IMG/VR virus record: IMGVR_UViG_3300027749_000007
Location: 1-43,502 of that record
Direction: 5' to 3' (one strand)
Length of the DNA: 43,502 bases
DNA from: a virus
Shown: positions 1-43,502 of the stretch, piece by piece
How positions within the stretch are numbered: the first letter of the stretch is position 1
How the letters are laid out: the number at the start of each line of letters is the position of its first letter
Program-made: the position numbers and the translations under genes
Notes under the pieces: generated by a model
The model's input: only the letters and a program-made list of their open reading frames with translations
Databases searched by the model: none
What the model was told of the DNA's origin: nothing

Positions 1-102
1 CAATAGAGGGAATCGCAGTAACGGTAACGGGCGTAGGTTTAACGCTATTAGCGGCGAAACGGGACGCAGTTTTAAAGCTGGTTAACGTTTCCTCACAGAT
101 GG
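1..102. repeat. Terminal direct repeat, left copy
   Basis: These 102 bases are identical to 43401-43502. An open reading frame crosses the join in frame, so the repeat marks closure of a circular or circularly permuted molecule. It could be assembler overlap or a genuine short terminal repeat; the sequence alone does not decide. Confidence 0.97.
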
Positions 103-128
103 CAATAAACAGGCATTTTTCAAGGTAG
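1..128 (+). CDS. Small early protein, 3' part (gene crosses the window join)
   Basis: This is the end of a 51-codon gene that starts at 43376. Base 1 is the second base of a codon and the stop is TAG at 126-128. The joined product begins MKQHTITTTIEGIAVTVTG and has a hydrophobic middle (about residues 13-26), so it may be a small membrane peptide. The same MKQ.TIT start occurs in the upstream neighbour at 43002. Function unknown. Confidence 0.6.
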   Translation, partial: IEGIAVTVTGVGLTLLAAKRDAVLKLVNVSSQMAINRHFSR

Positions 129-132
129 AATT

Positions 133-151
133 AATCATTCAAACATTAAAA
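133..151 (+). repeat. 19-base leader repeat, copy 1
   Basis: AATCATTCAAACATTAAAA occurs here and at 296-314. Each copy ends exactly 8 bases before an ATG (160 and 323). There is no Shine-Dalgarno sequence, so this A-rich leader may act as the translation-initiation region; that role is inferred. Confidence 0.7.
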
Positions 152-159
152 CTTAGACA

Positions 160-294
160 ATGAAAAACAGGTATATTTTAATTAGTTCAATGACAGGGCG
201 GGAAATAATAACGCTCAATATTACGGAAGAAAATAGGGCGGCTTATAATGCTATCTTAGTTCCGCTAGGGTTTGAGATTTACAAAATTCATTAA
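160..294 (+). CDS. Small early protein, 44 aa, unknown
   Basis: Runs from ATG at 160 to TAA at 292-294. The product begins MKNRYILISSMTGREIITLN and looks like a compact beta/alpha domain, not a membrane protein. It follows the join gene by 31 bases and precedes the gene at 323, whose leader repeat lies at its 3' end. The identical leader repeat and spacing in front of this gene and the next supports both as real. I do not recognise the family. Confidence 0.6.
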   Translation: MKNRYILISSMTGREIITLNITEENRAAYNAILVPLGFEIYKIH

Positions 295-295
295 C

Positions 296-314
296 AATCA
301 TTCAAACATTAAAA
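296..314 (+). repeat. 19-base leader repeat, copy 2
   Basis: Second exact copy of the repeat at 133-151, again 8 bases ahead of an ATG (323). Confidence 0.7.
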
Positions 315-322
315 ATACAGTT

Positions 323-514
323 ATGAACACACAGACGCAATATTACGCAATTCCCGAAAGTTCAGCAGATGCCAAAGTAATAGCCAAATCAAAAAATATG
401 GCTACTTTGAAAAAATTGCCAAATGTAAATATTTGCGCTCTTGAATACGTTGCAGGACTTGGTACAATAATGAAAATTAAATACAGGACTTCTACACATT
501 CATACGTCTATTAA
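323..514 (+). CDS. Small early protein, 63 aa, unknown
   Basis: I chose ATG 323 (MNTQTQYYAIPESSADAKVI) over the earlier in-frame ATG at 272, because 272 lies inside the preceding gene and 323 sits 8 bases after the leader repeat shared with gene 160. The product is soluble and basic with a beta-rich tail. It resembles its neighbour at 160 in size and position but not obviously in sequence. Function unknown. Confidence 0.65.
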   Translation: MNTQTQYYAIPESSADAKVIAKSKNMATLKKLPNVNICALEYVAGLGTIMKIKYRTSTHSYVY

Positions 515-593
515 CTAACTGGTTCTGGAATTTCCAGTCGTTGGGCGAAAACGTTAAGCGCAATTTTTCACATTTAAACTTAACTTACAGAAT

Positions 594-878
594 ATGCACA
601 GCGAACAGACACTCAAAAACGTTTACCCAGCACTCTACGATGGCAAAATTTACGATGTTTTGCAGTTTGGGAACATAACTGCCATGTACGAATTTTTGAA
701 CTCATTTCATGGCATTAATTGGCAATTTTTTACAGAAACAAAGGGATATTTTGCCGATTGGTATTACTGCAAGCAAAACACAGACGAAGGGCGGGAGAAC
801 GATAACCAATTCCTACACGAGATTAAAAAATTCAACAGCGATTTGCACTTTTCCAAATATGTAAACAACAATCACTAA
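594..878 (+). CDS. Early protein, 94 aa, unknown
   Basis: Product starts MHSEQTLKNVYPALYDGKIY and is rich in aromatic residues (W, Y, F), with no signal peptide or membrane segment. The 79-base gap before it contains the palindrome CTGGAATTTCCAG and an A/T-rich leader. It belongs to the right-end/left-end early operon. Not recognised. Confidence 0.7.
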   Translation: MHSEQTLKNVYPALYDGKIYDVLQFGNITAMYEFLNSFHGINWQFFTETKGYFADWYYCKQNTDEGRENDNQFLHEIKKFNSDLHFSKYVNNNH

Positions 879-895
879 TTTTTAAAACCGAAAAA

Positions 896-1111
896 ATGAA
901 TCATCAAGAATTTAGCGCAATTAACGGTTATATCGCAATGGGCAGGTATTTAACCAAAATGAAAATAGACGCAATTACAGCCGAAATAAGCGACATTTTG
1001 CAGTCAGGTAACAATTCCACCGAAAATGCAATTAAATGGGCGGAATTGCAAAGAGAAAGGGAGTTACTGCAAGAAAAACTGAAATACGGATTAGACAGGG
1101 CTGAAAACTAA
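896..1111 (+). CDS. Early protein, 71 aa, coiled-coil-like, unknown
   Basis: Begins MNHQEFSAINGYIAMGRYLT. The C-terminal half (KWAELQRERELLQEKLKYGL) is strongly helical and charged, suggesting a short coiled coil and possible oligomerisation. It follows gene 594 by 17 bases and is the last gene before the promoter at 1130. Function unknown. Confidence 0.7.
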   Translation: MNHQEFSAINGYIAMGRYLTKMKIDAITAEISDILQSGNNSTENAIKWAELQRERELLQEKLKYGLDRAEN

Positions 1112-1129
1112 ACAGGATTTGAGATTAAT

Positions 1130-1160
1130 TTTGCTCTTTGAAAAACATTTGTTACTTTTG
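1130..1160 (+). promoter_or_regulatory. Bacteroidota-type promoter
   Basis: TTTG at 1130-1133, a 19-base spacer and TACTTTTG at 1153-1160 match the Bacteroidota primary-sigma consensus (TTTG, 19-21 bases, TAnnTTTG) without mismatch. Transcription would start near 1166, about 11 bases before the first strong stem of the RNA at 1177. Confidence 0.8.
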
Positions 1161-1165
1161 TGATA

Positions 1166-1660
1166 CCAAATAATTTCCTTGGACGGGTCTGAATTTGGTT
1201 TCTAAAATATAACATACATTTGACTCAACGGGGTGCAATTTATCAGGCATCCAAATCCCGTCCAAGGCTTTTAATTGGCTTGGTTTATTGCTCCCGTTGT
1301 TTTCCAATTCTGCAAACGAATATAGCAGAAGAATAACTTGAAACGTAAGTAGCTTTTGTAATAGGGTAATGTAGTTGCAATAAAAAACTGAAAAGTTAAT
1401 AACGCTTGGACATTATCTAAATACCGACTGATACGCCAATTTCGTGCAATGTGCCAAAACTCACAACACGACCTTGCAAGTTTAATAGTATCTGTTCGCC
1501 CATTCAAGGATATGCGTTTCATACACGCAAGGGATTTACAGGAAAGTGAAAGTTAAGCAGGTATTCATATTCAACTGCTTTTAGCCTTAGTTAGTGGGTA
1601 TTGTACCACTTGCAAGGATAGAGGATGTCTTATTTCAGTAACAACATTTTTTACACAAAA
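1166..1660 (+). ncRNA. Long structured RNA or leader ahead of gene 1677
   Basis: This roughly 500-base stretch has no convincing gene but is dense in complementary segments. The 11-base pairing CCTTGGACGGG (1177-1187) with CCCGTCCAAGG (1257-1267) continues inward as ATTTGG (1193-1198) with CCAAAT (1251-1256). Further stems are AATTGG 1273 with CCAATT 1304, TTCTGC 1308 with GCAGAA 1325, TGCGT/ACGCA at about 1513-1528, AAGCAG 1555 with CTGCTT 1575, and CCTTGCAAGT 1472-1481 with ACTTGCAAGG 1608-1617. There is no terminator before gene 1677, so it may be a leader. The minus-strand frame at 1271-1522 is treated as a shadow. Confidence 0.6.
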
Positions 1661-1676
1661 AACCAAAAAAAACAAT

Positions 1677-1922
1677 ATGCCAAAGTACAAAAAAATACGA
1701 GTATCGGAATACGCAAAGCTGCGGGGTCTGAAAAATCAAAGATTCCCGTCTGCATACTGCAAAGCAGGTAGGGCGAATGACTTAGAGGGCGTTAAGTCTG
1801 CCCGAAAGGTTAAGCCTGATTACGGCAGCGAATATTGGGAGTTGACAGTAGATATGGTGTATTACGATATGCATTGCGATAGTCTTATCAAAAATAGGGC
1901 GTTAACGCTACTCCTTGCCTAA
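1677..1922 (+). CDS. Small DNA-binding-type protein, 81 aa
   Basis: Begins MPKYKKIRVSEYAKLRGLKN. The N-terminal RVSEYAKLRGL pattern resembles the first helices of excisionase/MerR-type helix-turn-helix proteins and is echoed by VKQYAEKRGI in the gene at 3337. The middle is rich in basic residues. It lies between the structured leader and a terminator at 1986, so it is the only protein of that transcript. A regulatory role, for instance as repressor or late activator, is inferred from size, fold hint and position. Confidence 0.65.
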   Translation: MPKYKKIRVSEYAKLRGLKNQRFPSAYCKAGRANDLEGVKSARKVKPDYGSEYWELTVDMVYYDMHCDSLIKNRALTLLLA

Positions 1923-1985
1923 ATGCGGGCATTAAACAGAAAAGAGGTACAAAGTATCGGGTTAGGGGTTATCAGCAAAAGAAAG

Positions 1986-2012
1986 TGGGTATCGTAACTG
2001 ATACTCATTTTT
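1986..2012 (+). terminator. Intrinsic terminator
   Basis: TGGGTATC (1986-1993) pairs with GATACTCA (2000-2007), including one G-T pair, around a 6-base loop and is followed by TTTTT. It ends the transcript of gene 1677. Confidence 0.7.
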
Positions 2013-2284
2013 CATTTTAACCACTTAATAAGGTAAAGTTGACTGCAAGAATAGATTTGAGCAATGATGGTAAGTAAAATTAAGTCGTACCTCCCCTCCT
2101 TTAGAGATACAACCTATTTTACCTACCTACCTGCATCGAATGAGTTTTCACAACGTTTTGGCTGTTGGCGGTCATAAGTCTGTGAACGACCTTACCAACA
2201 TTTAAAAGTGATTTGATACACTACTGCCATCCTCACACGTTTACTGTTTACGCCTTTGTTGATTGCTTACGGTAGGCACAAGCT
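2013..2284. other. Intergenic region with hairpin, no gene seen
   Basis: No reading frame of note. A -7-like box TAGATTTG at 2052-2059 lacks a matching TTTG upstream. A strong stem is formed by TGTTGG (2163-2168) with CCAACA (2195-2200), enclosing GGTC (2170-2173) with GACC (2188-2191). The purpose is unknown: RNA, replication origin or operator are all possible. Confidence 0.4.
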
Positions 2285-2420
2285 AATAAGAAAAGGAAAT
2301 CCCGAATCTCAGGAGACCGGCAAAGGTTTGAGTTCGGGATTTGAACGTTTGAAGGGCGTTCTATATTGGTAAAATCAGTAATTAAATTGAACTATTAGAA
2401 CTTTTGCCGGTCTCCAATAG
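2285..2420 (-). ncRNA. Pseudoknot RNA with 13-base loop-to-5'-end complement
   Basis: Read on the minus strand, the RNA starts just before GGAGACCGGCAAA (complement of 2403-2415) and ends in a terminator hairpin. The hairpin stem is AAATCCCGAACTCA paired with TGAGATTCGGGATTT (2297-2311 with 2329-2342, one bulge), followed by a T-rich run at 2294-2286. The hairpin loop is the exact 13-base complement of the 5' segment (2312-2324 with 2403-2415), so the pairings interleave. Two small stems lie between (GTTCTA/TAGAAC and GAACG/CGTTC). It has its own promoter and no coding capacity. Confidence 0.7.
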
Positions 2421-2425
2421 CACCA

Positions 2426-2456
2426 CAAAAGTAAAGTATTAATTTTAATCTGCAAA
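2426..2456 (-). promoter_or_regulatory. Bacteroidota-type promoter for the pseudoknot RNA
   Basis: On the minus strand TTTG (2456-2453), 19 bases, TACTTTTG (2433-2426). This is a perfect consensus match, placed so that transcription begins at about 2418-2420, right at the 5' paired segment. Confidence 0.8.
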
Positions 2457-2467
2457 ATATTTATTGA

Positions 2468-2493
2468 AAATCCCGCCTAGAAAAGCGGGATTT
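2468..2493. terminator. Bidirectional hairpin terminator
   Basis: AAATCCCGC (2468-2476) and GCGGGATTT (2485-2493) form a 9-pair stem around an 8-base loop, with T-rich flanks on both strands. It could end the minus-strand transcript of genes 3003 and 2716. The 2494-2715 stretch between that transcript's last stop and this hairpin shows no credible gene. Confidence 0.65.
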
Positions 2494-2715
2494 ATTATTA
2501 ACAATCAAACCACATGATGAAAACACAAAACCGATGCGAAGGTACTAATTATTTGGGAACAACAACTTTATAGACCAATGACCTATTTGCAAGCGTTTTG
2601 AGTACCCGTTTCGTTCCGAAAATCTCAATCGGCGTATGTTTGTATTCTTAAAGTGCAAACCGTAGCCAAACAGCCTGAACCAAAACGTTCCTTTAGTTGC
2701 GTAGTGTTGAAACAT

Positions 2716-2991
2716 CTATTCCGATTTAAAGGTTTGGGTGAAATAGTATTCAGAAGTTCCAGCACCTCCAGACAGTCCGCTATATGAACCAATATCGTAA
2801 GCATCGCAAATCTGCGCCCTTTCAACTTCCAGCAGTGTGGTTAGTTTTTCATACAGGTCTGATACTGAAATAATATCAACATCAAATGACTCCCCAAATG
2901 CGTCAAAATCCATTATTTTCCGTTTGTTATCTTCGATGAAAGATTCCAGCATCATCAGTGCCGTCTGTTTCTTTTCGTTACTCTGTTCCAT
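2716..2991 (-). CDS. Minus-strand protein, 91 aa, unknown
   Basis: Starts MEQSNEKKQTALMMLESFIE. The N-terminal half is helical and acidic, and the tail is Gly/Ser-rich (SYSGLSGGAG). It follows gene 3003 by 11 bases on the minus strand, so the two form an operon opposed to the flanking early genes. It has no recognised domain; the position suggests an accessory or regulatory role. Confidence 0.7.
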   Translation of the reverse strand: MEQSNEKKQTALMMLESFIEDNKRKIMDFDAFGESFDVDIISVSDLYEKLTTLLEVERAQICDAYDIGSYSGLSGGAGTSEYYFTQTFKSE

Positions 2992-3002
2992 CTTGTTTTA
3001 GT

Positions 3003-3251
3003 TTAATCGTTTAAGTTTATCGACCTGCCGAGGTCTGTTAGTAAATAGTGGTCTTTGTTGTCGCTATTTTCATTGCTTATAATCCCTTTTTTTATCAACG
3101 CCTTTGCGGTTGTTGTGTTAATGGTTATCCACCTATCAATTAAAGTAAACCAATTGTATTTAGGCTCTATGTATAAGCCTTTGCAATTGTTGCCCCTTAT
3201 TTTTTCTAGGGCATCTTTTTGGCTTTCGCTTAGTTTTATTTTATTCTCCAT
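3003..3251 (-). CDS. Winged-helix-like small protein, 82 aa
   Basis: The ATG at 3251 (MENKIKLSESQKDALEKIRG) is preferred over a TTG seven codons upstream. The order ESQKDALEKI, TAKALIKKGII, then YLLTDLGRSI matches the helix, recognition helix and wing layout of MarR/PadR-type winged-helix domains ('...L..kGli....y.LT.lGr'). It is divergent from gene 3337 across a shared 85-base control region. A transcriptional regulator is likely by fold, but its target is not visible. Confidence 0.65.
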   Translation of the reverse strand: MENKIKLSESQKDALEKIRGNNCKGLYIEPKYNWFTLIDRWITINTTTAKALIKKGIISNENSDNKDHYLLTDLGRSINLND

Positions 3252-3286
3252 CTGTTTGTTGTTTGAGTGCAATATTACAACTTTAT

Positions 3287-3317
3287 TTTGAAATTAGTTT
3301 ATAGTTATGTACTTTTA
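3287..3317 (+). promoter_or_regulatory. Bacteroidota-type promoter
   Basis: TTTG (3287-3290), 19 bases, TACTTTTA (3310-3317). The element overlaps an upstream ATG at 3307, which rules that ATG out as the start and supports the ATG at 3337. Confidence 0.7.
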
Positions 3318-3336
3318 CCAAAAAATATTTTATAGC

Positions 3337-3552
3337 ATGGAATTGACCGTAAAGCAATACGCAGAAAAACGAGGCATTAATAAGGGTTACATTTCCCGAA
3401 TTGTAAGAGATAAGAAACTACATTTAATGCCCGATGTGGTTAGTATCTCAAAAAAAATAGACGCATTTGGCACATCATTTTATTCGCTGAAAATGAAGCC
3501 TACAAAGGACTTGAAGGTAGTTAGTAAAAATTCTAAAAAGAAATATGTTTAA
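3337..3552 (+). CDS. Small helix-turn-helix protein, 71 aa
   Basis: Starts MELTVKQYAEKRGINKGYIS. The stretch VKQYAEKRGINKGYISRIVR reads as a helix-turn-helix ('..yA...gi..g.isr.v'), followed by a basic Lys-rich tail (KKKYV). It starts about 20 bases after its own promoter and is divergent from the winged-helix gene. The pair looks like a genetic switch region. It is a good candidate for the protein that reads the late box found upstream of four late promoters, but that is inference. Confidence 0.7.
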   Translation: MELTVKQYAEKRGINKGYISRIVRDKKLHLMPDVVSISKKIDAFGTSFYSLKMKPTKDLKVVSKNSKKKYV

Positions 3553-3557
3553 CATTG

Positions 3558-3589
3558 TTTGGATAGTTCATACCTATATACTACCTTGC
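3558..3589 (+). promoter_or_regulatory. Possible promoter for the 3619 operon
   Basis: TTTG (3558-3561), 20 bases, TACCTTGC (3582-3589). The -7 box is imperfect but of the same TAnnTTGC form as the one at 6472-6479. Confidence 0.45.
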
Positions 3590-3618
3590 ACCCATTATCA
3601 ACAACAAAACTAAAAAAC

Positions 3619-4065
3619 ATGAGCAAGATTAGCAAGCAATTCAAATTCGTTACGCCTTACGGGGGTAGCGCAACGGTTAAACCGATTGAGATTAAAATTG
3701 AAGGTGTAGGGTACAACTACGGAATGAATGAACATAACGAAATGGTTTATGATTTCGACATTAATGATGTTTATTTTGACGGTCAATGTTGCACGAACTT
3801 TTTTAAATGGATTGTGAAACGTGATGCGTCCGAATCTTGCATAGAGTATATTAATGAAGTAACTTATGCCCACATAGCGTATTTATTCAGTTCTAGCTAT
3901 GAAGATGCAAGTTTATCTGATAGTACGGACATTGAACAAGATACCCCAACAAGTGCCGTACAATCTCTCCAAAACGGAAATTTCAGCAGTTCAAATCTGT
4001 TTGCGGCAATAGGCGAAATTTGCAGGGGTTACAATACTCAAATTCTTAACAATCAAATTCAATAA
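3619..4065 (+). CDS. Protein of 148 aa, unknown
   Basis: The ATG at 3619 (MSKISKQFKFVTPYGGSATV) is chosen over a TTG at 3559 that overlaps the likely promoter. The N-terminal two thirds look like a beta-rich fold (IEIKIEGVGYNYGMNE), and the C-terminal third is Ser/Asp/Gln-rich and probably disordered. First gene of the replication/recombination operon. No family recognised. Confidence 0.7.
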   Translation: MSKISKQFKFVTPYGGSATVKPIEIKIEGVGYNYGMNEHNEMVYDFDINDVYFDGQCCTNFFKWIVKRDASESCIEYINEVTYAHIAYLFSSSYEDASLSDSTDIEQDTPTSAVQSLQNGNFSSSNLFAAIGEICRGYNTQILNNQIQ

Positions 4066-4066
4066 T

Positions 4067-4354
4067 ATGCTACTGAAAGACGCATTAAAACAGCAAGCCG
4101 AAATTAGCGTTAACAACGCAATAGAAAAAGCAACGGTTATAAATATCCTAACAGTTAACGGGATTGAATTTGAATCTATGCTGTTGAAAGACGGGGATTA
4201 CATTTCGTTGTTCAGGCTGGATAATTCATGGGGATTTTGCAATAGTTACGATGCAATTTTTCCGAAGGTATCAGCGATTGACTTTATACGGTCAAACACC
4301 CCGCAAACGACCAACGAAAACATACCTTCACCGCACTCAATGAACATTCTATGA
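4067..4354 (+). CDS. Protein of 95 aa, unknown
   Basis: Starts 1 base after the previous stop (MLLKDALKQQAEISVNNAIE). LLKD recurs at residues 2-5 and 39-42. A helical N-terminus is followed by a mixed alpha/beta region. The stop overlaps the next start as ATGA, a coupling style repeated throughout this phage. Function unknown. Confidence 0.65.
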   Translation: MLLKDALKQQAEISVNNAIEKATVINILTVNGIEFESMLLKDGDYISLFRLDNSWGFCNSYDAIFPKVSAIDFIRSNTPQTTNENIPSPHSMNIL

Positions 4355-4428
4355 CGTACTTATTAATGCTCGTATTCGCAGCACTAGCTGGAACGATGTA
4401 CCACGCAATTAACAGAAATAAACATTAA
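4351..4428 (+). CDS. 25-aa membrane peptide
   Basis: ATG at 4351 overlaps the preceding stop (ATGA). The peptide, starting MTYLLMLVFAALAGTMYHAI, is one hydrophobic helix with a basic tail (NRNKH). The start overlap and membrane-helix composition are the evidence that it is translated. Function unknown. Confidence 0.5.
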   Translation: MTYLLMLVFAALAGTMYHAINRNKH

Positions 4429-4444
4429 CACTTAAAATAGCGAC

Positions 4445-4552
4445 ATGAACAAGCGACCAACAGGATTAGTAGTCATTTTCAGCCCGTGGAAACGAAGGGC
4501 AAAGTACGGAGATTTGTTAGCACGATTTTACAACGCACTAAAACTTAGATAA
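4445..4552 (+). CDS. 35-aa basic peptide
   Basis: Runs ATG 4445 to TAA 4550-4552; starts MNKRPTGLVVIFSPWKRRAK. Very basic with a hydrophobic patch, possibly nucleic-acid binding. It sits between the 25-aa peptide and the annealing protein with short gaps. Low-information call. Confidence 0.45.
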   Translation: MNKRPTGLVVIFSPWKRRAKYGDLLARFYNALKLR

Positions 4553-4573
4553 CCAACAAAAACTTTTAAAATT

Positions 4574-5203
4574 ATGGCACAAAACGAATTAGCACTAATT
4601 AACCCGTCCGATTTATCCCTAGTGGAAAACAACGCAATGACGGGGGCGCAGCTTAGACAGTTACTTAAAAAAACACCCGCACAGTATGTGCATACCCGTC
4701 CCGCTAAAGGTGGTGGAACATGGGAGTATGTAACGGGCGGCTATGTAAAAAAAGTCCTTAATCTAGTATTCGGATGGAATTGGTCTTTTGAAATTGTAGA
4801 TGAAAAGATAATGCATGGTGAAGTTATCGTAAAAGGTAAGCTAACCTGCACTAGCAATGGAGTAACCATTACCAAAATGCAGTTTGGCAATAAAGACGTT
4901 ATCTGCAAAAAGGGTACAGATACACCGCTATCTATTGGTAACGACCTAAAGGCGGCAGCAACAGATGCACTTAAAAAGTGTGCCGCAGAAATTGGTATAG
5001 CCGCAGACATTTACAACAAAATGGATTTTAAAGAGGTAAATGTTTATGTCGAACCAACAATAACCATTGATGACTTAACCGAACTGTACGACCTTAAAAA
5101 AGAGGCGTTATCTCCCGAAGATATTACCAATGCCGAAAGGATTATCAACAACAAGGAAACCAATTCTTATAACAAGTTATTCAAAATGCTACAATCAAAA
5201 TGA
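4574..5203 (+). CDS. Rad52/Sak-type single-strand annealing protein
   Basis: 209 aa. Residues about 35-140 carry Rad52/Rad22 (Sak) family features: YVTGGYVKKVLNLVFGWNWS, then alternating strands (EVIVKGKLTCTSNGVTITKM) and the helix SIGNDLKAAATDALKKCAAE. The family anneals complementary single strands during phage recombination and replication, usually with a partner exonuclease. That partner is the next gene, whose ATG overlaps this stop by 4 bases. The C-terminal 60 residues are variable and may bind host proteins. Confidence 0.88.
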   Translation: MAQNELALINPSDLSLVENNAMTGAQLRQLLKKTPAQYVHTRPAKGGGTWEYVTGGYVKKVLNLVFGWNWSFEIVDEKIMHGEVIVKGKLTCTSNGVTITKMQFGNKDVICKKGTDTPLSIGNDLKAAATDALKKCAAEIGIAADIYNKMDFKEVNVYVEPTITIDDLTELYDLKKEALSPEDITNAERIINNKETNSYNKLFKMLQSK

Positions 5204-5964
5204 GCGACAACATAAACAACAGTACGCACAGAATAGGTAGGTTTACAAGTTCTGAAATTTACAAGCTAATGACATTGAACCGTAAAGGTGATGATTTTGG
5301 CGCACCCGCTTTAACCTACATTGAGGAAACAAACTTTAAAAGATTGTTGGGTAGGTCTTTAAACGCAGACATGAGCAGTAAGCCTACATCATGGGGGAAT
5401 CTTGTCGAAGGTCTTGTATTTGATAAAATAGGATTGGATTTTACCTATTCCTCACAAGTTACCGATATTCACCCAACAATTGATTATTGGGCAGGTAGCA
5501 AGGATGGTACAAGAGAAGGCGAAAATCGGTCGGTAATTGACATAAAAAATCCATTTACCATGAAATCATTTATCCATCTTGTAAAGCCATTGTATGACGG
5601 TTTAAATGGCATGGATGCAATGAACTTGATACGGGAAAATAGTGCAGACGGTGAAAAGTATTATTGGCAGTTGGTAAGTAATGCCATAATCAATAATTGC
5701 GATTGGGCGGAACTGATTGTATATTGTCCTTACAAATCAGAACTAAAGGAAATTTACGCACTTGCAGAAGGTAATCCCGATGTTAAATGGTTGTCGTATG
5801 TAAGCGATAGCGAACTACCTTATTTGATTGATGGCGGATACTTTACAAACTTAAATATTGTAAGGTTTGAAATATCGCAAGCAGACAAGGACGCATTAAC
5901 CAACGCAGTATTAAAAGCTGGCAAAATGCTTATCTCATATCCGACACTTAACACTAACAATTAA
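5200..5964 (+). CDS. YqaJ-type PD-(D/E)XK recombination exonuclease
   Basis: 254 aa. GRFTSSEIYKLMT near the start, WGNLVEG (Glu about residue 70), GSKDG (Asp about 102) and VIDIKNP (Lys about 114), then YYWQLVSNAIINNCDWAEL, follow the motif order of lambda-exonuclease/YqaJ nucleases. The role is 5'-3' resection to feed the annealing protein encoded just upstream, with which it overlaps by ATGA. The pair is a Red-like recombination module. Confidence 0.85.
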   Translation: MSDNINNSTHRIGRFTSSEIYKLMTLNRKGDDFGAPALTYIEETNFKRLLGRSLNADMSSKPTSWGNLVEGLVFDKIGLDFTYSSQVTDIHPTIDYWAGSKDGTREGENRSVIDIKNPFTMKSFIHLVKPLYDGLNGMDAMNLIRENSADGEKYYWQLVSNAIINNCDWAELIVYCPYKSELKEIYALAEGNPDVKWLSYVSDSELPYLIDGGYFTNLNIVRFEISQADKDALTNAVLKAGKMLISYPTLNTNN

Positions 5965-5965
5965 A

Positions 5966-6328
5966 ATGCTAGTCAACCCGATATTAACAACGCAATTCCT
6001 AACCGAAAGAAAAAACGCAATGACACAACCACCGAGTTTATTTGAACAAGACTATCTGAATCAGGTAGCAGAACCGATTGCCAATAACTTTAATGATATT
6101 GTAGTATTCGCAACAGAGTGGGTAAAAGGTAATAAAACACCTTTTACTTCTGAACAGATACGACAATCTTACGAAGATGCAAAACTACCTGAACCCAAAA
6201 ACCCTAAAGTTTGGGGAGCAGTTATAAAATCATTGAGCAATAAGAACCTAATAAGGTTTGTTGGGTATGGCAAAGCGGGTAAGAAAAGTAGTCATTCACG
6301 ACCTATATCTATTTGGGTACAGGCATAA
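5966..6328 (+). CDS. Winged-helix-type protein, 120 aa
   Basis: Starts MLVNPILTTQFLTERKNAMT; an in-frame ATG at 6020 is an alternative. Residues about 50-115 (FTSEQIRQSY, then VWGAVIKSLSNKNLIRFVGY) look like a winged helix of the kind found in phage replication accessory proteins. It follows the exonuclease by 1 base and ends the first part of the operon before the RNA gene at 6485. Function otherwise unknown. Confidence 0.65.
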   Translation: MLVNPILTTQFLTERKNAMTQPPSLFEQDYLNQVAEPIANNFNDIVVFATEWVKGNKTPFTSEQIRQSYEDAKLPEPKNPKVWGAVIKSLSNKNLIRFVGYGKAGKKSSHSRPISIWVQA

Positions 6329-6447
6329 CAAAAAAAACTTTATTTTCCTAAAACTTGCAAAAGTGAAAACCAAATAGTAATTAAAATCAACCCTTTTTTA
6401 AAATGGAAAAGATAGTAGAATAACCCCATTCAGTAAATTAAAATAAA

Positions 6448-6479
6448 TTTGGCAGAACGGAAGAACTGTCGTAAATTGC
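6448..6479 (+). promoter_or_regulatory. Bacteroidota-type promoter for the 6485 RNA
   Basis: TTTG (6448-6451), 20 bases, TAAATTGC (6472-6479). The predicted start at about 6485 falls directly before the first paired segment of the RNA. Confidence 0.6.
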
Positions 6480-6484
6480 GTACT

Positions 6485-6597
6485 AAGCGACTAATACAGT
6501 ACAAATGAAATTCAAAAAACAATCCTTAAATTATCGGTCGGGCGTTACATTATTTGTATGCAGGTTAGTCGCTTTTCCTTGCCCGACCGTTTTTAAT
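6485..6597 (+). ncRNA. Small pseudoknot RNA ending in a terminator
   Basis: Outer stem GCGACTAA (6487-6494) with TTAGTCGC (6565-6572); inner stem TACAAAT (6500-6506) with ATTTGTA (6552-6558). The hairpin loop contains CGGTCGGGC (6535-6543), which pairs with GCCCGACCG (6581-6589) downstream of the hairpin, immediately before TTTTT (6590-6594). The pairings interleave, giving a pseudoknot, and the last pairing doubles as the terminator. With its own promoter it is a free RNA of about 110 bases or a leader of the replication gene at 6623. Confidence 0.75.
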
Positions 6598-6622
6598 ATT
6601 CTAATCTCTAAAAAGCGATATT

Positions 6623-7240
6623 TTGGCGAAACGATTTACTGACACCGATAAATGGAAAAAGCCTTTTATTAAGTCTTTGCCAGCATCTTACAAGCTATTT
6701 TGGTTATTCCTTACTGACGACATTAACCACGCTGGAATATGGGAAGTTGATACCGAAATTGCACAATTGAGAATAGGCACAAAGGTTGACATCAATAAGG
6801 CAATTGAACTGTTTAAAGACAAGATTGTAGTATTTGACGAAGGTACTAAGTGGTTTATTCCTGACTTTATTTTATTCCAATACGGAACTGAATTAAATGC
6901 AAAAAACAAAGTTCATTTAAGCGTTTTAAGGCTATTGAACAAGTATAATCTTATGGGGCATCTAAGCCCCTTGCTAGGGGTTAAGGATAAAGATAAGGAT
7001 AAAGATATAGTAAGTAATACTGTACTTATAGAGAAAGTGAAAGAGAAAAAAGAATTATTTAAGAATAAATTAATGGAATTTAACGGTAAGTATTCTCCTG
7101 ACGTACTAAATGGATTTTACCGATACTGGACAGAGGCAACGCCCGACATGAGGTTTTTAAAGTGGGAATTGGAAGATACATGGGAATTGAAACTACGATT
7201 GATAACATGGTCTAAGAACGATTTAAAATTCAACAAATGA
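6623..7240 (+). CDS. Replication organiser-like protein, TTG start
   Basis: 205 aa. The N-terminus MAKRFTDTDKWKKPFIKSLP, with SYKLFWLFLTDDINHAGIWE following, is the characteristic start of phage/plasmid replication proteins with an N-terminal winged helix. It begins at TTG; no ATG restores this conserved N-terminus. A Lys/Asp-rich linker (DKDKDKD) separates it from a C-terminal helical domain. The stop overlaps the DnaB start by ATGA, fitting a helicase-loader or origin-recognition role, which is inferred. The start is only about 28 bases downstream of a terminator, so expression may depend on read-through. Confidence 0.7.
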   Translation: MAKRFTDTDKWKKPFIKSLPASYKLFWLFLTDDINHAGIWEVDTEIAQLRIGTKVDINKAIELFKDKIVVFDEGTKWFIPDFILFQYGTELNAKNKVHLSVLRLLNKYNLMGHLSPLLGVKDKDKDKDIVSNTVLIEKVKEKKELFKNKLMEFNGKYSPDVLNGFYRYWTEATPDMRFLKWELEDTWELKLRLITWSKNDLKFNK

Positions 7241-8661
7241 GAAACGATATAAACTTAATGTCATTTGGTAGAGTGCCACCGCAAGATATTGAAATCGAAA
7301 AAGCGGTTATAGGTGCTATTATGCTAGAACGTGATAGCTTTGAATTGGTAATGGAGATTTTGCCTACTCCTGAATGTTTTTATTCAGATGCACACCAAAA
7401 AATTTACAAATCCTGTTGCATACTCTACAATACTGGAAATGTAGTTGATTTGCTGACCGTTACAGACCAATTAACCAAAGATGGCAGTATTGATACAGTT
7501 GGGGGTGCTTACGCCTTAACAACGCTAACACAAGCCGTAAACAGTACCGCCCACATACAAGACCATGCGAGGATTGTAATGGAAAAATATATGTGGCGTG
7601 AATTGATACGGATTTCGATGGAAAATATCACAACGGCATACAACGCAAGTGAAGATGTTTTTGAAACTATTGAAAACTTAGAGCATAAAATAAGGAATAT
7701 ATCAGATGGGATAGTAACTGACGACCTGCAACCAATTTCCAGTATTTACCAAGAATTACTATTTGATATTGAAACGCAAGACACAAACAAGACCGACCTA
7801 ACGGGAGTAGAAACTGGATATGTAGAACTAAATTCAGTTACTAATGGTTGGCAAAGTTCTGAACTGATAATCTTAGCGGCAAGACCTTCGCAGGGTAAAA
7901 CGGCATTAGCTTTGAACTTTGCGGTAAATGCAAAAGCTAAAACCCTGTTTTTCAGTTTAGAGGCAAGCAGTAAAGCATTGGTTAAGCGTATTGCCGCCTG
8001 TAAGAACAATATTCCATTTAAAGCCATTAGAAGCGGTATTTTAAACGATTTTCAGAAATCCATACTAAACCATGCAATTGCTGATTTCAACCGTTTACCG
8101 CTAAAAATTGACGATAAGACGCAAACATTATCGGGTATTATGAAGTCTTGCCGCAGGGAAAAGAAACGCAACCCCGATTTGGGACTGATAATCATTGACT
8201 ATTTGCAGTTGATTAAGACCACAAAGGAAAAGAACGGTAACAGGGAGCAGGAGGTAGGTAATATCAGTAGGTCGTTAAAGTTATTGGCAAGTGAATTGGA
8301 AGTACCGATTATTGCATTGGCACAGTTAAATAGAGCAGTTGAACAGACAGCAAATAAAAAGCCTTCATTGTCTAATTTGCGGGAAAGCGGCAGTTTGGAA
8401 CAAGATGCAAATATTGTTATCTTTATTTGGCATGAGGAAACGGGGAAAAATTCGGATAATACCCCTATTGTAAAAACGCAGTTACTCATTGAAAAAAATA
8501 GGGATGGGGAATGTAAGCCGATTGAATTAAAGTTCAATGGTGATATTCAAAGGTGGATAAATGCAGAAGATTTTGACCAAGCCAAAACCGCATCATTTAT
8601 TACGAACCAATACCAACGCACCCCGTATAAAAACGACATAGACGAAGACACACCCTTTTAG
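7237..8661 (+). CDS. dnaB: Replicative DNA helicase, DnaB family
   Basis: 474 aa, the usual DnaB length. The N-terminal domain (PPQDIEIEKAVIGAIMLERD) is followed by the RecA-like core with Walker A ARPSQGKTALALN (about residues 214-226), Walker B LGLIIIDYLQLI (about 311-322) and the late motif SNLRESGSLEQDANIVIFIW. It unwinds the replication fork as a hexamer. Its start overlaps the TTG-start replication protein, suggesting a loader-helicase pair. Confidence 0.95.
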   Translation: MRNDINLMSFGRVPPQDIEIEKAVIGAIMLERDSFELVMEILPTPECFYSDAHQKIYKSCCILYNTGNVVDLLTVTDQLTKDGSIDTVGGAYALTTLTQAVNSTAHIQDHARIVMEKYMWRELIRISMENITTAYNASEDVFETIENLEHKIRNISDGIVTDDLQPISSIYQELLFDIETQDTNKTDLTGVETGYVELNSVTNGWQSSELIILAARPSQGKTALALNFAVNAKAKTLFFSLEASSKALVKRIAACKNNIPFKAIRSGILNDFQKSILNHAIADFNRLPLKIDDKTQTLSGIMKSCRREKKRNPDLGLIIIDYLQLIKTTKEKNGNREQEVGNISRSLKLLASELEVPIIALAQLNRAVEQTANKKPSLSNLRESGSLEQDANIVIFIWHEETGKNSDNTPIVKTQLLIEKNRDGECKPIELKFNGDIQRWINAEDFDQAKTASFITNQYQRTPYKNDIDEDTPF

Positions 8662-8740
8662 CATTTAGAAAAGATTTAACGGATTTTTTAACTTAAACTA
8701 ACACCGATTAATTAATATTTTAACCAAACAATAGAAACAC

Positions 8741-9157
8741 ATGAACAATCCAAAAGCAAAGAAAGTAGGCGACCAATGGGAGAAACGTTTTAAGGACGTT
8801 GTTTACTTGATGGAGAAACAGCCAAACGGGGTTGATAAAGCGATTAAGCGGATAACGCCTTATGTAAACCCACGCAAGGCAAATTCGCTATCAGGAATCC
8901 CCGAAACGGCAGGTAAACCCGTATCTAAGAAGATGCCGATTAACGGTGGGAACAATTGGGTGGTGGAAACTTTGAACAAGAACAAAGACGTTAAGATACG
9001 GAAACCCGACTACGAAACTAAGCGGGTGCAGATAGACCGCCGCACATGGATAGTCGTACCAATTACAACACCAAATGAAGTAGCCGTTGAAAAGTATTTA
9101 TCAAAATACAGACCAAATTACTCATTTTCAGAATGGTTAAACATTTACTCACGCTAA
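8741..9157 (+). CDS. Basic protein of 138 aa, unknown
   Basis: Starts MNNPKAKKVGDQWEKRFKDV. Very Lys/Arg-rich, without membrane segments, ending in an acidic/aromatic helix (YLSKYRPNYSFSEWLNIYSR). A nucleic-acid-binding role fits charge and position after the helicase but no family is recognised. Confidence 0.7.
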   Translation: MNNPKAKKVGDQWEKRFKDVVYLMEKQPNGVDKAIKRITPYVNPRKANSLSGIPETAGKPVSKKMPINGGNNWVVETLNKNKDVKIRKPDYETKRVQIDRRTWIVVPITTPNEVAVEKYLSKYRPNYSFSEWLNIYSR

Positions 9158-9182
9158 CCGTAAACAATCCAAAACGTAAAAC

Positions 9183-9584
9183 ATGAGCAAACAAAGCAAC
9201 TTATTTGGGCAAGAGTTTGCACCAGATAAAGATAATCAAAAGTATTCTTTAAAAGTAGATGCACCTATTTACGAGCCTAAAAATGTCAAGCCACATTTAA
9301 TGGAACTTTTGGATAAATCTAAAACCCATAGATTGATTAGGGAAATAGATAATTCAAATCTACCGATAGATGAAAAGACATTTTTAATTGATGCGGCAAG
9401 ACGGCATAATGTTTTTAACTATGAAAAGATAGCCGATTATTATGCACATTCAAGTAAGGAAATGCAACACTTTATGGAACGTAGCGCACTTGTAATCATT
9501 GATTTTGATAAAGCCATTGAATATGGATATGTGAAACTTTGCGATGAAATTCGTAAACAATATTTAGAGGATTATGGAGAATAA
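9183..9584 (+). CDS. Protein of 133 aa next to the glycosyltransferase, unknown
   Basis: Starts MSKQSNLFGQEFAPDKDNQK. Helical core with SKTHRLIREI, then EKTFLIDAARRHNVFNYEKI and YYAHSSKEMQHFMERSALVI. It overlaps the glycosyltransferase start by 11 bases, implying coupled translation and a shared process. It looks like a conserved phage domain, possibly linked to DNA modification, but I cannot name it with confidence. Confidence 0.75.
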   Translation: MSKQSNLFGQEFAPDKDNQKYSLKVDAPIYEPKNVKPHLMELLDKSKTHRLIREIDNSNLPIDEKTFLIDAARRHNVFNYEKIADYYAHSSKEMQHFMERSALVIIDFDKAIEYGYVKLCDEIRKQYLEDYGE

Positions 9585-10404
9585 AGATTTTGCCGTTTTT
9601 ATCCTTACACATGGGCGGCCAGACAATGTGAAAACATTAGCTACCTTAAAAAAGTGTGGTTATACAGGTGCTATTTATTTCATTGTAGATAATGAAGATA
9701 AAACTTGCGATAAATACATTAAAAATTTTGGTATTGATAATGTGAAGATTTTTGATAAAAAAGAAATAGCAGATACCATTGATGAAGGCAATAATTTTGA
9801 TGAAAGGAGAACAATAACCCATGCAAGAAACGCCTGTTTTGGAATTGCAAAAGGATTAGGAATTACCTATTTTATTCAGCTTGATGATGATTATTATTAC
9901 TTTGGGTATCGTTACCAGCAGGGTGCAAAAATTGTCAAAAATATTAACCGAGTTTTTGAAATAATGTTATCTTTTTATAAAAGTGTAAATATAAAATCAA
10001 TAGCATTTGGACAAGGTGGAGACCACATAGGCGGATTTAGTGGAATAAAACTAAAAAGAAAGTGTATGAACTCTTTTTTCTGTTCAACAAATAGAGAATT
10101 TCAATTTATTGGGGCGATGAATGAGGATGTAAATACCTACACTACACTAGGTAGTAGGGGCGATATTTTTTTTACTTTCACAAATATGCAGTTAGACCAA
10201 AAAGACACGCAAGGGCAGACAAGCGGTATAACAGATATGTACAAACGTTTCGGAACATATTGTAAAGCCTTTACAACCGTTATGATGCAACCTTCTTCAG
10301 TAAAAGTATCAATGATGAATACAGATAACCCACGCATACACCATTCAATTAAATGGGCAAATACAACCCCAATGATAATTAGTCAAAACCACAAATTGAA
10401 ATAA
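9574..10404 (+). CDS. Glycosyltransferase, TET-associated (TAGT) type
   Basis: 276 aa. FAVFILTHGRPDNVKTLATL at the start, YFIVDNEDKTCDKYIKNFGI, THARNACFGIAKGLGITYFI and the acidic QLDDDYYYFGYRYQQG (about residues 106-121) give the layout of GT-A enzymes, with DDD as the metal/nucleotide-sugar site. It resembles TET/JBP-associated glycosyltransferases of phages, which decorate modified bases. No TET/JBP oxygenase or dCMP hydroxymethylase is visible here, so the acceptor is uncertain. Confidence 0.7.
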   Translation: MENKDFAVFILTHGRPDNVKTLATLKKCGYTGAIYFIVDNEDKTCDKYIKNFGIDNVKIFDKKEIADTIDEGNNFDERRTITHARNACFGIAKGLGITYFIQLDDDYYYFGYRYQQGAKIVKNINRVFEIMLSFYKSVNIKSIAFGQGGDHIGGFSGIKLKRKCMNSFFCSTNREFQFIGAMNEDVNTYTTLGSRGDIFFTFTNMQLDQKDTQGQTSGITDMYKRFGTYCKAFTTVMMQPSSVKVSMMNTDNPRIHHSIKWANTTPMIISQNHKLK

Positions 10405-10405
10405 C

Positions 10406-10741
10406 ATGACAGCGAACCAAAACCAAATTAACGAACTAGGGCGAATAATGATTCGGGTGTTCCTAATGCAGCAGGTGCAAATGGTGAACCTGAACGACCT
10501 GAAAGATTATTCGCTATGCCCACCCGTTTTAAAGCCTGACATCGGGAAAGTGAAAATGGCTATGTTGTCATTAAAAGCAACGGCAATAAAATCATTGCCT
10601 GATATAACCGCTAACAAAATGATGGCGGAACTTTCATCAGAAAGAATCCACGACATAAACCTGATTTTAGACCACCTACACAAAATTGATAACCTAAGCG
10701 AAGTTTACACATGGCTCTGCGAAATGACACAAACAGCATGA
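10406..10741 (+). CDS. Helical protein of 111 aa, unknown
   Basis: Starts MTANQNQINELGRIMIRVFL directly after the glycosyltransferase. Predicted almost wholly helical, with Met-rich stretches (IMIRVFLMQQVQM). Its TGA overlaps the start of the DnaA-like gene as ATGA. Function unknown. Confidence 0.65.
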   Translation: MTANQNQINELGRIMIRVFLMQQVQMVNLNDLKDYSLCPPVLKPDIGKVKMAMLSLKATAIKSLPDITANKMMAELSSERIHDINLILDHLHKIDNLSEVYTWLCEMTQTA

Positions 10742-11061
10742 TTTCACCGTATGTATTGCCCGGAATTGCGACAAACAAAATGCTTTGTAGCAACATAGCT
10801 TTAAAAGTAGCTGAATATCACAAAATGACCGTTGACGAGATAAAAGCAAGAGATAGGAAACGAAAGGTAGTCGAACCGAGGCAGCTTGCAATTTGCGTAA
10901 TGTTATCTAGTAGAATATCTACCAAAGACATTGGCAAGTTTTTCGGATTAGACCGTACTACGGTTTTATCTGCAAAGGAAAGGATAGACGCTTTGATTTC
11001 CACAGAACCCGATTTCAGGGATAGGTACAATAAAGTAAAACAGTACGTTACAAACAATTAA
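10738..11061 (+). CDS. Free-standing DnaA domain IV protein
   Basis: 107 aa from ATG 10738, chosen because it overlaps the previous stop as ATGA; an ATG at 10711 would overlap by 31 bases. The core matches the DnaA C-terminal DNA-binding domain: VAEYHKMTVDEIKARDRKRK, VVEPRQLAICVML, then IGKFFGLDRTTVLSAKERI (the family signature is usually D-H-T-T-V; here D-R-T-T-V). There is no AAA+ ATPase part. It may bind a DnaA-box-like origin or compete with host DnaA. Confidence 0.85.
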   Translation: MISPYVLPGIATNKMLCSNIALKVAEYHKMTVDEIKARDRKRKVVEPRQLAICVMLSSRISTKDIGKFFGLDRTTVLSAKERIDALISTEPDFRDRYNKVKQYVTNN

Positions 11062-11062
11062 C

Positions 11063-11518
11063 ATGAAAGGTTGGACGCAAAAAGACATAGACGCTGTAAA
11101 CGCCAAAAACGGGGCGGGTCAAGTCAAAGTACCTAAAACTGAAAATAAAGCCGTAAATCGAAAGTCTGCGCCTAATACGCCCGTTTCTGACCCTATCGGA
11201 CTATCCCACATTAAAAGTGTGCTAAAAAGAAAGGGTATTCCGTTTGAGGTTGAATGGCGTTTTCACAAAAAAAGACGTTTCAGATTTGACATTGCCATAT
11301 TGCATTTTAAGCTAAGTGTAGAGTACGAAGGCATATTTAGCGGGAAAAGTCGCCACACATCATTGAAAGGCTACACGATGGATGCAGAAAAATATAATAT
11401 CGCAATTATAAATGGTTGGCACGTTTTCAGATACACCGCCTTGAACTACAAAGATTTTGAAAGTAACCTGATTGAATTTCTACTAAACTACAATTACAAT
11501 AACCGAGAGGTGAACTAA
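11063..11518 (+). CDS. PD-(D/E)XK nuclease, possible junction resolvase
   Basis: 151 aa. After a Lys/Pro-rich N-terminus, RFRFDIAILHFKLSVEYEG carries Asp and Glu in a D...ExE arrangement, followed by a His (SRH) and a helix ending KYNIAIINGWHVFRYT. This is the topology of VSR-like/PD-(D/E)XK endonucleases that phages use as Holliday-junction resolvases or DNA-end nucleases. Last gene of the rightward operon, ending just before a terminator. The exact substrate is inferred. Confidence 0.7.
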   Translation: MKGWTQKDIDAVNAKNGAGQVKVPKTENKAVNRKSAPNTPVSDPIGLSHIKSVLKRKGIPFEVEWRFHKKRRFRFDIAILHFKLSVEYEGIFSGKSRHTSLKGYTMDAEKYNIAIINGWHVFRYTALNYKDFESNLIEFLLNYNYNNREVN

Positions 11519-11541
11519 AATAAAAATAACACATGGAAAAG

Positions 11542-11573
11542 AAAGACCTGAACGTAAAAATTCAGGTCTTTTT
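11542..11573. terminator. Bidirectional terminator between converging operons
   Basis: AAAGACCTGAA (11542-11552) pairs with TTCAGGTCTTT (11561-11571), 11 pairs with an 8-base loop and T runs on either strand. It separates the rightward replication operon from the leftward lysis genes. A 20-codon frame at 11533 reads through it and is not believed. Confidence 0.85.
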
Positions 11574-11607
11574 AATTAATCGGGATTTCCGATAAATCTA
11601 TTTCAAC

Positions 11608-11626
11608 TGTTCGGAAAAACCGAACA
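11608..11626. other. Hairpin just after the endolysin stop
   Basis: TGTTCGG (11608-11614) and CCGAACA (11620-11626) form 7 pairs around five A's, 7 bases after the endolysin gene. There is no T run, so it may protect the 3' end of the lysis mRNA, not act as a terminator by itself. Confidence 0.5.
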
Positions 11627-11632
11627 ACTACA

Positions 11633-12079
11633 TTAAACGATACTTTCAGATAGGTACAAATCCGCTTCGGCTGTTCTACGTTTGGTAAGACCTGCCAACA
11701 CCTGCCCCCCTGCTTTATTCCACATGGCAAAGCCAGCACGAATATCCCCTTCGCCCGTTACAATGCGCTTTTTTAACGTGCTATTTTCAAATGCACCCGC
11801 CCCGCAATTGTAAACAAAGCTACATAATGCGTCAAATTGATTTTGGCTTAATTTCAGACCTACTAAGGCGTGATAACAACGATTTTCAATGTGATGCACC
11901 AAATAGTTCTTTGCCTGTTCTAACGTAACGGGATAGTCATTCATTGTTACTTTAGTTCCCGAATTGTACATAGTCGTACCGAATCCGATTGTCGGTACGT
12001 TAACGCTGTCGAGGTAAGGTTTGGAACTGTACCCCTCAAATTGGCAAATTAGGTCTATGCCTTTTTCTGAAATTGTCAT
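11633..12079 (-). CDS. Endolysin, GH24 lysozyme
   Basis: 148 aa from ATG 12079, which overlaps the spanin stop as ATGA; the longer frame from 12142 adds residues foreign to the family. Catalytic triad Glu15-Asp24-Thr30 follows the T4-lysozyme spacing E-8-D-5-T (FEGYSSKPYLD, then VPTIGFGT). The rest (LSQNQFDALCSFVYNCGAGA, then GLTKRRTAEADLYL) is typical of glycoside hydrolase 24. It cleaves peptidoglycan between MurNAc and GlcNAc. No signal peptide or SAR helix is present, so release needs a holin. Confidence 0.95.
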   Translation of the reverse strand: MTISEKGIDLICQFEGYSSKPYLDSVNVPTIGFGTTMYNSGTKVTMNDYPVTLEQAKNYLVHHIENRCYHALVGLKLSQNQFDALCSFVYNCGAGAFENSTLKKRIVTGEGDIRAGFAMWNKAGGQVLAGLTKRRTAEADLYLSESIV

Positions 12080-12621
12080 GCTATGAAGTATCTTTTGATT
12101 ATCTTGAATATAATGTAAAGGACTGCGATTAGTCCTATCCATGCGAAAGTGTTTTTAACCTTACCCCAAATTCTACCCAACCAACCTACCGTTTGTTCCT
12201 TTACGGTTGTTTCATTGTGGCTTGTACTCACGTTTGATAGTTGTGTCTTTAGTTGGTCTGTTTCATTGGACTTCTGCCGTACAATGGTCTGCAAATCCAT
12301 TACAACAATGGTAAGGCTGTCCGAGTTACATTCGATATGTTCAACGCCTTTATTTACGGTACGGGTCAACCTCAAATTACCTTTCTTAATTATCGTATCG
12401 GTTGTGGAATTATAATCAATGTCAAATGAGGCGTTATTGCCCGAAATACCTATTGCGCTATCATGTGTAACAACGCTGTCTTTAGTGGTCGTAATGGTAC
12501 GATAAACCACGCTATCAACGGTTTTAATTACCACGCTATCCCGAACATCATGGCTTACGTTTTTCAATGCCTTGCAAGATGGGAGTAAAGCAATAGCGAT
12601 AATCAGTGCAATGTATCTCAT
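12076..12621 (-). CDS. Unimolecular spanin-like lipoprotein
   Basis: 181 aa from ATG 12621, the start that gives a proper signal: MRYIALIIAIALLPSC has lipobox LPSC with lipidated Cys16. A periplasmic segment with Val/Thr/Asp-rich repeats (VDSVVYRTITTTKDS) and a helical region follows. A C-terminal membrane helix (FAWIGLIAVLYIIF) with basic tail closes the protein. An N-terminal lipid anchor plus C-terminal membrane helix is the u-spanin plan (as in phage T1), linking outer and inner membranes for the final lysis step. Coupled by ATGA to the 31-aa peptide and the endolysin. Confidence 0.8.
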   Translation of the reverse strand: MRYIALIIAIALLPSCKALKNVSHDVRDSVVIKTVDSVVYRTITTTKDSVVTHDSAIGISGNNASFDIDYNSTTDTIIKKGNLRLTRTVNKGVEHIECNSDSLTIVVMDLQTIVRQKSNETDQLKTQLSNVSTSHNETTVKEQTVGWLGRIWGKVKNTFAWIGLIAVLYIIFKIIKRYFIA

Positions 12622-12713
12622 ATCAGCAGTTTGAAAATGACGTAACCCATAACGCATAGAACGCAAGCAATAATACACATATCCCGTATCAGTCCTTTAT
12701 CTTCGGGTAGCAT
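12618..12713 (-). CDS. 31-aa membrane peptide, lysis cassette
   Basis: Runs ATG 12713 to TGA overlapping the spanin start. A short polar N-terminus (MLPEDKGLIRD) is followed by one membrane helix (MCIIACVLCVMGYVIFKLLI). Being the first gene of the spanin-endolysin group, with ATGA coupling, makes a pinholin or holin-regulator role plausible but unproven. Confidence 0.6.
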   Translation of the reverse strand: MLPEDKGLIRDMCIIACVLCVMGYVIFKLLI

Positions 12714-12717
12714 GGAA

Positions 12718-12725
12718 CAAAGATA
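12718..12725 (-). promoter_or_regulatory. Possible promoter, start of near-leaderless lysis mRNA
   Basis: Minus-strand TATCTTTG (12725-12718) is a good -7 box, but the -33 region is only T-rich. Transcription would start within a few bases of the ATG at 12713. Confidence 0.4.
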
Positions 12726-12740
12726 CTAAATATTTTGAAT

Positions 12741-12775
12741 AAAAAAATAGCCCCAACAGTAGTAGCTATCGGGGC
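12741..12775 (-). terminator. Terminator of the 13.0-kb RNA
   Basis: Minus strand: GCCCC (12775-12771) and GGGGC (12754-12750) flank a 16-base loop and are followed by TATTTTTTT. A second small stem, GTTGG/CCAAC (12796-12780), lies just upstream. Confidence 0.75.
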
Positions 12776-13177
12776 AAGCGTTGGATGGAAGCCAACTATT
12801 TTTATTTAAAAGGTATTGCAAATGTAAATTTAATTTCGTTAAGTTCCAAACACAGAAGGTCTACTTCCTTGCAAGTCCTTGTTTGTGAACTTTCAAAGTT
12901 TGATGTTGCTTTAATAGAACTTCTATCTGTATCACAACAACAAGCTATATCTTAGCGGTTCCACCTTCCATGTGGGTATTAGGTAATCTGTCGGACATTT
13001 TGCAAGTCGCTAGTTGAGACCTTCCACTCATTGCTAGCACTATCGACCCTAATAATACTTTCTACTTACCAAGTCAGCTTTCGCATCGAAATAAATAGTT
13101 TCCTAAGAACAAAGCTAAACTTTCATTTTTGTATGCTACTACATACAAGCGGAGGGAAACAGTTTAAGACCGCTTTA
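12741..13177 (-). ncRNA. Roughly 440-base structured RNA inside the lysis region
   Basis: There is no reading frame on either strand, but read leftwards it is a chain of stems: AAGCGG with CCGCTT, TTGTATG with CATACAA (loop TAGTAG), AGCTTT with AAAGCT, GCTAG with CTAGC enclosing TGAG with CTCA, CCAC with GTGG, and AAGTTC-A-CAAAC with GTTTG-GAACTT (11 pairs, one bulge). It ends in an intrinsic terminator and has its own promoter at 13215-13184. It is not recognisable as tmRNA, RNase P RNA, a tRNA or a group I intron. It separates the holin candidates from the endolysin group. Confidence 0.7.
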
Positions 13178-13183
13178 CAGTTG

Positions 13184-13215
13184 TAAATTTAACGAATAAA
13201 ATAGGAATAACCAAA
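13184..13215 (-). promoter_or_regulatory. Promoter of the 13.0-kb RNA
   Basis: Minus strand TTTG (13215-13212), 20 bases, TAAATTTA (13191-13184): one mismatch from consensus, with correct spacing. It lies immediately downstream of the stop of gene 13222. Confidence 0.65.
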
Positions 13216-13221
13216 TTTATT

Positions 13222-13557
13222 TTAAACCGTTGTAGTGTTATCCTTGTCCGTTGTAGGCTTGCCACCTTTCCAAATAGAAACCATGTCAACAACTTTGATA
13301 AATCCGAATAACACGCCAATAGATACCAATATAACTACCAAATGCTGATAGTCGAACTTCTGCGTCTTAATCGTAGTGTAAAGTTCATTGAACGCCACAA
13401 CCATAATCAAGACAAATCCCGAAGTCCGGGTAGCCGAACCTTGCCCGTTATCAGACAAAACCGAAGTGATAAAATCCCACTTCTTAACCAACATCCAAAT
13501 AGCAATAAAAGCTATTACCAACAACGGTAAGTACCGCAAAATGTCTAACTTAATCAT
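13222..13557 (-). CDS. Holin candidate with three membrane segments, 111 aa
   Basis: MIKLDILRYLPLLVIAFIAI opens a first membrane helix (to about residue 22). Two more follow (FVLIMVVAFNELYTT, about 48-62, and LVVILVSIGVLFGFIKV, about 72-90) before a hydrophilic tail (GGKPTTDKDN). Size and topology fit a class I holin, and it is in the lysis region, but no family signature confirms it. Confidence 0.6.
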   Translation of the reverse strand: MIKLDILRYLPLLVIAFIAIWMLVKKWDFITSVLSDNGQGSATRTSGFVLIMVVAFNELYTTIKTQKFDYQHLVVILVSIGVLFGFIKVVDMVSIWKGGKPTTDKDNTTTV

Positions 13558-13568
13558 AGCATTTAGTT

Positions 13569-13952
13569 TTAACTGTTCCTATTATTTGTTAATACCTTAG
13601 TCAACATATCTTCTATCTTGTCGAAACGCTTATCTACCGATACAGTCAAATTGTGCATATCAGACCGGAAAATATCAACCATTTCTTTACTCGCCTTAAC
13701 TTCCTCAAGTCGCAAAATAGCTATATGCACAGACTTTCTACTTTCATCACACCTAGCCGCATCCTCGTCAATTGCCCTAAGTCTATCTGATGCCTCCCTT
13801 GCCGATAAGCCAAAATCAATAGCCATTTTTACTATTTTTTGTTCAATTTCATTCACCCTTTGTTTCATTACTGCAACTGTAATAATCCATGTCATTACGC
13901 TAGCCCCTAAAGAACAACAAGCGGAAATTAAAACTGTTAAAAATTGATTCAA
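13569..13952 (-). CDS. Membrane-anchored coiled-coil protein, TTG start, 127 aa
   Basis: Begins at TTG (MNQFLTVLISACCSLGASVM), giving one N-terminal membrane helix to about residue 29. A long charged coiled coil (VNEIEQKIVKM, then REASDRLRAIDED and VSVDKRFDKIEDML) fills the rest. The architecture resembles XhlA-like holin accessory proteins. It is 11 bases upstream of the three-helix holin candidate. Confidence 0.6.
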   Translation of the reverse strand: MNQFLTVLISACCSLGASVMTWIITVAVMKQRVNEIEQKIVKMAIDFGLSAREASDRLRAIDEDAARCDESRKSVHIAILRLEEVKASKEMVDIFRSDMHNLTVSVDKRFDKIEDMLTKVLTNNRNS

Positions 13953-13958
13953 AAATAT

Positions 13959-14051
13959 CTATTTTATAAGGTTAATAATTACTACAAACGCAATGGCAAA
14001 CGCCACCAAAAATACTAAATTAAAATGACTGTCGGGTCTATGATGTGTCAT
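13959..14051 (-). CDS. 30-aa membrane peptide
   Basis: ATG at 14051 overlaps the preceding stop (ATGA), and the stop TAG is 13961-13959. MTHHRPDSHFNLVFLVAFAI and the next ten residues form a His-rich head and one membrane helix. The coupling supports translation. Role unknown; lysis control is possible. Confidence 0.55.
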   Translation of the reverse strand: MTHHRPDSHFNLVFLVAFAIAFVVIINLIK

Positions 14052-14326
14052 TGAATTTTTATAGGTAGTTTAAATAGCGTATCATTTCGGTACATATTAA
14101 AAGTATCAACACCTATTTGAGTCGGCATCACATAGGCCGGACTAACCGTACTCACTGTAATGCTATGCAGTTGCGGGTTTGATAAATCAACCAAATACAC
14201 ATGCTTTGCATAGTTTGCGGGTATAGAATATTTTACATTTACAGGCAAAGTAATCTGCGTTAGGACTTTCGTTACCTTTTGCGCAGATACGCTCACTGAA
14301 ATTAGAAATAGCAATATTGTCCTCAT
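14048..14326 (-). CDS. Secreted protein of 92 aa
   Basis: MRTILLFLISVSVSAQ is a clear Sec signal peptide with an A-Q cleavage site common in Bacteroidota. The mature part is beta-rich (KVTKVLTQITLPVNVKYSIP). Its ATG overlaps the stop of the Gly-rich gene (ATGA). Export to the periplasm or outer surface is inferred. Function unknown. Confidence 0.65.
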   Translation of the reverse strand: MRTILLFLISVSVSAQKVTKVLTQITLPVNVKYSIPANYAKHVYLVDLSNPQLHSITVSTVSPAYVMPTQIGVDTFNMYRNDTLFKLPIKIQ

Positions 14327-15240
14327 GGCTTAAATGTTCCTGTTGATGTTGTCCACTTAATGATAGTATAAGACCCGTCTGTTAGTGTTGAATATGTACC
14401 TGTTATAGTAGGCGTTCCGTATGATGTAAGATAGCGTACCATTACAACACCTGATCCACCTGCGCCACCATTACCTGCCGCACCGCCGCCGCCACCGCCA
14501 CCGCCTGTATTAGCTGTTCCACTTGTCCCTGCTCCAAAGTCTGCATAACCACCTGCGCCGCCGCCGCCTTGTCCGCCAGCACCTGCTGCTGTTGATGGGG
14601 AATTATGCGAATATCCTGCACCACCACCACCACCACCGTAATAAACGCTACTACCTGTTATAGAACAAGTAATACCATCGCCCCCTGCTGCTGACTGTGT
14701 TGATGTTCCTGCCGCACCTGCTACACCTGCACCACCACCTGCACCACCTGCGTAATAAGCCGTATGTCCATCGCCACCTGCTTTTACGTTAGTACCACTC
14801 CCGGCCGCCGCTCCCGTTTGTGCCGCTCCGCCATTATTTACACCACCACCACCAGAGCCACCAGACGTTGGAGATTTATAAGTACCACCGTTATAAGTAC
14901 CACCACCGCCACCGCCATAAGCAGTATATCCTGTGAATGTTGAATTGCTACCCTTTGCAGTAATGGCTACACCTGTTTCTCCTGCACCACCTGCTCCTAC
15001 ACTAATGTTATAAGTAGTACCTATTGTAAGCGTTTGAGAGGTTTGATAGTTCACATCACCACCACCACCACCACCTGCAACGTAGTAACCACCACCACCA
15101 CCGCCACCAACTATTAAAAAATCAACATTTATAGTAGCGGGTACTGTACTTGCTTTCTTAGGTATAAGCATCCTCATCGGTTGCCCACCCGAACAAACCG
15201 ATATAATACAACCTAATAAAACTAAAAATTGTTTACGCAT
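14323..15240 (-). CDS. Glycine-rich fibre/adhesin-like protein with signal peptide
   Basis: 305 aa from ATG 15240 (a GTG two codons upstream is less likely). MRKQFLVLLGCIISVCSGGQ resembles a Sec signal. Residues about 40-270 are dominated by poly-Gly tracts alternating with short Tyr/Ser/Asn loops (VGGGGGGGYYVAGGGGGGDV), as in glycine-rich phage receptor-binding domains. The C-terminus (GSGVVMVRYLTSYGTPTITG) is a beta fold typical after Gly-rich domains. It overlaps the preceding fibre gene by 19 bases. Confidence 0.7.
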   Translation of the reverse strand: MRKQFLVLLGCIISVCSGGQPMRMLIPKKASTVPATINVDFLIVGGGGGGGYYVAGGGGGGDVNYQTSQTLTIGTTYNISVGAGGAGETGVAITAKGSNSTFTGYTAYGGGGGGTYNGGTYKSPTSGGSGGGGVNNGGAAQTGAAAGSGTNVKAGGDGHTAYYAGGAGGGAGVAGAAGTSTQSAAGGDGITCSITGSSVYYGGGGGGAGYSHNSPSTAAGAGGQGGGGAGGYADFGAGTSGTANTGGGGGGGGAAGNGGAGGSGVVMVRYLTSYGTPTITGTYSTLTDGSYTIIKWTTSTGTFKP

Positions 15241-17429
15241 ACCCACTTGTTATTACCGTAGCTTGATGTTGTACAATATTGAAAAACCACCGTCAAGGTA
15301 GCTGTTGTAACCGTTGTTGTTGGTAGTGTAACCGTTGAACTTACAAAAGATGCACCCCACGTTATCGCCCTTGCTGCTGTTCCCGTTATCTGAATTTCAA
15401 GTATATCGCCATCTACCGGAGTACCTGATAAGTTCGTAGTCATACTCGTAATATCCGCCGCCTGTGCAGTCAGCTTATATATATCCACGTTATCAGTATT
15501 GATTGTAGGTGTAGCCGATGAAGTTGTATTACCAACCCTTGCAGTCCAACGCTTATTGGTTAAAGTAGTTGTAGATGATGCGGTAAATGTAGGCGTAACA
15601 CTTGTCCAATTCGTACCGTCTGACTGCATTACGTTACCCGAAGTTGACGGTACTGCGTATGTTTCTGTACTTGCTACAAAATTTGTTCCGTCTGAAACTA
15701 TAATCTTTCTTGTCGTAGCCGATGCGTTTGGATAGGTTGGAGTAGATGCTATCCAATTCGTACCATCTGAAACAATTATTTTACCACTTGTTGCACTTGC
15801 ATTTGGAAATGTAGGCGTAGATAACACATAGTTTGCGCCATCCGATAAAAGCACTTTATTAGCCGTTGCCCCTGCCGATGTTGGGATAGTTGACGTTGAC
15901 CATGAAGGCGTAGTTGTAGCACCTGACAATAGCATTTTATTTGCCGTTGCTGTTCCCGCTAATATCGCCCCTGCCGATGCCGTAGAATAAAATATACCAC
16001 CGTTAGATGCTGTAAGGCTTGCATTTGTACCTCCATTGGTTAAAGCTACTTGCCCCGTAATGCCTATTGTACGCCCCGTTATAGCTATATTTGTTCCTGC
16101 CCCTAGTGTAGATACCACTTTGCTGAATGTAGTCGCTGTATCTTCAATTAAAGTACCACTGCCTGTAATTGTTCCGCCGCTTAAACCATAACCTGTTGCA
16201 ACACTTGTAACCGTTCCACCTGTATTAGATGAGTTGATTGTGCGTCCTGCGATAGTAATATTTGTACCCGCTCCAAGTGTTGTAATAAGTTTAGAAAACA
16301 AAGTTGCGGTATCAATAGTTTGTGTTCCTGTTGTAGTTATCGGATTTGTGCTATTAGTTAATCCATACCCTTGACTTAAAGATGTAATAGTCCCTCCGCT
16401 CGAAAGACTTGTATTTGTAATAGTCCTACCTGAAATACTTATACCAGTTCCCGTTCCTAAAGTAGTTGTATATTTCTGAAATAAAGTAGCTGTATCACTT
16501 ACTAAAGTTCCTGACGTTGTTATTGTTCCTCCCGAAATACCATAACCACTACCTACCGAAGTAACAGACCCAACGCCCTTTGCCGCTATCAATATATTCA
16601 AACTATCTACCGCTTTTTGCCTCCATGACCTTGTACTTACTCCGTTAACCGTATCTGCGTATGTCCAATAGCTACCGATAGGCTGAAAGTTAGTATTACC
16701 CCATGTGTTTACCGCCGCCGTTGTTGGGTATAGTGTGTTGTTCAAAGTTCCAAATGTCGTAGCTTTATTTGCCACGTTTTCAGCCGTATAACCTAATGAC
16801 GGTTGTTTACCTGCTATAAGTACGTCTAAGCTATCCACATTCTTTTGTAGCCTGTTTCGTGATGCCACTGCGTAACTATCAGCTACAACCGTTCCCGCCC
16901 CCGTAATAGTGCTAAAATTAGTTCCCCAACCGCTTGCAACTGATGTTACTGTGCCTGCACTTGCGGGAGTTGACCATACACCATCACCACGCCAATAAGT
17001 TGTAGCCGATGCAGAAGTCCCACCGTTCAAATTAGTAACAGGAATATTCCCACTAAGGTTTATAATCGGGTTAACTGTTGGTGTACCCGTTACTGATATA
17101 TTAGTACCGCCTGTTACACTTAAAACTGTTCCTGTACCACTTGCTAATACTGCACTATCAACGTAACTTTTATCTGATACTTGTCTTTGCCTGTACCCGT
17201 CAAAATACCATAAACGCTGTGTAGCTGAACTATCAAACCAAATCATGCCGAATTTAGAATAAGCAGAATACGGATTGTAAGACATAGGGGGAGTAAAATA
17301 CCGCAATGTAGTATAACCCCCGTTGTGCCTTATTAGTTCATTTGTATTGCCGTTATTCACTATCACCTGCCCATTAGCGGAAAATGCAGTAAATATAATT
17401 GCAATCAGTATTTTTATATACTTACCCAT
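15222..17429 (-). CDS. Repeat-rich tail fibre-like protein with signal peptide
   Basis: 735 aa from ATG 17429, chosen because it begins a signal peptide (MGKYIKILIAIIFTAFSANG). After an N-terminal domain there are three copies of a roughly 55-residue module (TVTSVATGYGLSGGTIT, then GAGTNIAITGRTI) and about four copies of a 25-residue module (KIIVSDGTNWIASTPT). The composition is Thr/Ser/Gly-rich and beta-repeat, as in phage fibres. A receptor-binding or surface-structure role is likely. The export signal is unusual for a virion protein. Confidence 0.75.
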   Translation of the reverse strand: MGKYIKILIAIIFTAFSANGQVIVNNGNTNELIRHNGGYTTLRYFTPPMSYNPYSAYSKFGMIWFDSSATQRLWYFDGYRQRQVSDKSYVDSAVLASGTGTVLSVTGGTNISVTGTPTVNPIINLSGNIPVTNLNGGTSASATTYWRGDGVWSTPASAGTVTSVASGWGTNFSTITGAGTVVADSYAVASRNRLQKNVDSLDVLIAGKQPSLGYTAENVANKATTFGTLNNTLYPTTAAVNTWGNTNFQPIGSYWTYADTVNGVSTRSWRQKAVDSLNILIAAKGVGSVTSVGSGYGISGGTITTSGTLVSDTATLFQKYTTTLGTGTGISISGRTITNTSLSSGGTITSLSQGYGLTNSTNPITTTGTQTIDTATLFSKLITTLGAGTNITIAGRTINSSNTGGTVTSVATGYGLSGGTITGSGTLIEDTATTFSKVVSTLGAGTNIAITGRTIGITGQVALTNGGTNASLTASNGGIFYSTASAGAILAGTATANKMLLSGATTTPSWSTSTIPTSAGATANKVLLSDGANYVLSTPTFPNASATSGKIIVSDGTNWIASTPTYPNASATTRKIIVSDGTNFVASTETYAVPSTSGNVMQSDGTNWTSVTPTFTASSTTTLTNKRWTARVGNTTSSATPTINTDNVDIYKLTAQAADITSMTTNLSGTPVDGDILEIQITGTAARAITWGASFVSSTVTLPTTTVTTATLTVVFQYCTTSSYGNNKWVCVNNF
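15600..15900 (-). repeat. Tandem 75-base coding repeats in the fibre gene
   Basis: Approximate limits. Successive 25-residue units begin KVLLSDGANYVLS, KIIVSDGTNWIAS, KIIVSDGTNFVAS and VMQSDGTNWTSV. Such repeats allow length change by recombination. Confidence 0.7.
16055..16575 (-). repeat. Three roughly 170-base coding modules in the fibre gene
   Basis: Approximate limits. Three successive units share the framework T[VI]TS...GYG.....IT.SGT...DTAT.F.K...TLG.GT.I.I.GRTI. Confidence 0.7.
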
Positions 17430-17430
17430 A

Positions 17431-18468
17431 TTATGTGTTTGATAATTGAATAATTTTAGCTTCAACGTTGTAGGTGCAACCTGTGAACGTACCAAATGTT
17501 TTTACTGTGATTGTTGATAATGCACCTGCCCTGATTTGGGTTGACATACCTGCGTATGGTATTGCACCGTCTGCAAAAGCGGTAGTCGGAGTTGGAGTGC
17601 CTGAAAGGTTGTTTAATGTTATTGCCATTGTCCGAGCAGTTCCACCCTCGTCCGTATAATCAACCCCTACTTTAAAGGCGTTTGTTCCCGCAACTTTTAT
17701 CAATAAATTGCACTCAATCCTGTAAGAACGGTCAACGGGTACACTTTCAGCACAAATAGACGCAACCGCCGCAGTCCGACTCGTTAAACGACCCGATTGA
17801 ACTATTACAGGATTGCTACCCGTTGCGTCAAGAGGTGTTATTGTACGGCTATTCAACATACCCGCAGGCATCTGTAATTTCCAATCAAACCCTGTTACCG
17901 CTTGGTCTAAAAGACTCAAAATTGGAGTACCGCTATTTATGAATCTTGCTACGTTTAGTGATGGGTCTTGCACAGCTACGGTTGCAATACCAACCACCGT
18001 AGAATAACCACCCCCGTTAGCTACCTCAATCGTATCTTTCGTTACATGCGTTACGATTGTTCCGCTTTCATCAGGTGGGGAAAGAGTACGGTCAGCAGTG
18101 AGGCTACCCGTAAAAGGTACACCCAAAAACTTTGTATAAAACGCACTCGTACCGTCTTTTAAATGTAATTCGCCTGAACTCGTATGATTTAACAATTGAG
18201 CAATAACAGTCGAAATCTGCTTTACCGCTACCTTATTCGTTTCTACAACTGAATTTGCGCCACCCGTTGCACCTATACGAAGATTGAACAATGTATAGAT
18301 AAGCGTTGCCATGTCGCCATCCCATCCGAGGCTAACAAACAAATCCGCAAGGTTTTCAAGCGATCCGCCCGTATCTGTTGGACTGATTGAATTAGGTGCT
18401 GTTTTCAACGTTACGTTACTATGCGCTAACGATTTATCAACAAGTACCTGTGTTTGAAATGCTCCCAT
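17431..18468 (-). CDS. Probable fibre/receptor-binding protein, 345 aa
   Basis: MGAFQTQVLVDKSLAHSNVT starts a protein with no signal peptide, a Gly/Thr-rich middle and a jelly-roll-like C-terminus (RSYRIECNLLIKVAGTNAFK). It is the first gene of the unit driven by the late-box promoter at 18490-18542, and it precedes two exported fibre-like proteins. A tail-tip or fibre role is inferred from position and composition. Confidence 0.65.
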   Translation of the reverse strand: MGAFQTQVLVDKSLAHSNVTLKTAPNSISPTDTGGSLENLADLFVSLGWDGDMATLIYTLFNLRIGATGGANSVVETNKVAVKQISTVIAQLLNHTSSGELHLKDGTSAFYTKFLGVPFTGSLTADRTLSPPDESGTIVTHVTKDTIEVANGGGYSTVVGIATVAVQDPSLNVARFINSGTPILSLLDQAVTGFDWKLQMPAGMLNSRTITPLDATGSNPVIVQSGRLTSRTAAVASICAESVPVDRSYRIECNLLIKVAGTNAFKVGVDYTDEGGTARTMAITLNNLSGTPTPTTAFADGAIPYAGMSTQIRAGALSTITVKTFGTFTGCTYNVEAKIIQLSNT

Positions 18469-18489
18469 AATACTATATTAAAAGATGAA

Positions 18490-18519
18490 CAAAAATAATT
18501 AAAAATTAGTTATTCCTAA
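18490..18519 (-). promoter_or_regulatory. Late promoter of the fibre genes
   Basis: Minus strand: TTAG (18519-18516) occupies the -33 position, with 18 bases to TATTTTTG (18497-18490). The -33 box belongs to a second, weaker copy of the late motif (TTAGGAATAACTAA, 18519-18506). Confidence 0.65.
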
Positions 18520-18528
18520 GTTTTATTT

Positions 18529-18542
18529 TTAGGTGCGCCTAA
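18529..18542 (-). promoter_or_regulatory. Late box, fibre promoter
   Basis: Minus strand TTAGGCGCACCTAA, 9 bases upstream of the -33 position. It fits the TTAGKCNYRCCTAA consensus also found at 32965, 37217 and 41669. It starts immediately after the stop of gene 18543. Confidence 0.8.
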
Positions 18543-19631
18543 TTATGAGTAAGTGGCATCATAAACTGCATTATAAATCCTTGCATAAGGCGTTGCAGGT
18601 GTAGGCGTTACAATAGCGTTTTGCCCGTCATAGCGTTGCATTAAAATACATGAACCCGTAACCAAAGCATAGGCATCATTGCGTTTTAATTTCCATATAT
18701 CCGTTAATGACGTTTGCGCCGATGGGTTGAAAATGATAAAGCTGTTATTTGGCTTGTCTATCCAAAAGCTATCTGCAATTATTGCCGATGTAACCGTTTC
18801 GAGCAAATAATCGGGTATTCCCTGCGATATTTCACCGATACATAGCTTTTTCATTCGCTTGAACAAAGCCATAATCTGCTGTTGGTCGTAAGCCTGCTGC
18901 AAGTACCCTACATTTATCCCTTTCGGATTTTCAGGTATCAAATATCCCTCTACCCGCACATTGAACGTAGGGTAGTAAGGGTTTATCAATATACCATCAT
19001 CGGTATTCCACCCCGCAATATAGGTGTTGATATTCCCCGATTTATTGCTATTATATTGGGAATTAATCAGAATCGTATAAGGTAAGCTATTAGTGAAATA
19101 AATAGGTTCACTCCAAAGGTAATTAGGCGTACCAACTCCTGCACCCGTATAGTTTACTAACAATAAGTAATACGTTCCCTTTGTAGATAACCCTATATCG
19201 TTACATGAAAAAGACCATGTAGTAGTAAGCAAAGGCGTTGTTGTGCCGTCAAATGGATTGTAATAGTTGTTCCCCGCTATAACCTGCGTTCCCTTGCAAT
19301 ACAACCCCGAACCTGACCCGAAAACCGTATTAAAATCATAAGTTCCGCCCGTTAAGATATTATCCGCAGGTGAACCTACAACATGGAAATTCCCCGTATG
19401 TGGGTCGTATCTATCGCAAATGAATAACAACGGTACGTTAGAAGTCGCACCATATTGAGTATGGAACTGCAAAGTTATGGCATCGCTGAATTGAAACTTT
19501 TGCACATAGCTACTATCGTCCTGCCAACGCTGTATTTGCCGTCCGAAAGGTGCTTGCCCTAAAATCGGTATTCCCGCTGGGTCGCCAAAATACACTGAAT
19601 TTAAAGCCGACTTGATTGTAATTGCTGCCAT
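18543..19631 (-). CDS. Tail tip/baseplate-associated protein, 362 aa
   Basis: MAAITIKSALNSVYFGDPAG opens a beta-rich, Tyr/Asn-rich protein without signal peptide or membrane segment. It has strands such as FNVRVEGYLIPENPKGINVG and a late helical part (QQQIMALFKRMKKL). Its place between the 883-aa tail protein and the fibres suggests a distal tail component. The family was not identified. Confidence 0.6.
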   Translation of the reverse strand: MAAITIKSALNSVYFGDPAGIPILGQAPFGRQIQRWQDDSSYVQKFQFSDAITLQFHTQYGATSNVPLLFICDRYDPHTGNFHVVGSPADNILTGGTYDFNTVFGSGSGLYCKGTQVIAGNNYYNPFDGTTTPLLTTTWSFSCNDIGLSTKGTYYLLLVNYTGAGVGTPNYLWSEPIYFTNSLPYTILINSQYNSNKSGNINTYIAGWNTDDGILINPYYPTFNVRVEGYLIPENPKGINVGYLQQAYDQQQIMALFKRMKKLCIGEISQGIPDYLLETVTSAIIADSFWIDKPNNSFIIFNPSAQTSLTDIWKLKRNDAYALVTGSCILMQRYDGQNAIVTPTPATPYARIYNAVYDATYS

Positions 19632-19711
19632 TGTTACTCCATTTTAAAATATTAATAATCCAACATCAGAACCTTAATTAAGCTACATCGCTTTGGTTGC
19701 CGAGCATCGGA

Positions 19712-19840
19712 ACATATTTTTATCAGGAAGTAAAAGAAAAGGAAAAACTTTGGGTCAGAAAAGGTAGATTATTGTTGCTATAATTCACATTATCGTTAAA
19801 TAGAACAAACTACGGTAGGAATTTTCTATTTTGTTTTTTG
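19712..19840 (+). repeat. Diverged inverted duplication, left arm
   Basis: This arm matches the reverse complement of 20157-20341 in blocks. They are ACATATTTTTAT then GGAAGTAAAA, the exact 15-mer AACTTTGGGTCAGAA (19746-19760), ATAGAACA and TTTTGTTTTTTG. The right arm carries about 45 extra bases. The arms flank a unit encoding a 29-aa hydrophobic peptide. Confidence 0.7.
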
Positions 19841-19945
19841 CCAACGCTTCCTAATGCCTAAAGGCATAAAAAGAATACTTATGGATAATTTAGACAAGTT
19901 GCATGGTGGACATGTACCGAGTTATCACCCAAGATATGGGAACAA

Positions 19946-19980
19946 AAAAACCAAAACAAGAGATAATTGTTTTGGTTTTT
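19946..19980. other. 14-pair hairpin ahead of the small peptide
   Basis: AAAAACCAAAACAA (19946-19959) and TTGTTTTGGTTTTT (19967-19980) are perfect complements around GAGATAA. It could be a bidirectional terminator or a leader structure controlling the peptide that starts at 19996. Confidence 0.65.
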
Positions 19981-19995
19981 ACAAATCTACTCTCA

Positions 19996-20085
19996 ATGAC
20001 TACCTCAGAAATAGTTTCGTTGTTAGTAGCTTTTGCTCCAGCCCTTAATATGCTGTTGCAAAGGTTGCTCGATAAAAAAAATTAA
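19996..20085 (+). CDS. 29-aa hydrophobic peptide, possibly toxin-like
   Basis: Starts MTTSEIVSLLVAFAPALNML and ends LLQRLLDKKN: a single membrane helix with a charged C-terminal tail, like type I toxin peptides. The roughly 760-base gap between late genes holds nothing else protein-like. It is preceded by a 14-pair hairpin and followed by a strong terminator. The longer frames from 19854 or 19903 read through the hairpin and are not preferred. Function inferred only from form. Confidence 0.45.
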   Translation: MTTSEIVSLLVAFAPALNMLLQRLLDKKN

Positions 20086-20091
20086 ACACTT

Positions 20092-20119
20092 AACACCGCC
20101 TCCGAAGCGGTGTTTTTTT
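20092..20119 (+). terminator. Intrinsic terminator after the small peptide
   Basis: AACACCGC (20092-20099) pairs with GCGGTGTT (20107-20114) around CTCCGAA and is followed by a run of T to 20119. Confidence 0.85.
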
Positions 20120-20156
20120 ATTCCCTAAATCCCTCATTTTGTTTGCTCCGCCGCTT

Positions 20157-20341
20157 CAAAAAACAAACAGAAAATCCGTATCTGTCTGTTCTATATAACA
20201 TAATGTCGAACATTATAGAACAAAATGAATCTCTTTGGTTATCTTCTGACCCAAAGTTAGGAAAAAATTATTGAATAAATCTACCGATTATCAAAATTCT
20301 TTCCTGATTACCTTTTATTTTACTTCCCAATAAAAATATGT
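20157..20341 (-). repeat. Diverged inverted duplication, right arm
   Basis: Reverse-complement relative of 19712-19840, containing the exact 15-mer TTCTGACCCAAAGTT (20244-20258). Read leftwards it holds a 31-codon frame starting at ATG 20206, which is too weak to call. Confidence 0.7.
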
Positions 20342-20389
20342 CAAAGAACTTTATTCAACTTTTATTCGTACTATTGTGAAAATTCAACT

Positions 20390-20509
20390 ATGAAATATCT
20401 ACTGCTTTTACTCGTTTTATGTGGTGCGTGTAGTAAATCAAAGTACACTGAAATAAAACACCCGCCTTTGGATTCTGTTAAATCCGCCCAAATTTTATAT
20501 AGCCATTAG
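20390..20509 (+). CDS. Small lipoprotein, 39 aa, antisense to the tail operon
   Basis: MKYLLLLLVLCGACSKSKYT has a hydrophobic signal and Cys14 followed by a polar Ser/Lys stretch, as in Bacteroidota lipoproteins; the lipobox L-C-G-A-C is not canonical. It runs against the late genes, and its last 15 bases overlap the end of the 883-aa tail protein gene. Surface lipoproteins of this kind in other phages block receptors (T5 Llp type). That role is only a guess here. Confidence 0.55.
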   Translation: MKYLLLLLVLCGACSKSKYTEIKHPPLDSVKSAQILYSH

Positions 20510-23146
20510 GTCTGCATTTGTTGTTGACGGATGGCATATTAATTCAATAGTTGTAGGTGCATTATTACCTAGTTTCTGCGTAATGCTCAAAACGAACCCT
20601 TTGTAAATTCTACCCGCCCACGTTAACTGAATATATCCGTATGGATTTGTATTCATTAGGTTGTATAAATTAACAGGTGTTGCCGTCAAAACAGACAAAA
20701 CAAAAGGTCTGAATAGTTTGTTTGGCAAGTTGTTCACTGGAATATCCGCCACCTCGTTAAACAATTCCACAAAGGGAGTAGCAGCACCGCCTACAACAAC
20801 ATTACTGCTTATGCCCGGTATTGGAACACTACTGTTATCAAATAGCAATTGATACTGATTCCTAAAAGTTATGTTTTTACCATCTTGCAAATCAAGTATT
20901 GACCTAAGTAGCGAACCATTGCGTATCAAATTCCTAGATGGAGATAGCGGTATATTTAAAGCAGTTTCAGGGTAATATTTACCTGCAATATAAGGCGCAA
21001 GGCTTGCCGTTGGGTCTGTCGCTTGCGCACCATAATACTTTTGAGGGTAAGAATAGGTAACGGTTGGAACTGCAATACGACTAGGATTGTATGCAGTAAA
21101 CGCATAAGGCACACTTGTATCAATATACTGTAACAATACATTTTCATTCGATGCACTCGGAGTATTTGCCCCCTGCTGTTGTCTTGCTTTTTCAATAGCA
21201 AATTCATCTGTAATAATTGGCGAACTTAAATCCAATGTTTCAGGGTACGCCAATAATGGAGTAGTATAGTTTTGTTCACGATTAAAGCTATCCACACCGA
21301 AATCATTGTTTATCTGTTGTGTTGGATAACCTGATTTTATAGACGAACATTTGTCATTGCGCCAATCAGTCCATTTCAAATCTGCAACATTATCTTTTAA
21401 GTCGTAAATCATAGAACTGGCATTGAAAAATGTTTCGTACTTCTCAATTCGTATCGCATCCCCTTCGATAGATAAACCACACCCATAAACGCCCTTGCAA
21501 ACGGAAAAGAAATCATTTACAGATACCGTTATGTATGGTTGTCCTTCAATCAATCTAAGTGCGTTCCCGCTTGTCCAAAGTACCGTTGTTGGGTCGCTAT
21601 CTACGTCCGTTGCTGATGTGCTTAAAAATGTACTTTCGCCCGTAAATGTAGTGCCTACTGGAATAATTGGGAAACCATAATTATCAGAACTAACACTATT
21701 TAAACATGGTACTAATTTCTGCCATAAAGTAGATAAATTAAATCCCATCACTGGCGAAGGTGGAAATATTGGTGCATCATAAACTACCGATGAAGTACCC
21801 GAATTATAGCGACTGAAAAAGTTTAATCGCATATCGGTTATGGTAACATTCAATGTGTTGTGACTGTAACCCATCCCTGAAAATGCAGAACCTGCGCCGG
21901 GTGGCGTATTGTCTAATAACAAACTAAAAACATAACATTTCTGATACTTCAATTGCAAATTAACAGTAGCATTTAATTTTGATGGTGCGTGTGTTGCATC
22001 TCCCACAAATGGGTCTAATGTATCAAAAGGTGCGCCATAAGCCAATTGCATTGCGCTTACATGGCTAAGTGGAGTAACAAAACAACCATAAGGAAACTCA
22101 ATCCTACCTATTTCCATTGCAATATACCTTGTGTGTCCGGGTGGTGTATAAGACGTACATACATCTGTAAACATATCTATTTCATAGATTACCGCCGCTA
22201 AGTGGAAAGGTATTAATACAGCATCGCAATTAACAGTTTTTAATGTCAATTGGATATTCACATCCATATCTATCGGGTCAACCCCCGTAGCACCATAATG
22301 CAATATATTTTCAAGGCAAAACTGCGCTCTTGTACCCGGTCTGCTATCGTTAACTCCCGTAAAAGAAATTTCGTTTAAGTGAAACGGTTGTGTACCTTGT
22401 ATTAAAAACGGTTGTAGAATATCATTACCGACAAAAGTTGTAGTACCGTTATTTTGAGTGATATTGTAACTATTCATTGCAGGTAACGTATGCGCCCCTA
22501 GAATATCATCACCATTTGAATTGCCAAATATTCCCATTACCAACGGTGAATTTGGACTTGCACTCGAAGTATAGTTAGCTGAATAAAGTAATTTTATCCC
22601 GTCATGCAATATCCATTTGCCATCCGTATTCCATGCAGTGCCACCTAAGAAATTCCACAAAGGAATATTAAACTTTGTACCGCCCCACGCTGATAGGTTT
22701 TTATAAATACGGCTATCAATAGTTGTAACCTGTAATTGCCCCTTTTGTTCTCCAATAGTTTCAGACCCGATAAACTGATTAGCTAAGTCAACGAAATTGA
22801 TAAAACAATCGTAAGCTGTTAGGTAAGTGAAATCGGTTTGCAGTTCCGCAATGGTTAGTTTTAATTCAGCCTCACTACCTCCCTGCGTAAAGTATGTATC
22901 TAAGATAATCGCACGACCTTCACCCGAAAACTTAAACCCCTGACCTTGCTTTCTAAAAATACCTAAATATTGCGGCTCTCTATCCCACATAAGGCTAATA
23001 TCAGTCCACCCATCAGGTAAATCTATGTCATGCACTGCGGGAGAACTACCCACATGCCATGATCCGAACTCGTCAATAGTAGCAGAATAGTATAGCGTAC
23101 TATCTTCGTTGGTAAGGTAAAATTTTATGTTGCTATCAAATGCCAT
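20495..23146 (-). CDS. Large tail/baseplate protein, 883 aa
   Basis: Starts MAFDSNIKFYLTNEDSTLYY, overlapping the tape-measure stop (TAATG). Beta-rich throughout, no signal peptide or membrane segments. The C-terminal part (FVLSVLTATPVNLYNLMNTN, then GRIYKGFVLSITQKLGNNAP) reads like a structural hub domain. Position directly downstream of the tape measure is where distal-tail/tail-hub proteins lie in siphophages. Confidence 0.7.
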   Translation of the reverse strand: MAFDSNIKFYLTNEDSTLYYSATIDEFGSWHVGSSPAVHDIDLPDGWTDISLMWDREPQYLGIFRKQGQGFKFSGEGRAIILDTYFTQGGSEAELKLTIAELQTDFTYLTAYDCFINFVDLANQFIGSETIGEQKGQLQVTTIDSRIYKNLSAWGGTKFNIPLWNFLGGTAWNTDGKWILHDGIKLLYSANYTSSASPNSPLVMGIFGNSNGDDILGAHTLPAMNSYNITQNNGTTTFVGNDILQPFLIQGTQPFHLNEISFTGVNDSRPGTRAQFCLENILHYGATGVDPIDMDVNIQLTLKTVNCDAVLIPFHLAAVIYEIDMFTDVCTSYTPPGHTRYIAMEIGRIEFPYGCFVTPLSHVSAMQLAYGAPFDTLDPFVGDATHAPSKLNATVNLQLKYQKCYVFSLLLDNTPPGAGSAFSGMGYSHNTLNVTITDMRLNFFSRYNSGTSSVVYDAPIFPPSPVMGFNLSTLWQKLVPCLNSVSSDNYGFPIIPVGTTFTGESTFLSTSATDVDSDPTTVLWTSGNALRLIEGQPYITVSVNDFFSVCKGVYGCGLSIEGDAIRIEKYETFFNASSMIYDLKDNVADLKWTDWRNDKCSSIKSGYPTQQINNDFGVDSFNREQNYTTPLLAYPETLDLSSPIITDEFAIEKARQQQGANTPSASNENVLLQYIDTSVPYAFTAYNPSRIAVPTVTYSYPQKYYGAQATDPTASLAPYIAGKYYPETALNIPLSPSRNLIRNGSLLRSILDLQDGKNITFRNQYQLLFDNSSVPIPGISSNVVVGGAATPFVELFNEVADIPVNNLPNKLFRPFVLSVLTATPVNLYNLMNTNPYGYIQLTWAGRIYKGFVLSITQKLGNNAPTTIELICHPSTTNADLMAI

Positions 23147-26100
23147 TATTTCCTAAACATTTTAGTATTGTAAAGCCTGTCAACTGTATTCTTTAAGTCG
23201 TTTTTAGCGGGTTGTGTTCTTGTCGCATAAAGAGTATTTACAAGGCTTTGGTTTAAGTCCTGTAATTCCTCAACTATGCGTTTATCAGTCATTTGCTTAG
23301 TACGCTGTTCCATAAGCATACCCATTGACATACCATTTATACCGATACCGTTTATTGCATATTTCAATAGTTTTTCAGTATCACTTGCGTTCTTTACAGT
23401 TGAACCAATGGGAGCAGTATAAACACCTTCCTTACTCGCAATAGAAACATCACCCGATGGAGCAATAATCAATTCTGGTTTGTTACCCTCTGCCGCAATA
23501 AAGTGTGAAGTAGATGTAACTCCACCATCCTCAAACTGTGGTAACGGTTGGCTTGCCACTGCGTTATATTCAGCCGCACCGATACCAACTACCACCGCAG
23601 ATAATGCCGCCGCTAGTATTGGTAAATCAGCGTATTCCGCCCATATCTTCATAACACCTACTGCGGTGTCCATTTCTATTTTTTGTTCTGCCGCTTGCTT
23701 GTCAAATTCTGCTTTACGAAGTGCTAATGCATTTGATTCAGCTTGCAACTCATTCTGCCTTGCCGCCGTTCTTGCCGCCTGTGCCGCTAATAAGTTGTCT
23801 TTAGTTATAGCAAAGTTTGTAGTAGCGTTTATTGCTTCAATCTGTTGTTGATTACGGATAGACAAAGCCTCTTTCTGAATTTCAAGTTGCCTTTCTTCAT
23901 GTGCAAATTGGTTATCTTGAATTTCCCGTATAGCATCATATGCCTTTTGCGCTAATTCGATTGACTTTTCGGTAAACTCTTTTTTGCCTTTGATAATTTT
24001 ATCATCCCTGATTTTATCCCTGTCAACTAAAAGTTGGTCAAGTTGGTTTTGTTGTTCTTGAATTTCATTAGTAATCTTATTGCTACCCACTTCATTTGCG
24101 CCGGGTGTAGCATTATACGCAATTTGTTCTTGCCTCTTGCGTTCAATTTCAGCTTTCTTTGCTTCAATTTCCCTGTTCTTTGACCCAATTTCCTCAAACG
24201 TACCCGAATAACCCAATGCCTCTAAGAATGGCATACCTCCCTCTGCGTATTGGCTATGCGCCGCACCTTCTGCCTTTATAGCTTTATCGGTAGCTTGTAA
24301 TTCGATTAACTTATCTCTTAGTTCAACAAGTTTTGCAATTTCTTTATCAAGTTCTTCATTTACTTTTTCGTGTTTTGCCTGAATTTCCTTTGCCTGTTTT
24401 AATTCAGCTTCATTGGTGGCGTTTTGAATGTTTAACAAATCATTTTGCGCTTGCAATATCCTAGAGTGATACTTGTTTTCATCCTCACCTACTTGTCCAT
24501 GCCACTTGATTATTATGTCGACCATTTTGCCTCCATGCTTTTCAGCCGCCACTAAATCTTTCGCACGTTGATTTTCACTATCCGTATATGTACGCCTACT
24601 TGCATCAAACTCCGCCTGATTAATTTTTAACTTTTGTTCGTACAACTGTTTTTCCAAAGCCAACGCCGCTTCAAGACCTTTGGCGTTGTCCTTCTTGGGT
24701 TTACCGTCTTTAGTTTTCCCATATTTATTTAATAAATCTCGTTCTTTATCAGCTAATTTGGATTGTTCCAAAATAATAGTACGGGAATACATTTTAAAGT
24801 TTTCTTCAAGTTGCTTATAATTATCCTCGTTTGCTTTTAAGTCAGCTACATACTTCGCTTTAGCAATATACCCCCCTGTTGAAAAACTGGCATCCCCCGT
24901 TAACCTCTTGTTTTCTGCCCTATTTTCTCTTATTTCACCTGCAAATTTATCCCTAGTGGCAATTGTTTCGTTTAGTGTTTTTTCATGGATATTTATGTCG
25001 TCAGATAGCTTAATGTACTCTTTTGCATCATCCAACTGTTTCTTCATTTTATCAGAACGAAAATTCTTTTCAAATTCTCCTTTGTCTTTGAATTGGTCTA
25101 ATACGCCCGGTGCTAAACTTGAAATATCCTGATATGCCTTATACGCACCTTCTAACTGATTCTTAATACTCTTTACTCCATTTATGTAATCAGTCAATCT
25201 TTCTGCTTTAAATAAATCCTGCGTTTGTTTGGTTTTTTTATCAAAATCCATGCTATCCAATGTCTGACTTAGGTTTTTTACACTATCGGTCAATGCATCT
25301 AATCTATTTTTCGCTATTTCTTCTGAATCTGATAATTTAGTCATCCATTCATAAACGGCTGTTATTGCCGCACCAATTGCCGACCACCACACTAAAGACG
25401 CAATGATACGAATACCCATCCTTTCAAACATATCACCAAAACGGGTAAATATGGATAACGAACCTTTCGTAGCGTTATTAACTTCAATCTGTGCCTGTGA
25501 AAGTTGCTTTGCCCTGACAGCCAATGCCGCATATTCTGCACTCATTTTCTGCCCCGACATTTCCAACTTAATCATTTCCTTACGGACTGCGGAAAGGGAA
25601 TTATATAAACCTATTTGAGATTCTGCGTGTTTTTGTGTGGCAATTGCGTCTTTCTTAGCCTGTTTATCTAAACCAATATCCGTCTGTTGACGCATTGCGG
25701 CGGTAGTGGTATTTATTGCCTGACGCAAAACTACCTGTTGTTCAGTCTGTTCTATTAAACGCTGTGTTAAAGCCTCCTGATTCCCTTTTCCCTCTTTTAT
25801 CGCATAATTTAACGCCCTTATAGCCTGTTCCGTCCTTTGTAGGTCTAATTTAAGATAAGCAAGTGTTTCGGCATTTTCGGTTATCGTTGCTCCGTATTGT
25901 TCAGATAGTGTAATGCGTTGTTTTTCAAGTTCAAGGTTTTGTTTTTGAACGACTCCCAAATCTTGCGCCGCCTGTTGATATTGTTTTGTTGCCGCCGTCA
26001 ATGCCTCCAAACTTTCCGCACCCTGCAAATCGACTTTAATAGACAGAACTTTATTACTCGCCTCGGTTATCTTTTCTTCGAGTTTAGTAATACCCGTTAT

Positions 26101-26160
26101 AACCGCATCTATATCGGTAAGTATCTGCCCTTTGTCGAGTATCTCTAAAATATCTGCCAT
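23146..26160 (-). CDS. Tape measure protein
   Basis: 1004 aa. Extended coiled coil over most of the length (EEKITEASNKVLSIKVDLQG near the start, long Glu/Lys/Gln heptads at about 480-820). There are membrane-like segments at about 250-270 (IIASLVWWSAIGAAITAVYE) and about 845-870 (PILAAALSAVVVGIGAAEYN), and a Gly-rich FEDGG site. The length predicts a tail of roughly 150 nm at about 1.5 angstrom per residue. Start and stop overlap both neighbours as TAATG. Confidence 0.9.
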   Translation of the reverse strand: MADILEILDKGQILTDIDAVITGITKLEEKITEASNKVLSIKVDLQGAESLEALTAATKQYQQAAQDLGVVQKQNLELEKQRITLSEQYGATITENAETLAYLKLDLQRTEQAIRALNYAIKEGKGNQEALTQRLIEQTEQQVVLRQAINTTTAAMRQQTDIGLDKQAKKDAIATQKHAESQIGLYNSLSAVRKEMIKLEMSGQKMSAEYAALAVRAKQLSQAQIEVNNATKGSLSIFTRFGDMFERMGIRIIASLVWWSAIGAAITAVYEWMTKLSDSEEIAKNRLDALTDSVKNLSQTLDSMDFDKKTKQTQDLFKAERLTDYINGVKSIKNQLEGAYKAYQDISSLAPGVLDQFKDKGEFEKNFRSDKMKKQLDDAKEYIKLSDDINIHEKTLNETIATRDKFAGEIRENRAENKRLTGDASFSTGGYIAKAKYVADLKANEDNYKQLEENFKMYSRTIILEQSKLADKERDLLNKYGKTKDGKPKKDNAKGLEAALALEKQLYEQKLKINQAEFDASRRTYTDSENQRAKDLVAAEKHGGKMVDIIIKWHGQVGEDENKYHSRILQAQNDLLNIQNATNEAELKQAKEIQAKHEKVNEELDKEIAKLVELRDKLIELQATDKAIKAEGAAHSQYAEGGMPFLEALGYSGTFEEIGSKNREIEAKKAEIERKRQEQIAYNATPGANEVGSNKITNEIQEQQNQLDQLLVDRDKIRDDKIIKGKKEFTEKSIELAQKAYDAIREIQDNQFAHEERQLEIQKEALSIRNQQQIEAINATTNFAITKDNLLAAQAARTAARQNELQAESNALALRKAEFDKQAAEQKIEMDTAVGVMKIWAEYADLPILAAALSAVVVGIGAAEYNAVASQPLPQFEDGGVTSTSHFIAAEGNKPELIIAPSGDVSIASKEGVYTAPIGSTVKNASDTEKLLKYAINGIGINGMSMGMLMEQRTKQMTDKRIVEELQDLNQSLVNTLYATRTQPAKNDLKNTVDRLYNTKMFRK

Positions 26161-27080
26161 TACTTATTTTTTGCTATCTGTTCCTGCAAATTCTTGATAT
26201 GCTGATTCAACCTGTTTTCTGCTATTGCCAATTCTAAAACAGTCATGGTATTTATGTCGTACCTAACGCCTTCTGTCTTGTTAATATCCATCAATCGGTT
26301 AATCAGATTCTTATGCCTGTTTTCGGGAGTGAGTTTGTCGCTTTTGGCTTGTTCCTTCTCCATTTCAGCAAGTTCCTTAGTCAATGCCTCATGGTTACGT
26401 TTGTTCCTGATTTCACCCGCACAAACCCGCTTCCAGTCATTTTCAAAAGTTTCCTTACTAAATGTGCAATTGTACTGCCCGAATGGATAAAGATTTTTGA
26501 ACACTGCCGCACCTGCGGGTGAGTATCTTTCGTGCATCAACGTAGCCAAAACATTCACCAATTCCCATTGTGCCTCAATTGCCATTATTTGCCCTTTCAG
26601 ATGCACATACGATTTCATATACTCATTGTTGCAGTTCTCGTAATATTGAGATAGCAACATTTGCAAAGCTGTCTGTATTTGTTCGGGCGTACCTTCGCCG
26701 ATTGAACTGTAATTGCCATAAATGGTACAATCTATCATTTCAGACACTATCCATTTAGCGATACTTGTAACTTTTGGGATAAATGCAGTTTCCGTAGGCT
26801 GTTCCTCAATTATAGGCGTTTCAGGCACTACAATAGGCTGTGGCTTGATTAATTTACGTTTGGCATACTTATACAAGGTGTAGAAAACGGGAGGCTTTAA
26901 ATCGTCTTGTTTTGCCCTTGCGCCCCACTCCATAAAATAAAGTACAACCCAATGTATCAGACCTGCATACCATGTACGGTAAATAATCCACAAAACAACC
27001 GAACCTAATAAAAGAAAAGCTATCAGGCATAACATAATTATTGCTTGCGCCCTTTCTGATATTGCCTTTTTTATGTACAT
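26160..27080 (-). CDS. Tail assembly region protein with N-terminal membrane helices, 306 aa
   Basis: ATG 27080 (MYIKKAISERAQAIIMLCLI) is preferred to 27143. Two membrane helices lie at about residues 12-50 (LIAFLLLGSVVLWIIYRTWY, LIHWVVLYFM), then a Pro/Glu-rich linker and a helical domain ending in a coiled coil. The place between major tail protein and tape measure is that of tail assembly chaperones, but membrane helices are unusual there. Role uncertain. Confidence 0.65.
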   Translation of the reverse strand: MYIKKAISERAQAIIMLCLIAFLLLGSVVLWIIYRTWYAGLIHWVVLYFMEWGARAKQDDLKPPVFYTLYKYAKRKLIKPQPIVVPETPIIEEQPTETAFIPKVTSIAKWIVSEMIDCTIYGNYSSIGEGTPEQIQTALQMLLSQYYENCNNEYMKSYVHLKGQIMAIEAQWELVNVLATLMHERYSPAGAAVFKNLYPFGQYNCTFSKETFENDWKRVCAGEIRNKRNHEALTKELAEMEKEQAKSDKLTPENRHKNLINRLMDINKTEGVRYDINTMTVLELAIAENRLNQHIKNLQEQIAKNK

Positions 27081-27086
27081 TTGGGT

Positions 27087-27299
27087 ATGGAAACTGCTTT
27101 TGAAAAGATTATTGATGAAATGGAATATAAATTGGCAATGCAAAAACGGTTAGACGAAATGAACCGTTCTGTTTCTGATATAATGTGTCGTGCCGCTAAT
27201 ATTATTGTAGCAAAAATGCTAAAAAGAGACGGCATGAAACGCATCAGACTAACCTGTGCAAAAACTAAATCGCTTCACGCATCTTTGCAACCAACGTAG
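27087..27299 (+). CDS. Possible + strand gene, 70 aa
   Basis: Starts METAFEKIIDEMEYKLAMQK; a helical charged protein with a basic C-terminus. It fills the 184-base gap between two late genes on the other strand, starts 6 bases from the divergent ATG at 27080, and overlaps the end of gene 27265 by 35 bases. Composition looks real but no promoter is visible. Confidence 0.4.
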   Translation: METAFEKIIDEMEYKLAMQKRLDEMNRSVSDIMCRAANIIVAKMLKRDGMKRIRLTCAKTKSLHASLQPT

Positions 27300-27705
27300 G
27301 TGCAATAATGTTCCACGCTACACCTTTGTTTTCCTCCGTCAAATCCATAACGGGTGAACCTTGCCACTCTCTTAAAAATGCACTCTTTAACGTACCTTGA
27401 TTTGTCTGCGAAGGACTATCAATAATATACTGTTCGCCTTCAATAGTTAAATCCATTGTACTGTGCATGTGTCCTGTATCGTCAAAGTCCGTTTCACCAG
27501 ACTTGCCCGACAATCGTTTGTAATTGTAGTATGGTGTAGAATACGCCCGTAGTGGTTGAGTATAGCTATCTACATGCTGTTCCTGTTGCTGATTAATGAC
27601 AAGTCCTACTATCTGCTCTTTATTTTCGAGCATAGCCTCACCTGCAAGAGTAACAACGTTACTTCTTATGCTTATGAGTTTCTCCTTTAGTTGTGTCGCT
27701 GTCAT
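27265..27705 (-). CDS. Tail region protein, 146 aa
   Basis: MTATQLKEKLISIRSNVVTL, with a core of FDDTGHMHSTMDLTIEGEQY and a C-terminal helix. It overlaps the previous gene by 47 bases in another frame. The relation is +1, and I see no slippery site, so coupled initiation is likelier than frameshifting. Possibly a tail completion or chaperone protein. Confidence 0.65.
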   Translation of the reverse strand: MTATQLKEKLISIRSNVVTLAGEAMLENKEQIVGLVINQQQEQHVDSYTQPLRAYSTPYYNYKRLSGKSGETDFDDTGHMHSTMDLTIEGEQYIIDSPSQTNQGTLKSAFLREWQGSPVMDLTEENKGVAWNIIAPTLVAKMREAI

Positions 27706-27865
27706 GTTCAGGTGCGGATTTAGCCTTTACTGTTGGGTTAAACTTCTTCCAATAACCTGCTATATCCGTATCACTCCAATCGTAACCATTATCGGCAAAG
27801 TGCTGTTTAAATCCGTCCAATGAAACTGACTTTACAAATTCTTCTGAAAAACCTATTACCTGCAT
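27659..27865 (-). CDS. Small tail-region protein, 68 aa
   Basis: MQVIGFSEEFVKSVSLDGFK, then FADNGYDWSDTDIAGYWKKF and a hydrophilic Lys/His tail. It is the first gene after the attenuator-like terminator downstream of the major tail protein. Function unknown. Confidence 0.6.
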   Translation of the reverse strand: MQVIGFSEEFVKSVSLDGFKQHFADNGYDWSDTDIAGYWKKFNPTVKAKSAPEHDSDTTKGETHKHKK

Positions 27866-27909
27866 AAAAAAAGTTTTTAAAGGTGGCGAAGGTTTTATGC
27901 TCCGCCACC
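27866..27909 (-). terminator. Attenuator-like terminator after the major tail protein gene
   Basis: Minus strand GGTGGCG (27909-27903) pairs with CGCCACC (27888-27882) and is followed by T-rich sequence including TTTTTTT (27874-27868). It would reduce transcription from the abundant major tail protein into the tape-measure genes. Confidence 0.65.
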
Positions 27910-27917
27910 GTTAAGGA

Positions 27918-28937
27918 TTAGAATGTATGAACTGCGCAATTCGCTCCGTTGGTGTTATTGCCAATAGCTGTTACGTAGTAGAAATTTGGAATCAACGGTA
28001 TCAGTACGGAAGGTGCGGCAAACGCTAACCTTACTTTGTTACCTGCTGTTGGTGGGGCTGATAATACAACCTTCAAATAATAGTAAGTTTCTCCGGCTAC
28101 AACGTTTGTGCCTATTGTAATAGAAGTGGGCGTAGGTGAAATTGCAGTACCACCAACTGTAAGGTTTGTAGCTACAAGGCACGTAGGATTAGCCACCATT
28201 AATGCGCCGTAGTCCTTAATGATGTCGTAGCTGTCCTGACCTGCTTTTGCAACGATGGTGATTGACGTTGTAGTTAAAGCTGGCGGTATAATGCTCGAAA
28301 TATCGGTTAATACTGCGTTCTGCAACATCGTGATATTATCGGCACTGTAATTCGCCTGATACACCTTGAACCAATCGGCTGTTTCTTTTTGCAATGCAAG
28401 TGAAACTCTGATAGGGAACTGTAAACCTGTCTTTGTAGTACGAGGCATCGGATTACCAACCCAAAACTGCATCATGTCATAGGCTTGCAAACCATTCAGA
28501 CCTGTTTGGTCTAAAGTACCATGCCAGTTACCCAAATCGTCAATGATGAACATATCGTATTTGGTCTGTGCATTTTTGAACCCTGTAATTTCAATGAAGT
28601 TACCCATTGATTGCAGATACAAGAAACCAAATATTTTCGGGTGGCTGTACACGTTTGTTTTGTAGATACCTGTGTCCCATGTTTCATCACCTGCTGTTTC
28701 GTCCTTAAATTCATCCAGCTTTGTCAACCCGAACCACTGTGAAGTGTAGGTATCGTTGATGAATTTAGCGTTTACATAGGTAGCAAATGTGGCATTATCC
28801 ACCATCTGCGCCAATGGGATAATCGTACCTTTTGGAACAAGCACGATGGTTTTAAATACTCCCAATTCAGGGAATGTGCCTATCGAACCTGTTTGGCTGA
28901 TAATGCTTTGACTGTTTAAATTTACGTTGCTGTCCAT
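27918..28937 (-). CDS. Probable major tail protein
   Basis: 339 aa. MDSNVNLNSQSIISQTGSIG with FPELGVFKTIVLVPKGTIIP, then a beta-rich core and a C-terminal Thr/Val-rich domain (TSITIGTNVVAGETYYYLKV) resembling the extra Ig-like or decoration domains of tail-tube proteins. It lies two genes upstream of the tail assembly region and is followed by a terminator, as expected for a protein needed in many copies. The family match is inferred, not read from a signature. Confidence 0.65.
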   Translation of the reverse strand: MDSNVNLNSQSIISQTGSIGTFPELGVFKTIVLVPKGTIIPLAQMVDNATFATYVNAKFINDTYTSQWFGLTKLDEFKDETAGDETWDTGIYKTNVYSHPKIFGFLYLQSMGNFIEITGFKNAQTKYDMFIIDDLGNWHGTLDQTGLNGLQAYDMMQFWVGNPMPRTTKTGLQFPIRVSLALQKETADWFKVYQANYSADNITMLQNAVLTDISSIIPPALTTTSITIVAKAGQDSYDIIKDYGALMVANPTCLVATNLTVGGTAISPTPTSITIGTNVVAGETYYYLKVVLSAPPTAGNKVRLAFAAPSVLIPLIPNFYYVTAIGNNTNGANCAVHTF

Positions 28938-28969
28938 AGCTACTGTATTTTATTTGTTATTGAAAAAGG

Positions 28970-29917
28970 TTAAACATAATTTGTAATCTCCATTGTAATA
29001 TAATCCCCGTCATTAAACCCAAATGGTGTGCCCGCTACTGTCCATGTTCCTGTGCCTACATTGTAGTTAGGTAATGTTATTGGTGCATCATTTTTAAAGA
29101 ACGGTACTGTAACATTTTTCCCTGCTAAGAAAGATAAATTTGTATCTGTGTAAAGAGGGGTAAATGTGTTACCTTCTCCATACTCGGCATAAATGTATCT
29201 TCCGTTGCCTACCGAAATAACATTCGCTAAATTCGGTACTGTTTTTATATAGAATACAGGTGAAATCTGCATTGGTAAAAGTTGTTTAATCGGTTGTGCA
29301 GTATGTTGGTTTGGGTCGTAGATAAGTTCCATGTCAATTCGGAAACAAAAACGAGGATGCATATCATCAGACAAACTTTCTAATTTTGACTGACCGCTAT
29401 ACCTTTCAAGTACCGTATCAACGTCTTTTACAATCCCTGTTACGGTAAAACCGCAACCATTCCACTGTAAGAAGTTGCGTATATCATTTACACAAACTTC
29501 ATCAAGACGTTGGTTATTTGCACTACTAATTCCCGCAGGTGTTATTTTGCTTAGATTAACAAAAAACAACCATTGGAATTTAGCCATGTGATAGCCTGTT
29601 TCCATCCGCTTTATCGGGTCAACCAAACCGAAGTATGATAATCCCGCTATCCTATCGTCAAAGAACATTCCCCCTTGTGAGTTCTTGCCAAAACCTGCAT
29701 CGTATTGACCCGTATTAGGGTTATAAAATTCAGGTATGTAGCCTTTACTCCCACCCTCACCTCTATTTACTCTATTCCTGTACGCCCTTCCGTAACTGTT
29801 GTAATTGCTATCGTTACACCCCCACACTCTTTTTATTACCTGTTCCCATACTCTTGTTTGGAGAGTTTGCACCCACCAATCTATCTCATACGGGTATGGT
29901 AGTGTTACATTAGCCAT
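28970..29917 (-). CDS. Neck/tail connector candidate, 315 aa
   Basis: MANVTLPYPYEIDWWVQTLQ, with WEQVIKRVWGCNDSNYNSYG and FCFRIDMELIYDPNQHTAQP. No signal peptide or membrane helices; aromatic-rich and beta-rich C-terminus. Between the capsid-side genes and the major tail protein, it is probably a head-tail joining or tail terminator component. Not recognised. Confidence 0.55.
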   Translation of the reverse strand: MANVTLPYPYEIDWWVQTLQTRVWEQVIKRVWGCNDSNYNSYGRAYRNRVNRGEGGSKGYIPEFYNPNTGQYDAGFGKNSQGGMFFDDRIAGLSYFGLVDPIKRMETGYHMAKFQWLFFVNLSKITPAGISSANNQRLDEVCVNDIRNFLQWNGCGFTVTGIVKDVDTVLERYSGQSKLESLSDDMHPRFCFRIDMELIYDPNQHTAQPIKQLLPMQISPVFYIKTVPNLANVISVGNGRYIYAEYGEGNTFTPLYTDTNLSFLAGKNVTVPFFKNDAPITLPNYNVGTGTWTVAGTPFGFNDGDYITMEITNYV

Positions 29918-29920
29918 TAC

Positions 29921-31291
29921 TTACATCATGTGTCCCCATGTCGGGATTTTAACCCCTGTACCATTTACGGGAGGTACTGAATGGATAACATCAGGCGTAG
30001 CTAAGAATGTATCTTGAATACGCCTAACTTCCAATTCTATTTTATTCTTTAATCCCATTCTGTAATCAACCGCTACCCCGCCATGTGGCTTTTCATACCG
30101 CATACCATTCAAGGTTTCGTACATTCCCGCCAATTGGTCTTGCGTAACCCGCATATCGGCATTAGAACGTGGACTATTGGTTATTTCCTCTATGCACTTT
30201 GCAGACATCATCAAACCCATAAGGTTATCAAATTCATGTGCATTTCGGATAATAGTGTTGGTAAAATCCCACCATGTAGAAATCTCCACACCTAAACCGT
30301 AAGTTCTGTAATTGCTGAAATATTGGTCTCTGCGAAAGGTCAAAGTAGCCATATCGCTTGTTGCCTCAAATGCCTGATAAGCAAACATATTCGGGTCTGC
30401 AAACCAATTCAAGTAAACGTCAACCGCCTTTGCTCCCTGCGATTCCAATTGGTCTTGGAAATAACCGAAGAAAAATACTCCCCCTTTATGCGTATCGTCA
30501 AGTCTTGACATATACAGATTTTCAAGGTTGTAGATTGTTTGGTCATTCGCAACCGTAACGGTTAAATCCTGCTGCCAAATCGGTGCTGAACGCAAGTCAT
30601 TGAACATATAGATTGTAACAGTACATGGAACAGTAGCGGTAAACGAAATACTGTCAATCTTTGCCGTATAGTTCCCATCAGCTACCTGCAACTGCCAACC
30701 ACAAAACTTAGCGGCATTAGTTATCGGTCTGTATGAAGTCCTGAACGATTTTTCAAAGATTATCAAAGGTTGCTCAACCAAAGATGGCTGACGGAAAACA
30801 GACGCTAACCCATCCATTACAACGCCTACCTGCATATCTGTTAGCAGTGCATTGAAGTTGTCTTGGGTTATGCTTTGGTCTTCCTGTGCTGACCATAGTT
30901 TATCGGGGCTGCAAGCGGGGTTATCACGTTGGTAATAACGACCTGATAGGCATGAAGTATTAACAGTATTGAGCGTAAAAGGAAAGGTTGTTGTTGTGGG
31001 TTGTTTCCATCCCTTGCGACCTATAAGAACTGGCAATACTCTTGAAATATCAAAGCCATTCGTATAAGAAAGCGGCACAATCTGTATAGGCAACGTAGAT
31101 ACGTTTAAGCCCGCCGTATAAGTTATAACCACATTCCCTGCCGCCACACCTGTCAAAATTCCCGTTCCCGCCCCTACCGTTGCTACTGACGTATCAGATG
31201 AAGTCCATACACCACCCGCAATAGAATTGCCTAGCTGTGCGGTTTTCGCAACAGCTAGGAATCCATAATTGCCTGTGATTGGAGTTGACAT
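29921..31291 (-). CDS. Structural protein with N-terminal Ig-like (Big2) domain
   Basis: 456 aa. Residues about 20-70 (GGVWTSSDTSVATVGAGTGI, then GVAAGNVVITYTAG) are a bacterial Ig-like Big2 fold, common as a decoration on phage structural proteins. The rest is a large unrecognised domain (FDISRVLPVLIGRKGWKQP onwards, with EFDNLMGLMMSAKCIEE). Its place between capsid and tail genes suggests a neck or capsid-associated role. The Big2 part may bind surface glycans. Confidence 0.65.
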   Translation of the reverse strand: MSTPITGNYGFLAVAKTAQLGNSIAGGVWTSSDTSVATVGAGTGILTGVAAGNVVITYTAGLNVSTLPIQIVPLSYTNGFDISRVLPVLIGRKGWKQPTTTTFPFTLNTVNTSCLSGRYYQRDNPACSPDKLWSAQEDQSITQDNFNALLTDMQVGVVMDGLASVFRQPSLVEQPLIIFEKSFRTSYRPITNAAKFCGWQLQVADGNYTAKIDSISFTATVPCTVTIYMFNDLRSAPIWQQDLTVTVANDQTIYNLENLYMSRLDDTHKGGVFFFGYFQDQLESQGAKAVDVYLNWFADPNMFAYQAFEATSDMATLTFRRDQYFSNYRTYGLGVEISTWWDFTNTIIRNAHEFDNLMGLMMSAKCIEEITNSPRSNADMRVTQDQLAGMYETLNGMRYEKPHGGVAVDYRMGLKNKIELEVRRIQDTFLATPDVIHSVPPVNGTGVKIPTWGHMM

Positions 31292-31293
31292 TG

Positions 31294-31731
31294 TTACTTG
31301 CCTAATTCTTGATAACCGTAAACATTTGTTGTATCGGTAGTCCTTGTACTATAAATCTTAATCCTGTACTTAGGAAATGTTGTAAGACCTATATTCCATG
31401 TATTAATGGTAGTGCCTCTTTGCAAAGTATAAGTCTTAGACGCACCGAGGCATGACGTACATACGGTAGTTTCACCCGTAAGAGTTTGCCATGTCCAACC
31501 GTCAAAACTTGCCTGCAAAGTTGCCACACCACTAAAGCTATCTGCAACCTGAACAGTTTTAATGCTAAAGGTTGAGTAGAACGGTAAAGAGTTAGTCCAA
31601 CTGATGTACGAAGTGTCAATACCTGACAACTTAGTTTTAGTTGCTGAACCAATCAAGTTTGTCCAAACCGTTTGCGCCTCTGCGCCGAATCCGATGGCTA
31701 TTAATGCCATAATTGCTATAAACTTTTTCAT
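31294..31731 (-). CDS. Exported protein of 145 aa
   Basis: MKKFIAIMALIAIGFGAEAQ is a strong Sec signal ending AEAQ. The mature domain is beta-rich with a Cys-x-x-Cys (VCTSCLG) about residues 93-99. It resembles a jelly-roll or discoidin-like fold by pattern. It lies immediately downstream of the major capsid gene on the same transcript. A signal peptide is unexpected at this position. Confidence 0.65.
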   Translation of the reverse strand: MKKFIAIMALIAIGFGAEAQTVWTNLIGSATKTKLSGIDTSYISWTNSLPFYSTFSIKTVQVADSFSGVATLQASFDGWTWQTLTGETTVCTSCLGASKTYTLQRGTTINTWNIGLTTFPKYRIKIYSTRTTDTTNVYGYQELGK

Positions 31732-31763
31732 TTTGTATGTTTTTGTTTTTAAAAGGTTAGCAA

Positions 31764-32822
31764 TTAAGGAACTAAGCCAAATTCGTAAACAACACTTTCG
31801 TTAGCAGTAGAGAAAGGAGATAAAGCAAATGCGTTATCCACTGAAATCTCAAACTGCATCATATCATCCTGTGCAACACCGTTGGTAGCCGAAGTGTCCT
31901 GACGTAATGCGTAACCATGTACGGCAAAAACAAGTCCACCTGAATAGATACCGCCGGGGTTTGTAATCGGGTCAACAATCGAACCGTAACCACCGAGGTA
32001 AGACATATAATCGCCATGTCCTTCCCTGTTCTGCTTTGGAATCCACTGTATGTTTGCGAAAGTACCGGGTTGCATAACAAGTGCAACACCCGTTGGATAG
32101 TTTGCATCTGAAAGTTCAACCGAAGGTGCAATTTCCATGCCTGTAAACTGGAACGCTGTATTTACGGCGTTACCTGCACCCTGCGACATCCAATACTGTG
32201 CGTTGTTGTAGGTTGCAAGGTCAAACACTGCATCAAATACACCGCTGTTATAGTAGTTGGCAGTCATTACGGCTTTTGCAAGCTGTGTGAACTGTTTACC
32301 ATATCCGGCATTTGAAATTTCATGTACGAAGTTTGCCGCATTCCATGTAACCTGCGTACCAACGGGAGTAGTAGTTTTCACTATCTGATTCTTAGCGGCA
32401 AGCAAAGCGGCGATGTTATCAGTTTCAATCTGCGCATGAATATTCAATATGCAGTTCTTTATGTTCTGTGCCATTGCCTCATTGAAAGTGAAAATGTTAT
32501 TATCCATTTCTTTCAGTGAAATCTGGAATGAATCAGCATAAGTAACCCATGTGAACGTCTGTTGGATTGAATCACCGCTAGGGCCGGTATGTGTTGCAGA
32601 ACGTTGAGATGCAGGAGTGCGGCTCTGACGTTTCATCATGTAGCCATAAACTGCCCTATCTTCCCTTGTGCGGAGGTTTTCTACTCCTTTTACAAGAATG
32701 TTTTTGTTTTTGATACCCAATGCAACGGTAGGTAATACCTTTTCACGCATTTCGGGTTTTGTGAATTGCTCCGCTAGTGTAGTCTGTGCTGCGACTAGGT
32801 TAGAAGCTGTAAAATTTGCCAT
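31764..32822 (-). CDS. Major capsid protein
   Basis: 352 aa from ATG 32822 (MANFTASNLVAAQTTLAEQF). Typical of HK97-like capsid proteins without a long delta domain: a helical N-arm, long spine-helix region (NIFTFNEAMAQNIKNCILNI) and beta segments ending FEISVDNAFALSPFSTANES. It lies directly downstream of the scaffold and has its own late-box promoter and an upstream terminator, fitting very high expression. Confidence 0.85.
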   Translation of the reverse strand: MANFTASNLVAAQTTLAEQFTKPEMREKVLPTVALGIKNKNILVKGVENLRTREDRAVYGYMMKRQSRTPASQRSATHTGPSGDSIQQTFTWVTYADSFQISLKEMDNNIFTFNEAMAQNIKNCILNIHAQIETDNIAALLAAKNQIVKTTTPVGTQVTWNAANFVHEISNAGYGKQFTQLAKAVMTANYYNSGVFDAVFDLATYNNAQYWMSQGAGNAVNTAFQFTGMEIAPSVELSDANYPTGVALVMQPGTFANIQWIPKQNREGHGDYMSYLGGYGSIVDPITNPGGIYSGGLVFAVHGYALRQDTSATNGVAQDDMMQFEISVDNAFALSPFSTANESVVYEFGLVP

Positions 32823-32924
32823 TTTTTTGAAGTTAAAAGTTAACTCCAACAACCGTAGGAAAAAACGTTGCTCAAAACATGAGCAGGTAGGACATTAGAA
32901 ATAGAACTATTTGCTAATTGTAGG

Positions 32925-32955
32925 TAAAATTAGTAAAAGTTTTTGATTTACCAAA
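32925..32955 (-). promoter_or_regulatory. Late promoter of the major capsid gene
   Basis: Minus strand TTTG (32955-32952), 19 bases, TAATTTTA (32932-32925). It gives a transcript leader of about 95 bases before the ATG at 32822. Confidence 0.75.
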
Positions 32956-32964
32956 TTTATTTTA

Positions 32965-32978
32965 TTAGGCAAGACTAA
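32965..32978 (-). promoter_or_regulatory. Late box, capsid promoter
   Basis: Minus strand TTAGTCTTGCCTAA, ending 9 bases before the -33 TTTG. Fits TTAGKCNYRCCTAA. Confidence 0.8.
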
Positions 32979-32984
32979 TTTTTA

Positions 32985-33015
32985 AATAAAAAAGCCAGAT
33001 TGAGAACAATCCAGC
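32985..33015 (-). terminator. Terminator between scaffold and capsid genes
   Basis: Minus strand GCTGGATTG (33015-33007) pairs with CAATCTGGC (33002-32994) with two G-T pairs and a 4-base loop, then TTTTTTATTT. It isolates the capsid promoter from upstream transcription. Confidence 0.7.
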
Positions 33016-33049
33016 CCATTATTTACACCATTAAAACCACATGAAAATC

Positions 33050-33859
33050 CTAATCCATTATGACGGCTTGACCCGCATCTTTCAATTCTTTTACTTTTGT
33101 GGCAAAGTGAGTGGCATATTCTTCGCCGTTAATGCTTTTACCGCTATTGGCATCAGTCCATGCCTTTTCGATTTCAGAACGCTTTGCAGAAGTAACATTC
33201 CCACCTTTAGCAGGGTCATTTTGACCGCCACGACCTTTAGGTGGTACGGGGTCTGTTGTTTGTGCGCCTACCTTGAACCCTTTTTCGCCCTCAAAGAAGT
33301 TAGTTAAAGCCGTTTTAGCGTCAACTTCTTTTTGCGTCATTTCCTCAACTACCTTTTCACCGTTACGATAGGCAATAAGTTTGCCGTTTTCCTTCTTAAA
33401 CTCGAACCCGTTAGCCTCCGCAAGTGCCTGTAATTCCTTCTTATTCATACCGTTGTATTCGGCAGGTATGGCATTGTGTATAGTGGTAAGCAGTTCAACT
33501 TTGGACAATTTACCTTCAACCTGTTCCTTCTCTTTGGTAAGTGTAACAATGTTTTCCTGCAACTTTTTTACCTTGCCGTCAACATCGCTTTTACTCTCAA
33601 AATACTGTACGAGGTCTGATATGTCTTTGCCCGGAAACTCCAAACCGTTATCCTTTTTGTAGGTCTTAACCGCTACTTCAATCCCCGCTTTACGCCCAAC
33701 CTCTACCTTTTCACTTTCAAACTTAGCTAATCCATCAATGGTAAATACCTTTACTTCGGGTATATCCACGTCAACATCCGTTTTGGCTTCTAAGGCATCT
33801 TTTATGTTGATACCCAATAGTTTAGCCATTTTTTCAATACTTGATTTGCTTAAAGCCAT
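33050..33859 (-). CDS. Capsid scaffolding protein
   Basis: 269 aa. MALSKSSIEKMAKLLGINIK, then a coiled-coil stretch (KKLQENIVTLTKEKEQVEGK) and a Gly/Pro/Lys-rich hinge (VPPKGRGGQNDPAKGG) before a short C-terminal helical region. It is acidic and helical, lies directly upstream of the major capsid gene, and matches the layout of phage scaffolds. Typical use is as an internal assembly core, later expelled or cleaved. Confidence 0.75.
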   Translation of the reverse strand: MALSKSSIEKMAKLLGINIKDALEAKTDVDVDIPEVKVFTIDGLAKFESEKVEVGRKAGIEVAVKTYKKDNGLEFPGKDISDLVQYFESKSDVDGKVKKLQENIVTLTKEKEQVEGKLSKVELLTTIHNAIPAEYNGMNKKELQALAEANGFEFKKENGKLIAYRNGEKVVEEMTQKEVDAKTALTNFFEGEKGFKVGAQTTDPVPPKGRGGQNDPAKGGNVTSAKRSEIEKAWTDANSGKSINGEEYATHFATKVKELKDAGQAVIMD

Positions 33860-33879
33860 AAATTTTATGTTTTTAAAGG

Positions 33880-34314
33880 TTATTCGTAAATAAACGTGTC
33901 AACAAAACCGCCATCAATTTCGGTATCCCCATCCTCACGAAGTCTGCGTATCATTTTAATAGGGATTCTTTGCCCGTCCTCTACTAAATATTGCTTAGTA
34001 TCGTGAACCTTTGTATTCAATTGTTTTGCTCTCTTTGGCTCAATCCGAACATTAGTGAGCAACTTTTGTTGTAAAACTATTTCGTAACGGTCAAACATTT
34101 GCAAACCTCTGAAAGTCTGCATGTGCGGGGTTACAAATACCGAATAGCGGGTGTATTGTTTGTTTTCTCCCAAATCAAGTTTCTTAGCAGTTGCCGTAGG
34201 TTTTGGGGTTGGTGTTTCGGCAACCGCCGTATCTACTAATGTTACATCATTTTCAGAAATCACACCCAATGCAATTTCTTTTGCCCTTCTTTGTTCTTTT
34301 GTTAATCCAGCCAT
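33880..34314 (-). CDS. Head region protein, 144 aa
   Basis: MAGLTKEQRRAKEIALGVIS with a Pro/Thr-rich linker (TPTPKPTATAKK, about residues 34-45), then a beta-rich domain (YTRYSVFVTPHMQTFRGLQM). The linker and charge suggest a two-domain head accessory protein. Not recognised. Confidence 0.65.
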   Translation of the reverse strand: MAGLTKEQRRAKEIALGVISENDVTLVDTAVAETPTPKPTATAKKLDLGENKQYTRYSVFVTPHMQTFRGLQMFDRYEIVLQQKLLTNVRIEPKRAKQLNTKVHDTKQYLVEDGQRIPIKMIRRLREDGDTEIDGGFVDTFIYE

Positions 34315-34326
34315 AATTATTGTTTT

Positions 34327-34782
34327 TTACGCTTTAAAAATCTGTTGTTTTGGTAATGGTTGTTGTCCGAGTAGTTTGTTTTTTGCATTTGCCTTTTTCA
34401 AATCTTCCTCATACATAGCCTGCACTTCCTCATTCGCCTTTAGCTTAATCGGTGCTACTTCTTCTTCCCATTTGGTTGCCATGCCTTTAATGACGTTCTT
34501 AATTTCAACGTACATCACTAAGCTGTAATCAAACTGTATAGCCGTTGTGTACTCAATCGCATTTAAGGCGTTGCACATTTCGAGCAAATTAAAGTCATAA
34601 CAAGACTTGTTAATCAAAGCCTCAAACGTTGACCATGCACATTTCAAAGTGTATTCCGTTTGGTGTTGCAGTGCCTTATACAACCACGTTTGGAAATTAT
34701 CATGTATCAATGACTTGTCGAACTTTTGCTCACTTAAAGCGGCATCAATTTTCTGATTTAATAGCTGTTTGTAATCCTGCAT
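34327..34782 (-). CDS. Head region protein, 151 aa, helical
   Basis: MQDYKQLLNQKIDAALSEQK, wholly helical pattern with a C-terminal coiled coil (EEVQAMYEEDLKKANAKNKL). It lies 12 bases upstream of gene 33880. Possibly a head-completion protein; not recognised. Confidence 0.65.
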   Translation of the reverse strand: MQDYKQLLNQKIDAALSEQKFDKSLIHDNFQTWLYKALQHQTEYTLKCAWSTFEALINKSCYDFNLLEMCNALNAIEYTTAIQFDYSLVMYVEIKNVIKGMATKWEEEVAPIKLKANEEVQAMYEEDLKKANAKNKLLGQQPLPKQQIFKA

Positions 34783-34792
34783 TTATGTTTGT

Positions 34793-34939
34793 TTAAGAAT
34801 TTATTTGCTTATCCAAATTATCTAACTCAACTTTTAACTGTTGCTTCTTAACGCCTTTAGCCTTTTCCCACTTGGAGAAAAGTTTATTGTACGCTAAAAT
34901 TAAAACCGATTTATCAGCTAAAACCTTAGACTTTGGCAT
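34793..34939 (-). CDS. 48-aa basic helical protein
   Basis: MPKSKVLADKSVLILAYNKL followed by a Lys-rich coiled coil (WEKAKGVKKQQLKVELDNLD). It begins 2 bases after the ferritin-like gene stop and ends 10 bases before the next gene, filling the gap exactly. That supports a real gene despite its size. Function unknown. Confidence 0.65.
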   Translation of the reverse strand: MPKSKVLADKSVLILAYNKLFSKWEKAKGVKKQQLKVELDNLDKQINS

Positions 34940-34941
34940 AG

Positions 34942-35424
34942 TTATTTGAACACCTTTTTTTCCATCATGCGTAACTGGAATATATCCGTAATGCCTTCTA
35001 ACTTTTTCAGCTTATCAGCATACTCAATAACAGATTGATTTTGGATATTAATGAACTGTATAAAAAATACTTCGCAGGCTGTGTAATCTTCAACCGCATC
35101 CATTGTTTCCTCATATAGTTTAAGTAAATCGTATTCCATTTGATACGCACCTTCGGTAACTTCATTGAGTGTGCTACCGATTTCGGGGGTGCTGATTGTG
35201 GGAAGTTCGGGCATTGTATTCCACCCTACTAAATGGTCTTGTAATATCTTAGCGTGTACGCCTTCATCAACAGATTCGGCTAAGTAAAATTCAGCAGCAA
35301 CGTCAAAGCCATTAAGTTTACAAAAATTAGACGCAGCAAGGTAATAACGTTGTGCATACAATTCGTTATAAATCCTTTCATTAATCAACTTTATTACCTC
35401 ACTTGGCAAAGTCTGCATTTCCAT
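34942..35424 (-). CDS. Ferritin-like protein with ferroxidase residues
   Basis: 160 aa, close to bacterial ferritin FtnA (about 165). NERIYNELYAQRYYLAASNF opens helix A. Putative di-iron ligands are Glu21, Glu54 and His57 (DEGVHAK), Glu97 and Gln128. Their spacing of 33, 3, 40 and 31 residues is almost that of Escherichia coli FtnA (33, 3, 41, 33). The family stores and oxidises ferrous iron in 24-mer cages. Encoded between the portal and small head proteins and 5 bases from the portal stop, so it is expressed late with the virion genes. Confidence 0.85.
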   Translation of the reverse strand: MEMQTLPSEVIKLINERIYNELYAQRYYLAASNFCKLNGFDVAAEFYLAESVDEGVHAKILQDHLVGWNTMPELPTISTPEIGSTLNEVTEGAYQMEYDLLKLYEETMDAVEDYTACEVFFIQFINIQNQSVIEYADKLKKLEGITDIFQLRMMEKKVFK

Positions 35425-35429
35425 ATAAC

Positions 35430-37166
35430 TTAGTTTAATTGAGTTTGTTGTTTTGGTTCAGGTGGTGCAAGTCGTTTCGGGTCAATCTCGCCTATTTTAC
35501 TATCAGCATACGCATCACGCATAATAATCAACCTTTCATAACTATACGTCATAAACCAATTTTCGGGCAACAATTCAAGCCATTGGCTATAAAATAGCTT
35601 TGCGGCATACTGTTTCGGCTCAACAAATGCTATCTGCGCCTGTTCAATGCTCATAAATGGTGCGGGGTCTAAACGGAACTCCATTACTAACCGTAGTCTT
35701 GTAACTTCATCACCGCTATATTCACTATCCACCCACTGCATGTAAATATTTTTCAGCGAACTGTAATTAGTCTTGCCATTGGCAATCGCTAACTGCAACT
35801 TATTCCATATCTCATCGGGAGATTCAATAAGGAAACGCCTACCATAGTTGATTTCACAACCTTTATAATCATTAGGGAAATTGAACTCCCCGATTCTATT
35901 TGTAATCCACTTTTCAATCCACTCGCAGGCATCGGAATATTTACATAGCCTGTCATTAACTGGCTGAACGTCTATAAACCTGCCTGTTGCAGTTTCTTGG
36001 CTACTATCTTCTAATTGGTGCGTACCCCATGTACAATAATGCGCCTCACGATACTGACGGTCAACCGTAGATTTCATTTCCTGCCAACTATCAATAGCTG
36101 TTTCCACTGTTCCGCCCGGCACTGTAACCACTGGCATATCCTTATTAACGGGGTATGGCAATAGCATCAGTTTTGAAACATCTTTCTTACTATCCTTACC
36201 GCTACCGTTACAACTAGGACAATCTGCGCCCTGACGTTTACCCATTCCCTGACAAGTAGGACACTTGCCTACATACATCCAATTCAACGGGAAACCATGA
36301 TGCAATTCAAACATAACCAACACTGAACGACTGCGCAAATGTTGGTCTGCTATACCAAAAGTATTGTTATCGGGGGAAACGTAAAATTCACGCACATTAT
36401 CCCAAATGTTAGATGCTGTTACCGCAGGAACGTAGCCGAAATAATTAGGGTATGTTTCATCTTGAATTATTGTTGCCTGACCGTTATTCCATAGAATAAG
36501 ATAATCGTAGGCATCATCAATAACACGATAGTAACCGCTTTGCCCTGTATCTAAGGACTTATTTACATCCTGAAAGTTCTGCATAGTCGGGGCAGAACCA
36601 ACCGCTGTTCCATCACCGTTACCCACCTTCCTATCGGTCTTGAATACAAGATACTCAAACATACGACCATGAGGCTTCGGCATATCGTAAACGGTCTGAA
36701 CGCATTTGTAAGTAGGGTATGTTTCATTGTCGCCTACCTCCATCATTATAATACCCATTGGGTCATACCAATAAGCGGGCATGAAGTACGTTTCAATCCA
36801 CTTGCGGATAGAATAATGGTCTTTGACGTTTGATAAAATATTCTTTAGCTGTTGTTTCTTTTCACCATCAATATTGTAGTTGGTAGAACCGCCTTTAGCC
36901 GTAAATATCTTGTCAATAGGTCTATGTAGTCGTGAATAGAAATCTTCGTTAGAAGGGGAATATAACTGCCTCAATTTGAGCAATCGGGAATCCTCATAGT
37001 AATCGAACTTAGTAATAGCCTTATCAAGTCCTTTGCCCGTCATGTGCATAGTACAATGTGCATCGTACTTCTGTATTTCCTGAACATACAGCTTATTAGG
37101 TCTATCCCGAAGGATAGACGTAATACTAAGGCTTTTATCCGCTTGTTCCTGTAATGGCAGTATCAT
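35430..37166 (-). CDS. Portal protein with embedded zinc-finger-like insertion
   Basis: 578 aa. MILPLQEQADKSLSITSILR at the start; the long helical/beta body and position between terminase and scaffold match a phage portal, the dodecameric DNA gate. At about residues 298-322 it carries CPTCQGMGKRQGADCPSCNG, two CxxC knuckles of the DnaJ CxxCxGxG type. This is not usual in portals and could be a zinc-stabilised insertion. It has its own late-box promoter and a leader under 10 bases. Confidence 0.8.
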   Translation of the reverse strand: MILPLQEQADKSLSITSILRDRPNKLYVQEIQKYDAHCTMHMTGKGLDKAITKFDYYEDSRLLKLRQLYSPSNEDFYSRLHRPIDKIFTAKGGSTNYNIDGEKKQQLKNILSNVKDHYSIRKWIETYFMPAYWYDPMGIIMMEVGDNETYPTYKCVQTVYDMPKPHGRMFEYLVFKTDRKVGNGDGTAVGSAPTMQNFQDVNKSLDTGQSGYYRVIDDAYDYLILWNNGQATIIQDETYPNYFGYVPAVTASNIWDNVREFYVSPDNNTFGIADQHLRSRSVLVMFELHHGFPLNWMYVGKCPTCQGMGKRQGADCPSCNGSGKDSKKDVSKLMLLPYPVNKDMPVVTVPGGTVETAIDSWQEMKSTVDRQYREAHYCTWGTHQLEDSSQETATGRFIDVQPVNDRLCKYSDACEWIEKWITNRIGEFNFPNDYKGCEINYGRRFLIESPDEIWNKLQLAIANGKTNYSSLKNIYMQWVDSEYSGDEVTRLRLVMEFRLDPAPFMSIEQAQIAFVEPKQYAAKLFYSQWLELLPENWFMTYSYERLIIMRDAYADSKIGEIDPKRLAPPEPKQQTQLN

Positions 37167-37175
37167 ACTATTTCA

Positions 37176-37207
37176 CAAAACTAATATTGTTATTTGTATA
37201 AACCAAA
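37176..37207 (-). promoter_or_regulatory. Late promoter of the portal operon
   Basis: Minus strand TTTG (37207-37204), 20 bases, TAGTTTTG (37183-37176), a perfect consensus match. It is only about 10 bases before the portal ATG, so the mRNA has almost no leader. Confidence 0.8.
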
Positions 37208-37216
37208 TATTTTTTA

Positions 37217-37230
37217 TTAGGCGTGCCTAA
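37217..37230 (-). promoter_or_regulatory. Late box, portal promoter
   Basis: Minus strand TTAGGCACGCCTAA, the most symmetrical copy, ending 9 bases before the -33 TTTG. Fits TTAGKCNYRCCTAA. Confidence 0.82.
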
Positions 37231-37255
37231 CTTTTGTTTTTAGAGTAGCAAATTA

Positions 37256-37287
37256 TTTGTTTTTATCGCAATAAAATCGTAAATTTA
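37256..37287 (+). promoter_or_regulatory. Promoter of the HNH endonuclease gene
   Basis: TTTG (37256-37259), 20 bases, TAAATTTA (37280-37287). It is divergent from the portal promoter; the late box lies between them and nearer the portal side. Confidence 0.65.
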
Positions 37288-37383
37288 CCTTATAATCACA
37301 CTCGTACTGTGAATAAAAACATTGCCTCTTATAAGGTAAGCTATGTACGAGATAGCCCCTTATTTGAGGATTTACTTTTTTAT

Positions 37384-37857
37384 ATGAAACTAATACCGCT
37401 AACACAAGGGCAATTTGCAAAGGTAGATGATGATGATTTTGAATGGTTAATGACCTATAAATGGTATGCTAAGAAAGTAAAAAGCGGTTATTTTTATGCA
37501 TATACAAAGAGAAATAAGAAAATATTTTCCATGCATAGATTGATAATGAATACTACCGATAAATGCGTATTTGTTGACCATAAATTACATGATACTTTAG
37601 ATAATAGGAAAAGTGAATTAAGGATTGCTACACGTAGCCAAAATGGTGTAAATAAAAAACAAAAAATGGATGGCGCAAATAGATTTGTTGGCGTTCATAA
37701 GGTTGCTAGAAGTAAAACATTTAGGGTAATGGCATATAAAGACAATAAGCAATTTTATGTTGGTAGTTTTAATGATGAGGTAGAGGCGGCATTGGCTTAT
37801 AATGAAAAAGCAAAAGAGTTACATGGTGAATTTGCGTTCCTTAATAAGATACCATAA
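37384..37857 (+). CDS. HNH endonuclease with AP2-type DNA-binding domain
   Basis: 157 aa from ATG 37384 (MKLIPLTQGQFAKVDDDDFE, the usual start of this family) and not the GTG at 37309. WYAKKVKSGYFYAYTKRNK, then FSMHRLIMN and VFVDHKLHDTLDNRKSELRI hold the HNH His/Asn residues, and the C-terminal FVGVHKVARSKTFRVMAYKD is the AP2-like DNA-binding fold. Such genes are homing or intergenic endonucleases. It is inserted on the + strand between terminase and portal, with its own promoter, and ends 2 bases from the terminase stop. Confidence 0.88.
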   Translation: MKLIPLTQGQFAKVDDDDFEWLMTYKWYAKKVKSGYFYAYTKRNKKIFSMHRLIMNTTDKCVFVDHKLHDTLDNRKSELRIATRSQNGVNKKQKMDGANRFVGVHKVARSKTFRVMAYKDNKQFYVGSFNDEVEAALAYNEKAKELHGEFAFLNKIP

Positions 37858-37859
37858 TA

Positions 37860-39320
37860 CTATCTTTCTACACTAATCATGTCCCAACCGAGATTCTCCT
37901 CATTTTCTATTATAAGCGTTAAGCAGTCTGGCGCATCGTCAAAGGAGTTACCGCCAGCAGCCATATATCCTTGCACATCCCTAGCGAACTTCGGGAACAT
38001 TTTTTCCCAATTAGCGGGGTAGTAAATCATATTTTGCACATCAGCCGCCTTAGTAAATATCCTCACGTCTTTATTATCCCGTTGGTGAAACCACTCAATA
38101 GCCGTACTTGTATTACCCATTTCACGACAAATACGTTCCACATTACGGGCAAATCCCCTGCCACCGTTATTACTTTCAATCCTAGCTAAGTTGACTTCGT
38201 ATTTAGTAAGCTGTTTAGCCGTTTCCCCCTCCGTTGTTTCCATTCCCTGCGGGGTGTAGTAAATATCCAGCACATAATACCCCGCAATTGTAGGCATGTA
38301 CACAATAGAACATAGGTAGTCCTTACCCGTATCTGCTGTATCAATAACACATTTCACTATACCGCAATCGGGTGGTAAGACATCATAAGTCTTGAACGTC
38401 TTGTACAAACGCCCTTCAATCGGCATAGGTCTTTGCATGTACTGACGGTCAAAAACTATCTGATTAGCTTCCCTTAATGCCTCCAATTCGGGGATAGTAT
38501 GCTTGAACTCCCATAAAGCTGTACCATCATCCTTTATGCAGGGCAATGATACGACTGTCCAATTTTCCTTATTATCTTCAAGTAAATACCCGCATAAATC
38601 CCGTTCATGTAGCCTCTGCATAATGATAACAATAGGCGTTTTACGGTTATTTATACGGTTTTTAATTGTACTTTCCCACCGATTATTTACACGTTCCCTC
38701 TCTTTTTCATTATCGGCATCATCAGGCTTTATCGGGTCGTCAATAATCAACGCACCGCCAAATAAATCCCCGCTTTCGGCAAAAAAGGACTTCATTTCTT
38801 TATCTTCATCAGCAGTTGCAGACCCGACAAGACCCGCACCAAAACCTGTTACCTGACCACCAGCCGAAGTAGCATATAACCCTCCGCCCTTAGTAGTGTT
38901 CCAAATCTTCTTACTATCCCTGTTTTTTCTTATCTGCACTTCTGGAAATAACTCCTGATATTCAGGCAATTGCGTGATTTCTTTAGCATAATCACTATTC
39001 AATAACGCCAAATCATCAGAATACGAAAGGTGAATAAATTTAGCCGCAGGATTGATAGCCAAACCCGCCGCAATGAAGTTCACAACAGCCATTTCCGTTT
39101 TCCCGTATCGAGGAGCGATGTTAATTATCAGCCTAGTTATCTCCCCACGCAATACCTTATTCAAGGCATCAGATATGATTTTATGATGTTCGCCAATAAC
39201 AAACTTTGCAGGTCTGAAACGGGCATGAAAAAAATACCTAGTAAAGTACAAAAAATCAGTCATACACAAAGCCTTCTTCATGTACAACTGCTCAATATAT
39301 TCTTTTGTGTGTTCAGCCAT
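37860..39320 (-). CDS. terL: Terminase large subunit
   Basis: 486 aa from ATG 39320 (MAEHTKEYIEQLYMKKALCM). ATPase part: Walker A APRYGKTE (residues 69-76) and Walker B GALIIDDP (about 190-197), then the coupling region IVIIMQRLHERDLCGYLLED. Nuclease part: CVIDTADTGKDYLCSIVYMP with the first catalytic Asp, then IESNNGGRGFARNVERI and a terminal SFDDAPDCLTLIIE. It packages DNA through the portal and cuts it. Late operon, downstream of the small subunit and a set of tiny genes. Confidence 0.95.
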   Translation of the reverse strand: MAEHTKEYIEQLYMKKALCMTDFLYFTRYFFHARFRPAKFVIGEHHKIISDALNKVLRGEITRLIINIAPRYGKTEMAVVNFIAAGLAINPAAKFIHLSYSDDLALLNSDYAKEITQLPEYQELFPEVQIRKNRDSKKIWNTTKGGGLYATSAGGQVTGFGAGLVGSATADEDKEMKSFFAESGDLFGGALIIDDPIKPDDADNEKERERVNNRWESTIKNRINNRKTPIVIIMQRLHERDLCGYLLEDNKENWTVVSLPCIKDDGTALWEFKHTIPELEALREANQIVFDRQYMQRPMPIEGRLYKTFKTYDVLPPDCGIVKCVIDTADTGKDYLCSIVYMPTIAGYYVLDIYYTPQGMETTEGETAKQLTKYEVNLARIESNNGGRGFARNVERICREMGNTSTAIEWFHQRDNKDVRIFTKAADVQNMIYYPANWEKMFPKFARDVQGYMAAGGNSFDDAPDCLTLIIENEENLGWDMISVER

Positions 39321-39381
39321 TAAAATCCAAACAGTTCTAAAACTTGTGAAATTTTTTGAAAATTTTTTTAAATTAGTCCAT

Positions 39382-39687
39382 TTAATGAACGTCCGAAAGG
39401 ACGGATAACTTATCGAGATTGACCGTTGCGCTATTACCAATTTTTTGTAGCACAAAATCACCGTTCGCATCCTTAACTACTTCATTGTGTCCGTTTTTGA
39501 TTACCCTATGTTTACTCACCTCATCGGGCGAAGGTATGCGGGTTTCGTTGATTTCATCAAAATAACTGTCATCAACAAAAATATCTTCAATCGTTGAAAT
39601 ATCCCAAACTTTACCATTGTATTCAGTAGGTTCCCAAATATCAAAGCCTAGTGATTTTGTCCAGTAGTAACCCTCCTGTCTTTCCAT
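39382..39687 (-). CDS. Protein of 101 aa, unknown
   Basis: MERQEGYYWTKSLGFDIWEP, acidic and beta-rich, without membrane segments. The opening (YYWTKS..DIWEP..YNGKVW) is a short all-beta pattern seen in small phage proteins of unknown role. It lies 61 bases upstream of the large terminase. Confidence 0.65.
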   Translation of the reverse strand: MERQEGYYWTKSLGFDIWEPTEYNGKVWDISTIEDIFVDDSYFDEINETRIPSPDEVSKHRVIKNGHNEVVKDANGDFVLQKIGNSATVNLDKLSVLSDVH

Positions 39688-39721
39688 GCTATGCGTTTTT
39701 AGTGTTTAATAATACCCAAAG

Positions 39722-39823
39722 TTACATATACTCCCCCGAATATTCACTACCATAAACCCGTTCACGCCGTAACGCAACAGACCCGCCACCAAACCACATC
39801 GCAATCCTCTTAATAAGCCGCAT
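39722..39823 (-). CDS. 33-aa basic peptide
   Basis: ATG 39823 to TAA 39722. MRLIKRIAMWFGGGSVALRR, then an acidic Tyr-rich tail. Codons end in G or T far more than in neighbouring genes, as in gene 39878. Function unknown. Confidence 0.45.
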   Translation of the reverse strand: MRLIKRIAMWFGGGSVALRRERVYGSEYSGEYM

Positions 39824-39877
39824 AAACTTAATTTTGCATGTTACAGAAGTTATTACCATACTTACGTTTTTGTTACA

Positions 39878-40048
39878 CTAACACGCCTTCACAACCACCA
39901 AACTACCCGCCAAATACTGCCTCTCTATAACCTCACCCTTCGGACTACACCACGACACCGTAATAACATCACCCTCAACTGCACTAACAACACACTCACG
40001 CTTGCCAACCGCTAACCTCACTAAATCACCCACCTTTATTTTATACAT
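39878..40048 (-). CDS. SH3-like small protein, possible YodC/DUF2158 type, 56 aa
   Basis: MYKIKVGDLVRLAVGKRECV, then VVSAVEGDVITVSWCSPKGE and a last strand (SLVVVKAC). The 'GD.V.L..G.....V..v.g..v.v.W' pattern is that of YodC-like (DUF2158) barrels. The reading frame is G-rich on its own strand, unlike the A-rich codons of the surrounding phage genes, which hints at separate acquisition. Role unknown. Confidence 0.65.
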   Translation of the reverse strand: MYKIKVGDLVRLAVGKRECVVSAVEGDVITVSWCSPKGEVIERQYLAGSLVVVKAC

Positions 40049-40100
40049 GCGTATTTGCTTTAATGAAACTAAAGAAACCCAAATTTAATCGAAAATTTTT

Positions 40101-40364
40101 TTAGAACATACTTTTATTCGTTACATCATTACCCGATTCATCCACCCATCTTGTTTCAAAAATCATTTGCTTACTACTAAATATTTGGCTAGTCTGTTCG
40201 GTATGACCTTGAGATTCGTGCCACTTATTGCACTCTAAATCAAAATAAGATTTAGCCTCAGTGTATTCAGGCACTTTTGCAACATCTGTTTTATTTGGTA
40301 ACAGTTTAGTGAAAAGTAGTATTAGAATAAGTGCAATCAGTAATATTATTAAGAATACTATCAT
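40101..40364 (-). CDS. Membrane-anchored protein of 87 aa
   Basis: MIVFLIILLIALILILLFTK is one N-terminal membrane helix. The remaining 65 residues are polar with Trp and acidic residues (YFDLECNKWHESQG) and would lie on one side of the membrane. Function unknown; an early-lysis or exclusion role cannot be tested from sequence. Confidence 0.65.
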   Translation of the reverse strand: MIVFLIILLIALILILLFTKLLPNKTDVAKVPEYTEAKSYFDLECNKWHESQGHTEQTSQIFSSKQMIFETRWVDESGNDVTNKSMF

Positions 40365-40451
40365 TACGATTTAGTTTAATAAGAGTTAACATTCTGAAAT
40401 TGGTCGAACTTGGGGAAATTTTTTACTACTCCAAATCTAATCGCTCTAAAG

Positions 40452-40580
40452 TTATCGGATGCCTATCCCTAAGCGCACGAATAGGTAAACGCAATAAGAA
40501 CCCGCCAAATTAATAGTCCGATGTGGCTCATTTTCCTTAAACATATTCTCGTAAATATTCCTTAATTCTAAATCACTCAT
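40452..40580 (-). CDS. 42-aa protein, possibly frameshifted
   Basis: MSDLELRNIYENMFKENEPH is convincing, but after about residue 24 the frame turns hydrophobic (AGSYCVYLFVRLGIGIR). A neighbouring frame offers a more natural charged end (FLLRLPIRALRDRHPITLER) closing at about 40427. A one-base change near 40505 would join the two. Sequencing error or a real frameshift are both possible. Confidence 0.45.
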   Translation of the reverse strand: MSDLELRNIYENMFKENEPHRTINLAGSYCVYLFVRLGIGIR

Positions 40581-40593
40581 ATATAAATAGTTG

Positions 40594-40692
40594 TTAAATG
40601 TCTAAACAATCCAAAAATAGTCTAGCATGGAAAAGTGAGGATATACTCGCATGTCGTAAATAAAAGGGGGTGTACCGGGTATGTTCTGCCAT
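40594..40692 (-). CDS. Doubtful 32-aa frame
   Basis: MAEHTRYTPFYLRHASISSL fills part of the otherwise empty 40581-40790 gap. That gap also holds two direct copies of AAAAGTGCCT. Weak evidence, listed so the stretch is not blank. Confidence 0.25.
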   Translation of the reverse strand: MAEHTRYTPFYLRHASISSLFHARLFLDCLDI

Positions 40693-40790
40693 GTGTATAA
40701 TAAACGGGGTGTAGGTGTTCAAAAGTGCCTGAATGAGTACAAATGTAGGTTAAACGTGTAAAAGTGCCTACAATTGCCTTAAAATAGCCT

Positions 40791-40946
40791 TTATTCACCG
40801 TCTGACATACTCAATGGGTCTGCGATAACTGGTATTCCGTCCCTGAAGGTATAATCTATGGCAGTGATTGGTGCTGGGTGGGTGGTTTCAGGCTCTTTAA
40901 TCTCCTGTTCATGCCCGTTATGCTCGCTGTCTGCTACTTGGTACAT
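40791..40946 (-). CDS. Acidic protein of 51 aa, unknown
   Basis: ATG 40946 to TAA 40791. MYQVADSEHNGHEQEIKEPE, then THPAPITAIDYTFRDGIPVI and a Ser/Asp-rich end. Its start follows the stop of gene 40951 by 4 bases. The composition is that of a soluble acidic adaptor; function unknown. Confidence 0.6.
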   Translation of the reverse strand: MYQVADSEHNGHEQEIKEPETTHPAPITAIDYTFRDGIPVIADPLSMSDGE

Positions 40947-40950
40947 ATAG

Positions 40951-41121
40951 TTAGTTGTTTGAGTGTTTGAATAATGTTATTAGTCGCATAGGGTCTGTGC
41001 TGTGGTGGTCAACATAATAGCCTACAATGAACTGAAGTACGTCTATATTGTGATGCAGGTAGTCATAGTGCTGGCATCCAGTGTACGTTATGCAGGTACT
41101 TTGTAACATATATCCTTCCAT
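40951..41121 (-). CDS. Small His/Tyr-rich protein, 56 aa
   Basis: ATG 41121 (MEGYMLQSTCITYTGCQHYD) is preferred to the GTG at 41142, which lies inside the small terminase gene. Rich in His, Tyr and Cys (CQHYDYLHHN), perhaps metal-binding. It follows the small terminase by 10 bases. Not recognised. Confidence 0.55.
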   Translation of the reverse strand: MEGYMLQSTCITYTGCQHYDYLHHNIDVLQFIVGYYVDHHSTDPMRLITLFKHSNN

Positions 41122-41131
41122 GTTGCCATTA

Positions 41132-41605
41132 CTACACCTCACTGTTCAACTTATCGCTGATAGCCTTAGCATCTGCAACACTCAACGCCACGTTAACCGG
41201 CTTGTTGTCGGAAGTAACATCTAGTTTATCACCGTACTTCTTAGGTGCAAGTTTACTCAATATCCATTTTAGCGCATCAATACGCACTCGGCACAAAGAA
41301 ACGTGAGCAGATGCCATTTGTGGGTCAATTACGACTACTTCGTTAGTATCTGGGTCAATACCTTTGCCCGCCATCGCTAAGGCTAATTCATCCCCTAATG
41401 CCATTACCTGTTCTTCCATGTTTTCAATCTGCAAAGTTCGGGCATGTGTGTATTTGTTCCCTACTTCCGTATTGCAGACTATAAATTCTCTAAACTTCGG
41501 GCAAGAGATATTATTTTCCTTACATATTTTAGCTAATCCTTTAGTAGTATTTGCAAGTTCTGAGAATATCTTATCTACAATTTCGTTACTATATTCGGTA
41601 GCCAT
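41132..41605 (-). CDS. terS: Terminase small subunit
   Basis: 157 aa. An N-terminal helix-turn-helix region (KIFSELANTTKGLAKICKEN) is followed by a central helical oligomerisation part and the family hallmark RIDALKWILSKLAPKKYGDK at about residues 107-126. The protein recognises the packaging site and feeds DNA to the large subunit. First gene of the whole leftward late block, behind a perfect promoter with a late box. Confidence 0.9.
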   Translation of the reverse strand: MATEYSNEIVDKIFSELANTTKGLAKICKENNISCPKFREFIVCNTEVGNKYTHARTLQIENMEEQVMALGDELALAMAGKGIDPDTNEVVVIDPQMASAHVSLCRVRIDALKWILSKLAPKKYGDKLDVTSDNKPVNVALSVADAKAISDKLNSEV

Positions 41606-41629
41606 AACGTATTATATTTAGTATTTATA

Positions 41630-41660
41630 CAAAAGTAATAAAGTTTTGTGATATGGCAAA
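41630..41660 (-). promoter_or_regulatory. Late promoter of the terminase operon
   Basis: Minus strand TTTG (41660-41657), 19 bases, TACTTTTG (41637-41630), a perfect consensus match. Confidence 0.82.
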
Positions 41661-41668
41661 ATGTTTTT

Positions 41669-41682
41669 TTAGGTGGGACTAA
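41669..41682 (-). promoter_or_regulatory. Late box, terminase promoter
   Basis: Minus strand TTAGTCCCACCTAA, ending 8 bases before the -33 TTTG. Fits TTAGKCNYRCCTAA. Confidence 0.8.
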
Positions 41683-41829
41683 TTTTTATTGTTAGGTTGT
41701 GCGAACTGTCAAAGATTGATATTGGCGTAATCGGGTGAGATGTGTGCTGGTGTCAATTTATTTCAGTTCTGTTTTTCGGCTGTAATGCAGTCTGGTATTG
41801 TATTTGCGGGTATTTTGTACGTTTTTTTG

Positions 41830-41856
41830 TAACGTCCTTAGTAGTATAGGACGTTA
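41830..41856. promoter_or_regulatory. Perfect 9-pair inverted repeat between terS and the RepL-like gene
   Basis: TAACGTCCT (41830-41838) and AGGACGTTA (41848-41856), preceded by TTTTTTT. It lies in the 356-base divergent region, which otherwise contains only the terS late promoter. Operator or leader hairpin of gene 41962. Confidence 0.6.
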
Positions 41857-41961
41857 TAAAGTTTGTGTTAAAATCGGCTGTAAGTCAATGTGGGCTTATG
41901 TTTGAGCGTATTTTGGCACTGTCATTATTTTAACTTACCTTAGTAATTCATTCCTTTGTCA

Positions 41962-42438
41962 ATGAAAATCAAACTTGAAATAGACGAAAGTAAGTTAACG
42001 AAAAATATATTTATTGGTAAGTTAGTTATTCCAGTTAGCGAGGTAACTGATGTGCATAAGTATATTTTAGCTGCTGATGGTGTAAAGGTGCAAAAAGTGT
42101 ACCATATTGAACGGCAACAGTATGTTAAAGTATATTATGCCGAAGGTGCAAAAGAATTGATTTACAAGCTATCCCCGGCGGGTAAATGTTTGTTTCTGTT
42201 CATTATTCATCACTTAGAGGTGGGAAAGGATTGGTTTGTATTTGATCGTAGCTTGTACATGCAAAAGAATGGCATTAAGAGTATAAATACGGTTAAGGGT
42301 GCGCTCACTGAATTGTGGGATATGGAATTAATTTGCCCGACTGCCGCATATCCTAATGTTGTATATTGGATCAATCCGAAATACTTTTTTTGTGGTAATA
42401 GACCTAAGTGTTACCCTAACAATTTGGATATTAAATAG
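41962..42438 (+). CDS. RepL-like winged-helix protein
   Basis: 158 aa from ATG 41962. The C-terminal half, YKLSPAGKCLFLFIIHHLEV, SINTVKGALTELWDMELICP and VVYWINPKYFFCGNR, matches plasmid RepL-type replication/winged-helix proteins ('yw.NP..fF.GnR'). The N-terminal 60 residues are specific to this protein. It is divergent from the late terminase operon with hairpin repeats between, so it may be a replication initiator or a regulator of the early/late switch. Confidence 0.75.
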   Translation: MKIKLEIDESKLTKNIFIGKLVIPVSEVTDVHKYILAADGVKVQKVYHIERQQYVKVYYAEGAKELIYKLSPAGKCLFLFIIHHLEVGKDWFVFDRSLYMQKNGIKSINTVKGALTELWDMELICPTAAYPNVVYWINPKYFFCGNRPKCYPNNLDIK

Positions 42439-42540
42439 TAAAAGCGTTGCCTGTATTGACTTTCGCCCGTATTTCAATAATCCTTACTTATTTTATTTGT
42501 AATGTGTTTAATTTATTTCGCAATTTGGGTTAAATACCTA

Positions 42541-42549
42541 CACATGGTA
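42541..42549 (+). promoter_or_regulatory. Inverted half-site, left
   Basis: CACATGGTA is the reverse complement of TACCATGTG at 42640-42648, which lies in the spacer of the early promoter. Possible operator pair for looping repression. Confidence 0.5.
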
Positions 42550-42627
42550 TAATATCGTTGTATGGTAGTATTATCAATAGTTTGAGGCAACATATTAATA
42601 TCAACAAAAAATAAAGGTGTATTTTTA

Positions 42628-42660
42628 TTTGGAAAGTAGTACCATGTGATAGTATCTTTG
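42628..42660 (+). promoter_or_regulatory. Early promoter of the right-end genes
   Basis: TTTG (42628-42631), 21 bases, TATCTTTG (42653-42660). Drives the genes from 42703 onward through the window join. The spacer contains TACCATGTG (42640-42648), matching the inverted half-site at 42541. Confidence 0.75.
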
Positions 42661-42702
42661 TGTTATCGAAGCAATAAAGCGGAGATTTTAAAATTCCAAA
42701 CA

Positions 42703-42942
42703 ATGAACACTTCAAACCAACTTACACGCAAAGAGGCAACACGCATAGCTAATGAGATTATGGGTAAGAAATGCCAATCGTCTATACTTACTATGATTTC
42801 AGATTGTGGTCAGAAAAAGGTATGTGAACCCGCTCAATTGATTACAGGCTATGAAATCATAGACGGATTAGGATGTTGTGAGTTAATGATGATTGTAGGT
42901 GGAGAATCTGTACTTTACGATACATGCTTTAATATCAGATAA
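42703..42942 (+). CDS. Early protein of 79 aa, unknown
   Basis: ATG 42703 (MNTSNQLTRKEATRIANEIM) is preferred to a start at 42646, which would lie in the promoter. Cys-rich (KKCQSS, DCGQKKVC, LGCCEL, YDTC), suggesting metal binding, but with no known pattern. First gene after the early promoter, so probably made first after infection; perhaps a host-takeover protein. Confidence 0.65.
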   Translation: MNTSNQLTRKEATRIANEIMGKKCQSSILTMISDCGQKKVCEPAQLITGYEIIDGLGCCELMMIVGGESVLYDTCFNIR

Positions 42943-43001
42943 GCCAACCACAGGGCGCAGCATCTCACACTGCATCAACATTAACCACCAAATTTTAAAG
43001 C

Positions 43002-43373
43002 ATGAAACAGACAATCACAGAAATAAGAGTAAATAAAGTATTAGATACTCAATTGAATTATCAAAGGTGGGGGATTATGACCCGCAGAGAATTTGTGCAT
43101 AATTGCATACTTAAAGGGATTGAAATAGTATCTATTGAAGTCCGCAATTATGCGGCTGAACAAAAAGAAACTGCATGGCTTGAAAAAAACAGTTGGTCGC
43201 ATCCATGGGGTAATATTAACCACCCGCAAACAATATCCTACAATGACCGTAAAAATGCCTTAAAAGAAGGATTTTTTAAAACTGAATATAGGGCAATGTA
43301 TGCAGATGGGTCTATGACTGTCTGTACTAAAATTGAATATGATTATTATTCTTCAAAAATTGCTCAACCATAA
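43002..43373 (+). CDS. Early protein of 123 aa, unknown
   Basis: MKQTITEIRVNKVLDTQLNY, a beta-alpha soluble protein with aromatic clusters (NSWSHPWGNINHP). Second early gene; 2 bases separate it from the junction gene. Not recognised. Confidence 0.65.
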   Translation: MKQTITEIRVNKVLDTQLNYQRWGIMTRREFVHNCILKGIEIVSIEVRNYAAEQKETAWLEKNSWSHPWGNINHPQTISYNDRKNALKEGFFKTEYRAMYADGSMTVCTKIEYDYYSSKIAQP

Positions 43374-43375
43374 CC

Positions 43376-43502
43376 ATGAAACAGCACACAATAACCACAA
43401 CAATAGAGGGAATCGCAGTAACGGTAACGGGCGTAGGTTTAACGCTATTAGCGGCGAAACGGGACGCAGTTTTAAAGCTGGTTAACGTTTCCTCACAGAT
43501 GG
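43376..43502 (+). CDS. Small early protein, 5' part (gene crosses the window join)
   Basis: Begins ATG 43376 and runs past the last base; continued at position 1 and ending at 128 (51 aa in all). It shares the MKQ.TIT start with the preceding gene. The in-frame continuation over the terminal repeat supports a closed circle. Confidence 0.6.
   Translation, partial: MKQHTITTTIEGIAVTVTGVGLTLLAAKRDAVLKLVNVSSQM
43401..43502. repeat. Terminal direct repeat, right copy
   Basis: Exact copy of 1-102. Confidence 0.97.

Follow-up and report, generated by a model that had tools for sequence, protein, structure and literature searches.

The stretch of DNA analysed here (the window) covers 43,502 nt, positions 1 to 43,502 of IMG/VR virus record IMGVR_UViG_3300027749_000007, and belongs to a siphovirus, as indicated by its tape measure gene. 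Relatives of its portal occur in aquatic phages, those of Polaribacter among them, and the host is probably a member of the Bacteroidota. In the head operon, a gene for a ferritin-like protein lies between the portal gene and the genes for the scaffold and major capsid protein (Table 1), and PHROG assignments together with conserved gene order bear out this placement, which had been made from the letters alone. Ferritin is separated from the preceding portal gene by 5 nt and from a small basic ORF behind it by 2 nt, spacings which imply that ferritin is co-expressed with the portal; its position in the operon suggests that this expression is late. The small ORF accompanies ferritin in the window and in the contigs L002 and L003 and is absent from every other locus fetched. 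Since two further contigs carry the same ferritin gene in the same place, the gene is not an assembly artefact.

Table 1. Features of the ferritin locus and of the window discussed in the text.
Feature	Position	Strand	Remarks
Ferritin, phage-type, 160 aa	34942..35424	-	Pfam, PDB, AlphaFold2, Foldseek, ligand counts; Y28 conserved
Exchanged cassette	34780..35453	.	Last 23 nt of portal, ferritin and 48-aa ORF
Portal protein	35430..37166	-	phrog_7376, E=2e-38; upstream neighbour of ferritin
48-aa basic ORF	34793..34939	-	2 nt after ferritin
151-aa ORF	34327..34782	-	Accessory, window clade only
144-aa ORF	33880..34314	-	Homologue of the single portal-scaffold gene of relatives
Probable scaffold	33050..33859	-	phrog_30432; name inferred from conserved position
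Major capsid protein	31764..32852	-	phrog_7231 (virion structural); aligned with annotated Pan5 MCP
Terminase large subunit	37860..39470	-	Nearest named relatives: Bacteroides phages, 47%
Single-strand annealing protein and exonuclease pair	4574..5964	+

Several other features of the window were recorded. The portal contains a DnaJ-like zinc-ribbon motif (CxxCxGxG ... CxxCxGxG) whose cysteines (302, 305, 316 and 319) do not vary among five portals, and it matches Pfam DnaJ_CXXCXGXG at E=7e-4, below the cut-off. Some 615 nt (37245-37860) separate portal and terminase and hold an opposite-strand ORF, 37309-37857 (+), which by the look of its sequence is a putative HNH-type homing endonuclease; in L002 and L003 the portal and terminase genes are joined directly, without this insert. 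In the tail region, the ORF translation at 14323-15246 (-) is a glycine-rich repetitive protein, possibly an adhesin-type tail protein.

The original prediction of a ferritin was confirmed over the full length of the ORF, which matches Pfam PF00210 Ferritin with 50.3 bits (E=3.1e-13; cut-off 24.5) and, in the PDB, the ferritins of C. jejuni, H. pylori and E. coli (best E 2e-11). It also matches PHROG 16594 (E=8e-8), a family that is listed as of unknown function and that matches every phage ferritin tested. Using an alignment of 35 phage sequences as input, we obtained an AlphaFold2 model with a pLDDT of 94.3, in which helices A (8-37), B (41-67), C (86-110) and D (115-142) form a four-helix bundle that is followed by helix E (148-159). 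Foldseek aligned this model to the V. cholerae, E. coli and H. pylori ferritins with TM scores of 0.86-0.91, the value for FtnA being about 0.9. In a profile alignment to FtnA, the sequence of which was checked against 1EUM, E21, E54, H57, E97 and Q128 of the window protein correspond to residues 17, 50, 53, 94 and 127, with Q128 falling on Q127. The spacings between successive ligands, with those of FtnA in brackets, are 33 (33), 3 (3), 40 (41) and 31 (33); the differences of 0, 0, 1 and 2 agree with the earlier statement that the ligands lie within two residues of their FtnA positions. Superposition on FtnA further suggests that the five ligands meet at one site, and helix E together with the FtnA-like fold is consistent with assembly into a 24-mer cage.

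The likeness to FtnA holds for the fold and the diiron ligands and fails at the third iron site. Bacterial FtnA proteins (E. coli 1EUM, V. cholerae 3QZ3, H. pylori 3BVE and C. jejuni 1KRQ) have the five-helix fold in common with the window protein, the FTN group is the closest by both sequence profile and structure, and FtnA E17, E50, H53, E94 and Q127, as well as Y24, all have equivalents. Unlike FtnA, however, the window protein lacks E126, E129 and E130, which make up the third site and part of site B, and has I127, Q130 and S131 in their place. Glutamate occupies these positions in 58 of 58, 57 of 58 and 57 of 58 members, respectively, of a bacterial FTN set (n=58), whereas in the phage ferritins position 127 is I, G, V or another residue (E in 1 of 45) and position 131 is S or A in 40 of 45. 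Eukaryotic H-chain ferritin has a ligand set of the kind E27/E62/H65/E107/Q141 and a small residue, A144 in the human H chain, at the place of FtnA E130. The centre of the window protein resembles this two-iron H-type, with a similar ligand set, although its sequence is nearer to that of bacterial FTN. On sequence and model, we thus place the protein in the FTN branch of the ferritin superfamily, with a predicted two-iron centre like that of the H-type.

Two other assignments were considered and rejected. The helix-B motif ESxDExxHA recalls bacterioferritin, and the top NCBIfam match is TIGR00754; that match, at 40 bits, falls below the cut-off of 125.55, and the residue after E54 is G55 rather than the haem-ligand Met, a position at which none of the intact phage ferritins in the alignment has Met. 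Helix D also differs from bacterioferritin in having Q128 and S131 instead of the ligands found there. Assignment to Dps is ruled out by helix E, by the intra-subunit ligands and by the lack of a Dps structural match, the top 50 Foldseek matches listed being FTN, BfrB and H-chain ferritins with no Dps among them.

A scan with four phage ferritins recovered the family in contigs of up to 236 kb, giving 46 distinct sequences from uncultivated viruses, 45 of which were used for ligand counts after the near-copy L003 had been left out. E21, E54, H57 and E97 are each kept in 44 of the 45 and Q128 in all, the single exception being L157. Because these ligands are constant while the third-site positions vary freely, selection appears to act on the chemistry, beyond the fold. 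Phage ferritins also carry E50, E134 and Y135, signatures that set them apart from FtnA. In a tree, they occupy one side of a 100/98 branch facing 15 bacterial FTN sequences, and thus appear to form a phage-specific clade separate from the sampled bacterial ferritins, none of which is from Bacteroidota. The tree was made without the third-site helix-D columns, the E134-Y135 region and L157, and without bacterioferritins, which join the window ferritin by a long branch when included.

Outside this family, the ferritins of the window, L011 and L012 had no counterpart among 50,697 GenBank phage records at E 0.01-0.05, and matches in Klebsiella and Flavobacterium were chance (E>0.1). We did not count as phage ferritins the FtnA matches in unannotated 'phage' records (H7-H12), which are probably bacterial DNA or unverified, or L013-L015, which are ftnA genes of bacteria located close to the ends of prophages. 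In BFVD, some proteins of metagenomic phages already bear the name ferritin, and A0A8D9C9X5, A0A8S5Q7U4 and A0A6J5MFB8 have the ferritin fold in common with the window protein. A search of the open-access literature, outside which most subscription papers lie, found no paper describing the clade of the window ferritin.

The gene is an accessory one. Among 43 whole records of portal relatives, 39 lack ferritin and only L003, L108, L109 and L157 have it; many of these records are fragments, so that single absences are no proof, and the overall absence argues that ferritin is dispensable for head assembly in this portal group. In a second portal family, unrelated to that of the window, ferritin is present in 9 of 80 loci: directly after the portal in seven, after the next gene in one (L309/L205) and farther down in one (L305/L164). 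The site after the portal is not a general cargo hotspot, since 35 of 50 ferritin-poor loci have the layout portal, one gene, scaffold, capsid, and other ORFs of at least 140 aa there look, by eye, like the same conserved gene; ferritin is the unusual insert.

Comparison with L002 indicates that the gene has moved recently. Across the cassette the two contigs differ at 9 of 674 nt (98.7% identity), while the flanks are about 80% identical; dS is 0.07 for ferritin as against 1.3 for the portal and 1.5 for the scaffold, the flanks being saturated (dS >1). Ferritin and the 48-aa ORF have therefore been exchanged recently, and since the edges of the near-identical block are those of this two-gene unit, the unit behaves as a self-contained accessory function. 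The ferritin dN/dS against L002 is 0.04, a value based on very few differences. Such exchange could possibly be aided by the annealing protein and exonuclease that the phage itself encodes. L003 has the ferritin in common with the window but carries a diverged 46-aa ORF and, behind it, an extra 139-aa ORF (L003:6633-7052), which follows the cassette only in L003 and has weak matches farther downstream in L140, L138, L135 and L131.

Insertion beside the portal has occurred repeatedly. The window and L108 ferritins belong to different phage subclades (AU p=0.002), yet both directly follow homologous portals, and the L205 ferritin is likewise in a different subclade from those of L177 and L164 (AU p=0.005). 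By a rough count, in which L157 is perhaps not independent of the others, there appear to have been six separate insertions into head operons, four of them directly after the portal and spread over two unrelated portal families. Insertion boundaries were counted within scanned stretches of 19-27 genes, and these portal-anchored scans favour neighbours of the portal, though not precisely the portal/ferritin boundary. Elsewhere in the family, ferritin lies just upstream of terminase and portal (the L163 clade), beside an endolysin gene (L178), beside a gene for a clamp-loader-like ATPase (L162) or, in some clades, near tail genes. In L192-L204, including L195:599-6001, ferritins lie between giant genes (about 900-2000 aa), and in one of these, in L195, ART-PolyVal and ddrB-ParB domains were recognised.

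The one exception to ligand conservation also follows a portal. The protein of L157 (7869-8357) retains only the glutamine ligand and carries E21Y, E54M, H57R and E97A, the partners of the helix-B substitutions depending on the alignment, and it was found in one contig only. Its model nevertheless has a ferritin fold (pLDDT 92.8; TM up to 0.89 against FtnA). Either a cage without ferroxidase activity is useful in at least one phage, or this gene may be decaying.

Three roles had been proposed for the window ferritin: iron or oxidative protection of the host during infection, an iron-carrying virion component, and structural reuse of the cage. Protection fits best because strongly constrained ligands are combined with an accessory gene that was recently exchanged as a cassette. 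We consider it probable that this is a catalytically competent ferritin of the phage clade, carried as a moron-like head-operon cassette by a Bacteroidota siphovirus and acting as a late iron store. Late in infection, the protein and the portal would be translated together, the ferritin chains would assemble into a 24-subunit cage, and Fe(II) would be oxidised at the H-type two-iron centre and stored as ferric mineral; the lowered labile iron may then reduce Fenton damage to phage DNA and to assembling particles in the dying host. Another conceivable role is iron supply, with host iron being put aside to serve iron-dependent enzymes of the phage or to be set free at lysis; giant viruses encode ferritins, and a role in iron supply has been proposed for these (PMC7136201). 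For the window phage we regard iron supply as improbable: a gene placed in a late head operon would be expressed late for supplying replication enzymes, and beside ferritin we recognised no gene for iron uptake or for an iron enzyme.

Packaging of ferritin in the virion, in the head interior or at the portal, where it would shield packaged DNA or be delivered to the next host, is fairly unlikely. In its favour, four of the six independent insertions into portal operons are immediately behind the portal and involve two portal families unrelated to each other, and the filling of the same slot at least twice independently could point to a virion role, as could the L163 arrangement and the clade between giant polyvalent-type genes, whose class of products includes virion proteins that are injected, N4 vRNAP for example (PMC9569702). 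BFVD also holds three proteins of uncultured phages named 'prohead protease' (A0A6J7WPK9, A0A6J7XDU5 and A0A6J7WIS1) that match the ferritin model weakly (E 0.01-0.06, TMq 0.63-0.67, rmsd >7) and possibly carry a ferritin/Dps-like domain fused to a head protease. Against packaging, no fusion was recognised in the window ferritin, other clades have the gene beside endolysin or ATPase genes, portal proximity may simply give late, strong expression, and exchange of the cassette independently of portal and scaffold is contrary to tight co-adaptation. Cages of the host may also co-purify with particles, bacterioferritin of the host having been detected with virions of phage AXL1 (PMC9206674). We think it unlikely that the phage ferritin is packaged, and possibly delivered, by the virion with L157 as a derivative keeping only the cage. 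The L157 protein, with four ligands replaced and its predicted fold intact in the same slot, would also suit a cage or subunit that truly forms part of the head or connector; ligand retention in all other phage ferritins, absence from most portal relatives and movement as a cassette make such reuse very improbable here. The accessory distribution would suit a neutral passenger or a recent acquisition from a host with no selected function, but across a deep phage clade, apart from the sampled bacterial ferritins, selection is purifying and the ligands are conserved, which leaves this scarcely credible.

Protection by ferritin-superfamily proteins has a precedent in Bacteroidota phages, as the Gratiaviridae gut phages encode Dps and Mn-catalase, for which protection from oxidative stress was proposed (Benler et al. 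2021, PMC8008677). The window protein fits the same protective idea but, unlike these proteins, is an FTN-type ferritin with helix E. Our findings describe what appears to be a phage-only ferritin branch whose iron centre is altered and which occurs in many uncultivated tailed phages, moving between them as a head-operon cassette, and they give PHROG 16594 a likely role. The part played by iron in infection and in virions can thereby be tested through a defined gene family; if packaging proved true, some tailed phages would constitute a class equipped with a ferroxidase cage against iron damage to the genome or to the newly infected cell.
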